In this document: positions 1 through 60,192 of the stretch, piece by piece
Layout: every line of letters starts with the position of its first letter
How positions within the stretch are numbered: position 1 is the stretch's first letter
Assembly (NCBI GenBank): GCA_022496205.1
Contig: WTXD01000103.1
Span: 1 to 60,192, forward strand
Reading direction: 5' to 3'
DNA length: 60,192 nucleotides
Source of the DNA: Gloeopeniophorella convolvens
Lineage: Eukaryota > Basidiomycota > Agaricomycetes > Russulales
Made by a program: the position numbers and the translations under genes
The notes under the pieces: model-generated
Database searches by the model: none
The model's input: only the letters and a program-made list of their open reading frames with translations
Told to the model about the DNA's origin: nothing

Positions 1-1
1 A

Positions 2-229
2 AATCGAGGCCATATGTCTAGGGCTTGCCCCAAGACACAAGGACGTCCTGCAATGGCTCGCAAAATCGCGACCAAGGACGAGGCCAAACCACCATACTAC
101 GACCAACGTCAACACACCCCTACTCCGGCCGAATTCGCGGCATACATAAACAAGGCTTCTATCGAAGATAAAGAAGCGTTCTGCAAGGTTCTCTATGACG
201 ACACGGAGCTCAAAGGGGAGGATTTTTGA
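2..229 (+). CDS. gag: Gag polyprotein C-terminus (zinc knuckle), partial
   Basis: The reading frame enters from the left edge with NRGHMSRAC, the second half of a CX2CX4HX4C nucleic-acid-binding knuckle; copy 2 has the full CFKCGNRGHMSRAC. The remaining 70 or so residues form a hydrophilic tail ending KGEDF. The frame stops at TGA 227-229, immediately after a run of five T (223-227). The pol frame starts one base back, overlapping the stop. Gag would coat the retrotransposon RNA and build the virus-like particle. Only the tail is present in the window. Confidence 0.85.
   Translation, partial: NRGHMSRACPKTQGRPAMARKIATKDEAKPPYYDQRQHTPTPAEFAAYINKASIEDKEAFCKVLYDDTELKGEDF
219..229 (+). promoter_or_regulatory. 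Putative -1 frameshift site at gag/pol overlap
   Basis: The junction reads GAT TTT TGA in the gag frame. Slipping one base back on the T5 run gives TTT TTG and continues in the pol frame without meeting the stop. The same ten bases, GGATTTTTGA, occur at the gag/pol junction of the other G1 copy (minus 55137-55146) and of the distinct G2 family (minus 20101-20110). Conservation at the same functional position in two families supports a real recoding signal. I have not folded the downstream RNA. Confidence 0.55.
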
Positions 230-1752
230 TAGGCTTGGGAACTTCGATCCTTCCACGAGCCCTCTTCAAGACTGATGTATTCGTACCATTAGACAATGCA
301 ATTCGAGTCCTTTTGGCAATACGAACATCAGAAAAACGGATCGACAGTGTGGCACTCATCGACAGCGGTGCTACAGACAACATAATAAGCCAAGAACTGG
401 CTTATCGACACCACCTACCACTACAAACACTCCAACGACCGCGCGTTATACGAAACGCAGACGGAACCCGAAACAAAGCAGGCAACATCACCCACTTTGT
501 CGAACTATCAGCCACTGCTTCAGGACGAACCCAAATGCAGAAGTTCTATGTATCAAATATCGGCAAGGAGCAGATCATCCTCGGATATCCCTAGCTCAAA
601 GCGTTTGAACCCAAAATCGAATGGGCCAAATGCAAACTAGCAGAAGACGTACATCCTATAACCCTATCCACCCTAGACGCCCATCACGCACGAGTGGTCC
701 CTTCGATCAAAAAGGGAGGAAGGCGAACAAAATGGAAGTACCACGTACAAAGTGGTACAAGTCTTAGGATCACAGGAATTGACCCAATTTCCCTAGAAGA
801 GGGAGACGAAATATACCTAGGATTACCACCAACAGAAACCGTCATCAATCGCATCTCACAAGCACAACAAATGGCGGAGGCGGCAACACCTACCACGACG
901 ACTAGTATTCCCCCGGAATACCAGCAATATCACAAAGTCTTCAGCGAAGAAGCGGCCCAACGGTTCCCTGATCCCCGACCATGGGATCATGCAATAGATC
1001 TCAAAGACGACGCACCCCCGGAACTAAATTTCAAGGTATACCCACTGTCGCCATCGGAACAAGAAGCCCTAGACAAATTTGTCAAGGAACATCTCGACAA
1101 GGGCTATATTCGATCCTCAGGCTCCAAATACGCATCACCCTTCTTCTTCGTCAAGAAAAAGGATGGAAAACTACGCCCAGTACAGGACTACCGACGACTA
1201 AACGAATATACCATCCGGAATCACTACCCTCTCCCCCTCATCGAAGAACTAATCCACAAGGTCCAACACGCAAAGATCTTCACCAAGTTTGACGTACGAT
1301 GGGGGTACAACAACATCCGAATCAAAGAAGGTGACCAATGGAAGGCAGCGTTCAAAACCAACCGAGGACTATTTGAACCCATGGTCATGTTCTTTGGATT
1401 AACGAACTCGCCCTCCACCTTTCAAACGATGATGAACGAAATCTTCAAGGAAGAAATCGACTCCGGACTGGTGATCATTTATATGGACGATATACTCATC
1501 GCAACCCCAAACGACATTGAACTACACCGCAAAATGGTACACCGCGTACTCGCCAAACTACAAGACAACGACTTGTACCTAAAACCGGAGAAATGTACCT
1601 TCGAGGCGGACCAAGTAGAGTATCTGGGAGTGGTAATCGACGGAACCGGACTAGCCATGGACCCGATCAAGGTCAAAGGCATCGCAGACTGGCCAGTACC
1701 CAAATCGGTCAAACACGTCCGAGCCTTCCTAGGCTTCGGTAACTTCTACCGC
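226..1752 (+). pseudogene. pol: Pol polyprotein N-terminal part: protease and reverse transcriptase
   Basis: The aspartic protease signature DSGATDN starts at nt 361. The reverse transcriptase follows, with [17 protein letters not shown] near 1140-1190, [12 protein letters not shown] near 1280-1310 and the catalytic YMDD box near 1480-1495. The frame ends in the FLGFGNFYR motif at 1752, where homology to copy 2 stops abruptly. A TAG at 592-594 replaces the TGG (Trp) of copy 2, so the frame is broken. The continuation of pol resumes at 4662 after the palindromic insertion, without the RT C-terminus and RNase H. Not functional as it stands. Confidence 0.88.
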
Positions 1753-2006
1753 AATACTGGCAGCTATCTTTGTAAAGTAAAACATGGTAATATTCATATT
1801 TTGGTCGTCATTTTCAGCATGAATTTTTGATACTATAGTAATGCTGATAATACAGCTATTATAGTAAAAACTTCTATAAAGTGCACACTACACTGCTAAC
1901 ATGATAGTGCCTACTATAAACACTATTATAAATACAATAGTATACTATGTATTGTACTATCAGTACTAGTAAATACTATAGTATATATATAGTCTTACTT
2001 AGAGTA

Positions 2007-2750
2007 CTATAGTAAATATTATAGTGTAGTATATACAGTTCTACCAGCACTATAGTAATTACTATAGTATACTATACATGGGCATATCAGCCCTATAGTA
2101 AATACTATAGTATAATATATATGGTTTTACCAGCACTATAGTGAATACTATACTATACTATATATAGTATTCTTAGCCTTACAATGAATCTTACAGTATA
2201 CTATATATAATTCTATCAGCCCTTTAGTGAATACTATAGTATAATATACATGGTTTTGTCAGCCTTACAATAAATATTATAGTATACTATACATGGTTCT
2301 ATCAGCCCTATAGTAAATACTATAGTATAATATACATGATTCTACCAGTACTCTAGTAAATACTATAGTATACTATACATAGTTTTGTCAGCCTTATGAT
2401 AAATATTATACTATACTATACATGGTTCTATCAGCCCTATAGTGAATACTATAGTATAATATACATGATTCTACTAGTACTATAGTAAATACTATAGTAT
2501 ACTATACATAGTTTTGTCAGCCTTACAATGAATATTATAGTATACTATACATGGTTCTATCAGCCCTATAGTGAATACTATAGTATAATATACATGATTC
2601 TACCAGTACCATAGTAAATACTATACTATACTATACATAGTCCTACTAGTACTCTAGTAAATACTATACTATACTATATATAGTTCTATCAGCCCTGTAG
2701 TAAATACTATAGTATAATATACATGATTTTACCAGCACTATAGTAAATAC
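2007..2750 (+). repeat. 43 bp minisatellite array, left arm (about 17 units)
   Basis: Tandem units of 43 bp typically begin CTATAGTAAATACTATAG and end ATCAGCC or ACCAGTA. Variants alternate, for example units starting CTATAG versus TTACAAT, giving a higher-order pattern. Units differ by a few substitutions. The array is extremely AT-rich and made of self-complementary short blocks (CTATAG, ATACTAT). Confidence 0.85.
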
Positions 2751-3790
2751 TATCCTATTCCAGACTATTCCAGATTCTTCCAGGCTCTTCTATAGCCTAC
2801 CTTGAGTTCCAGTATCCACCTTAGTTCCACTTTCATGTGGGTCACTAGTTATCACATGTTGCTGTGTTTATTACATGCAAACCACACTCTTTTTATGTAT
2901 ATAAGGGATGCTGTTTTTGCCCTTGTTGCCTCAATCTGTTAACTTCACTGACTGAGGCAAGTACTTTACTTCTGGTACTTCTAGACTTGCGCTTACTTAG
3001 TTACTTTAGCTTTGCTCTTGCTTGCCTAGGTATTGCACCAATGATATAAAGTCTGTTGACTTCACTGACTAAGCTTTACTCTTGCTTGCCTAGTTGACAC
3101 CCTATCTTGCTGTGCTTTAATGTAGCTCTCTATTAATGCACTAGAGGCTGATTGCCTCTTGTTACAACTTACTTCTATAATACTAGTATATAGAGGAGCA
3201 GAGGTGGTGCACAAAGAGTAGTCTTTGTAAAGGACTGATATTATAGGTGTTGGCCTTGAATCTACTAGCTAGTGTAGACCGATAAAGATAGCAGAGCAAA
3301 GGCAACTAGTAGAATACTAAGAATGATGAGTTGGGTAGATTAGAAATATCACAAGTGGATAGTCTGAGGACTGCTTGTCTTAGCACTATCTTTATATATA
3401 TAAGAGTCTATTTATATTGTTGAAGTATAGTAGAAACAGGGTGCCAATTAGGCAAGCAAGAGTAAAGCTCAGTCAGTGAAGTCAACAGACTTTATATCAT
3501 TGGTGCAATACCTAGGCAAGCAAGAGCAAAGCTAAAGTAACTAAGTAAGTAAGTGCAAGTCTAGAAGTACTAGAAGTAAAGTACTTGCCTCAGTCAGTGA
3601 AGTTAACAGATTGAGGCAACAAGGGCAAAAACAGCATCCCTTATATACATAAAAAGAGTGTGGTTTGCATGTAATAAACACAGCAATATATGATAACTAG
3701 TGACCCACATGAAAGTGGAACTAAGGTGGATACTGGAACTCAAGGTGGGCTATAGAAGAGCCCAGAAGAATCTGGAAGAGTCTGGAATAG

Positions 3791-4410
3791 GATAGTATTT
3801 ACTATAGTGCTGGTAAAATCATGTATATTATACTATAGTATTTACTACAGGGCTGATAGAACTATATATAGTATAGTATAGTATTTACTAGAGTACTAGT
3901 AGGACTATGTATAGTATAGTATAGTATTTACTATGTACTGGTAGAATCATGTATATTATACTATAGTATTCACTATAGGGCTGATAGAACATGTATAGTA
4001 TACTATAATATTCATTGTAAGGCTGACAAAACTATGTATAGTATACTATAGTATTTACTAGAGTACTGGTAGAACCATGTATAGTATACTATAGTATTCA
4101 CTATAGGGCTGATAGAATCATGGATAGTATACTGTAAGATTCATTGTAAGGCTAAGAATACTATGTATAGTATACTATAGTATTCACTATAGTGCTGGTG
4201 AAACCATATATATTATACTATAGTATTTACTATAAAGCTGATAGAACTATGCATAGTATACTATAATCTTTACTGTAGGGCTAACAAAACCATGTATATT
4301 ATACTATAGTATTTACTATAGGGCTGATATACCCATGTATAGTATACTATAGTAATTACTATAGTGCTGGTAGAACTGTATATAGTACACTATAATATTT
4401 ACTATAGTAC
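3791..4410 (-). repeat. 43 bp minisatellite array, right arm (inverted copy)
   Basis: Same 43 bp unit as the left arm but in reverse complement, with CTATAGTATTTACTATAG blocks. The unit order mirrors the left arm, so the whole 2.9 kb could fold into one long hairpin. The right array is shorter by about three units. Confidence 0.83.
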
Positions 4411-4661
4411 ACTAAGTAAGACTATATATATACTATAGTATTTACTAGTACTGATAGTATAATACATAGTATACTATTGTATTTATAATAGTGTTTATAG
4501 TAGGCACTATCATGTTAGCAGTGTAGTATGCACTTTATAGAAGTTTTTACTATAATAGCTATATTATCAGCATTACTATAGTATCAAAAATTCATGCTGA
4601 AAATGACGACCAAAATATGAATATTACCATGTTTTACTTTACAAAGAAGATCACCAGGGCT

Positions 4662-5891
4662 CATTGGCATTGGGTTGGAATCAACAAATTCGTGCAAAAA
4701 TATGTACAAGGATGCGCCGACTGCCAAAGGATGAAAGTTCTGACTCACAAACCAAAAGTCGAACTCATGCCGATCGAACCAGAGCGACAAACCACTCCCT
4801 TCAGACACGTTGCAATGGATTTCATCACGAAACTACCCAAGTCCAACGGTTACGATTCAATATTCATGGTAGTCGACCACGACAGCACGAAAGGAGCAGT
4901 ATTCATACCCTGCAGAGAAGCTATGATGGCAACCGATGTCGCAAAGCTCTACATCGACCACGTCTTCCGACGGTTCGGTTTACCGGCAAGCATCATATCC
5001 GATCGAGACACGCGATTCACCGCCCACTTCACCAAAGAACTCTGCAAGAAATTGCAGATTAAACAAAAGATGTCCATGGCTTACCACCCACAAACAGATG
5101 GACAAACTGAACGAGTAAACCAAGAACTCGAACAGTATCTCCGATTCTGGGTAAACGGACGACAAAACGATTGGGCAGATTGGCTACCGCTCGCCGAGTT
5201 CGCACATAACTCCAACCAACACTCCGCCACGAACAAAACCCCATTCGAAGTCATGATGGGGTACCGACCAGACGACACCGGAAGTACAGCCGGAACATCA
5301 CGATTACCAGGAGTCACTGAACGACTCCAACGAATCAACGACATCCGACACAATGCACACCTTGCCCTCAAATGGGCAAGCACGAGAATGAAAGAACGAC
5401 GAGGAGGGACAACCCCCTCGTTGCAGGAAGGTCAACACGTGTGGCTAGAAGGCAAGAACCTCCACACAGCATACCCCACAGCGAAACTAGCACCACACCG
5501 CCACGGACCATTCAAGATAACAAAGAAGTTATCCCCTGTCTCCTTCCAGCTCGCCCTTCCCACTCATTTTCGTATCCACAACGTGTTTCATGCCTCGTTG
5601 TTGACGCCATACAATGAGACGACCGAACACGGACCCAACTTCACACCACCACCCCCTGACCTTATCGACGGTGAAGAGGAGCAAGAGATAGAAGCAATCC
5701 TCAACTCTCGTGTCTTCCGCAAGAAAATCGAGTACCTCATCAAGTGGCTCGGCTTCCCAGACGCCGAGAATGAATGGATTCCAGCAAGCCTCATGCATGC
5801 ACAGGAGGCAATCGAAGTGTTTCACAAAACGCACCCCGACGCACCAGGACCGACCCTTTATCCCACGAAGCAACGAGGACGTCGCTCTTAA
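4662..5891 (+). pseudogene. pol: Pol polyprotein C-terminal part: integrase and chromodomain
   Basis: Homology to copy 2 resumes at CATTGGCATTGGG. Visible are the integrase zinc-binding Cys pair (CADC), and the catalytic Asp-Asp-Glu residues in MDFITKL, SDRDTRF and QTDGQTERVNQ. A C-terminal chromodomain follows (IEYLIKWLGFPDAENEWIP, near 5730-5790), which in this lineage directs integration to silent chromatin. The frame stops at TAA 5889-5891, inside a polypurine tract. This 3' half of pol is open, but it is separated from protease/RT by the foldback insertion and lacks RNase H and the His residues of the zinc-binding domain. Confidence 0.88.
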
Positions 5892-5900
5892 AAGGGGGGG
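5889..5900 (+). promoter_or_regulatory. Internal polypurine-tract-like sequence at end of pol
   Basis: TAAAAGGGGGGG followed by TAAT directly overlaps the pol stop codon. In most fungal Gypsy elements such a tract sits just before the 3' LTR; here ORF3 and a second tract (7298-7310) follow. The same arrangement is kept in copy 2 (minus 51533-51546). Confidence 0.5.
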
Positions 5901-5958
5901 TAATTTCTCATCTTTTCGTCAGACTCCCCGGTCTACAACAATGCAAGCATCTTCTACC

Positions 5959-7278
5959 ATGTCCTTTACCTTCAACAACACCGACTACGACGCCCTGTCC
6001 ACTGCTTCCCGCACTCCCTCTCCTCCGTACATTCCCCAGTCCCCCGACTACGTCGTATCTACGACTATCGACCCTATCGTCCTCATGCAAGCCCCCACCA
6101 CGTTCGACTCTCCCCCCTCTCCAGGCGGAACACCCGTATCCGACGCCCCACTTCCCGTTTCCCCTCCCGCCACGGACCCCAGCACTTGGCACGCTTATAT
6201 CGCGTCCTTCGATGATGCCGCTGAGGTTCACGAGGCAACGGTCCCTACCGAAGAAGAAACCCAGGCCTACAATGAGGCCCATCTTGTCCCACCATCTCCC
6301 CCTACCCCAGACGCGGAGCGCGAACACCGAGAATCGGTCGAACAAGAGATACTCCGCGAGGACGACGCCATGGAGAAACTCATCCAACACGCCGCCACGA
6401 TCACCATCGGAGCAATGTCGCTCCATCTCCCCGACCACCCCTTCCCAGTCGAACTCCGCTCCCTTATCGTCCAGTACGCGCTGGACCAGGTCAAGGAGGT
6501 AGAAGACTGGTTGAATCTCCCGCAAGAACGCGTCCAGTACCTCCTCGACGAAGCAGACCGGACGGACGACACGGTCATCAACCGGTACCTCACTAGGGCG
6601 ATCGCGGAGTTCCAGCATGACCCCCGACTCAGGGGGTTCACCAAGAACGAGGGGGAGCACGTGAGGGAGTTCACCATCACCGGACCCTACGGGGACATAG
6701 TGCGCCCCCGCTACTATAAACTCATCGATTGCGCTGAACCATACTACCTCGCACTCGCCACCGCCACGTCCTACAAGGTGTGCGTTCCATGCCTTGTGGA
6801 CCCCCACCCCGGCCCCCAGACCGCCTTACGCGCCGACTTCTACACGGACCTCGTAGCGTCCGAACCCCACATGATGAGTCGCATCCGGCAACTCGCTGAC
6901 CCCAGTGTCATGGGAGACATCCACCGTCTCCAGACCTTCCATCGTCAGATCCGGGCGATTGACAACGAGGTCAACGCGTTACAAGAACGGCGCTACCGCC
7001 TCGCCCGTGACGTTGACCCCGTGGTGGTCAGACTCGAAAACGCGGCCCTCGTCTGCCGCACCCACCTCGACAACATCTACACCCTTACCGGACACCGACG
7101 TCTCAATCGCACTCGGGCCCGCGCAAGTTCCAGCTCCAGTTCTGGATCGGTTAGGTCGAACCACTCGGCGGTGCCTAGCAATGAACGAGGAACGCCTCGT
7201 CGTCGACAAGACCCTTATCCGATGAGGGACAGCACGGCCGTCGTCACGCACGGACAACCCCCTCACCTCGACATCTGA
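5959..7278 (+). CDS. Post-pol ORF3 of G1 retrotransposon (439 aa, function unknown)
   Basis: A 1,320 bp frame between pol and the 3' LTR. I choose ATG 5959 (MSFTFNNTDY) because copy 2 has the same start, while the in-frame ATG at 5941 is not conserved. The N-terminal 120 residues are Pro/Ser/Thr-rich. The middle carries an acidic stretch and a helical region (residues about 140-330). Residues about 345-395 look like a coiled coil (HRLQTFHRQIRAI, NALQERRYRLA), and the tail is Ser/Arg-rich. Copy 2 has an ORF of exactly the same length with one nonsense codon. No motif of env, RNase H or a protease is recognised. An accessory protein expressed with the element is likely, but its role is unknown. 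Confidence 0.7.
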   Translation: MSFTFNNTDYDALSTASRTPSPPYIPQSPDYVVSTTIDPIVLMQAPTTFDSPPSPGGTPVSDAPLPVSPPATDPSTWHAYIASFDDAAEVHEATVPTEEETQAYNEAHLVPPSPPTPDAEREHRESVEQEILREDDAMEKLIQHAATITIGAMSLHLPDHPFPVELRSLIVQYALDQVKEVEDWLNLPQERVQYLLDEADRTDDTVINRYLTRAIAEFQHDPRLRGFTKNEGEHVREFTITGPYGDIVRPRYYKLIDCAEPYYLALATATSYKVCVPCLVDPHPGPQTALRADFYTDLVASEPHMMSRIRQLADPSVMGDIHRLQTFHRQIRAIDNEVNALQERRYRLARDVDPVVVRLENAALVCRTHLDNIYTLTGHRRLNRTRARASSSSSSGSVRSNHSAVPSNERGTPRRRQDPYPMRDSTAVVTHGQPPHLDI

Positions 7279-7297
7279 AAGCTGGGGCTTTCATCCT

Positions 7298-7310
7298 AAA
7301 GCGGGGGTAA
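7298..7310 (+). promoter_or_regulatory. 3' polypurine tract of G1 copy 1
   Basis: AAAGCGGGGGTAA directly precedes the LTR start TGTTACGG. This is the expected primer site for plus-strand DNA synthesis. Confidence 0.75.
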
Positions 7311-7830
7311 TGTTACGGCTCTACGTACTGCCCTACTATTTTTCCTACTCTTTCCTTTTTCGTACGGTACGCGCCTCGTTCCCGCGCTGCGCCGCTCGTC
7401 TCGTCTCCTCGTTCTCTTACGCCGCATCGCCCCTCTGACTCCTCGCGCCTCGTTTACGACTACCAGGATCCCTGTCCTCGTCTTATGCAAACCTCTCTGT
7501 ACGATACGGCTGTGTCTCGTCGAGTATTTAAGGACAAGCTCGTTCGCTCTGTAGTCTTAAGCTTGTCCTCCTGTATTCTCTAGTACAGTAGCTACAGCGC
7601 GAATCCGAGTCCCTTCTCTCCTCTATTCTCAGTCCGAGCGACCCGATTGGTCGCCCATCGTCACCACGTCCCAGCCTATCAACGAGGATCCACGCGGATC
7701 CCTGAACCTGACTTCAACAGAACCCTTCGTCGCAGCGAGTCCCGACTGGGAGCCCCGACGCGAACCCGAACCATCCGTGCCCAGCGACGACGATTCGACG
7801 CCCGAACCTGAGTTGCGCACGAACGTTACA
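7311..7830 (+). repeat. 3' LTR of G1 copy 1 (520 bp)
   Basis: Begins TGTTACGGCTC and ends CGTTACA, matching both LTRs of copy 2. A TATTTAAG TATA-like box lies near 7520-7540. Where copy 2 has an ATG in U5, this copy has GTG (CCGTGCCCAGCG near 7777). The LTR lies inside the reading frame of gene Z1. Confidence 0.9.
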
Positions 7831-8183
7831 GGTCGCCTCTATAATGCTAAGGACTTCAGACATGATCAGAGGGAGGATGTGCTTATTAGTAAGTCTCTAG
7901 CTTTAACTCTTACTTCATAACATTACTGACACCTCTTGCCTCTTGTGATCTATCAAGAACCATAGCTATGATCCAGAGGGCACTGACTGTCCTCACCCAT
8001 CATCATGGTGTCACCATTGATCACATCTCCAATGCTTTCATGGTTCCATCCTCTCAGCCTAGGGCTTCTAGGCCATCTACATTATCCAGCTCACTCTCTC
8101 ATGCTACTACAGCAGCCCATTCACTCACCACCAAGTCTGCGACAATCCAGATGGGCTCACCAGACACTGTGATGCATGATTGA
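7831..8183 (+). pseudogene. Z1: zinc-cluster protein, 3' fragment only
   Basis: The sequence resumes with LYNAKDFRHDQ, matching LYNAEDFRHGQ of Z2 just after the CWPP motif. The last exon encodes a helix (RTIAMIQRALTVLTHHH) and a Ser/Thr-rich tail ending at 8183. The DNA-binding cluster and N-terminus lie beyond the G1 element, outside the window. The Z2 splice acceptor (CTAG before CCTCTG) reads CTTG here, so splicing is probably also damaged. The fragment shows that G1 copy 1 inserted into a zinc-cluster gene. Confidence 0.65.
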
Positions 8184-8629
8184 GATGTGGTGAGTGTGGC
8201 AATGTCTGAATGCTCGGGCCGGTCGATGTTCGGACCGGTTATTTGCTGTAATGTAGAGTTCTCTGGTTGAATGTAGTAAGCAGCACAAAGGGAATTCATG
8301 TACATCTATTGCCTGGTTCATAATATGTAAAGCTGCATGATAGAAACCCAATAACACTGTCAGTGCACTATGTGTAACCCTGCCCACAACCAGCTGCATT
8401 GTGATCTTCAATAAATGCAACTTTGACATAGTAGATATATTGCATTACTCATGTTGAAACTAACTGATGTTAGAACTGTCAGGACCGGTCAAACCTTCGA
8501 GTATGTGATGCTAACATGACCGGTCCGGTCACACATATAGGTGGTGATGGTCAGATGACCGGACCAGTCAGATCATGACTTGATCATTATTTATCACGCA
8601 GAAACACTAATAAGGACTTTTATATCGAT

Positions 8630-9281
8630 TGTCAGGACTCACTCGCGGAGTGCGCGCAGAGAGGATAGCAGAATTTGGAGAGCGTCGAGGGGGATAGACA
8701 GAAGATGAGCTGCGATATGCAGGAGCAGAGAGGGAACACACTAACAGTGCTATTGCAGTGCTAGGTACAGATGAGAGTGCCACAGATGGACAGTCTGAGG
8801 ACCACTGGGCGATACATGGGGGTCTTATATACTACTGGAGACCCCCCAGACAAATCTGGTCTAATTACTGATGGGGATTTCAGAGGGGATTCCCCATAAC
8901 CTCTCCTCTCTGATACGCTTCTTAGATTCCATCGCAGAGTGGGGCTTGAGGCCCCATGGAGTTCTTGATGATCAGAGTCCCAAAGAGGACGCATGAAGTG
9001 TTTTACCTTGATCAAGGTTCTGGTTACTTTGGGACGAGTAATATGGCCATTCTGAGAGATCCCTAGTCCGGGATCTTGGGGGTATTCCAGGGTTAATTGG
9101 CCATTAGGGAGTAGGGCGAGGAATGGGGGTGAAGGGTCACGTGATGCATTTCGACTTGTAGTCGCAATGTGAGTGGTACGCGTCGCATTGTGAGCGACAC
9201 GTAGGGTATTTACTGGTAGGGCTGGATTTGCTCTAGTGTTCTGAGCAGTTCGACCTCCTTGAGGCCTTAGTGTTCGTGACA
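8630..9281 (-). repeat. Solo LTR of family G2, subtype B (652 bp), TSD TCGAT
   Basis: Starts TGTCAGGACTC, ends GTTCGTGACA and is flanked by perfect TCGAT repeats (8625-8629, 9282-9286). It matches the 5' LTR at 25603-26254 in length and diagnostic bases. On the minus strand it carries an open frame of about 178 codons shared by all five copies. A solo LTR of this kind arises by recombination between the two LTRs of a full element. Confidence 0.95.
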
Positions 9282-9595
9282 TCGATAAGATCTCATTGTA
9301 GAACTGCCTAGACATCAGATGATGTCACTGATTATCTAAATATAGAGAGAAGCATTCTATAATTGACTGATTGGTCATCAGGGCCCAGGCTGATCTATGA
9401 TGTCATTATATTCTCAGCGAATGAGATCTGACTATTTATAGAGCCATGTCTAGACCGCTCACCCCATGGACCATGTCATGCACGGTCCGGTCCATGCTCA
9501 GACCGGTCATATGACCATTTGCGCATTCTCAGTGTTGTGTGAAACTCTCAGAGTCATGTTCACTGTCCCCAACGTGATCCTTCATCCATACAGTC

Positions 9596-11503
9596 ATGCT
9601 GATAGTCATTGATATTGAAGAACTGGAGCAGTTTGAGGGCCTCCCTCAAACACATCAGCAGGTCATTCAATGTGCCTCTCGCATAGAATCTGCCTTAGAA
9701 CATCGTCAAAATGGCACTTCAGCACCAGATGCTGTCCTAACCTATCATATCAAGCAGGAACTGGTGCGCTCTACTATGACCGGTCCGGTATTTTGATGTT
9801 TTGACATTATTTGATAGCTGGCAATTGCTGCTATGGTGGAGAGGGATGAGACTATCTGGCCTCATCCTCTCATCTCTACCTTGGGCCTTATGTTCAGCAA
9901 GAATCCATCTTGCACTCTAGACAGTGTGAACATCGATGCTGTTCACAATAGGTGTCACAAGCATCAAGACAAGGGTGTACTAGCCACTAGTAACCTTAGT
10001 GTATACTTGGAGACAGGTCCAGGTGCTGTGGAGTGGTGGTTACCTGCAAGTGTGGAGGATGAGGACATTGAGATGGTGGAGGACAACCTAGGTGTGTTGT
10101 ATATGTCATCTTTACATTGTTTGATACTATCCTACATGTCTTTTAGATGTCCTAGAGCCTCCTGAAGCTGCTCAGGACACTGGTGGTGATATTGCTGACA
10201 ATGAGGAGGAGGAGGACGATGAGATCACTCCTCAGCCCACCTCAGCACATCCCAAGCCTCAGCTATTGGCTCAGTCTGCTGTGCAGGCGACTGGTCCGGT
10301 CACAGCTATTGTAGTGGGACCTTCAGTTGCCACAGCACCTCCCCAACAGTCAGTAGCAACTTTTTATATCTTTATCTATTTTATTGAGTTTATCTCTCAT
10401 TTATAGCCCTCCTATAAACATTGATAAGCTATTCTATTCCCTTAATGCTGAATATGTGAAGGGCGACCATGTGAATGAGTTGCCTAGGGTTTTCTACCAC
10501 ACTATAAGTGCCTTGTTATTTCTATATAGCTAATCTGACCGGTCCAATCAATAGTGGAAATGTGGTCCTTGCAACTTTGCAGGCTTCAAGTGTGTGCTGC
10601 AGGACTATGTCAAGTCTAATGGTGCCTACTCTTGTCTTGCATGCAAGAGATCCAGAATTAGATGCTGGCCACCTTCTAAAGCTGCATTGGTTTGCCTCTA
10701 CAATGCTGAAGACTTCAGGCATGGTCAGAAGGAGGAGAGAGATATCAGTGAGTCTGCAGCTCTCTCTCTTACCTTGTAGCATTGCTAACTTCAGCTCTAG
10801 CCTCTGGTGTTGAAGCGCAGCAGAGGGTGGAGTGACAACTGAAGGACACAGAGTGACGCTCAGTCAGAGAAGGTCAAAAGACTTATACATTAGTGCAATA
10901 CCTGAAGGACACAGAGTGACGCTACAAGGTAGGGTAAGCATAAGGTAGAAGTGAAAGGAGCGGTAGTGTACTTGCCTCAGTCAGAGAAGGTCAAAAGACT
11001 GAGGCTACAGAGGCGAAGAAAGAGGTCCTTATATACAGTAAGGAGTGACAGATAGCATGTGATAAACACTGCTTAGAAAGCCTAGGAGACCCACATGAAA
11101 CGGAGTAAGAGTGGGTACCGGAGTACAAGGTGGGTCATAGAATGCCCTAGAATAGTCCAGAATCATGGAAACGAATGTGGGGCTGAGCACAGCCTTAAGT
11201 CTAGAACATTATGTACACAAGATAAGATAGTCCTTGATCATTAGGTCCATATCTAATCTAATCAGAGCTGCCAGGACACTGTCCGTCTCAACATCTGGTG
11301 ATTTATCTAGGACCATTGCTATGATCCAGAGAGCACTGGCTATACTCACCAGCCATCATAATGTCAATGTAGATGACATATTAGCTTCTTTTATGGAGCA
11401 ATCCTCCCATCCTGCTCCTTCTGGCCCCTTCACCTCCTCTACCAGCCTCTTTCCTATTCGTGCAGTGGCTGAGCCACCTACTGGTATGTCTGTGACTACT
11501 TAA
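9596..11503 (+). pseudogene. Z2: Zn(II)2Cys6-like zinc-cluster protein
   Basis: Exon 1 (ATG 9596) encodes a helical segment (VIQCASRIESALEHRQ). After an intron at 9764-9817 comes a domain with WPHPLIS and WWLP, then an acidic linker (NEEEEDDE). The DNA-binding exon starts at 10555 with CGPCNFAGFKC, a 13-residue loop, then CLACKRSRIRCWPP. That is CX2CX6C-13-CX2CX6C, the fungal binuclear-cluster layout. A C-terminal helix follows (RTIAMIQRALAIL) and the frame ends at 11503. Introns at 9764-9817 and just before 10555 each hold a type A CGG-N-CCG motif. A solo LTR (10808-11293) sits a few bases inside the last exon, so the gene is broken. Likely an element-encoded DNA-binding regulator. Confidence 0.7.
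10808..11293. repeat. Solo LTR, family C (486 bp), TSD TCTGG
   Basis: TGTTGAAGCGCAGCAG start and GTCTCAACA end, flanked by TCTGG on both sides (10803-10807, 11294-11298). It is a diverged relative of the LTR at 21616-22141. It landed in the last exon of Z2, seven bases after the splice acceptor. Confidence 0.95.
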
Positions 11504-12614
11504 ACAGGTCTTTAGATACTTATAAGCTTTACATAGATGCTCAGATAGGTGAAAAACCCAGACGATCGGCCCGTGTAAGGACCGGACCGGTCCAGGACCG
11601 ACTTGAAGGCTTCAATGATTGGATGTAATGCAGATCCTACCTCAAATATATGTACATGTATCTTGTGATTGAATAAAGTGTAGTATCGAGTATCTGGGCT
11701 ATAAAATAAGGATGCATACTCTTAATGATGTTGATTAAGCATCTATGACCTTATGATAGTACTCCTATGCCTCTCTATCCATAGATTGGGAGCCGATCAG
11801 ACCAGTTGTGCTATGGGTTGGCTGATGCATAAGTGGTGATAGAAACCAGGCCGGTCTGTCCATATTGACTAGTCTATAACTGATATGCTTTTGTGACTGG
11901 TCTGATCTCTTGGTTTGATAATTTTATTGTGTTCTGCTTATTCTTTATCTTGGTTCATTAGTTGCTTATAGTGTGATTGGCAGAATACTAGATAGTCAGG
12001 ATGTTATATCCTCATCTAATGTCTCTAAGATGACTTTTACAGGACCAGTATCTTAATAAGCACACTTCTGATAATGTTTATTCCACATCTATAATGTTGT
12101 TATAGTACTTCTATACAGCTATCTATGTGGATTGAGGATTGACCGGACCGGTCTTAGCACAGGATTGGCTAACCTACTAGTGATGTCAAGAACCGGACCG
12201 GTATTTTTGCAAAGTCAAGATTGTTCTATGAGATACCATGTTTATTCCATCTCAATAGTATCTATGAGGTTGTTTGACCAGAATAGTAGGTAGAATAAAT
12301 GTGACATCTTGATCTAACATCCATTGTATTACTCTTACAGGTCCGGTATTTTTGCTAATAGGCTTCTTAAAGTGTTTATATGATATCTAATATGTTGGGA
12401 CGCTGCTCATATGTCCATTCTGGTTCTGAGAATGTAGCATGACTGGACCGATCTTGGCTCAGGGTCGGCTGACCCATGAGTGATAGGAGAAACCGGGCCG
12501 GTCGGCCGACGTCGGCTGGCCCATGACTGATAGGAGACTATATGGTCAACTCATCCCATGACTGATAGTATCCATCAGTGATCCATATGTGTCACAATAT
12601 CCTCAACTGTCCCA

Positions 12615-13528
12615 ATGGCCCCCAAAGTCCCTCAGCCAAAGCCCATCAAGCAGGAGAAGGGTGCATCCCCTGCCCAGACCCCTAGTGGCAAGTCCATCAG
12701 TGCCAAGGCCTCCAAGCGTGCGTCACAGTCCATTCTGTGTGATATTCAACTCACTACATGTTTCTAGAGTCGCTCTCATCCACCAAGGGTGACAAGGTGG
12801 CCCCAGAGCCTGCTGCCTCTCGTGCACCAAGCCATGCAGCCTCCATCAGGTCCAAGCAGGAGCCAAAGGCTGTTTAGGCTTCTTTTGAGTCATCTGGGGA
12901 AGAGGCCCCACCCACCAGGAAGGTGGAAAAGGGAAAGGTGAGTCTGACAATGTGTATGTGCTGTTCTCCATGCTCACAAGCTGTTATCCTTTAGAACAAG
13001 GTCAAGCAGGCCACAGCTGATGTCAGAATGGCATCCCCCACCCCTCCCTCACCCATCCTCCCTGGTGCCAAGCTCAAGAGCTTGGCCAGCACATGGAAAG
13101 CATGGGAGAAACCCTAGAAGACCCAGAGTGAGCCAGCTGAGGAGGATGAGGATGAGGAGATCGAGGTGCAGGATGAGCCAGACTCCCCTGAGGTGCGCTG
13201 TTGCATGGTCCGATCCTAGTCTCATCTCACCTTGTTTTAGAGCCTCAAACAGCCCAGGAAGCGCCTCAGGGTCACATAGCACTCCCCCATCATCAAGGAC
13301 GAGCCTCAAGAGTCCCCAGGGCATCCCCTCCTCACCCTGTGCCGCACAGAGGCTGACCCCTCTGCTGAGGACACCATCACCTCCCCTCAGACCCACAGGA
13401 CCATCAACAACTTTGTTGATGTTCTCAGGGAGATGGAGGACATCATCAGTGAGCTGGAGGCCTTAAAGGGGTGCTGTGAGCAGGTGAGGGACTTTGCTTC
13501 TATCATGAGTGGCCACTCAAGGGCCTAA
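12615..13528 (+). pseudogene. M: lysine/proline-rich nuclear-type protein, broken
   Basis: ATG 12615 opens MAPKVPQPKPIKQEKG. At least three introns are visible: GTGCGT to TTTCTAG at about 12718-12768, GTGAGT to CCTTTAG at about 12937-12993, and one near 13192-13242. The protein is rich in Lys, Pro, Ser and acidic runs (EEDEDEEIEV) and ends with a helical segment (VDVLREMEDIISELEALKG) at 13528. TAG codons interrupt it at the AV-ASFE, EKP-KTQ and VT-HSP positions. A relative with the same MAPK start lies on the minus strand at 26255-26782. The first intron contains CAGTCCATTCTG, a decayed form of the CGG-N-CCG motif. No known domain is recognised. Confidence 0.5.
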
Positions 13529-13699
13529 ATACATTGTACTATCCATATTCTGTTTCCCTCTGTCTGTACTCATCATTGTACAATGTATCTCGCGTTTGTG
13601 ATGTGCTCTATGATGTCTGAGCTTGTGTGAACTTGTGTGAACTATTTAATATTGTGGTGTTTCTTAAATCTCTCGACTTGTGTGAATTTGTGTGATTGC

Positions 13700-13835
13700 A
13701 CGATCCATTCCGCACGGTCCGTTCTAAACACGGCCCGTGTTGCCGATATCTTATTATATCTCGTGCTTGATTACAATCTACACTTCACATGGACTACTCA
13801 TCATGGCCCGGCCAATGCACGGCCTGTTCCACCCA
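13700..13835. repeat. CGG-N-CCG motifs of type B upstream of gene W
   Basis: GCACGGTCCGTTC near 13703 and ACGGCCCGTG near 13726, then weaker CACGGCC near 13815. They have the flanks of the motif family at 44.7-58.8 kb rather than the type A flanks found at 8-12.5 kb. The DNA from about 12.6 kb may therefore belong to a different element. Confidence 0.5.
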
Positions 13836-13957
13836 TATCTAATCATTAAATCAACACATAGATATAAATTCAGCATGTTTGAGCATGCATCAGCCATCTG
13901 CATCAATTACACTGGCTTGTATCACTCCTATACTACATTCAACTGCTCTACTACTCC

Positions 13958-15483
13958 ATGGCCCATCTCTACAACACTGCTGATAATGTCTTTGGTCCTG
14001 GTGAAGATGAACAAGAAGGCTGGGACCTTAAAAACCCTCTCCCTGCCTCAAATCATCTTGATCGCTCACCTGATTGCTCAGCAATATACAACAAGAGGAT
14101 GATGATGACTCTCCCTTCAAGCTGACTGAGGCTGATCTAGAGATTCTGCATGAGAATCTGGATGAATATTGAGTCAGTGATGCACCAGACAGAGCTCTTC
14201 TGGTCAATCGTGTTCTGGGTGACCTCACAGCACTGAGAGACGAGGGGGATGACTTTGACAAAGGGGAGGCTCGTACAGTCCATTCTGTGTATCATTTCAG
14301 CATTCCCTGGCTCACCATTGGCTCAGAAAGTCTGCAAGTGGTTTAACAACTGATCTTGTAAAGCCCTAGCCAGATTCATGCATTTCACACACAAGTGGTC
14401 TGCCAGAAATGTGTTCTATCAAGAGAACCGTGACAAGATCATGAATCTCACTGAACAGAACTCTGGAGCACCTCCTGGCACTCCAGTCTACTTTGGATAC
14501 CTGTAGCGTACCACCACAGAGCTCATGGTACCTGTGACAGAAGATGAGATGGCTGTGCTTCAGGAAACAACCAATGAGTGGTCTCTCAGAGGCCCACCTT
14601 GTGAGATCTAGTGTCGGTCAGTCATTTTCATATTGTCCCCTTTGCACAGACCATTCTAACCCCCTGATCAGCCCATGCAATCTCACAGTCTTGCACTTAA
14701 GATGCGAGGAAGAGTCATCAGAGACTTCCAGGAGCAGCTATATTAATACTATGGTATCAGAATGTTTGTCCTCTGCACCTGGACAGATAAGACAAATACC
14801 ATCAGTATCATGACTTTTACGATCTTTTTCCTTTTTCTTTCTTATCTTCTGTGTACAATATGAGTTCCGTTCTGACTTCATGACTCAGGGATGCTTATCT
14901 TTCACTCGTCATATGACTCCTTCATATTTCTTGACGTGCCCCTTATGCCATTGGATAACTACTGTACTTCTACCTAGGAGACCCACCTTGAGTCTGTTCT
15001 GACTCAGTCTGACTCGATACTAGGACGTTATGTAAACTGCATCTCTTGTAGTACTTAAGGCATAGCAGTTGTACTCTAAGGCCTTAAGCCTGTTCTCCTT
15101 TGTCAATTGACGAGGTTACCAGGGAATCCACATGAGGGACTTGTTCGCCCAAGCATTGCAAGGTCTTCTGCTTTTGAACTCGATGTACTGGAGGCTGATT
15201 GCCTTCATCTGAAGACAACACGTCTTATCCAGGATCTTATGCACATTCGCGTGCGCCTTCGAGAACCAGCTCATATCGAGACTGACTTACCGAACCTCGC
15301 TTGTCTCAGCCCTCGCCTGCCCAGCACACACTGGCTCAGGCCGTGACAATCAGAGCTTGTGGGTGAGTGAAATATATGCTTCTATTATCCCTTATACACA
15401 ATGCTAATTTGGTGATCAGACAAGAGTATAACAAATATATTAACAATGGAGTTGACTTCAAGAGTATGATCAGAGACTGGGAG
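13958..15483 (+). pseudogene. W: transposon-associated hypothetical protein, heavily broken
   Basis: Starts at ATG 13958 (MAHLYNTADNVFGPGEDE). A frameshift near 14087 is followed in another frame by an acidic run and LTEADLEILHENLDEY, then a TGA. Later segments read KWSARNVFYQENRD, VTEDEMAVLQETTNEW and RGRVIRDFQEQLY, interrupted by further TAG/TAA codons. Intron-like stretches near 14270-14310 and 14600-14670 contain decayed CGG-N-CCG motifs (CAGTCCATTC, CAGACCATTC). A solo LTR splits it at 14806 and the G2 element cuts it at 15484. The style resembles multicopy hypothetical proteins of Agaricomycete genomes, but I cannot name a domain. Confidence 0.45.
14806..15348 (+). repeat. Solo LTR, family D (543 bp), TSD ATCAG
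   Basis: Flanked by perfect ATCAG repeats (14801-14805, 15349-15353) and ending CCGTGACA. The start reads TATCATGA where the relative at 33012 has TGTCACGA, so the canonical TG has mutated by G to A. It interrupts gene W, whose frame resumes across the TSD. Confidence 0.88.
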
Positions 15484-16127
15484 TGTTAGGACTCACTCGC
15501 GGTGTGCGTGCAGAGAGGATAGCAGAGGGGTTTGGAGAGTGTCACAAGGGGGAAGACAGAAGATGAGCTGCGATATGCAGGAACGGAGTGGGAACACACT
15601 AACAGTGCTATTGCAGTGCTAGGTACAGATGAGAGTGCCACAGATGGACAGTCTGAGGACCACTGGGCGATACATGGGGGTCTTATATACTACTGGAGAC
15701 CCCCCAGACAAATCTGGTCTAATTACTGATGGGGATTCCAGAGGGGATTCCCTATAGCCTCTCCTCTCTGATACGCTTCTTAGATTCCATCGCAGAGTGG
15801 GGCTTGAGGCCCCATGGAGTTCTTGATGATCAGAGTCCCAAAGAGGACGTATGAAGTGTTTCACCTTGGTTACTTTGGGACGAGTAATATGGCCATTCTG
15901 AGAGATCCCTAGTCCGGGATCTTGGGGGTATTCCAGGGTTAATTGGCCATTAGGGAGTAGGGCGAGGAATGGGGGTGAAGGGTCACGTGATGCATTTCGA
16001 CTTGTAGTCGCAATGTGAGTGGTACGCGTCGCATTGTGAGCGACGCGTAGGGTGTTTACTGGTAGGGCTGGGTTCGCTCTAGTGTTCTGAGCAGTTCGAC
16101 CTCCTTGAGGCCCTAGTGTTCGTGACA
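15484..16127 (-). repeat. 3' LTR of G2 element, subtype A (644 bp)
   Basis: Plus-strand ends are TGTTAGGACTC and GTTCGTGACA. It lacks the 12 bp TGATCAAGGTTC block of subtype B and carries the GTGTGCGTG and CACAAGGGGGAAG variants, as does the solo LTR at 43706-44349. Its partner 5' LTR is subtype B. Confidence 0.93.
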
Positions 16128-17739
16128 TTATCCCCTCTTTATGATGGCGCTGCGCCTGAAGCGCATTGATAAGTCTGTCATGAGCGAGTGATGGTGGTTG
16201 TGGCATAGAGGGGTGTTGTTGGTGGAATGAGTGAACAGTTTCCATGGTGTGTTTCATTTCCGAGTAAGGGACCCATGAATTTTCAGAGTCAGGGTAACCT
16301 TTCCACTTGACAAGGTATTGAATGCCTCGTCGGTTTCTAGTGGTTCGACTCTTGATAATTGTTTCAATCTCGTAGTGTCCTTCTTCATCATCAATGATTT
16401 CAGGTGGGGGTGTTGAAAAGTTAGGTCCGTGAGCGGTGGTTTCTTTGTATGGGGAAATGAGTGAGTTTTGAAAGACAGGGTGAATGTGCCAATGGTCGGG
16501 TAGTTTGAGTTTACTGGTGACTGCATAGGAGGTGATGACTTTAAATGGTCCATAACATTTGGGTGCTAACTTCGCCTTTGGATGTGCTGTACGAAGGTTC
16601 TTTGCTTCTAGCCAGACAAGATCTCCTTCTTTGTACTTATATTCTGGTCCGTCAGGTCTAGAGCATTTCATGATTTCTGCAGCGTTTTCTAAGCTCGCTT
16701 TGATTTCGGTGTGGATTTGCTCAAGTAGTATGAGACGTTGTTCGGCAGATTCGACTTTGGAACCAAGTTGTGGTGGTGGAATGAATTCGGGGAGGAAGCC
16801 ATACCAGGCTAAGAAGGGTGCAATATGGGTAGCTGAGTGTTGGCGATTATTGTGTGCAAATTCCATGAACGGGATGAGGTTAACCCAGTTGTCTTGTTGA
16901 TAGTTGCAGAAGACTCGTAGGTATTGTTCTAGTTCTTGGTTAACTCGTTCTGTTTCGCCGTCGGTCTGAGGGTGGTATGCAGTACTGAGGGTGAGAGTTA
17001 CTTGAAGTCGTTTCCAGACTTCTTGCATAAATTGCGATGCGAATTGTGGTCCTCTGTCAGAGATAACTTGTTTAGGAAGTCCAGTGCGCTTCCAGACATA
17101 ATTGATGTAGAGGTCGGCAGTTTGTTCTGAGGTGATAGTTTTATAACAGGGAGCGATGATAGTGGCTTTGGTGAAGCGGTCAACTACGACGTAGAGTGAG
17201 TCGTATCCCTTTGAGATAGGGAGGTCGGTAATGAAGTCCATGGTGATGACTTCCCAGGGACGGTTTGGGATTTCGTTCGGATGCAGTGGAATGGGATTAG
17301 AGTGTTGTCGTTTAGTGGTTTGGCAAGTGGCACAGCCGTCAACGTAGTCTTTGACGAACTTGGATATTCCAGGCCACCAGTACTCTCGAGAGACTAGTTC
17401 GTAAGTTTTCCATCTTCCTGGGTGGCCGGTGGTGAGTGACTCATGGTATTGTTGAACAATTTCTCGTTGTAATTTGGTGTCTTTGGGGATATAGACCTTT
17501 CCTTGATGTAAGATGAGACCGTCTTCGTAGTTCCAATCTTCTAAGCCTTTTGCTATCGTACGTGGACCATTCTTCATAATTGTTGTTAATGCTTTAGTGA
17601 CTTCTTTGTCTTTGTCTTGAGATTCTCTAATGCATCGTCGTAGGTTTTGGTCTCCAATGGTAGTGGTAGTGCCAGCGCGAGTAGCCCGAATTGCGAAAAA
17701 CTTGGTGTCCAGGAGGATTTTGTTGTCGTTTTCAGTCAT
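15619..17739 (-). CDS. pol: Pol C-terminal part: integrase, chromodomain and LTR-encoded tail (706 aa)
   Basis: Order: His/Cys zinc-binding region (HESLTTGHPG to CATCQ); catalytic core with MDFITDLP, SDRGPQFAS and QTDGETERVNQ; and a chromodomain (IQYLVKWKGYPDSENSWVP). The frame then runs without a stop through the polypurine tract into the 3' LTR and ends only at 15619, adding about 170 LTR-encoded residues. Its apparent ATG start is not natural. In the upstream frame a conserved [14 protein letters not shown] stretch leads straight into it, so one base has been lost near 17795 and RT/RNase H is now in another frame. Confidence 0.85.
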   Translation of the reverse strand: MTENDNKILLDTKFFAIRATRAGTTTTIGDQNLRRCIRESQDKDKEVTKALTTIMKNGPRTIAKGLEDWNYEDGLILHQGKVYIPKDTKLQREIVQQYHESLTTGHPGRWKTYELVSREYWWPGISKFVKDYVDGCATCQTTKRQHSNPIPLHPNEIPNRPWEVITMDFITDLPISKGYDSLYVVVDRFTKATIIAPCYKTITSEQTADLYINYVWKRTGLPKQVISDRGPQFASQFMQEVWKRLQVTLTLSTAYHPQTDGETERVNQELEQYLRVFCNYQQDNWVNLIPFMEFAHNNRQHSATHIAPFLAWYGFLPEFIPPPQLGSKVESAEQRLILLEQIHTEIKASLENAAEIMKCSRPDGPEYKYKEGDLVWLEAKNLRTAHPKAKLAPKCYGPFKVITSYAVTSKLKLPDHWHIHPVFQNSLISPYKETTAHGPNFSTPPPEIIDDEEGHYEIETIIKSRTTRNRRGIQYLVKWKGYPDSENSWVPYSEMKHTMETVHSFHQQHPSMPQPPSLAHDRLINALQAQRHHKEGIMSRTLGPQGGRTAQNTRANPALPVNTLRVAHNATRTTHIATTSRNASRDPSPPFLALLPNGQLTLEYPQDPGLGISQNGHITRPKVTKVKHFIRPLWDSDHQELHGASSPTLRWNLRSVSERRGYRESPLESPSVIRPDLSGGSPVVYKTPMYRPVVLRLSICGTLICT
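16126..16141 (-). promoter_or_regulatory. 3' polypurine tract of G2 element
   Basis: On the minus strand TAAAGAGGGGATAA abuts the LTR start TGTCACG. This is the usual plus-strand primer site. An identical 16-mer, including the following TG, occurs internally at 17737-17752. Confidence 0.75.
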
Positions 17740-17752
17740 TATCCCCTCTTTA
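17737..17752 (-). promoter_or_regulatory. Central polypurine tract candidate
   Basis: TAAAGAGGGGATAATG on the minus strand is identical to the 3' polypurine tract plus the first LTR bases, 1.6 kb upstream, between RNase H and integrase. Central tracts that prime a second plus strand are known in Ty1 and lentiviruses. Function here is inferred from identity and position only. Confidence 0.45.
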
Positions 17753-19068
17753 AGATCTGGACGGCGGGACAGATGATCGGCGCGCTGTAAATGCCGGGTT
17801 TATGAAGGAGAAGAACGTCATATTGGGAAAGTTCAAGAGACCAGCGTGCTTGTCTTCGAGTGAGTTTCTGCTTTGTGGTGAAGTATGTCAGGTTGTTGTG
17901 GTCGGTCCAGATTTCAACACGGTGTTGAGCCCCTTGTAAATAGTGTCGATAGGTTTCAAGGGAATGGATAATAGCAAGGAGTTCTTTGTCGTGGATGTCG
18001 TAGTTGCGTTCTGCGTCGGTCATGGATTTAGACAGGAATGCAACTGGGTGCCAGCGATTAATTTCGTCTGGTTGCTCCAGCACAGCGCCGATGGCAAAGT
18101 CGGAGGCGTCTGTAATCAGATGAAATGGGCGAGTGTGGTCGGGGAGTGTGAGTACTGGGGCTGAGGTGAATGCGTGCTTAAGGTTGTCAAATGCTTGTTG
18201 ACAGGCTGAGGACCACTGGAATGGAGTATCTTTATGTGTGAGGGTATGAAGTGGTCGTGCAATCTTAGAGAAATCCTTGATGAAACGTCTGTAGAAATTG
18301 CCAAAGCCGAGGAATGCTTGAACGTGCTTGAGTGTTTTTGGCGTCGGCCATTCCATGATAGCTTTAAGTTTGGCAGGGTCCATGCGAATGCGACCGGCAG
18401 AGATGATAAGGCCAAGGTATTCAATGGTTGTCTGGAAGAAGGAACATTTCTCTGGTTTGAGGTAGAGGTCGAAGTCGCGAAGTCGCTGGAGGACATGATG
18501 AATAAGGGCATAATTTTCTTCAAGAGTGTCGGTGAAAATGAGGATGTCATCCATGTAGATAACAACACAGCCGGTTGCAATGATATCCTTGAAGTTCTCA
18601 TTCATAAAGGATTGGAACGTGCCGGGGGAGTTGCAGAGTCCAAAGAACATGACTAGGGGTTCGAATAGACCACGGTTGGTCTTGAAGGCGGCTTTCCATT
18701 CATCGCCTTCTTTGATGCAAATATTGTTGTAGCCCCAGCGGACGTCAAATTTGGTGAAGTAGCGGGCGTTCTTGAGTTTGTCAATGAGTTCAGGGATGAG
18801 TGGAAGCGGGTAAGCGTTCTTGATTGTGATGTTGTTGAGGGCGCGATAGTCTTGTACAGGACGTAATTTTCCATCTTTCTTCTTGACGAAGAAGAACGGG
18901 CTTGCCATAGGTGACTTCGAAGGGCGAATATAGCCTTTTGCAAGGTGTTCTTTGAGGAATTCGTCAAGGGCCTTCTGTTCATCGGGGGTGAGACTGTAGA
19001 TTTTACAATCACGGAGTTGGGCATCAGGTTTCAGGTCGATAGCATGGTCCCAGGGTTTGCGGGCAGGG
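17739..19068 (-). pseudogene. pol: Pol middle part: reverse transcriptase and RNase H
   Basis: Frame segments: [55 protein letters not shown] (catalytic RT box), [17 protein letters not shown], then RNase H with [11 protein letters not shown] and DHNNLTYF. The open stretch from 18908 extends upstream in frame to a TGA near 19069, where CGA is expected from related proteins (AQR). It ends LLHKPG followed by a wrong-frame tail KRG because of the single-base loss near 17795. The family normally has protease, RT, RNase H and integrase in one polyprotein. Confidence 0.87.
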
Positions 19069-19240
19069 AGTCATTGGGCAGCTGATTCTTCAAAGACTTT
19101 GCGGTACTTGAGGAATTCTGGAGGGACAATGTCTTCAATTGTCTTCTTGGGTGCGACATTTTGTTCGGCCAATTGTTGTGAATGAGTCGTTTTGGCGCGG
19201 ACAGATATAGATCCTATCGACGGGTATAACTCTAGTTGTG

Positions 19241-20104
19241 TTACAGACGAGCTCCAGGATCATGGACCACTGCACTGGTGGAACGCACACAAGGATCATT
19301 GACCACTGTTTGGGTGTGCATTGATTCTGATTGGAAGAGTCGTCTGATGGTGGTGAGGTCGACAGAGTCAAGGAGATATGGTTCTTGAAGGGTGTAGTTG
19401 ATGTGGCCACAAGATGCAAGGACCGTTTGCATTTCTATGGCAAAGTTCACGTTGGCTTCATGGATATCATCTTCATTGGTATTGGTTGGTGCAGTGATGG
19501 TACGGATTAGACCAACAGGAATGTTGTCTAGCGTAGTGGCAGAGATAGTGGAGTCAGATAGTTGGCAGGAAGGGGCACAACGGTCAAAGGTAATTGTGTC
19601 CTTTTCCCAATTGATACTAGGGTTGTGTCGTCTAAGCCAGTCCGTGCCTAAGATGAGGTCGTGGTCGCCGATGTCAGTGAGATATAATTCAATCCATTCT
19701 TGGTGCGAGTGGCTGTCTGGTGTAGGGATTTCAAGGCGTTGAATAGTAGTATATTGAACCAAGCCGGTGGCGTTATCAGTGCCATCGACATTGCAAACAG
19801 GGAAAGGTTTGACGAGTTTCTTGAGCGTGAAGTGATGTTGGTTGGCAAAATTGGTATGCAGGATAATGCCTTCTGTGCCACTATCAACGAGTGCGTGTGC
19901 ACTGATTTTTCGGCCAGAGGACTGTCCCAGGAAATTGACTCTAACAGATATGGACGGAGTCCGTCGATTACGCGTCGTAGACGACGGTACAGGAATAGAG
20001 TCAATCGTTACAAAGGGTTCAAATTTCTCAACTCTGAAGAACCTCTCATATGTCCTCTGAACACGAAGAGTCCCAATAGACAGTGCGGCTACAGGACGGT
20101 TCAA
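19241..20104 (-). pseudogene. pol: Pol N-terminal part: aspartic protease
   Basis: The 287-residue frame contains the retropepsin active site HALVDSGTEG near residues 90-100 and the ILGTDWL flap-side motif typical of Ty3/Gypsy protease. It overlaps the end of gag by 4 nt in the -1 frame. Its last 20 or so residues and the unread DNA to 19070 suggest a frameshift near 19240, since the expected linker continues in another frame (EDIVPPEFLKYRKVF). Confidence 0.82.
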
Positions 20105-20110
20105 AAATCC
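20101..20110 (-). promoter_or_regulatory. Putative -1 frameshift site at gag/pol overlap
   Basis: GGATTTTTGA on the minus strand, with the gag stop TGA at its end and pol continuing in the -1 frame as TTT TTG. It is identical to the junction in family G1. Confidence 0.55.
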
Positions 20111-21615
20111 TTCTTCTCGGAAGTGGTAGATGGGGAGATGATGTCGGAAACGGCTTGCTTGGCCTCGGGAGTGGCTTGAGCATACCAGCTATTGATAGCT
20201 TGGATAGAAGTGTCGGTAGTGGAGGAGGACAATGGGTCATTCGCAATGAGATTGCGAGAGTTAGATGAGGGAGTAAAGGATCCGCCGCGTCCGCGGCCTC
20301 GGAATGATCCTCTAAAGTTTCCTCTACCTCGGCGGTTAAAATTGAACGAAGTGGAAGATGAGGGTCCGCTAGGCTTCTTGAGGCATTTGTCAGACCAGTG
20401 TCCTCCTCCTCCACAGTACATGCAAAGATTGTTGTCGCGACGATGCTTGCGCTCTTCAGTAGTGAGTGGGGGAAATGTAGTGGTCGCATTAACTTGTGAG
20501 ATTTCTCCTTCTTTGAGGGAGCGGATGTTGCTTCGTCCGCGTCCACCTTGGAAGGTACTCCTGGGACGGTTCGTCCAGTAGGAGTCGTCAAGTTCTTGGA
20601 TAATCTTAACGACTTCCGCAAGCGTCTTTGGTTTGTTTGCGACAGCAGAGTACTTCTGCTCAAGTTGATTGTTCAAGTTATGGCGGAGAATGGGGATGGT
20701 GACAGTGTCGTCAGTGATGGCAGCTTCAGTGCGTGCAACGTCCCAATCTTGGTACCATTCGTGGAAGCGGCGAATGCCTTGTGGGTACTGGAAGAACTTG
20801 TTGATAGCAAGTTGTTTCTGGTCTGGGTTGGTGAACATAGTTTCAAAGGCGTCGACAAAGGCTTTCTAGGTGCCGTAGGCTTTATTCGTGAGTGCGTCAT
20901 TCATGCGGACGCGAGCCCATTCCCCAGCACGGGTGTTGTTTTTAAAGTGAGTATAGGCGTCGGCGATCTTCTTGGTGTCAGTGTTATACAGGTCTTCATT
21001 GAGCGAATAATAGTTGTTAAGATGAGAAAGGAATTGGCGGGCAGTGGCTTCTGTGCCGTCAAAGGGTTCTGGTGGGCTGCCGAGTAATTTGGAAGACATC
21101 TTGGGCGGAGCAGTAGTGGTTCCTTGTGATGGTGGGTTTACTGGTGATTTAAATGGAGGTGGTACTTGAGTCTGATGAGATGAAGAGGCAATTGGAGTTT
21201 GAGTTGGTCCAATACGAGAGACAGGAGGCGTAGGAGTCTGGACGAAAGGTACAAGTTCTTGAGGCTGAGACGATGGAGGCGCAACTGGTTCAGACGATTC
21301 TTCAGGAATTGGGTTTTGTTGAGGAGATGGATGACGTTCCGGGGTACCAAAGCCTCCAGGTATGGTGCGAGGCAAGTTTGCAGCTAATGGGGTGCCTAAT
21401 GGAGTAACTTTTCTGGAGATACAGTGGATGGTTTCTGAGTAGATTCTAGGAGTTCGTTGACTTCGTCTGAGTCGTCTGAGGGAGGTGGTGTAGGTGGTGG
21501 TACGACGCGGGTTGTTCAGGAGGGTCAAAGTATACTGGTTGGTTGTTGAAGTATTGCCACCATTTCCTTTCTTCGTTCCAACGGACTTTCTTGTCTTTGT
21601 AAGTCCTTCTAAGGA

Positions 21616-22141
21616 TGTTGAAGCGCAGCAGAAACAGGGTGCCAACTAGGCAAGCAAGAGCAAAGCTCAGTCAGTGAAGTCAACAGACTTAATGTCATTG
21701 GCGCAATACCTAGGCAAGCAAGAGCAAAGCTAAAGTAACTAGGTAAGCGCAAGTCTGGAAGTTCCGGAAGTAAAGTACTTGCCTCAGTCAGTGAAGTCAA
21801 CAGACTGAGGCTACAAGGGCGAAAACAGCGTCCTTTATATACACAAAAGGAGTGTGGTTTGCATGTGATAAACAACAGCAACATGTGATAACCAGAGACC
21901 CATGTGAAAGCGGAACTAAAGTGGGTCGACCGGAACTGCAGGTGGGTCAACCCGGAACTGCATGTGGGTCATGGAAGAGCCTGGAAGAATCTAGAACAGG
22001 AACGAAAGTAGGTACAGCCTTAGGGGCTAGAACATAATGATGTCATATACATTGTAGATCAGATAGCTCGCAGATCACCGAGTCCCTTATCTAATCTAAT
22101 CAGAGACGTCCTTCCTGTCCTGAGTCCTGTCCGTCTCAACA
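21616..22141. repeat. Solo LTR, family C (526 bp), TSD AAGGA
   Basis: TGTTGAAGCGCAGCAG start, GTCTCAACA end, AAGGA on both sides (21611-21615, 22142-22146). It splits the G2 gag gene. The same family occurs at 10808-11293 and, truncated and inverted, in both arms of the foldback element at 1767-4647. Confidence 0.96.
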
Positions 22142-23014
22142 AAGGACACCCAGGCGTAACCTTGAAGTTGATCGGCGTGTGGGTAGTAAGCGTTGAGTGT
22201 GTCGAGGACTAGTACTTGATAAGTGGTGAAAACTGTTTGCTTGGTTGCCTCGTCGAGGACGAGAGTTCGTCCAAGGACTGTGGCGATGGCGTAGACATGT
22301 CCGCTTTCTTCGTCAAGTCTGATTTTCCTAATAATGCTTCCGGGAGGTAGATGTCGGGAGATGTCAGTGATTTCTTCTGGGCTAGGGTCGTTCCAATTGT
22401 TCTCTTTGATGTATCTTTGGAATTCGGTACTCATAAAGAGTGATTCAGATGATAGGGAGTCCTACAACTTGCACAGTGTAGGTGTTGACGTTGTGAAGAT
22501 ATGTGATGGTGACAGCATGGTTAAGGATGGGACGACGTCGATCAATGGAATGGTGTTCAATGTGGGCGTAGTCTTCTTCGATGTGGTCGCGAAAGATTCT
22601 TGTAGATTGCTTCCACAGATAGCCTTCAAAGTGTAGAGGATCGCTAGTGAAGTTGGCGAGTTCGTGGAGGTCGTGGGGGAAACTGATGATACGGAGTTGG
22701 CGACGATTGTATTCTTCTCTGCACCAGCGTCAGAAGTTGTGAAAGCCAGAGTAGTTTCGAGTAGGCAGGGTTTGGCCGATGTAGATAATTTCTGGATGGT
22801 GCGCAACGTTATTACGTTGGATGTCGATGAGTCGGGTTCTGCTGAGGTTTCTTGGATCTTCAGGGGTTGGCGTACGTTGTAGTGGTGGTAACGTTACTTG
22901 CGGTAGTGGTGTCGGAGGACAGTGTCTGGGAGACCGTCAACGATTAGGTCTGGATGCCAGGATTGCAACAGAAAGACTCTGATAGTCTAAAATACAGGGT
23001 ACAGGAGGATCTGA

Positions 23015-23926
23015 CTAGATCTCTAAATACTGGGTGTTGGTAAGGTCACTGGTGTCTTGTAGGTCGAGGTCGCTGATAGTGTGGATGCTGGGGACGTCGT
23101 TGTCTGTTGCTTCTTGTTCTTCGTCGAGGCTGAAGTTGCTGACGATGCTTGGGGCGTTGTTCCAACTATTTTCTCCGGTATCTGATTCAGGGGTTGCTGG
23201 AGGAATAAGAGGAGGTCGTCGTGGTACAAGATATAGGAAATTGTTGTTTGATTGGACAAGGTCGAGGTCGAGAGGATTGCTTATGATCCAGTGTGCGTCT
23301 TGCAGATGCAAGGTATAGTTGCAGAAGGGGCCGGAGCAGATAGAGTAGAGGGGTACTAAAGGGTTTTCTTGAAAGAGAACAAGTTGAGCGAAGTGGAGGT
23401 GAGTCTGGTACGGAGTAGTGATGAAACGTTCAAGATAGTAGATTCGATGGCCGGTAAGGATTTTCTCAATGAGATGTTCTTTGTGGACTTGGACAATGTT
23501 CCACCAGAAGAGCTCGAGTTTGAGCCAAAGGTTGGTGGTTTGGATGGGTTCCCAGCGTACACCGCTAGGTCGTTGGAGGAACCAAAAGAGGTGTTGTTCT
23601 TCTATAGCACTTTGGACAATGTTCCTTTCAGCGTTGAACCAGTGGCTAAGGTGTAAATCGTTGTCGAAGAGTTGTCCGAATGGGAGAGATCGTCGAAATC
23701 TTGTTAGGACCGGAGTGAGCCAAGAGTCAGAGCGAACTAGAGTGTCGGTAGAAAAGTCGTGGACACGAGCGCAAGGGTCGTAGAACTGGAGTCGGATAAT
23801 ACGATGAAGGACTTGATAGTATTTGTCGAAGAAGCGTCGATAGGCTTGGTCAAAGGTTAGACAATTGTCGTCGTTGTAAGGAATAAGGTGGAGTCCTTCA
23901 AGCAATACTTGGGGTGGTGCTTCCAC
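23015..23926 (-). CDS. Leader ORF B (303 codons, no internal methionine)
   Basis: An open frame without any ATG; the first codon counted here is GTG. It encodes an aromatic-rich region (DQAYRRFFDKYYQVLHRI, LFWFLQRPSGVRW, WLKLELFWW) followed by a Pro-rich linker and an acidic Ser/Thr tail (NFSLDEEQEATDND). It lies in the same register as ORF A (upstream) and ORF C (downstream). I recognise no domain. It could be part of one long ancestral leader protein now cut by stops at 24263, about 23950-24040 and 23015, or a constrained non-initiating leader. Confidence 0.4.
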   Translation of the reverse strand: MEAPPQVLLEGLHLIPYNDDNCLTFDQAYRRFFDKYYQVLHRIIRLQFYDPCARVHDFSTDTLVRSDSWLTPVLTRFRRSLPFGQLFDNDLHLSHWFNAERNIVQSAIEEQHLFWFLQRPSGVRWEPIQTTNLWLKLELFWWNIVQVHKEHLIEKILTGHRIYYLERFITTPYQTHLHFAQLVLFQENPLVPLYSICSGPFCNYTLHLQDAHWIISNPLDLDLVQSNNNFLYLVPRRPPLIPPATPESDTGENSWNNAPSIVSNFSLDEEQEATDNDVPSIHTISDLDLQDTSDLTNTQYLEI

Positions 23927-24262
23927 TGAGTCGAGTCTGAGTCAATAGTATCTCCCACAGAGGTGCTACGCACTCTAGAAAGTTATTGGGCAGATACTAT
24001 TTACAGGTACAAGTATTCGACTGAGTTGCTAGGTTTATTCAAGTTCTCCCCTTGGCACGTGAATGAGGGCGATGAGGTTATGGTCGTGGCGAAGGAAGGG
24101 TGTGTCTCCTACTTCTCTGATGTTGTCAGGGACACGCTGGAGGCCGGTGAAGAGTCGGAGTTGAGGGTATAGGAGGCAGGAGTCATTGAGTTCCGAGTAG
24201 CGATCGCGGATGGAGATGATGCAGCTGTGATCAAAGTGGAGAAAGCCGTAGGTACTCAGAAA

Positions 24263-25503
24263 TCAGCCGTCTAGGAAGTCGATATGGCGGAGTGGGACTC
24301 TGGCGCCTTCAAAGCACCTTTGGGTGCCAAATTCAAGGGAGAGGAGGTTGTCGACAAGGTGATAGGTGAACTCGTAGCGTATAGCTCCAAGGGGTAGTTC
24401 ACGCGATGGGGGAGTGTAGACGGTGAAGGCGCAGATGTAGCGAGGGTGGTATGGATGTTCAGATAGGCGTCGGTTGCCTTCGTTTGGATGGGTGGCTTCA
24501 AGAATGAAGTAGTGGTACTCCTCTAGGTGGGAGCGGAAGGGGCGGAGCTCAGGGAAGTAGTTATTGATATTTTCGAGGTAGAATCGAGCAGATTTGATGC
24601 GAGGGATGTGCCAAAGGAGCTGAGAAGCGTCGAAGCGTTGGGGGCGACCTGCAAGTTGTGCTGCAACTCGCTCGTGAGGTCGGTGGAGTACACGGGGGCA
24701 AGCAGGAATGGGTTGGAGTGGTGGTGCGTCGAAGTGGAAGTCGACGTAGTCGGTGAGGTCACTATCGTTTGTGAGCTCAGAGGGGGAGCGAACGCGATGG
24801 TATGGGGGAGGTGCTTGGTCAGGGATTTGCTCGACTGCGACGTCAATGAGGATCTCGAGAGCAGGTGCTGGAACGAGGTTGGGAGCAAAGATCAAAGGGG
24901 ATATCGTCGCTGCTCGTGAGGGTATGGGAGTTGGTACAGGATGAGGAGTAGGAGCGTGAGTAGGAGGGAGCGCAGGAGTATGCGCCGGCGATGCAGGATG
25001 AGGAGAAGGGGCAAGGACAGACAGATGCGAAGGGGAGTAAGGAGGTGAAGAACGCGAAGGGCGAGGCTGGGGAGTGGATAAGAAAGGGGAGGCTGGAGTA
25101 GACTTGACCAAGGGGCTGGGAGCTTGTTCACCAGTAGAGGGGCCAGGGATAGGAGACTGTGGGATGGCTGAAGTGCGCAGGATTTCTGCAAAGCGCTCTT
25201 GTACTTGTTGGGCTCTGAGACGGACTAGGAAGTCGAAGGCTGAGTGATGCGGAGAGGGAGAGCGAGGTGGTACAGTGAGGACGTCGAGGATCTGTCCTGG
25301 TTCAACGTTGACAGGAGATGGGGAGCGAGGATGATACGATGGAGAGCGAGGCGTGGGTGGAGGATGAGGAGTAGAGACAAGGGGAGGATATTGGAGTTCA
25401 GGTGACAGTCCACGAGTGGGAGTGCCGTAGTCAAGAAGGGTTGGCGGTCCACGAGGGGGAGCGTCAAGGTCAGAGTAAGAGGAGGGACGAATCAGCGCCT
25501 GAG
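24263..25503 (-). CDS. Leader ORF A (about 413 codons, no methionine)
   Basis: Open from just after a TAA at about 25504-25506 to a TGA at 24263-24265, with no ATG in frame. The N-terminal half is Pro/Ser-rich (SPHPASPAHTPALPP, PTPHPVPTPIPS). The C-terminal half looks folded (FHLEEYHYFILEATHPNEG region, PYHPRYICAFTVYTPPSREL). Past the TGA the same register stays open to about 24037. Its Pro-rich N-terminus plus compact C-terminus is reminiscent in style of ORF3 of G1, but I see no clear homology. Confidence 0.4.
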
Positions 25504-25602
25504 GTTAAGCACGGTCCGAGAGGAGCGCGGTCTGAGGTGCGGTGATTCCAAAGTAAGACACTAGGATCGCAGCTGATCAGAGGGTGTAAGAGACTGTCCA
25601 AA

Positions 25603-26254
25603 TGTCAGGACTCACTCGCGGAGTGCGCGCAGAGAGGATAGCAGAGTTTGGAGAGCGTCGAGGGGGATAGACAGAAGATGAGCTGCGATATGCAGGAGCA
25701 GAGAGGGAACACACTAACAGTGCTATTGCAGTGCTAGGTACAGATGAGAGTGCCACAGATGGACCGTCTGAGGACCACTGGGCGATACATGGGGGTCTTA
25801 TATACTACTGGAGACCCCCCAGACAAATCTGGTCTAATTACTGATGGGGATTCCAGAGGGGATTCCCCATAACCTCTCCTCTCTGATACACTTCTTGGAT
25901 TCCATCGCAGAGTGGGGCTTGAGGCCCCATGGAGTTCTTGATGATCAGAGTCCCAAAGAGGACACATGAAGTGTTTCACCTTGATCAAGGTTCTGGTTAC
26001 TTTGGGACGAGTAATATGGCCATTCTGAGAGATCCCTAGTCCGGGATCTTGGGGGTATTCCAGGGTTAATTGGCCATTAGGGAGTAGGGCGAGGAATGGG
26101 GGTGAAGGGTCACGTGATGCATTTCGACTTGTAGTCGCAATGTGAGTGGTACGCGTCGCATTGTGAGCGACGTGTAGGGTATTTACTGGTAGGGCTGGAT
26201 TCGCTTTAGTGTTCTGAGCAGTTCGACCTCCTTGAGGCCCTAGTGTTTGTGACA
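25603..26254 (-). repeat. 5' LTR of G2 element, subtype B (652 bp)
   Basis: Plus-strand ends TGTCAGGACTC and GTTTGTGACA. Same length and diagnostic variants as the solo LTR at 8630-9281, unlike its own 3' LTR. Confidence 0.93.
25797..25805 (-). promoter_or_regulatory. TATA box of the G2 5' LTR
   Basis: GTATATAAG on the minus strand, kept in all five LTRs of this family. RNA should start about 30 nt downstream, near 25765-25775, which places the nearby ATG (25788-25786) upstream of or at the very start of the transcript. Confidence 0.6.
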
Positions 26255-26782
26255 GGTGGTGGGTGGGGCAGACACTACTACACCAGCTCGATAATGACAT
26301 GGAGTCATAGGAGCATGAGCTAGAAGGTTATCATCCTTATCTCCCTCATCCTCATCCTCAAAACCATCATCAGAGATATTGATATCAAATACCTCCTCCC
26401 TTTCCTTAGCCAATGGTGCCAGAGCAGAGCCTTGAACTAGAGTAGCAGGTGGAGCAGCAAGTGGAGCAGTAGGTAGGACAACACAAGCAAGAACAAATGG
26501 GTTTTCAGGGTCATCAGGAAGTGCATGGCTGGCATCAGCAGTGTCAGGAGCAAAGGTGACATGGTGACCCCTAGTGGCAGATACAGTAGGAGCTAGTGGC
26601 TTGGATACTACTGTATAGTGAGTATCGAGCCTCAGAAGGACTTATTCACTCACATTGAACCTGGAATTGTGTCTAGAGAGCACCTCCAGGTAGATGCTGC
26701 TCCTTGGCAGCCTTCAACTTGCTCTGGGTAGATCTGACAGTCTTGAGAGGTGATCCTACCACTTTGGCCTTCTTAGGTGCCA
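26255..26782 (-). pseudogene. M2: lysine-rich protein related to gene M, cut by the G2 LTR
   Basis: ATG at 26782 begins MAPKKAKVVGSPLKTVRS, a basic N-terminus like that of gene M. An intron (GTGAGTGAAT to TACAGTAG) lies at about 26610-26655. Exon 2 encodes an Ala/Pro-rich stretch and acidic DINISDDGFEDEDEGD before it is truncated at the G2 LTR. Function unknown; a chromatin-type or linker protein of a large transposon is one possibility. Confidence 0.45.
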
Positions 26783-28094
26783 TCTTGAGAGCTTGTGTGG
26801 GTGGATTGAAGAGGCAAACATGAGATTGAGGTAGATTAGTAGTCGAACGATGGTAGAGCAGAGCAGCATTGCAGCGTGGGAATAGCTGCTGAACGCGCAA
26901 AGCTCACGATCGCCTCATCATACAAGCCACCCTCGTTAAGACCAGCCTAGTATGTCTAATTCTCCCTTTCAGTCCAAGCACATCTTCTCCCATAACCTCT
27001 GCAATACCCTATAGATTCAATTTGACAGGTTTTATCAGAGTTCCACACCTATCATCAAGCGTCATGTTGTGCAACATCACAGTCAGCGATGCCGCTAACA
27101 CACCACAACCAAACTTGCTCTGGCACACTTGCTCACATCATGTGCACTGTGCTGCATCCAGATCTTCATGTGGGGCATTCTTGGATGGCAATGCCATGGT
27201 GTGTACACAGTTGTTTCGGCATGTGCAGAAGCTGATGCCCGCACTGAGCACCACCCCTTGCCCCATCCCTGCTGCCGCCTGCTACCTCCTCACCAACACA
27301 TCCTCTCTTGCCTCCCTCACCTCTCTCACCTCCCTGAGCACTACAGAACCTGCGCCCCACCATCCTGCATGCCAATCGTTATGAGCTTGATGAGGCATGC
27401 CTGTGTGAACGACATGCAGTGCCAGGTCTGTGGGTGCGACGTGCTCATGTGTGCCAGGCCCAGCCTCACTGCCTCCGCTGGACATGTCGACACAAACAAG
27501 CATGTGCAGCGCAAGTGCGCTCACCACATGGCACCAGCACGAGAGCGTGCCCGCTACCCTGACACCCTCACACACGGGCTGCATGGCTCCGTTATCGCAG
27601 AAGGTGTAGGCATACCAGGCCTCCCACGACGAGCCCTTCGACATGCATGTGGTGTGGCATGCAGGCCTCAGAGGCATAGGCATATGGGGCAAGTGGGGCA
27701 GTGAGCTTAACGGGGTGAGTCTGCAGGCATGCAACTCGCACTGGAGTTTGCACCTGCACTGTGCATGCAAGATGAGAGCGGTGGCAAGGAGGACAGCGGC
27801 GAGGACAGTGGCGGCAAGGAGGACGATGGCAAGGATGACAGCAAGGAGGGCGGCAATGGAGGCGAGGAGGAAGGCAGCAAGCACTTATGAGCATGAGTGC
27901 GAGCACGTTGTTGCATATCCCCTGGCACGCATGCAGTGTGCGCTACCTGAGATGGTCTATTGACTTGTGGTATCACTCTACACCACTATAATACCATCCC
28001 CATCGCCTGTTGCTGCCTCTGGGGCTGCTTCTGGCCCTGCCCTGGCCCCTGGTGTCCCAATCGCCCAAAGCGGTGATACCCCAAGCCTAGGCCT
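26783..28094. other. GC-rich stretch without a supported gene
   Basis: Several overlapping long frames on both strands (27129-27704 plus, 27282-27884 minus) have Cys/His/Arg-rich or low-complexity translations typical of GC-rich non-coding DNA; I do not call them genes. A short frame at 27765-27890 (plus) encodes 41 residues of repeated acidic GGKEDD-like blocks and might be an exon end. A Pro/Ala-rich frame around 28000-28090 might be a gag fragment. Confidence 0.35.
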
Positions 28095-28935
28095 ATCGGT
28101 GCCTGAACAAGGTAAGTAGCAGGCCGCGTGGGGGGAACTAACCATAAGACCCATTGACCAAGGCCTCGATGGTAGGACCGAGCGTGCCGCAATAGGCCGA
28201 GGTGTCCGAGAGGTTTGGCCGAGTCGGCGGCCGAGAGTCCGAGCGGAATGAGTACAAACTGAGTGACACATGAGTGAACAAAGTTGAAAGGGGCTCGGCC
28301 CAGTAGAATGGCAATAACAATAGAACTAAAAACAATAAGCACAAACGGTCAAAGGCGGAACGTACGCGCGAGTCGGCCGGTCCAACGGCCGAGAGGCCGA
28401 GCGAGTCGGCCAAGCGGCCGGCGAGAAGTAGTGAATCGAATATGTCCGGGGCTTCGGCCCTAACACTAAACAAGTCTGAACAGCGAAATGAGAGGTGAAC
28501 TGCCCCAGCAGGGGACTTTCTTGTTAGAATCAGAGTACAGTAAGGTGTTTTTATACAAAGGGCAAGCCTCTAACCACAGGCTGCACACAGGAATCTCCTC
28601 AATCGCCGTCCTCTAACCTGATCCGCAATCCAAACCCAAATCCTGCCTAACCGACGCTTGAACCGAGTTGAAACAGCCATCTTGAGCCCGGCCGAGGTTT
28701 CCGAGCGATCGGCCGAGCCTTTTGAGGGCTAGGGGCCTCGGTTCTAATCACGCTCCAGCCAGAGACTTTGGTAAGCTACTCGGACGCTGTGCAGAGTCGC
28801 AGTCCACGAGTGCAAGGGCTCCAGGGCTGTAACTGAGGTGGAACTGAGGGCCGAGGAGTCAGAACTAATCGGAACAAGAGGGACTTAGCTAGGGTTGAGT
28901 GCCGGGTCACAGGATCGCAAAATTGGTCCGCAACA
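28095..28935 (-). repeat. LTR-like block rich in GGCCGAG, minus orientation
   Basis: On the minus strand TATAAAAACACC (near 28555) resembles a TATA box, and the block begins TGTTGCGGACC at 28935. The other end is unsure (TGAACAAGG at about 28095), and flanks do not give a matching duplication. TCGGCCGA and GGCCGAG words recur more than a dozen times between 28180 and 28860. Probably a degenerate LTR of another Gypsy family. Confidence 0.4.
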
Positions 28936-29229
28936 GAGGGTATACGCTCTGGCAGTGTATCAGCGGTAAATAAATCAGCTTAGATGGCTTGAGCTGTTCA
29001 TGAGCCATTCATGAGCCAATGAGAATGCTTGCTGAACTAGCTAGCTGATAAGATTGGGTCGGCTCGGCTTAGCTCAGAATGGGTCAGCTCACCGGCTCAG
29101 CCCAAGCTGAGCTGAGCTGCAGCAACACTAGTGTGAGGCCAATACTATTGAATTCAGCTGTAGCACTTAGCCATTTATCAACACTCACCTAAAGTCCAAG
29201 TCCACAGCTGTCATTTGAGATTGCTTCAC
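28936..29229. repeat. AGCT/GCTGAGC-rich short repeats
   Basis: Stretch with recurring GCTGAGCTGAGC, GGCTCGGCT and CAGCTCA words near 29040-29120. No gene is visible. Confidence 0.35.
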
Positions 29230-29249
29230 CAGTGGGGAGGTAGAGGTGG

Positions 29250-31816
29250 CTATTGAGGATTTGTATGCAGCCCAGTCCACATACTCCTATCACAGCTGTG
29301 AACATAGTGGCCTATTTTTCCACAGAAAGCATAGCCCATGGTTTGTGCGCTGTTCCTGTCAGTGAAAAATAAGTTGCTGGAGTTTACTAGAGGAGTGGAA
29401 ATAGAAGCAGAAGGAGTGGGGCCAGTTGCTAGGCCCATGGCTGGCATGTAGGGGACTGGTAGGCAACTGTGACTGGAGGCATAGGTGTGGATGCAGGGGA
29501 GCAGAAAAGTTCTGGCTTTGGGAGATTCTATGCAATGTTAGGGGTTACTGGCACTGTGAATACAAGATAAGGTAAGAAGGCTCATGGACAGGGAGTGTCT
29601 GCATCTTGGCAATCAGTGCAAGAGGATCACTCTCATCCTTGGGCTGTGGCTGAGTTCCATGGCATTGATCCTTAAAATGTACATTCTTTATTTCATGCAT
29701 CAGTGGTTTGGCTTCCTTGTCCTGCTCAGAGTCAGAGTCATACCTCTTTTTCAAGTTCCTAGATGTGTGGTTGTTGCCAAACATCCACTAGACTAGTCAG
29801 TTGGGGTTGGCACGATTTGCCTTTAAACAGTTGCGAAGCTCTTTATGTATATGGCATGGCATTAATTTGTAGAACTGATTGCTTGCAAAGTACTGCTGGG
29901 TGGCTGAGAGGATGTCTTGAATTTTATATGGCTCATCAACCATGTCATGAGTTCATGACAAAAAGTTAATTGGCAAGGATGTCTTGATTGTCAGGGTGAA
30001 ATCCTTTAAAGAACTCAGCATTGAAGTTGTCATCAGTGAGCTTGTGAGTCTCATAGAGTGGGGTTGCGATTGTCAGGAAGTTTCAATAGTATTTTATAAC
30101 ATTGCTTTCATCATGGATCTGGGTCTTAGCTGATAGCTTAAGAAACTCAGAGAGGCCTTGATATGTGAACTGCATGCTAGCTGCAATGTCAGGGTAATGT
30201 GGCAGGAGCTCCAACTCCACACAACACTAGTACAGTTAAGGAAAAAGGTTGTTAATGAGATAACTGGTGAGGCATTCACATAAAGCTGAAGTCTTGTGCC
30301 AACCAATAGACCAGGAGCTATGTTGTGACTTGGAGGCCTTTGTGTAAGGTCTCGCAACAAGTCAAACTGTAGAATGCTGGTCCTTAAGATTAGAATTGTA
30401 GTCTACTACAGAGGCTTGTTGGCACTCTTATCTGGTCCTTAAGAGGAAGGTCTGAGGACCTAAGTGCGCAACTACATAGGTTTATATACTACTAGACCCA
30501 CTGCTAACTAAGTGGTGGAAAGCTACTGACTAAGTGTACTTGGTGCTGACTAATGCACATTACTTATGCTCAGTAAGCCAGTTCCCACACTATGTTATGC
30601 TAACTGACACTATAACATAGGCTGACTCAATCTATGATGTCATACACAGTACAATCCAGACTACTGACATTATCATGACATCATAACTCAAAGTTCATGG
30701 CCTTTAGACCCCTCTAGCCCATTTTAACCCTAATATCTCATGGGACGAGTCACAAGATGAGTCATGTGCTATTATGTGCAGCTTACATAAGCCTATACCT
30801 AACACAAAGGAAATAATTCCTGTAGAATATGTACTTTTAGCACTTCTTCAATTACTTACTTAGTAGTGAAGGCTCAAGCCTGCTAAGTAGTTCAGGATTC
30901 CCTCGAAAAGGCACGTCCATGACAGGTAGAGCTCTTTGAGTTTAGTTCAGAAGTCATGCCAGTCCGCATTCTGATAGCCTAATAGTGTTGCCCAGAGATT
31001 CTGCATAGAGTGGGGAACATAGCATAGGATGATCTCCACTTTCTGCTTCTTGGACAGACCAAAGCTATCTGCAAGATCTTTATATTCACATAGGAACTTA
31101 GCTAGGATTCTGTCATCTTGACCTAAGAAGTGTGGCATGCATAGTGAATGAGCTGTAGGCATAGCAGTAAGACTGGTAGGAGTGGCACTAGGCATGCTGA
31201 TGGGTCGCTTAGTAAACTGGCACATAAGTAGCTTAAACAGGGCCATCACTAGTTTTGATGGGGTAGGTGCTAATTTGGGAACAATTGTTGCAATGAAGCA
31301 AAGGGTGCCTCCTGGGCATAAGTAGTCTCTAATGGGTGTGGGGTTGGGTTGGCTGTGGATAGGTTTGGGAGTACTGGAATGGGAAATGGGGTCTTTGTAG
31401 TCCGAGGACATAGATACAAGATGAGTGGCTGGTGTGATAGGAGATTAAGGGCAACTATCAGATTTGAGACTAATAGGTGGTTCAGGGTTGCTGGAACCTG
31501 ACAGGGCAGGAGATTCGGAGGGTTCGGGGGTAGCAGACATAGGAGGGGTGCCAGTTAGTATAGAGGGCTTGGCAGAGGATTTGGGAAAGTTGGAAATAGT
31601 GGGCATGGGCAGGGTGGTTGATGTAAAGGAGGGAGCAGGGAGCTTACTGTAAGATGACAAAGGAGCAGTGGAAGATGGCAGTGTAGTAAGAGAACTGAGT
31701 GGCTGTCTAGATTTGGGAACAAACCTTCCTTTTGCATCACAGATCTGTGGCTGAGATTTGTCGGCCTTTGGTGGCATATGAGAGGTTGCCTCAGAGACAA
31801 CTGAGATTTGAGACAA
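29250..31816 (-). pseudogene. gag: Degenerate Ty3/Gypsy gag of a third family
   Basis: Reading leftwards from 31816 (MSQISVVSEATSHMPPK): a Pro/Ser-rich N-terminus, then the capsid-like core (LAKFLCEYKDLADSFG, KQKVEIILCYVP, LLGYQNADWHDF near 30950-31110). After an interruption the core resumes near 30200 (ELLPHYPDIAASMQF). A later part contains VHFKDQCHG and SDPLALIAKMQTLPVHEPSYL (29545-29784). A decayed zinc knuckle CGKIGHYVHSC near 29320 has Tyr where the first Cys is expected. The core is interrupted by about 0.5 kb of unrelated DNA (about 30380-30900), probably an insertion whose ends I cannot fix. Many stops and frame changes; no pol remains. Confidence 0.6.
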
Positions 31817-32440
31817 TCATGAGTTGAAAATGAGCTAAAAGTGAGTTGAGGATAAGGGACTGTCTACTGACTTCCCCTTACAGTAGGCTCCAGATAAAAA
31901 GATAAGTGCAAGTTTAAAGGTGTCAACCCAAGGGGAGAATGCAGACAAGAAGAGTGAGATAAGAAGAAGAACAAGTCAGATCAGTGGAAGTGTAAAAACA
32001 TTGGATCAGATTGGCATGAGTGTGATGTGCAAGGGAGCAGGCAGCAGGTTCATGTAGTTAGATGGGTGTGGATAACAGGTTTTAAGAACAGAAGTGAGGT
32101 GGATTAATACAGAGCCAGCAGACTACAGGAGGGTTTTATATATAGTAAGGAGCAACAGGAGACATGAATATAGTCAGTCATGGATACAATAGAACAATGG
32201 GACGATGGGTAATGTAAAGAAGTAGAGAAGTGGAAAGTGAAAAGTAGGTATCAAAGCAAGTATAGTAAGGAAGTGGTGGTGAAGCCACATTGGCCATGCA
32301 GGCATTGTTTGTGGGCAGCTTGCATGCACCATCAGGATTGGTTCAGCAGTGTTACATATGTAGTATGCATAGCATCCTTACATTATGGTATTGCCATGTC
32401 TCTCATCCTCTTACTATAAAATCTAATACCATGTTGAGAG
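31817..32440 (-). repeat. Probable 5' LTR/leader remnant of the third Gypsy family
   Basis: Lies directly upstream of the minus-strand gag. ACTATATATAAAA on the minus strand near 32130-32145 could be the LTR TATA box. Ends and duplication are not recognisable. Confidence 0.35.
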
Positions 32441-32532
32441 TGGCCTTCTCTTACTGAGGGATATTAATAGAGCTAACAGCTACATTTTCTCACAATCCAA
32501 TATTTTCAGAAATGTGTCAGGCTATGTATATG

Positions 32533-33648
32533 TGTTATAAATTTCTATTTCCTTTTCTTCTCTTCTTTTTATATAATACATTGCACATTCCTTTTCACTT
32601 TTCTGCTTTATTACTGGTTCAAATATTATAAAGTCTTCCTCTACTCCTTTATCTTAGTAGCATAGTTATTATAACTTATAGATTGACGATGCTTACTGAC
32701 TCATTCATTATCATATCCCCTATACTTCTTGATGTACCCCTTATACTATTAGACTCTTACTATACTTCTCTCTAGAAGATCCACTATGAGCCTGCCCTAA
32801 CTCAAGACTTATTTCTAAGACATTATATAAATCAATACTCTTGTAGTACTTAAGGTATAGCAGCTTATACTTTAAAAGCCTTAAGCTTGTTCTTTTTTGT
32901 CATTTGATAAGGTTATAAAGATACCATCTAAGAGATTCACTCTCAAGCAATGTGATAGACTTTAGCTCTTTCTTAATATACTAGAGGCCAATTGCCTCCT
33001 TTTGAAACTATTGTCACGAACTGTATGATACTTTCTTTTTCTTTTCTTACTGTATGATAACAAGCTCTGTTCCACTATCTAACTCGGGAATACTTATTGC
33101 TCACTTGTCATCACTTCCCCTATCCCTATTGACACACCCCTTATACCATTGAACCATCACTATACTTCTACCTAGGAGACCCACCTTGAGTCTGTTCTGA
33201 CTCGGTATAACTTAACACTAGGACATTATATAAACCACCTCCTATATAGTACTTAAGGTGTAGCAGTTGTACTCTAAGGCCTTAAGCCTGTTCTCCGTTA
33301 TCAATTGACAAGGTTATCAGAGAATCCACATGAGGGACTTGTTTGTCCAAGCATCACAAAGTCTTTAGCTTTAAACTCAATGTATCAGAGGCTAATTGCC
33401 TCCACTCAAAGACATCATATCTTATCTAGGATCATATGCACCATCATGTGCACTTTTGAGGACTAGCTCATATTAAGACTAACTTACCGAACCTTGCTCA
33501 TCTCAGCCCTTGCCCACCCTGCAGGTGTCAGCTCGGGCCATGACAACCATAACTTCACCAATCCTAAAACAGATCAGCTCTGGCTCTTAGTAGATCATCC
33601 CTCAAGAATCTCATTACTTAGAGTTACCTCCAACTCTACCTATTGTTA
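32533..33648 (+). repeat. Old LTR copy, family E, carrying a nested LTR
   Basis: The parts before 33012 and after 33545 together match the solo LTR at 37110-37556, with a shared stretch through CCTTAAGCTTGTTC, AAGGTTATAA and ACTTCACCAATC. The copy is strongly diverged, and its flanks give no convincing duplication, so the ends are approximate. A family D LTR sits inside it. Confidence 0.6.
33012..33545 (+). repeat. Solo LTR, family D (534 bp), nested in family E; TSD ACTAT/ACCAT
   Basis: TGTCACGAAC start and CCATGACA end. The flanks ACTAT (33007-33011) and ACCAT (33546-33550) differ by one C to T change. Clearly related to the solo LTR at 14806-15348. Confidence 0.85.
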
Positions 33649-34083
33649 TGGGTATGTCTTTTTTACCTCCTTAATATGTGGTATTGCTTAGCACTGACAT
33701 TAATTGCTAACTTTAGGCAGCATATAGTTGATATTTAAAACCCCTCCTTTTCCTCTTACTACCACCATCCCTTAAGTGCTTGTAGGTTCTACCCTTAGAG
33801 GGATGGGTGACATCTAGTAATGTGTACCAATAGTGATCATGGGGCATATTACAATATGTACTTTCCTAATATAGAATATTTTTCCCATAGTTCTTTGGAT
33901 AATTTTGACCATAATAAAAATAATCTTATCAAGATTATCTTTAGATAAGATAAGATCTATTATCTATTATAGTAGTCTAATCTAAGATTTATTTACAAGA
34001 TTATTTTACCTATATCTTATCTTATCTATATTAAGGATAATCTTATCTAAGATCTTAAAAACTTGAAACTTAAATCTAGCAAT
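33649..34083. other. AT-rich stretch with GATAAG words, no gene
   Basis: Includes a block at about 33915-34055 of repeated GATAAG/CTTATC words that may be the 3' body of the SINE whose head follows at 34084-34157 in the minus direction. Confidence 0.35.
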
Positions 34084-34157
34084 AGCAAGGATTGAACCCA
34101 AGACCTCATCATGTGACTTATAATAAGAAGCAGAGTTAACTACTACACCATACTAGC
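34084..34157 (-). repeat. tRNA-like SINE head (A and B boxes)
   Basis: On the minus strand the 74 nt segment contains an A-box-like TGGTGTAGTAGTT and a B box GGGTTCAATCC, about 40 nt apart, as in the internal RNA polymerase III promoter of tRNAs. The acceptor ends do not pair, so it is not a working tRNA. A tRNA-derived SINE is the best reading. Confidence 0.5.
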
Positions 34158-34320
34158 ACTTATAATCTTATAAGTGGTATGCAACTTCTACTGCATGCTA
34201 GAAATGCACATCCAGTCAGAGAGAAGAAGGTAGAGGGGAGAGGCAATGGTAGGTGGGCAGCATGGCTAGGCCAAGAAAAATGGACCAATAGTGTGGGGGT
34301 ATGCTAGGTGTGTCCCATTT

Positions 34321-36254
34321 TTTTTTTTTTTTTGATCAGCATTTATATTCCGCAACAGGCGGTCTTCGCCAAGACGCGGTCGGTACCTAACACTAGCTAC
34401 TGGACTAGTCGGCCACCATTTGTATGAATCAGGGGTTTGGTACGAGTAAAGATTGGCGGGTGGAAATGCATGCGAAGTCAATTAAAGAGTCCGAGGGGGC
34501 GGTGGGTAGAAAGCCCAGCGCCAGTCTGAGGGCGGCAGAGGTGGGACAAGAGGCGGGCCAAAGCCGGCCAAAACCGAACGCATGCCAAAAATAAGTAAAA
34601 GGAAAATGAATGATGGGCCGAGCAAAGGGTCCGAGGTGAGTCCGTGGACTCAGCAAACCGTGAGGCGTGGCCCCAAAGCCTCATGGGGCTAGCAGGAGCC
34701 GCGCCAAGCAACTTACCACTTCCAAATAAATATCTGTGCTTCACAACTCCCCTCCCCTAGCAGCCTACTCTTGCTGACAAGATGACGCCTGCTGATCAGC
34801 AATCAAGGGCAGACGCCACCTTCAAATCGGGATGAGGCCCCACTCCAGCGTTACACTGGCATTGAAGGGGGCTTGAGGAGTCTGAGACTGCAGAGCTCAT
34901 GACTGCGGCGGCAGGAGAGGGGGACTCTTGCCAAGGGGATTTGACCGTGAGATGGCCCCCAAGACAGTCCAGACCCCGGTTTGCCGGTCCGGTGGGGTCG
35001 CATGAGAGAGAGAAGGGGCGCCGCATGCCACAGACCAGTAGCGTGGGGCCTTGAGGCAGGACACGAGGGGGGAGGAACCTCGACATGTGGCCAGCGCGCT
35101 GTTAGGGTCCAGTGGTCTCTGCGCTCGGAAACCTCGGATCTGGGTATTTTGCCCTGTGAAGTGATCGGGTTGAGCTGGGTAGCGAAGGATGTGACCCCAG
35201 ACTGCCCTCGAGCGCAGATGCGAGCCTGTACATTTGTATATTGCAGTTCCTTTTACTTCCTTTTACTTCCTGGTTCCTTTACACTTTCGGGTCACAGGAA
35301 ACCCTTGTACCTACCGGATTTGGCTTCGGGTTCCCACGTAGTCAGTAGTACTGCATCCTGTAGTGTTTTGGATCAAAAATCTTCCTTTCCCCGGTGCTCC
35401 CATCTCATTTCGGGTCTGCGTCGCGTTCAGAGACTCTCCCTCACTCTCTGGAGGGCCCAAGGCCTTCCAGGACCTTCGGGTCAGCTTCAGGTTGTGTTCC
35501 TGCGAGTTCGGGTCCTTTCCTTGTGTTTCTGAGCGGATCCTTGCAGTCACTAGCTCATCCTATTGCTCATCCGACCACCCAATCCTCATCCCATCACCCC
35601 TGGCAACTATAGCAACTCCCCTCGGTCCACATCTCTAGCTGGACTCAGGATATCAGCGCCTCTTGTGGGCGCGAAAGAAGACTTGCCCTGGGAATTTGAT
35701 GTGTCCGGGTGTGACATCCGGGGAGGAAGGGGAAGGAGGGCGGAGGGGAGGGGGGTGGATGGCGAAGTGAATGCGATGAAAAAAGAGGACGGAGGGAGAG
35801 AAAGGCCGGAACATGAATAAAGGAGAGGAAGGAAAGGGGGAAGGTCGAAGTGTTGGATGGGACTGTGGCACGCCAGAATGTGATGGCAAAAAAGTTTGCT
35901 GCAGCTGCCTCAAGCGCAACTATGACAAGAGGCAAGTGCCTCGGCTGCAAGTAACAGGGGGTAAGCATTTGAAGCGGTGTCTTCTGCCACTCTTGTAGGT
36001 GCTCCTCGCTATGACCTGAACTCCTTGCAACAAAGATACTTCGCAGGCCTTGATGTACCTGCACGTTGACGGGCACCAGCCATGCCCCGCGACGGTGACC
36101 AGAGTGGAAAAAGGGAAGTGAGGTCGCTGAGGGGACGGACAGCGAGGAAGGGGGTGGATGGGCAGCCATGTCGCCGGATGACAGCCCACCCCCCAACGGT
36201 GGAAACCCACAAGCACCGAAGGGATGGTGGTGGTAAGAGGTCAAAGAGGGTGTG
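34321..36254 (-). mobile_element. Poly(A) retroposon, 1.93 kb, with 16 bp target-site duplication
   Basis: A T run (34318-34333) marks a poly(A) tail on the minus strand. The 16-mer TAGGTGTGTCCCATTT occurs exactly on both sides (34305-34320 and 36255-36270). This is the signature of target-primed reverse transcription. The 3' end before the tail reads ATATAAATGCTGATC. Inside, I recognise no reverse transcriptase or endonuclease motif in any frame; ORFs up to 207 codons look like chance frames in GC-rich DNA. It may be a processed pseudogene, a non-autonomous retroposon or a 5'-truncated LINE with a long untranslated end. Confidence 0.75.
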
Positions 36255-36270
36255 TAGGTGTGTCCCATTT

Positions 36271-37109
36271 AGGGTCGGAATTGATATCTATATATGTGCT
36301 ACTATCAAACTTAGATTCGGAGTTAGAGAAGGCAAATGTTGGTGCTGGCATTCGCTAAGTAGGCCAACACAGGTGTGTAGGGGAGAACATGATATCTGTG
36401 TGCCATTATGACACAAGACCATTAAAATGCTAGCAGACTCCAAAGTTGTCATAGGCAGGGGCAGAGGTAAGAGTAGAGTAAGATTGGCCATTAGATACAT
36501 TGAAGTGGGACTAAGAAACTCCCTGAAGGAACGAGAGGCCTAAGTCTCAGTGGGGGGTTGGCAGGTGGAAGTTCACCCATTTATTTTAAACAATCAGGAC
36601 ACCTTGGTATGGGATGCTATAAGCTTAGAACATGTACTATATCTAGAGGTAAGAGATGGCAAGGAAGGTCTATATGACTCTATGTATGATGGGATACTCA
36701 GGTGGCTCATCTAAAGTAGGCCCATTGGTCAGAAACTTGACCTCGATGTCTAAGTGTAGGGGGTAAGGAGGGGTGCACACCAGCTATAAAATGGCATGGT
36801 GTAGCCTATACATTTAATCTTGGCTAGTTGAAATGTGGAGGGGAAGATAGGTGAGATGTGGGATGCCAAAGAATTTAGTTTGACTAGATGCTAGTTGGGC
36901 CTGTCTTGCAGTAATAGGGAAATTGGGAAGATGTGCAAGAGCAAATAATGAATAAGGTATGGTAGGCAAATGGTTGTAAGCTGGGATGGGCAGTATGCTT
37001 ACTATGCATCAGGGCTACTTTGTAAGAGAGCTAGTTGTACAACATGTTCTTAAATAATAATGAGAATTGTGGTAGGATTAGGAGATGGGTATTGAAAGGA
37101 AATAATTGG
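36271..37109. other. AT-rich stretch without a recognisable feature
   Basis: No ORF with coding character, no LTR ends and no tandem repeats noticed. Confidence 0.4.
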
Positions 37110-37556
37110 TGTTATGCTTTCTTCTCTTGTTGAATGCTCATCTTTTTCTTACTATACTCTGCTTACTTTCCCATCATCCTGACACTCTGAGCACCACTTC
37201 ATTGATGTCCCCCTACCCCACTTTACTCTACTGTGACTTGACTGAATGCTGTGGAATCCTCTAAAATATTTGTACTATTATTGACTGCTTTGTTTATATT
37301 TAAACACACTTGATACCATAGACAAGCCTTAAGCTTATTCTTCTTTGTCAATCAACGAGGTTATAAGGATACCACCTAAGGGATTCACTCCCAAGCAAGA
37401 TGATAGACTTCAGCTCTTTATTGACATACTGAAGGCTAATTACCTCCCTCTGGAACCATAACTTCACCAATCTTGAGACAAGACAGCTCCAGCTCTTAGT
37501 GGGTTACCCTTCAAGAACCCCATTACTTGGAGTTACCCCTGACTTCACCTGTGACA
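37110..37556 (+). repeat. Solo LTR, family E (447 bp), TSD ATTGG
   Basis: Starts TGTTATGC, ends CCTGTGACA, with ATTGG on both sides (37105-37109, 37557-37561). Confidence 0.92.
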
Positions 37557-38563
37557 ATTGGGTAGGATGAGGGCACATCAGATAGACATGATTGTGCTAC
37601 ATACTAAGCTTCTGTGCTCATTTCTGACATATGTTAATGAATGTAAAATAAGATAAAATAAAATAAAAGAGAACACCTCAAACTGACAGGGACCCATGGT
37701 ACTAAACTATAGCATGCTACAGGGGTCATGCTTTTAGAGGTAAATATCTCAAGAAGCAACTACACCAGGATAACAGTGGACACAATGATGACTAGTAATA
37801 GGGCAAGATTCTAGGCTGCTAGTAACATTTGCAGTGTAGATTGGATATTAGCTGTGCCTAGGTGGTGGGCAGAGAGATAGAGAAAAAGGTAAAGGCTTGA
37901 AGATGGGTGTTTGTGATCATAAACTATATTGCATAAGACAGGATTCATTGAGAGAATTATCATAGACTCTTAATGTAAATTACATCACTTAATAGCACAA
38001 ATACAGAGTATGCTGGTTATGAATTATTGTGATAATTATCATAGCAAAACCTGTCATTTATTATTCTCATGCCTTAAGCCTACCTTAACAGTGCAGCTTG
38101 GTTAACTGGTCATCAGACAGTGGCCACTAGTCACTTGAGCTTGTGCTTTACCCAATCTCAAGGCCTTTTAAGCTTTCTATTGATGTAGGCACATACAGTA
38201 GGGTTGTGACTACAGGCCCACACATAATAACCATTGCATCATGTTATTACTAATGCAAAATTAGCATTAGCAAATTAGTGGTTTTTAGATCTGGCCAAAC
38301 CTGGTTCTATTACATATACATCAGAATTGTAAAGACCAGACCTGATAGAACCATTTATACAGTATTTGTGTTGGCCTTAATACACTTCTTGTGGGAAGCA
38401 CTTTCCCTTGATTGTACCAGCCAAGTTGAAGGATGCAACTAAAAAAAGTGTGCATGTATATTATGTGAAGGATGCATAGAATAATGAAAGGCTGTGGAGT
38501 TACACCTTGTTCTGAAGTTTACATATCACTAGCTCTAAGACACTCTCACACCAATTCCATACA
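37557..38563. other. AT-rich stretch without a recognisable gene
   Basis: Non-coding in appearance. It directly precedes (on plus coordinates) the last codons of Z5, which is read from the other strand. Confidence 0.4.
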
Positions 38564-38613
38564 CTAACTCTGAGGGTGTACTTGAGCAGTTGTGCTCATT
38601 CTAGACAATTCAC

Positions 38614-39066
38614 TGTTGGGAGCGGACTATGAAGGGCCCTTGAGTCACAAAGACCAAGGGGACTGCAGAGGAGGGGAATGAGTCTGACATTCATCAAAAG
38701 CAAACTACTACTTACCTGCAGAGGAGGGGAATGAGTCTGAGGCAAAATGCCCCCCTCTGCAGGTCTTATATACATTAGGGAAGTGCAGGGTCGCAGTGTA
38801 AGCAAAGTACAAAGGGAATGGGACAAGCGAAGTACAAAGGGAATAGAACAAGCACAAGTCCAAAAGGGGTAGAACAAGCGAAGTACAAAGGGATGAAATA
38901 AGTAAAGACCCTGCAGGGTCATGGATGCAGGGCTGATGGAAAAGAAGCAAGGGTGAGTGTTCTGGAATGCTCCAGAGCTGCCTAGAGCACAGAACACTCT
39001 AGGGCCTTCCAGAGCGTGTCCCTGACACCCCTGGGATGCCTTTCAGCACCCCTAGCCCTAGCAACA
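38614..39066 (-). repeat. Left inverted LTR (453 bp) of the copia composite
   Basis: Reverse complement of 43137-43526 with an extra insertion of about 60 bp that duplicates the CTGCAGAGGAGGGGAATGAG word. Its TATA box (TGTATATAAG on the minus strand, near 38765) reads away from the copia genes. Confidence 0.85.
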
Positions 39067-39795
39067 GAAAGAGCTGCTGGAGCACTCAAGTCAGCCATGT
39101 CTCATTATGTCAAGGTGCTCATTAGGGACTTTGAGAACAATCCTCTGTGCATTTGGGACACTCTGAGGTCTTCCTTCATTTAGTAGTGTGCTGCGCCGTG
39201 TTTTAACGCCTATCATGCTCTGCTTTGGCTTCAAAAGGAGGACTCTGAGTCACTGGATGCCCTGATCAATAAGGTTGATGAACAGATCAGAGTGGTCAAA
39301 TCGCTTTCCCCTGACTCCTTCACTCTGGACAACCTCTATAATGAACTGGCTGTCATGGCCATCATCAGAGCACTCCCTCACTCTTTTGATGATGTGGTCC
39401 GGACCATCTCTGTGCTCAACAAGTTTGAGAAGGCCACAGTCATCCAGGCATTGAGAAACATGGATCAGGCACGTTCAAACCTCTCAGGGACCACTTCTGC
39501 ATTCAGTGCATCATCCAAATCTTCCAACTCGTCTTTCAAGCCATCAGGCTCTTCATCTCCTTCACAGAGCTCACAGAACTCGCAGAATTCAGCTCTCAAT
39601 CGTCCAAAATGCGACTTCTGTTCTCGCCTTGGTCATGTTGAGGCTAAATGCTTCTTGAAGGAGAAGCTGATGCGCCAAATCACTCCCAATCCCTCCAATG
39701 CTGCTCCTGCTTCCACTTCCACTCCATCCACTCCTCCAAGCATCCCACAGTCCGCCTCTGTTGCCTCAGCAAGTGCCCTCTTATCTACTCCCTAG
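39067..39795 (+). pseudogene. gag: Copia gag (UBN2-type), N-terminus missing
   Basis: Frame from the LTR edge: ERAAGALKSAMSHYV, then LHALLWLQKEDSESLDALI-like capsid region, AIIRALPHSFDDVV, and a zinc knuckle CDFCSRLGHVEAKC near 39610-39650. Two adjacent TAG codons at 39181-39186 probably come from CAG CAG, and another TAG at 39793-39795 separates gag from the protease. All are C to T changes. The first part of gag was lost at the left LTR. Confidence 0.75.
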
Positions 39796-42700
39796 CCCCA
39801 TTCTCACCTCTCTTGGAATGCAGACACTGGCACCTCAGCTCATATGACATTTAACCATCATTGGCTGCGCAATCTAAGGCCCCATCGCATACAAATCAGG
39901 CTGGCAGATGCATCAGTGGTGTACTCTGACGGAATTGGCACTGTGCACTTCAATCCTGTCATTGGGGGACAGGAGATGGCACCAGTGGAGTTCAGCAATG
40001 TCCTTTATGTTCCCTCTCTATGCAGCAATCTATTCTCAGTCCTCTACCTCACTATGCATCGTGGTTTCACTGTCTCAGTCAAGAAGGACACCATGAGCTT
40101 CATCAGGAACAGTCAAACCCTGTTTGAAGCGAAGGTGAATGCATCCAATGCTGCCTATCTTGTTGGTGAAACCATTCCTGTAGAGGAACATGCTGCACTC
40201 TCCTCATCCACCACCACTCTTCCTATGGACTGGGCCCTCTGGCATCATCGCCTCTACCATCACCATCTAGCAGAGGTGAAGAAGCTTGTGTCAGGCAACC
40301 TGGTGACAGGACTCAAACTTGATTCACAAGCTGAGCCTGATCCAGTATGTGAAGCCTGCAAAGCTAACAAGATGCATGCAGATCCCTTTTCATCTTCGTC
40401 CTCCAGAGCGTCCAGACCTCTCCAGCTTGTCCACAGCGATGTCCATGGTTCAGTCAAGGTGTCTATTATCCAAGGATACTCCTACTGGATCACATTCATC
40501 GACAACTTCTCTCGCTTTAAAGCTGTTCATCTCATGAAGCGCAAATCAGACACATTTGCTACTTTTAAACAGTTCAAAGCATGGGCTGAGAGCGTCACTG
40601 GACACAAGCTGGGCACTCTGAGAGATGACAAGGGTGGGGAGTACATGTCTGGGAACTTTGAGGCCTTCTGCATCAAGCATGGCATTCAGAGGCAGCACAC
40701 TGCTAAGAATCGCCCTCAGTAGAATGGAGTGGCTAAGCGAGCTAACAGGACAATGGAGGAAGCTATCATTTCTATGCTGTTCGAGTCTGAGATGTCTTCA
40801 GCCTTCTGGGGAGAAGCTCTTGCATCCTATGTCCATGTCAGCAACATGGTGGGCACTGCTGCGCTCTCAGCCAGCACCCCTCATGAATCCTTCTATGGCA
40901 GCAAACCTGATGTGTCTAGGCTGCGAGTCTGGGGCTGCACTGCTTATGTCTTGATCCAGAGGGACAAGCGTCCTCTTGGAAGCCTTGGAGTGCACATGGA
41001 GAAGTGCATCTTCATTGGCTACCCTCAGGGGTACTGTCACGAACACTAGGGCTTCAAAGAGGTCAAACTGCTCAGAACACTAGAGCAAACCCAGCCCTAC
41101 TAGTAAACACCTTACGCGTCGCCCACAATACGACACGTACCACTCACATTGCAACTACAAGTCGAAATGCATCATGTGACCCTTCACCCCCATTCCTCGC
41201 CCTACTCCCTAATGGCCAATTAACCCTGGAATACCCCCAAGATCCCGGACTAGGGATCTCTCAGAATGGCCATATTACTTGTCCCAAAGTAACCAGAACC
41301 TTGATCAAGGTGAAACACTTCACGCATCCTCTTTGGGACCCTGATCATCAAGAACTCCATGGGGCCTCAAGCCCCACCTTGTGTTGGAATCTGAGAAGCA
41401 TATCAGAAAGGAGAGGTTATGGGGAATCCCCTCTGGAATCCCCATCAGTAATTAGACCAGATTTGTCTGGGGGGTCTCCAGTAGTATATAAGACCCCCAT
41501 GTATCGCCCAGTGGTCCTCAGACTGTCCATCTGTGGCACTCTCTTCTGTACCTAGCACTGCAAATAGCACTATTAGTGTGTTCCCCCTCGTTCCTGCAAT
41601 ACTTGCAGCTCATCTTCTGCTCCCCCTTTTTGACGCTCTCCAAACCCTCTGCTATCCTCTCTGCGCGCACTCCGCGAGTGAGTCCTGACAGGTACAAGGC
41701 TTAGAAGTTCTACACCCTTATACAAGGAAAGTGGTGATTTTCGAGCATGCAGACTTTGATGAGCGCTATTTCATGCTTCAGAGACACTCAGTACCTGTTC
41801 TGCCTGCACCATGCCCTCAGAGTCTGCTTAAGACACCTCCAGTTGACCTTCTAGACCTCTGGGAGGATTCTAGCGATGCACAGCAGCCAGTTCATGAGGG
41901 AGATGTTCCTATATCTTCTGCTCTGCCTCCTGTGCACCATCAATCCACTTCCATTCCACCAGCTCCTCTAATCCGCCCTCAAACACCTCCTTCCCATCAT
42001 CTTTCACTTCCTCCCACAACTCCACCTCCTGCATCATCTTCCTCTCACATAGAGCAACTCAGCCCTTCACAATCCCTTCATTTCCCTCATCCTAGGCGTC
42101 AGCCTTCTCCCCCTCCTGCTCCTGCTCGCCCCCAGCGCGCCAGATGTCCCAGAGAAGAATGGTTGGCTGATCAGTACAAGGTCCCTGAGTGCTACAAAAT
42201 CAGGGAACCAACTCCAGCCATTCCTTCATCTGAGGATGAGAACAGTGGCTCAGACAACCCCATTGACTTCCTGAATGCAGGTGTGGCCTCTGTCATTGAA
42301 CCCACTTCCTACAAGCAGTCTCAGCAGCGCTCTGATGCGCAATTGTGGCACAATGCTTGTAAAGAGGAGATGGAGGCCCACAGGCAGAATGGAACTTGGG
42401 ACATTGTCAAGCTACCTCCTGGAAAGAGAGCAATTGGTTCTAGATGGTTCATGAAGGTGAAGCACAATGCAGATGGTTCACTTGATAGGTACAAGGCCAG
42501 ACTGGTTGCAAAGGGATATTCCCAGCGCCCTGGCTTTGACTACAAGGAAACCTTTGCTCCCACTGTGCGCTATTCCACTATCAGGATCATTCTGGCCATT
42601 GCTGCTCTGGAGGACATGGAACTGCGCTCTGTGGACATTTCTCATGCTTACCTCAATGGCAAGCTAGAGGAAGAGATCTACATGCAGCAGCCAGAGGGAT

Positions 42701-43136
42701 TTGAGGTGGACGGACCAGATGCTATCTGCAAGCTGAAAAGGTCATTATTTGGCTTGAAGCAAGCAGGGAGAGTCTGGAACCAGAAACTGAACTCTGTGCT
42801 GATTTCCATGGGCTTTGAGCGTGTCCAGACTGAGCATGGCCTCTATGTCTATCTGAGAGATGGCATCAGAGTGTTCATGCCTGTCTTTGTGGATGATATC
42901 ACTCTGGCTGACAAGCAGGGTGTTAAACTCAACTCCATTGTCTAGGAGCTCTCCCACCACTTCAAATTGTGCAATCTTGATCCCACCACTCAGCTTCTAG
43001 GCATGGAGATCAAAAGGGATCATCCCAATCGTCACCTCTTTCTTTCCCAGAGTCAATACATTGCCAATCTTATTGTGGAGCATGGTTTACAGGATTGCAA
43101 GCCTGTATCCACTCCATTAGACCCTGTGTTGCTGGG
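39796..43136 (+). pseudogene. pol: Copia pol: protease, integrase, RT; RNase H missing
   Basis: In order: protease (NADTGTSAHM near 39822), GAG-pre-integrase (WALWHHRLYHHH), integrase (SDVHGS, DDKGGEYMS, then a TAG at 40720-40722 where PQQNG is expected), a solo G2 LTR at 41035-41690, a nonsense codon and one-base frameshift near 41700-41720, a Pro/Ser-rich linker, and reverse transcriptase (VDISHAYLNGKLEEEIY, FVDDITLADK). A TAG at 42943 breaks RT. The frame reaches STPLDPV and is cut by the right LTR at 43137, so RNase H is absent. Confidence 0.8.
41035..41690 (+). repeat. Solo LTR of family G2 (656 bp), TSD GGTAC
   Basis: Plus orientation: TGTCACGAACAC start and GAGTCCTGACA end, with GGTAC on both sides (41030-41034, 41691-41695). 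It is the most diverged of the five copies, yet its LTR frame is still open for about 180 codons. It splits the copia integrase at GYPQGY. Confidence 0.95.
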
Positions 43137-43526
43137 GCTAGGGGCGCTGAAAGGCATCCTAGGGGTGTCAGGGACACACTCTGGAAGGCCCTGGAGTGTT
43201 CTGTGCTCTAGGCAGCTCTGGAGCATTCCAGAACACTCACCCTTGCTTCTTTTCTATTAGCCCTGCATCCATGACCCTGCAGGGTCTTTGCTTATTCCAT
43301 CCCTTTGTACTTCGCTTGTTCTACCCCTTTTGGACTTGTGCTTGTTCTATTCCCTTTGTACTTCGCTTGTCCCATTCCCTTTATACTTCGCTTATACTGC
43401 GACCCTGCACTTCCCTGATGTATATAAGACCTGCAGAGGGGGGCATTTCGCCTCAGACTCATTCCCCTCCTCTGCAGTCCCCTTGGTCTTTGTGACTCAA
43501 GGGCCCTTCATAGTCTGCTCCCAACA
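43137..43526 (+). repeat. Right inverted LTR (390 bp) of the copia composite
   Basis: TGTTGCTGGGGC start and CTCCCAACA end, with TGTATATAAG near 43420. Followed directly by TCAC and the Z5 frame. Confidence 0.85.
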
Positions 43527-43705
43527 TCACCCCCAACTGGATCGTTGAACTGCAAGAGTGAGAAACCAAATAAACTGCCTGTACCACTGGGAGAAACCTC
43601 TGCACCAATGTTGAAGCCAGCTGGTGGAATGGGGGCAGAAGGCAAGTCGTCCTCCAGCCAGAGAGGTAGGCCAAGGGTAGAGCTGATGGCAATGAGTGCC
43701 CTGAG

Positions 43706-44349
43706 TGTCAGGACTCACTCGCGGTGTGCGTGCAGAGAGGATAGCAGAGGGGTTTGGAGAGCGTCACAAGGGGGAAGACAGAAGATGAGCTGCGATATGC
43801 AGGAACGGAGTGGGAACACACTAACAGTGCTATTGCAGTGCTAGGTACAGATGAGAGTGCCACAGATGGACAGTCTGAGGACCACTGGGCGATACATGGG
43901 GGTCTTATATACTACTGGAGACCCCCCAGACAAATCTGGTCTAATTACTGATGGGGATTCCAGAGGGGATTCCCTATAGCCTCTCCTCTCTGATACGCTT
44001 CTTAGATTCCATCGCAGAGTGGGGCTTGAGGCCCCATGGAGTTCTTGATGATCAGAGTCCCAAAGAGGACGTATGAAGTGTTTCACCTTGGTTACTTTGG
44101 GACGAGTAATATGGCCATTCTGAGAGATCCCTAGTCCGGGATCTTGGGGGTATTCCAGGGTTAATTGGCCATTAGGGAGTAGGGCGAGGAATGGGGGTGA
44201 AGGGTCACGTGATGCATTTCGACTTGTAGTCGCAATGTGAGTGGTATGCGTCGCATTGTGAGCGACGTGTAGGGTGTTTACTGGTAGGGCTGGGTTCGCT
44301 CTAGTGTTCTGAGCAGTTCGACCTCCTTGAGGCCCTAGTGTTCGTGACA
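43706..44349 (-). repeat. Solo LTR of family G2, subtype A (644 bp), TSD CTGAG
   Basis: CTGAG on both sides (43701-43705, 44350-44354). Nearly identical to the 3' LTR of the G2 element at 15484-16127. It splits Z5. Confidence 0.95.
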
Positions 44350-44689
44350 CTGAGCACATCTTGAAGCTTCTCATTGAGATCCTCATTGCCTAGAGTGTTT
44401 TAGCATGCTAGAATGTAGAATCAAATATATATTCACTTACTGACATGCTCAGCAAGCTTGAGGGTTCGACTCCACTGCTCTGGTCTCTGCAGATAGTACA
44501 GAGCTCAAGAAGCAGGGGGCCAGCACCTTGCCTTGTTCTTGTTGCATGCACTGCAGCTAATGGCATTACTGCCAGTGCCTTGAGACCTGTGATAGGTGCG
44601 CTTAACACATATGGACCAAGACCTGCTATATCACTTGTGGAACGGCCTGACCGCAGAATCTCCATATGACTCATGGACAGCCAACGTCG

Positions 44690-45830
44690 GCTGACTGGAC
44701 CGTTTTCACCTATCGGTTATAGCGTCGGCCGACCGTGTACCAAAACGGACCGTGCAAGCGTTGCTTTGAATGAAGGGACAATTGGAAAAACATAAACTGA
44801 AGTATCTAAGAACTGTTCAGAGAATGTTTGAGTAGTATCCAAGGAGTATCCAAGTATTCATTGAGTGATAAACACATAAGTACTTCAGTAGAGTGAGTAG
44901 ATACATCAGATGATTCCAAGGACCCACTATACACATAACTCAGGTGGTGAGTGGTAACTCAAGATGAATGAGTGTTACCATGTTACATTATAGACTATGT
45001 AGTGTACTCTGAGTGCATACAAGGCAGAAACACGGACCATGCGAGTGCTATTGAACGGACCGTGCAAAGTCCCTATAAACAAATCATATAAAATCTGTAT
45101 ATATAGTTCAGTTACTCTACATGTGCACGGTCCATGCATGGAACGGTCCGTGCACAAAACGGTCCGTGCATAGAACGGTCCATGTACAGAACAGTCCGTG
45201 TTTAGAATGATCACTGAACAGATTAGATCATGTTAGAGAATAGACTATGCACAGATCAGACTGTGCAGGCAGTATAGGTAATATCTGTGTGAGCTACTCA
45301 TCCATAACCTGTTGTGCTAGGTATACAGAGTAGACAGGACTGCATCAATCAAGCTGTTATAATGGCTATACTTAGATGGCTTTGATTATCCAGGTCTCAA
45401 GCATCATAAGACATATCTTTATCTACAAGTAAGATATGCTCTCAAACTGAGAATACACTCTGCAAAGTCCTTCAATATGAGAAGGAGCCAGAGATAAAGC
45501 ATGTCCATTGGGGAGTATAATATACACTACAAGAATATTAGACTAGTTGTGAAGACCAATATACAATGGAGTATAGTAAGTGTATTAGATGCACAGGACT
45601 AAATATATCAAGTGACTGCAAGGTTGTCCACCACACACATAATGCAAGCACTATAGAATAGATCGTGAAGGGATAACAATCAGACTATGTATAATCAGAA
45701 CTGATTGGATTAGATTATGTGAGTTGAATGAATTAAATTGATCATATGACATGGACTGTGTGAAACGGACCGTGCGACAGGGACCTTGCAAACCGGACCG
45801 TGTGAACAGCACATGACAAGTCTAGGCCTT
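44690..45830. repeat. Divergent intergenic region with clustered CGG-N-CCG motifs, type B
   Basis: Between minus-strand Z5 and plus-strand Z3. Copies of (G)CACGG(A/T)CCGTG(C) or near-matches lie around 44705, 44730, 44745, 45032, 45055, 45763 and 45794. A tight cluster of five sits at 45125-45200. No ORF is supported here. The position suits a shared promoter region. Confidence 0.7.
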
Positions 45831-45926
45831 CTCTTCAATTGTTGGGGCCAGAAAACATATTGGGGTATCAGAGCGCCCTACCACTCTCTATCACTTCATC
45901 CACATCATCATCACACACAATACCAT

Positions 45927-47029
45927 GCCAACCCTAGCTAAACTCTCCACATTCTCTGCTCTCCCTTAAGGACAGCAGACAATCCTTAGAATCGCTGCCA
46001 GGATCAATGAGGTCCTCAGAAGATGTCATCAGCAAGGTGTAGAGCCAAGCCCAGCAGTCTTGTGGCATATTGAGGATGCACTGGTAAGTTGTCATTTTCA
46101 TACCTTGATCAATCATGTTCTTATTAGTGATTCATGATAGGATACTGCCTTAGAGCTGGGGATGGATAATCCCATCCTCTGGCCACACCCTGTCATCACT
46201 GAGGTGGCCACAGTCATCTATGGCAATAGTACACCAAGGCTAGGTGATATGAACCTTCGAAGGATTGCTATAGACTGTGTGGCCAATGAGTGTAAGGGTG
46301 TGTCAGCCACCACTGAGCTCGAGAGATTTCTGGATGCTGGGAACACAAGGCCAGACAGTCCCAAGTGGTGGAGGCCTGACTTTGAGTCTGGTGACATTGA
46401 GCAAGATCAAGAGATGCAGAGGTGAGTTTGTACCTTTACGACTGAGAGAGGATAATAGACTGAGTAGGTGTCATAGTCCAGATATTTCAGTGTCTTCCAT
46501 GGATTATATCCTAAACCAAACTGATTCTGAGGATGGGGAGATTGAGGAGATCCCCATGGAAAATATGACACAGTGAGTGATCTCTATGTGTTCTATTTAC
46601 ATATTGAACGGTCCGTGTTGCAGAGAAGATATGGGCAATGCAATCTTAATGATAGGCACTGTGAGATTCAAGATCAAGTGCAATCAGATGGAGCCTATGA
46701 ATGCACACACTGTGCAGAGCATGGGATCAGGTGCTGGCCACCTGCTGGGTGGGCCCTACCACTTCTGTATGCCATGAGAGATCGTCAAATGAGCTCCAGA
46801 GGTTGTGATATTGTCAGTGAGTGAATTGTACTATTTATTATGGTTGAACAAGGCTAACAAAGCAATATATCACACAAGGACATAACAAAGCAGATTGAGG
46901 GACTGATATATCATTTGGGGGTGGCAGTAAGTGAAGGATTAGAGTTATTGGGTGTAGAAATAGGCTGTGTGAGCACGGGCCGTGTATGCACCCTTTTACT
47001 CTGCATTCCATATATTTTACTTCTGTAGA
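45927..47029 (+). pseudogene. Z3: Zn(II)2Cys6-like zinc-cluster protein, degenerate
   Basis: ATG 45927 (MPTLAKLSTFSALP, then a TAA) leads to a helix (QTILRIAARINEVLRR). After an intron come NPILWPHPVITEV and PKWWRP, matching WPHPLIS and WWLP of Z2, and an acidic linker (QTDSEDGEIEEIP). The cluster exon starts at 46624 with YGQCNLNDRHC, 13 residues, then CTHCAEHGIRCWPP. The first Cys of CX2C is Tyr (TGT to TAT), so zinc binding is probably lost. A C-terminal helix (TKQIEGLIYHLGV) follows and the frame ends about 47029. The intron before 46624 carries AACGGTCCGTG. Confidence 0.65.
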
Positions 47030-47414
47030 GCACGAATACTGTTAGATAGAAAGTGTAGGAGAACTCTGCACGGGCCGTGTCAAGAACGGGCCATTCAAGC
47101 ACCCAGATTGCATCTACATTGAATCTTTAGATACACATTAGCATGTGGAGCTGCCTAATCTGTAAAATCAATGGAGGATCTGATCTGATCTCGATCAAAT
47201 CAAATTTATTCCAAATTGAGTCAATGACATCACTGAGTGCTAGATATGGATCGTCTGGCCGGGCCGTTCTAGACACGGACTGTTCCAGACACAGACCGTG
47301 CATGCACCCCGCACAGGCCATGTTTGGGGCTCAATCAGCGTCACAAGTTATCCAAAGTGTCCCAAATCCCCCTCACACTTTCCACACACTATATCACTCA
47401 TCCCCATCACTTCA

Positions 47415-48760
47415 ATGTCTGACCTTCGTCTAGAGTACCTCAAATACACTGATGAGCAGCAGGATATGCTGCTGGTGGCCTGTAGGATCATTGAGGCTGT
47501 CAGGGCAAGGGATCAGGGCAATGCAATCCCTGACAAGGACTTTAAAAGGCATCTGAAGCGAGAGGTGGTGAGTTTTCAGTATCATTATTTCATTCAAAGT
47601 CTCTAACAGTCAAAGTATGTAGGACACTGCTATCAAGATGCAAAAGAGATCTTTGGAGCACCTCTCTGTCACTCGGCCATCAAGCTTGCTTCCAGCCTGT
47701 GGGAAGGTGAGACTATGACCCCCTGGATGAGCTCACCATGGAGAGCATCACTAAAGCCTGTCAGAAGTCCAAGAGGGAGGGTGTCTTGTCTAGCACTGAC
47801 CTGGAGGAGGTGATGATTGAGGATGGGGAGTTGGATAGGTGGTGGCTACCACCAGCAGCTGAGGAGATGGAGGTGGATGAACTAGGTGCGCCTCAGTATC
47901 CTTATCTTGTTTATACATCTCTGACACATTCTCTGGGCTTGTAGAACCCCCTGCAAAGCGCAGACCGACCCGTGCGCTGCTAAAACGGGCCGTTCTTCAG
48001 GTCAACACTGAGGGAGCGACTCAGGGTGCTGCTGAGCAGGAGGAGGGTGAGTATAGTTAAGGTCCACCTAGAAATGTATTAATTAACTTGATATTCACCC
48101 ACAGAAGCTCCCCAATGCCTCAGGACACCTACATCACAGAGGAGGGCACTGTGAATATGATCAAAAAGGACTACAAGAAGGTAAGTCAATTCTACTGCTC
48201 ATATTTGATGATCTGATGCGATGTGCACGGTCCGTGCAATAGGATCGGTGCGGTCCGTGCAACTATGCGAAGCTGGAGTGCACAATGCAGCCAGATGCCT
48301 TTGAGACCCGAAATTACGAGTGTATCAGGTGTGAGAGGCTGGGGATTCGCTGCTGGCCCCCTGCAAGATGGGCTCTGCCTCTGCTGTTCAGGCCAGAGAC
48401 ACATCTTAGGTCTAACAAGAGCACTACCAACTTTGTCAGTGAGTACAATCATTCTACACTCGTTGTGACAGTTATAATGTATAATATATCATAGCTGCAC
48501 GCGATTTGCAAAAGCAGATCAAAAAGCTAACTGAAGTGCTCAAGGATAGCACTGCAGGCAGGCCAGATCGGCCCATTCCATCTCCCTCTGTGTCCCTTCA
48601 TCCCATTCACTCTGCAGTTCCCTCCCCCATCCTGTTCTCTAGCCACAACCTTGCAGAGGGTGTGGCTGGACCATCTCGTCTCCCAGCAGGCAGCAGTACA
48701 GTCCGTTCCACAGGCGCCCAAGTCAAGCGTGTTTCCAGCACCAGTCATGGCAGGAAGTGA
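47415..48760 (+). pseudogene. Z4: Zn(II)2Cys6-like zinc-cluster protein with coiled coil
   Basis: Exon 1 (ATG 47415) encodes a helix (QQDMLLVACRIIEAVRARDQG). The second part has ITKACQKSKREGVLSS and DRWWLP. The cluster exon (from 48243) reads CGPCNYAKLEC, 13 residues, CIRCERLGIRCWPP, a complete CX2CX6C-13-CX2CX6C. After an intron with donor GTGAGT near 48438 comes a heptad helix (DLQKQIKKLTEVLKD), the usual dimerisation element behind a fungal binuclear cluster, then a Pro/Ser-rich tail ending at 48760. A one-base shift near 47708 seems to break the middle exon. Of the copies here it has the best-preserved DNA-binding part. It is convergent with the KDZ transposase gene, 330 bp away. Confidence 0.7.
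48225..48260 (+). promoter_or_regulatory. Paired CGG-N-CCG sites at the intron/exon border of the Z4 cluster exon
   Basis: GCACGGTCCGTGC at 48225-48237 sits five bases before the splice acceptor. TGCGGTCCGTGC at 48249-48260 lies in the exon and is itself the codons for Cys-Gly-Pro-Cys of the zinc cluster. Confidence 0.6.
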
Positions 48761-49093
48761 GTGGGGGCCTGTTTAAATCTGTTGTACAATGTATCTTGTG
48801 TGCATGAATGGAATATCGATGTATTTCACTTGTTTGAATTGAATGTGTGATAAGAGTAGGTATTTATATGATTGAATGTGCACAAACACAGACCGTTCAT
48901 TGAGAAGCACACAAGGCAAGGTGTATACATCAATACACACTTTATTATCTTCTTGAGTGTCTGAATAAGATTCGAATGAGTCGTCGCACGGACCATGCAA
49001 TACGGACCGTGTTAAAGGCAAAGTAGCTCATTGTGCTATTCACTATCCACAGAAAACAATACACATGATATACTATAACTAAACACTTCTATG

Positions 49094-49603
49094 CTATGTC
49101 CCAGGCATGTAGATGGCTGGTACAGACATGTAAGTGAATGTAGACTTGTCCACCAGTGGTTCAGACTCCCTAATAAACTTCAATGCCTCATCAGCACTCT
49201 GGGCAAGCTGAATCCACATGTGCCTCTGCTTTGCAGCATAGGCATAGTGTTCTGGACTCATCAATTGCACGGTCCGATCTATGCGCTCCATCCGGAAGTC
49301 TGCTCAATTTCTAAAGTAGGCTGGCACCCAATGAGCTTCATTTTTGATGGTGCACTCCTCCTCCATCCACCGCTCAAGCTGAGCCTTGGCTCTGAGCCAG
49401 TGAACCCGTTGTACTAAACATATACATACTATTAGTAGAGTCACAGAGTTAACAGAATCAACAGAACCACTCACATTCAGCAAACCAATGAGGTCCATTA
49501 TTCTCCTGGATCCCAAATGTCCAGATCCAGGGGAGTTGTTCATTCCGTTGTCCTCGTTCATTTGAGCCTAGAACAAGGGTTTGCACCTTCATATCTGCCT
49601 TGG
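49094..49603 (-). pseudogene. KDZ transposase, C-terminal part (downstream of the G1 insertion)
   Basis: Continues the frame of 57216-60192 after removal of the G1 element (TSD CTTGG): KADMKVQTLVLGSNERG, LPWIWTFG, an intron at about 49415-49475, then QRVHWLRAKAQLERWMEEE and HWVPAYFRN. A TGA near 49302 breaks the frame before ADFRMERIDR and the end at 49094. This arrangement, with VHWLRA and a charged helical end, is typical of KDZ transposases of Agaricomycetes. Confidence 0.75.
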
Positions 49604-50124
49604 TGTAACATTCGTGCGCGACTCGGGTTCGGGCGTTGAATCGTCGTCGCTGGGCATGGACGGTTTGGGTTCACGTCGGGGCTCCCAGTCGGGACGCGCT
49701 GCGATGAAGGGGTCTGTTGGAGTCAAAGTCGTGGATCCGCGTGGATCCTCGTCAATTGGCTGGGACGTGGTGATGATGGGCAACCAATCGGGTCGCTCGG
49801 ACTGAGGGTAGAGAGGAGAAGGGACTCGGATTCGCGCTGTAGCTACTGTACTGGAGAATACAGGAGGACAAGCTTGTAGTTACAGAGCGAATGAACTAGT
49901 CCTTAAATACTCGACGTGGCACAGCTATATCGTACAGAGGGGTTTGCATAAGACGAAGACAGAGATCCTGGTAGTCGTAAACGAGGCGCGAGGAGTCAGG
50001 AAAAGCGATGCGGCGTAAGGGAACGAGGAGACGAGACGAGCAGCGCAGCGCGGGAACGAGGCGCGTACCGTACGAAAAAGGAAAGAGTAAGAAAAATAGT
50101 AGGGCAGTATGTAGAGCCGTAACA
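49604..50124 (-). repeat. 3' LTR of G1 copy 2 (521 bp)
   Basis: Ends TGTAACATTCG and GCCGTAACA on the plus strand. Compared with the 5' LTR it has an extra 17 bp near 49615-49631 and 10 substitutions, all transitions. Confidence 0.93.
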
Positions 50125-50156
50125 TTACCCCCGCTTTAGGATGAAAGCCCCAGCTT

Positions 50157-51476
50157 TCAGATGTCGAGGTGAGGAGGGGGTCCGTGCGTGACAACGGCCG
50201 TGCTGTCCCTCATCGGATAAGGGTCTTGTCAACGGCGAGGCGTTCCTCACTCGTTGCTGGGTGCCACCGAGTGGTTCGACCTAATCGATCCGGAGCTGGA
50301 GCTGGAGCTCGCATGGGCCCGGGTGCGATTGAGGTGTCGATGTCCGGTGATGGTGTAGATGTTGTCGAGATGGGCGCGTCAGACAAGGGCCGCATTCTCG
50401 AGTCTGACCACTACTGGGTCGACGTCACAGGCGAGGCGATAGCGCCGCTCCTGTAGCGCGTTGACCTCGTTGTCAATCGCTCGGATTTGTCGGTGAAATG
50501 TCTGAAGACGGGAGATATCCCCCACGACACCGGGGTCAGCGAGCTGACAGATGCGACTCATCATGTGGGGTTCGGACGCGACGAGGTCCGTATAGAAGTC
50601 AGCGTGTAAGGAGGTCTGGGGGCCGGGATGGGGTTCCGCGATGCACGGAACGACCACCTCGTACGACGTGGCGGTGGCGAGTGCGAGGTAGTAGGGTTCA
50701 GCGCAATCGATGAGTTTATAATAGCGGGGGCGCACTAGGTCCCCATAGGGTCCGGTGATCGTGAACTCCCTCGCGTGCTCCCCCTCGTTCTTGGTGAACC
50801 CCCTGAGTCGGGGGTCGTGCTGGAACTCCGTGATCGCCTTAGTAAGGTACCGGTTAATTACTGTGTCGTCCGACCGGTCCGCTTCGTCGAGGAGGTATTG
50901 GGTGCGTTCTGGCGGGAGGTTCATCCAATCTTCTACCTCCTTGAGCTGGTCCAGCGCGTACTGGACGATAAGGGCGCGGAGTTCTACTGGGAAGGGGTGG
51001 TCGGGGAGATGGAGTGACATTGCTCCGATGGTGATAGTGGCGGTGCGTTGAATGAGTTTTTCGATTGCGTCGTCCTCGCGGAGCACTTCCTGTTCGGCCG
51101 ACTCTTGGCGTTCGCGCTCTGCGTCTGGGGTAGGGGGAGATGGCGGGACAAGGTGGGCCTCATTGTAGGCCTGGGTTTCTTCTTCGGTCGGAACCGTGGC
51201 CTCGTGAACTTCGGCGGCGTCGTCGAAGGAGGCGATGTAAGCGTGCCAGGTGCTGGGGTCCGTGGCGGGAGGGGGAACGGGGAGTGGGGCCTCGGATGCG
51301 GGTGTTCCTCCCGGAGAGGGGGGAGAGTCGAACGTGGTGGGGGCTTGCATAAGGATCATGGGGTCGATGGTCGTAGATACGACGTAGTCGGGGGACTGGG
51401 GAATGTATGGAGGAGAGGGAGTGCGGGTAGCGGTGGACAGGGCGTCGTAGTCGGTGTTGTTGAATGTGAAGGACAT
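50157..51476 (-). pseudogene. Post-pol ORF3 of G1 copy 2, one nonsense codon
   Basis: Exactly 1,320 bp like the ORF at 5959-7278 and collinear throughout. A TGA at 50379-50381 replaces TGC (Cys) of copy 1, cutting the predicted coiled-coil end. The equal length with no indel between two copies that differ at many sites suggests the frame was under selection until recently. Confidence 0.7.
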
Positions 51477-51532
51477 GGTGGAAAGTGCTCGAGTTGTTGT
51501 AGACCGGGGAGTCTGACGAAAAGATGAGAAAT

Positions 51533-51546
51533 TACCCCCCCTTTTA
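51533..51546 (-). promoter_or_regulatory. Internal polypurine-tract-like sequence, copy 2
   Basis: AAAAGGGGGGGTAAT on the minus strand at the pol stop, as in copy 1 at 5889-5900. The terminal tract AAAGCGGGGGTAA lies at 50125-50137. Confidence 0.5.
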
Positions 51547-54500
51547 AGAGCGACGTCCTCGTTGCTTCGTGGGATAAAGGGTCGGTCCTGGTGCGTTAGG
51601 GTGCGTTTTGTGAAACGCTTCTACTGCCTCCTGTGCATGCATGAGGCTTGCTGGAACCCATTCATTCTCGGCGTCTGGGAAGCCGAGCCACTTGATGAGG
51701 TACTCGATTTTCTTGTGGAAAACACGAGAGTTGAGGATTGCTTCTATCTCTTGCTCCTCTTCACCGTCGATAAGGTCAGGGGGTGGTGGTGTGAAGTTGG
51801 GTCCATGTTCAGTCGTCTCGTTGTATGGCGTCAACAACGAGGCGTGAAAAACGTTGTGAATGCGAAAATGAGTGGGAAGGGCAAGCTGGAAGGAGACAGG
51901 GGATAACTTCTTCGTTATCTTGAATGGTCTGTGATGGCATGGTGCTAGTTTTGCTGTGGGATATGCTGTGTGAAGGTTCTTGCCTTCTAACCACACGTGT
52001 TGACCTTCTTGCAACGAGGGGGTTGTTCCTCCTCGTCGTTCTTTCATTCTCGTGCTTGCCCATTTGAGGGCAAGGTGTGCATCGTGTCGGATGTTGTTAA
52101 TTCGTTGGAGTCGTTCAGTGACTCCTGGTAATCGTGATGTTCCGGCTGTGCTTCCAGTATCGTCTGGTCGGTACCCCATCATGATTTCGAATGGGGTTTT
52201 GTTCGTGGCGGAGTGTTGGTTTGAGTTATGCGCGAACTCGGCGAGTGGTAACCAATCTGCCCAGTCGTTTTGTCGTCCATTTACCCAGAATCGGAGATAC
52301 TGTTCGAGTTCTTGGTTTACTCGTTCAGTTTGTCCGTCTGTTTGTGGGTGGTAAGCCGTGGACATCTTTTGTTTAATCTGCAATTTCTTGCAGAGTTCTT
52401 TGGTGAAGTGGGCAGTGAACCGCGTGTCTCGATCGGATATGATGCTTGCCGGTAGGCCGAATTGTCGGAAGACATGGTTGACGTAGAGTTTTGCGACGTC
52501 GGTTGCCGTCATAGCTTCCCTGCAGGGTATGAACACTGCTCCTTTCGTGCTGTCGTGGTCGACTACTACGAATATTGAGTCGTAACCGTTGGACTTGGGT
52601 AATTTCGTGATGAAATCCATTGCGACGTGTCTGAAGGGAGTGGTTTGTCGTTCTGGTTCGATCGGCATGAGCTCGACTTTTGGTTTGTGAGTCAGAACTT
52701 TCATCCTTTGGCAGTCGGCGCATCCTTGTACGTATTTTTGCACGAATTCGTTGATTCCAACCCAATGCCAATGTTGTTTGACCTTTTCTTGGGTTTTGTG
52801 GATTCCTGGGTGTCCGGCGCTTGGTCGATCATGATATTGTCTCACGATCTCTTGTTTAAGCGCCTTGTTGTCGGGTACCCATCGTGCTCCTTGGGCGTTT
52901 TCTATCCATCCGGTACTTTTCTCCGCATATTGTGGGGGTATACTTGTTCGTTCCAGTCGTTGTTGGTATTGGACTCGTTCTTCTAGCGTTGCGTCTGGCA
53001 GGAGTTCAGCAAGGTGGACAAATACTTCCTCTGGTAGGAGGACAGTATTTTCGTTGTCTTGACTCCCGTCGTCGTGATCTGGTCGTCGAGATAGTGCATC
53101 CGCTGGGGTGTGATCTTGTCCGGGTACGTGTTTGATCACGAAATCGAAGTCGGCTAGTTCTTCATGCCAGCGTGCCTGCCTTCTTGTTACCTTTCGAGCT
53201 TGTCGGAAGTACAAGAGATTTTGGTGGTCCGTAAGAATTGTGATTGGGTGAAGCGCTCCAGCGAGATGATGTCTCCATTCTTTGAGTGCTTTGATTACCG
53301 CCAGCAATTCTCGGTCGTAAATGTCGTAATTTCGTTCCGGGGGTGTGAATGAACTTGAATAGTATGCGACAGGATGTCGCTTGCCGTCTTCCTTCTCTTG
53401 GGATAGGACCGCTCCGGTGGCAAACGCGGATGTGTCGGTTTCTAAGAAGAAGGGAAGGTCGTGGTCTATATGTCGTAGGACGGGTTTGTCGAGGAAAGCG
53501 CGTTTCAGTTGGTCGAACGTGTTTTGTTCTTGTTGTCCCCAATGCCAGGGGTTCTCCTTCTTCGTGAGGTCATTAAGGGGTCGTGCGATCTTCCCGAAGT
53601 CCTTAATGAACCGGCGGTAGAAGTTACCGAAGCCTAGAAAGGCTCGGACGTGTTTGACCGATTTGGGTACTGGCCAGTCTGCGATGCCTTTGACCTTGAT
53701 CGGGTCCATGGCTAGTCCGGTTCCATCGATTACTACTCCAAGATACTCCACTTGGTCCGCCTCAAAGGTACATTTTTCCGGTTTTAGGTACAAGTCATTG
53801 TCTTGTAGTTTGGTGAGTACGCGGTGTACCATTTTGCGGTGTAGTTCAATGTCGTTTGGGGTTGCAATGAGTATGTCGTCCATATAAATAATCACCAGTC
53901 CGGAATCGATTTCTTCCTTGAAGATTTCGTTCATCATTGTTTGGAAGGTGGAAGGTGAGTTTGTTAATCCAAAGAACATGACCATGGGTTCAAATAGTCC
54001 TCAGTTGGTTTTAAACGCTGCCTTCCATTGGTCGCCTTCTTTGATTCGGATGTTGTTGTACCCCCATCGCACATCGAACTTGGTGAAGATCTTTGCGTGT
54101 TGGACCTTATGGATTAGTTCTTCGATGAGGGGGAGGGGGTAGTGGTTTCGGATGGTATATTCGTTCAATCGTCGATAGTCCTGTACTGGGCGTAGTTTCC
54201 CATCCTTTTTCTTGACGAAGAAGAAGGGTGATGTGTATTTGGAGCCTGAAGATCGGATGTAGCCTTTGTCAAGATGTTCCTTGACAAATTTGTCTAGGGC
54301 TTCTTGTTCCGATGGCGAAAGCGGGTATACCTTGCAATTTAATTCCGGGGGTGCGTTTTCTTTGAGGTCTATTGCATGATCCCATGGTCGGGGATCAGGG
54401 AATCGTTGAGCCGCTTCTTCGCTGAAGACTTTGTGATATTGCTGGTATCCCGGGGGAATACTAGTCGTCGTGATGGGTGTTGCCGCCTCTGCCATTTGTT

Positions 54501-55140
54501 GTGCTTGCGAGATGCGATTGACGGTGGTTTCTGTTGGTGGTAACCCTAGGTATATTTCATCTCCCTCTTCTAGGGAAATCGGATCAACTCCCGCGATCCT
54601 AAGACTTGTACCACTTTGTACGTGGTACTTCCATTTTGTTCGCCTTCCTCCCTTTTTGACTGAAGGGACCACTCGTGCGCGATGGGCGTCTGGGGTGGAT
54701 AGGGATATGGGATGTACGTCTTCTGCTAGTTTGCATTTGGCCCATTCGATTTTGGGTTCAAACGCTTTGAGCCAGGGGTACCCGAGGATAATTTGTTCCT
54801 TGCCAATATTCGATACATAGAACTTCTGCATTTGGGTTCGTCCGGAAGTGGTGGCCGATAGTTCAACAAAGTGGGTGATATTTCCTGCTTTGTTTTGGGT
54901 TCCGTCTGCGTTTCGTATAACGCGCGTTTGTTGGAGTGCTTGTAGTGGTAGGTGGTGTCGATAAGCCAGTTCTTGGCTTATTATGTTGTCTGTAGCGCCA
55001 CTGTCGATGAGTGCTATGCTGTCGATCCGTTTCTCTGATGTTCGTATTGCCAAAAGAACTCGAATTGCATTGTCTAATGGTACGAATACATCAGTCTTGA
55101 AGAGGGCTCGTGGAAGGATCAAAGTTCCTGAGCCTATCAA
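51544..55140 (-). pseudogene. pol: Pol polyprotein of G1 copy 2, complete but for one stop
   Basis: One 1,199-codon frame: protease (DSGATDN), RT ([24 protein letters not shown]), RNase H (ETDTSAFATGAVLSQ, DHQNLLYF), integrase (His/Cys region HDRPSAGHPG to CADC; MDFITKL, SDRDTRF, QTDGQTERVNQ) and chromodomain (IEYLIKWLGFPDAENEW). A TGA at 54001-54003 stands where copy 1 has CGA (N-R-G), a CpG transition. The end overlaps an internal polypurine tract. It shows what copy 1 lost at the foldback site. Confidence 0.92.
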
Positions 55141-56261
55141 AAATCCTCCCCTTTGAGTTCCGAGTCGTCATAGAGAACCTTGCAGAATGCTTCTTTATCT
55201 TCGATAGAAGCTTTGTTTATATATGCCGCGAATTCAGCCAGGATAGGAGTATGTTGACGTTGGTTGTAGTATGGTGGTTTGGCCTCGTCCTTGGTCGCGA
55301 TTTTGCGAGCCGTTGTAGGACGCCCTTGTGTCTTGGGGCAAGCCCTAGACATATGGCCTCGATTTCCACACTTAAAGCAGCGTCCTTCGGCGAAGTACCT
55401 TTGTCATTCTTCTTCGGATAGGCGTGGGTTCCTTTGTTCGGTCTGCCTTGGATTGGTATTGATTGTGTCCGTTTGGATCGAGTCGATGTCCATTGGTACT
55501 ACGTCATCGTTGCGGGGTCGTGGTCTATATCCTCCCTGATTCCCGTTGTTTGGGCGGGGTTGGAAGTGTGGTTGAAGCGGTCGATCTTCCTTTCGGAAGA
55601 TGTCATTGATCTCGGCACGGTGATCTTGTTGTTTGGACAGTTCCTTGGTCCACTCGTCGAATTTCCACTTGGGTTTGGCATTGTTATGGCCGAAAGGATC
55701 ATCGGCTCGTTTGACAATGCGGATGACTAGGGCCTCCGGAAGTCCTCGCAGGAAGATGCGAATGAGTTCGACATCATTGAGGTCATATTCGGCGCGGCGT
55801 GCTGTGGTCCTGAAGCGTCCCACATAGGAGTCGAAGCTTTCGGCTCTAGGGATCCATCCCATGACTTTGAGGATGGTGTGGGCACGGGTGGCTGATGCGC
55901 GATCGAGGAATTTCTCGTCCGCCATTTCCTTGAATTTGTCCCATGCTTCGTCTGGCATGGCCGGTGGGTCCGCTGGGTCGGTTGCTTTCTGTGCCCTGAC
56001 TTTGGCAAGCCAGGCGAGTTTCTCTATGACCCAGTCTTCGATGATAGGGCCTCTGAAGTATGTAAGCGCGAGCGTGACTCGCTTCATTGGTTGGTCGACG
56101 AGGTCGACCCCTGAGTTGAGTTGACAGAGTAGCTCGAATTGGCGCATGAAGGCGTGGTAGAATTCGGATTTCCCATTGAACAGGATGGGAGCTTCACCGG
56201 CTAGTTTGCCATTGGAAGTACAAGTTGGGGCCGGGGTCGTGTTGGTTACGTTGACCGACAT
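55137..56261 (-). pseudogene. gag: Gag polyprotein of G1 copy 2
   Basis: The first in-frame ATG is at 56261 (MSVNVTNTTPAPTC); the frame is open a further 440 nt upstream to the LTR with no ATG. Capsid-like core: YHAFMRQFELLCQLNSG, DYVGRFRTTARRAEYD-like region, RIFLRGLPEALVIRI. The zinc knuckle CFKCGNRGHMSRAC lies near 55315-55360. A TGA at 55404-55406 (EEE-QRYF) breaks it just before the knuckle. It ends at 55137 in GGATTTTTGA, overlapping pol. Confidence 0.85.
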
Positions 56262-56711
56262 ACTGTTGAGTTGGATGGCGGCGACTGATTCGATTACTGA
56301 TTCGGTTTCAGTTTCGCGACGCGTTTCGACGTGGTGTTTGTCTTCTTGTTGGATTTGGTCGATGATTCGGCCAGGTGCGATTTGTTCGGTTAGTTGCGAT
56401 GCTTGTGCAACTTCTTGGAAGTACTGGTGAATGTGTTCCGGGTATGATACTTCTGCGAGATGTTCGTCGGTGATCGAGAACGTAAGAGTGCGTTCGTTGA
56501 GGTGGAGATACACCCAAGTGTAGTCCGGCCGCAAGTAGGTTCGGTGGGGGCGCTCAGATTCAGAGAATGTTTTGTAGTGACCGAGACGTCGGTTCCAGTG
56601 TTGTTCGGTTCCTCGAACTTTGATAGGTTGCTCTAGCTGAGCAAACGGCAGCGGCTGCTGATCAAGGGGTTCGTTTCGTCCCGGGGTGAGAGCTAAGAAA
56701 GCTTATCCTAA

Positions 56712-57215
56712 TGTAACGTTCGTGCGTTGAATCGTCGTCGCTGGGCATGGACGGTTCGGGTTCACGTCGGGGCTCCCAGTCGGGACGCACTGCGACGAAG
56801 GGGTCTGTTGGAGTCAAAGTCGTGGATCCGCGTGGATCCTCGTCAATTGGCTGGGACGTGGTGACGATGGGCGACCAATCGGGTCGCTCGGACTGAGGGT
56901 AGAGAGGAGAAGGGACTCGGATTCGCGCTGTAGCTACTGTACTGGAGAATACAGGAGGACAAGCTTGTAGTTACAGAGCGAATGAACTAGTCCTTAAATA
57001 CTCGACGTGGCACAGCTATATCGTACAGAGGGGTTTGCATAAGACGAAGACAGGGATCCTGGTAGTCGTAAACGAGGCGCGAGGAGTCAGGAAAAGCGAT
57101 GCGGCGTAAGGGAACGAGGAGACGAGACGAGCGGCGCAGCGCGGGAACAAGGCGCGTACCGTACGAAAAAGGAAAGAGTAAGAAAAATAGTAGGGCAGTA
57201 CGTAGAGCCGTAACA
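56712..57215 (-). repeat. 5' LTR of G1 copy 2 (504 bp)
   Basis: Ends TGTAACGTTCG and GCCGTAACA on the plus strand. A 17 bp deletion relative to the 3' LTR joins CGTGCG to TTGAATCG. TATTTAAG (minus strand, near 56993-57001) is a likely TATA box. The U5 ATG is at 56748-56746. Confidence 0.93.
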
Positions 57216-60192
57216 CTTGGTCAGCTCTGGGAGTGATTCTTGACTTGGGAGTGCATCTTCAAGGACATCAAACATGTCCCTTGCCAGACTGTACACTCTG
57301 GCATGCTCTTGAACACCAGCATCAACACCATGCACACTGCTCCATGCACTCTTCTTAGTCTTCTGGCTCTTGGCAGTCCTGACCCTTGTTCTGATCAGTG
57401 AAGACTTGAATCCAAGGGCAAGTCAGATCTTGTGGATTGCATCATGAGCTTGAGCAACCCTCAGCTTTGCTTCTTTGACAGCAAGCGACTTGGCACCATG
57501 ATGGAGGCACCAAGTCCATCCTAGAGTTGAGGGGAGCATGATGTTAACATCTTCAGGGAACACAGATGCAGAGCCATTATCTCCATCTCTGACACCTTCA
57601 TTCTCCACGTCTTCATCATCAGAATGGTCCGATTCATTGATCTGATCTTCATCCACTTGATCAGCTCTATCAAACTCATGGTAAGACTTGATTTTCTGGA
57701 TTGATGAGATAGCAACACTAGTGTGTCTGAGCAAGTAGGAATCAGCCTCATGCTGGAACTTGTTGATGAGGCATTGTAGGTTGCTTCGACGATCATCAAG
57801 TGTCTTCTTATCAGCTGTGTTGAATCTTCCCTTCTTTGCACGAATGAACCTTCTAATTCCAAGTCTAGAGGGGTAAAATCAGCAATTGCACGGTCCGTGC
57901 AAAGACATGGATCATACTGAGTCTCCTGAATAGTGAGTCCAGATGAGACCCATTGGGCCTCGCCATTAGATGAGTCCCAGGCTTTCTCTTGTTTACTGAG
58001 CTCAGTTTGAACTTCTGAGCGAGTGGGGGCTAGTGCTCAAAGTATCAGAGAAGTCATATTGGGCACAAACAAGTATGTTCACCTTTCTTAGTCTTTGTCT
58101 CATAGATATCCATTGCCTCTGGATTCTCCCATCGATGTGACTGTGCATCGGCCTCTTGCAGTGCCCAGATCCCAATCATTGTAGGGAAGCGTTGACTCAG
58201 GCCCACAAAGGCCACCTCACTCAGAGGGAGACCTTCCTGGACACGCTTCCAGCATTTCAGCATGAAGGGAACTAGAACACCAGTTAACAATGAGTAGGAT
58301 GAGATTTGAGATTGCACGGACCAGTCTTAATCAATTTCTTCCAGTTAGAATAGTTCATGTGGGCATCTAGCACCTCTGCACAATGAACTAGAGACATCCC
58401 TCTAGTACTCCGAGATATGTTGTTCAATATTGACCACAGAGTCTCAATGATCTCTCCATCCACTTGTCTGGTAGCATGAGTGTAGCTGGGTGAGAATCGA
58501 GCAAGACAGGTGTCTTGGTGGCCATAAATGTGAAAGAGACCAATCACATAATGAAGCTTGAGAGCCTCAGGGATAGACAACAAGGCATTCTCATCAATCC
58601 TCTTGAGTAGATTGACACAATACTGGCACATGATGTCATATGAGATGACAGCAATGGGGATGCCATCCATGTTGTAGTTGAGGGCCTGACAGAGACTGTA
58701 GTCCATGTTGGCTTGTCTGGTGGTTATAGATACGTGTGAAACGGACCGTTTAGCATGGACCGTTTAGCATGGGCCGTTTCAACACGGACCGTGCACACAC
58801 CGTTTACCCTTCTGGAAGTCAACAACTGATGTAGGCACAAAACAACCATGGGCACATGCAGTGGCACCTATCCCAGTGACATTGAGATGAGGATGACTAG
58901 AGTTGGCCATCTCAATGGCTCTGTAGGTGTTACAGGTGCTTTTCTACAATCACACATTAGAAACCTCAATTGTGGTACTGATCAATAACTCACAATCTTC
59001 TTATGATTGGCAGTAGATAGATGTTCCTTATATCAAGTTGGTTCAGCCATGAATGAAGTTCCCTCAGACAGAGGGACCTCATCATCAGATGTGCGAGCCC
59101 TCATGTGCTCTGCAGTGAAGTTGCCATCCATGATGAAAGTTCAAACCAACTCTTCACTAAAGTCACTATTAGCTGTATTATCACTGAACAACAAGTTAGA
59201 CTGACAGTTTGTAGATCTCTTGGAAGTTGTCTGGCAGATTGATGCCAGGCTGAGGACATGCTAGACAGAAGATGGCCATGCAGCCCTCCTCCTCCTTGAC
59301 TGGCACAGTGTGGCCATAACCTGCTCTTTTCCTATTTGTGAGGTCTCTCCACTGCCTTGAAGCATGTTATAGCTGCTTGTATCGGGTCTATCACAATATT
59401 AATGTGTCTCAACCAGACATATTGATTGAAAACCTACTGGAACATGATGAGGAAACATGCTATTGGTGATGGTCTGCAGCTTGGAATAATAGGTCTGTCC
59501 AGTGGTCTTACACTCTAGATTATCCACCAGAAAGGCATTCAGCACAGTGAAGGTGAAGATGGTCTCCACAGTTCGGAAGGTGGCTGGGAGTAATCCCATG
59601 GCAAAGAGTTGTTGATCCAAGTCAGCAGCACCATGGCAAATGCAGTACAGCACAGGGATCTGATGGATACCGGTCCGATCAACAATGGTAACAATTGTGT
59701 TACCATCCTTGGCCTGTCTTCGTCTAGATTCAGTCTCGCCTTCAGACACAAGGTCAACAGAGATGGCCATAAGTCTCTGAACCTCAGTGGCAAACTGAGT
59801 ATCTCTGGGGATCAAAGACAAGTGCATCAATAAACAATTGCACTAAGAAAGCATACTAAGACTGACCTCTGCTGTGGCACACTGATATTTCTAGCCTGAT
59901 TAGTATTCTCAGCAGCACGCTCAGCTCGTTTCCCCTAATACAATCAGTAAGTGTTCATAGAGAAGCAAAGCATCATACCTCAACAGTAGAGGGACAAGGC
60001 TGTCCATTGTGGCCCATGCACAAGATATAGCCAAGAGATGTGAGGCTCACAGGAGAATAGTGTGATCTAGTCCATGCAGAAGGTCTATGGAATGGGAGAT
60101 GATTGTGAGCCTTGAGGCAGCATTTCTTGCAATATGCAGGTTGTCCAAAGCAATCAGAACAAGACAGTAGACCCTCAACACCACAGACTGAG
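57216..60192 (-). pseudogene. KDZ-type transposase with CxC2-like cysteine cluster, N-terminal and core part
   Basis: Enters from the right edge with CSDCFGQPAYCKKCC, the Cys cluster found at the front of KDZ transposases. Then come RQWRDLTNRKRAG, MDGNFTAEHMRAR and CNTYRAIEMANSS, then MDYSLCQALNYNM and ISYDIMCQYC of the RNase H-like core. FHIYGHQDTCLARFSP and QVDGEIIETLWS carry the candidate catalytic Asp/Glu. Later exons hold LPLSEVAFVGLSQRF and an acidic linker. At least six introns are visible; those at 57865-57917, 58272-58321 and 58717-58807 contain CGG-N-CCG motifs, four in the last. A TGA at 57423-57425 (HKI-LALGF) and the G1 insertion at 57215 inactivate it. The first exon is beyond the window. 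Confidence 0.88.
57865..58807. repeat. CGG-N-CCG motifs inside KDZ introns
   Basis: GCACGGTCCGTGC at 57888-57900; GCACGGACC at 58314-58322, spanning a splice donor; and four copies or near-copies at 58741, 58757, 58771 and 58784 within one 91 bp intron. Neighbouring exons have none. Confidence 0.75.

Follow-up and report, generated by a model that had tools for sequence, protein, structure and literature searches.

A retrotransposon of Gloeopeniophorella convolvens carries a predicted leader of about 3.3 kb from which AUG is kept out by selection, a conclusion that is well supported. The exclusion affects every frame between the LTR and the gag AUG and stops there. The leader contains three successive reading frames that lack methionine in most open copies, ORF-A (~513 codons), ORF-B (308 codons) and ORF-C (189 codons), which are protein-coding and under purifying selection. 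That the ATG-poor stretch is protein-coding was overlooked in the original prediction. Judged by the position of the frames, the three products would be accessory proteins, produced at a low level compared to gag.

The element spans 26254 to 15484 on the minus strand of the window, that is, the whole stretch of 60,192 nt that was analysed. Its features are as follows.

25603 to 26254, minus strand: 5' LTR (TGTCA...TGACA), placed by its located ends
25798 to 25804, minus strand: TATATAA box, offset -202 from the LTR end
25788 to 25790, minus strand: last ATG before the predicted RNA start
25760 to 25769, minus strand: self-primer and RNA 5' end, both predicted; the window copy departs from the 10-mer at one position
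25591 to 25602, minus strand: primer binding site region, complementary to the self-primer
24038 to 25576, minus strand: ORF-A, Met-free, ~513 codons; stops interrupt it in the window copy
23018 to 23941, minus strand: ORF-B, Met-free, 308 codons; open in the window copy
22448 to 23014, minus strand: ORF-C, 189 codons, Met-free in preserved copies; not open throughout in the window copy
22432 to 22434, minus strand: gag ATG; in zero-ATG copies, the predicted RNA has no earlier AUG
20104 to 22434, minus strand: gag, with 619 codons where preserved and an interruption in the window copy
19247 to 20188, minus strand: protease region (RVP_2), from Pfam
17745 to 19070, minus strand: reverse transcriptase and RNase H, from Pfam
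15625 to 17799, minus strand: integrase with H2C2, core, Tf2-1-like SH3 and chromodomain; the frame continues into the 3' LTR
15484 to 16127, minus strand: 3' LTR, placed by its located ends

The TG...CA ends and a short target duplication are those of an LTR retrotransposon. CTTTG was found on both flanks of copy C398, the LTRs of which are identical at 647/650 positions; the flanks of the window copy agree at 4/5 positions, and those of copy C382 differ from each other. Pfam matches above the cut-off were RVT_1, RT_RNaseH, Integrase_H2C2, rve and Chromo, with reverse transcriptase and RNase H followed by integrase and a C-terminal chromodomain. By this chromovirus domain order, the element is assigned to the chromodomain Ty3/Gypsy group. 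The ATG at 22434, already proposed as the gag start, opens a 619-codon ORF in preserved copies, and its methionine is invariant in comparison with four distant gag proteins (24–33% identity over the alignment). In the window copy, gag is interrupted at 21616–21874 by sequence related (88–92%) to that at 3418–3680; one repeat therefore seems to sit in both places. The integrase frame has no stop through most of the 3' LTR (15622–16127, minus strand), which may thus encode the C-terminal end of pol.

The primer binding site region is complementary over 10 nt to an LTR stretch located ~35 nt past the TATATAA box, and the RNA 5' end was predicted from this sequence match. In self-priming elements such as Tf1 and Tj1, the primer binding site is described as complementary to the mRNA 5' end (PMC4600332). 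If priming occurs as in Tf1, the RNA would start ~167 nt before the LTR end, and the last LTR ATG would lie ~20 nt upstream of this start. Six of the 30 best leader loci (L001–L030) do not contain the self-primer site region; of the 24 testable ones, 23 have the exact 10-mer, the exception being the window copy.

On the sense (minus) strand of 22435–25602 (3,168 nt), two ATGs are found (CAT at 22516 and 24184), compared to 25.4 ± 4.3 expected from 500 dinucleotide shuffles, the minimum of which was 12. The antisense strand is normal (60 versus 54.1 expected). The original count of two ATGs in about 3,170 nt and the claim of a strand-specific loss are thus both borne out, and the shuffling control proposed at that time places the deficit on the sense strand only. 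The 40–50 ATGs then expected were an overestimate of nearly twofold. With much C and little G (15%) on the sense strand, the expected number drops to ~25. The two longest ATG-free runs of the whole window on either strand, 1,668 and 1,604 nt, both lie in the leader, and the next is 624 nt; the 1,604-nt run extends to 25790, inside the LTR and ~20 nt upstream of the predicted RNA start. ATG was the most depleted trinucleotide in all five copies analysed. R-U5 (167 nt) is free of ATG in the window copy, as had been noted, and in 19 of 24 loci tested, while the remaining loci do not share this property.

A search of the organism's own genome (36.7 Mb, 404 contigs), with scores for 40 of 59 candidates, yielded at least 58 leader matches, the best 30 of which were examined. 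Among the 14 copies with a leader longer than 3.1 kb, the sense ATG counts were 0, 0, 0, 0, 1, 2, 2, 3, 4, 9, 10, 23, 25, and 27. No leader ATG was present in seven of the 30 loci, which together comprise 18,662 bases. From the predicted RNA start to gag (3,312–3,320 nt), copies C382, C398, and C47 have no ATG, compared to 25.3, 26.7, and 22.0 expected; in the 6.2 kb after the gag ATG, the same copies have 77, 73, and 72 ATGs versus 71.0, 69.1, and 70.9 expected. ATG density falls with rising CpG content (Spearman -0.93, 30 loci), a correlation that serves to rank the copies by decay but adds no independent proof, because ATG can arise from CpG decay itself. A normal ATG density in other copies had been named as evidence against the idea: the deficit persists, with zero ATG in four of the 14 long copies, and normal density occurs only in CpG-poor, decayed ones.

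In an alignment of 11 copies, the stops of ORF-A (TAA) and ORF-B (TAG) are at the same position in all 11, and the stop of ORF-C (TGA) is at the same position, 10 nt before the gag ATG, in each of the 10 that include it. Seven copies have an open ORF-A (L005, L011, L017, L026, and L039 over the whole length, L028 up to the contig end, and L040 with an aberrant tail); five of these lack methionine, and L017 and L040 have one each. ORF-B is open in L011, L012, and the window copy, and ORF-C in eight copies, all of them Met-free. The dN/dS ratios were 0.11–0.39 for ORF-A (21 pairs), 0.15–0.52 for ORF-B (three pairs), and 0.17–0.42 for ORF-C in 13 of 28 pairs, the other 15 being without synonymous change. 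The conserved open frames together with these ratios rule out a non-coding leader. Of the 14 long copies, L011 alone has all three frames open, and it carries two ATGs in the leader and another in U5; in the four that lack leader ATGs, C is open but A and B are interrupted. Even C398, which its LTRs (647/650) and matching CTTTG flanks mark as a recent insertion, has a broken ORF-A. Such breaks may be real, may be tolerated because A acts in trans, or may be assembly errors.

Homology searches gave little. Pfam showed no match to A, B, or C at E values up to 1, and no solved structure was matched by the sequences of A and B. Searching 5.8 billion predicted proteins with ORF-A revealed no relative among the 7,991 best word-sharing candidates scored; the same collection contained one relative of ORF-B (97%), on an ENA contig of 1,377 nt and apparently called from GTG. 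Viral contigs searched with A, B, and gag contained no relatives. AlphaFold2 models of A and B had a mean pLDDT of 29 and 32 and are useless as folds. A relationship of A or B to gag or to each other was rejected, as the hhalign probabilities (1.9, 0.2, and 0.1) amount to nothing.

The end of the gap between A and B (~23942–24037, minus strand) hardly varies among the 11 aligned copies, in spite of subfamily differences at the end of ORF-A. This stretch contains GTGCGT as well as AG pairs and might serve in regulation or splicing. Joining of A and B by an intron across the ORF-A stop was rejected, since inspection by eye revealed no shared upstream donor in the two subfamilies. In the C-terminal part of ORF-A (alignment columns 271–490), L005 and L011 differ at pS 0.60 and pN 0.32, and their N-terminal parts are much closer; two far-diverged C-terminal versions behind a closer N-terminal part suggest recombination between subfamilies.

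Selection against AUG was assessed independently of the protein sequence by 1,000 synonymous shuffles per frame, with protein and codon usage fixed and out-of-frame ATGs counted. ORF-A of L005, L028, L026, and L039 has none, compared to 4.2–5.1 expected (2–5 of 1,000 shuffles as low), and ORF-B has none in all three copies, compared to 3.1–3.9 expected (4–20 of 1,000). For ORF-C, six of eight copies have none versus 2.1–2.5 expected (40–80 of 1,000 as low), a result that is weak alone because these six are nearly identical. No significant deficit was seen for ORF-A of L011 (2, 4.1 expected), L017 (6, 5.6 expected), and L040 (4, 5.5 expected); ORF-C of L023 and L027 has 1 (3.9 expected) and 2 (2.8 expected), respectively. 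The controls were normal, with 9 ATGs versus 9.5 expected in gag and 20 versus 13.5 and 23 versus 21.5 in the pol frames.

Comparison of copies points in the same direction. Zero ATG is found in both L002 and L013, although 385 substitutions separate them and random placement of these gives 10.6; for L003 and L014 (367 substitutions), random placement gives 10.0 ATGs. In neither case was any of 500 runs as low. Closer pairs showed a mild effect, with 45, 21, 38, and 25 of 500 runs as low. Decayed copies compared to L002 have 25 ATGs in L006 (18.4 expected at random), 28 in L008 (20.6), 24 in L018 (20.1), and 11 in L007 (13.4), counts that include filled gaps. Zero ATG in diverged copies and the gain of ATG in decayed ones therefore argue for selection as the cause of the exclusion. 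As the effect concerns every frame and has its boundary at the gag ATG, it points to ribosome scanning and not to the proteins alone.

Inefficient non-AUG initiation of A to C, combined with leaky scanning through 3.3 kb to gag, is the best explanation and in our judgement a rather probable one. The capped RNA would start at the self-primer, with the last LTR ATG ~20 nt upstream. Ribosomes that scan this RNA would begin inefficiently at near-cognate codons and thereby produce A, B, and C, and most of them would scan onward and initiate at gag. As gag would be the first AUG reached by scanning, any AUG newly arising within the 3.3 kb would reduce the expression of gag-pol. After finishing ORF-C, some ribosomes may also reinitiate at the gag AUG. 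Candidate starts are the conserved near-cognate codons GTG 6 and CTG-ATT 30–31 in ORF-A, GTG 6 and TTG 13 in ORF-B, and CTG 19 in ORF-C, the latter with A at -3 and G at +4. In codons 7–29 of ORF-A, synonymous change exceeds other change in three comparisons (p = 0.005, 0.041, and 0.375), a hint that translation starts before CTG 30.

Several observations count against the scanning model. The gag AUG stands in a weak context (T at -3, A at +4), and ribosomes on their way to it could be diverted by the 68 CTGs of the C398 leader. The donor-like GTGAGT at the LTR end, the rarity of copies with all three frames open, and the missing out-of-frame deficit in ORF-A of L011, L017, and L040 also weigh against it. 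So does the folding energy, which does not support a leader less structured than gag-pol (mean per 150 nt -25.1 versus -26.1 in C398). The original prediction had offered selection for scanning to gag or non-AUG translation of the leader as readings of the deficit. The exclusion of AUG holds, as seen in diverged copies, in out-of-frame positions, and in the regain by decayed copies; scanning and non-AUG initiation themselves are inferred. Both readings are probably true together, since the leader has three conserved ORFs without AUG. The full scheme, a polycistronic mRNA without AUGs that encodes three Met-free accessory proteins from non-AUG starts and is scanned from end to end over 3.3 kb to gag, is put forward tentatively, its chances being a little below even.

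Splicing is the first alternative. Gag would be made from an mRNA from which most of the leader is removed, with the donor-like GTGAGT at the LTR end and an acceptor before gag, B, or C, and A to C would come from other RNAs. The GTGAGT (at -12 in the C398 leader) is present in all 11 aligned copies. However, constant removal of the leader would leave no reason for the exclusion of AUG from all its frames, and an intron of 3 kb would be unusual for a fungus; we regard this alternative as unlikely. About as unlikely, or slightly more so, is that ribosomes are brought to gag by termination and reinitiation after ORF-C or by an IRES instead of by scanning over 3 kb. The constant distance of 10 nt between the ORF-C stop and the gag ATG (10/10 aligned copies) and the weak context of this AUG would suit such a mechanism, but AUG is excluded across the whole 3.3 kb and not just near gag, and A to C would still require non-AUG starts. 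Hardly any weight is left for chance, base composition, or a mutational bias against ATG: although the composition lowers the expectation and methionine is rare in gag-pol too (24 of 2,190 codons, at which rate the absence of Met by itself has P ~1.6e-5), the dinucleotide and synonymous-codon controls and the normal gag-pol of the same element rule out the first two, and the gain of ATG in decayed copies rules out the third.

In a second Gypsy family of the window, the 456 nt that separate the LTR from the gag ATG at 56261 (56262–56748, minus strand) contain no ATG (3.0 expected; 5 of 500 shuffles with none). An AUG-free leader may therefore be usual for such elements here, and it is the length and the coding content that set the leader of the first family apart. 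Within a copy of the second family, a stretch of ~2.9 kb at 1767–4647 has long inverted arms (92% complementarity over 658 nt) together with arrays of a 43-nt repeat and looks like a separate mobile element.

If the scheme is true, the element would provide a multi-gene message without AUG before its fourth gene. With no Pfam match for A, B, and C and a single relative (of B) from the protein searches with A and B, it would also point to a class of genes invisible to ATG-based gene finders. The presence of diverged, preserved, and decayed copies in one genome makes AUG exclusion directly measurable.

Parts of this arrangement are known from other systems. Murine leukaemia viruses make a glycosylated gag from a CUG upstream of the gag AUG; the non-AUG start is alike, but glyco-gag is an in-frame N-terminal extension of gag, whereas A to C are separate ORFs with their own stops. 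Ogre has an extra ORF1 before gag and Retrosat2 is described with an extra ORF0, and like the present element they combine an ORF of unknown function with gag-pol; here, there are three such ORFs. To our knowledge, the extra ORFs of Ogre and Retrosat2 are not reported to lack AUG. Nor do we know of a coding leader of this kind in Tf1 and Tj1, from which the present element differs by its three extra ORFs before gag. It resembles these fission yeast elements, as far as they are described, in the primer binding site complementary to the mRNA 5' end (predicted here), the chromodomain integrase, and the Tf2-1-like SH3 (PMC4600332). A literature search of open-licence PMC papers returned no passage on an LTR retrotransposon with an AUG-free coding leader.

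The closest parallel is rice tungro bacilliform virus (RTBV), from another virus-like family and without detected homology to the element. According to the cited accounts, ORF I of RTBV starts at AUU, ORFs I and II lack internal AUGs, and leaky scanning extends over ~900 nt, with leaky scanning likewise in badnaviruses (Caulimoviridae) (PMC5902531, PMC3542737). Shared with these viruses are successive long ORFs free of internal AUGs before the main structural-polymerase ORF, which in our element holds except in decayed copies. The non-AUG start of ORF I may have a counterpart in ORF-A, for which no AUG is available. ORF II of RTBV, in these accounts, begins at an AUG in poor context, whereas preserved copies offer no AUG for either B or C; RTBV also employs a shunt together with a short AUG uORF, whereas R-U5 is without AUG in most copies here. 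Set against the ~900 nt given for RTBV, the 3.3 kb of the present leader, more than three times that distance, would be a natural limit case for ribosome scanning.
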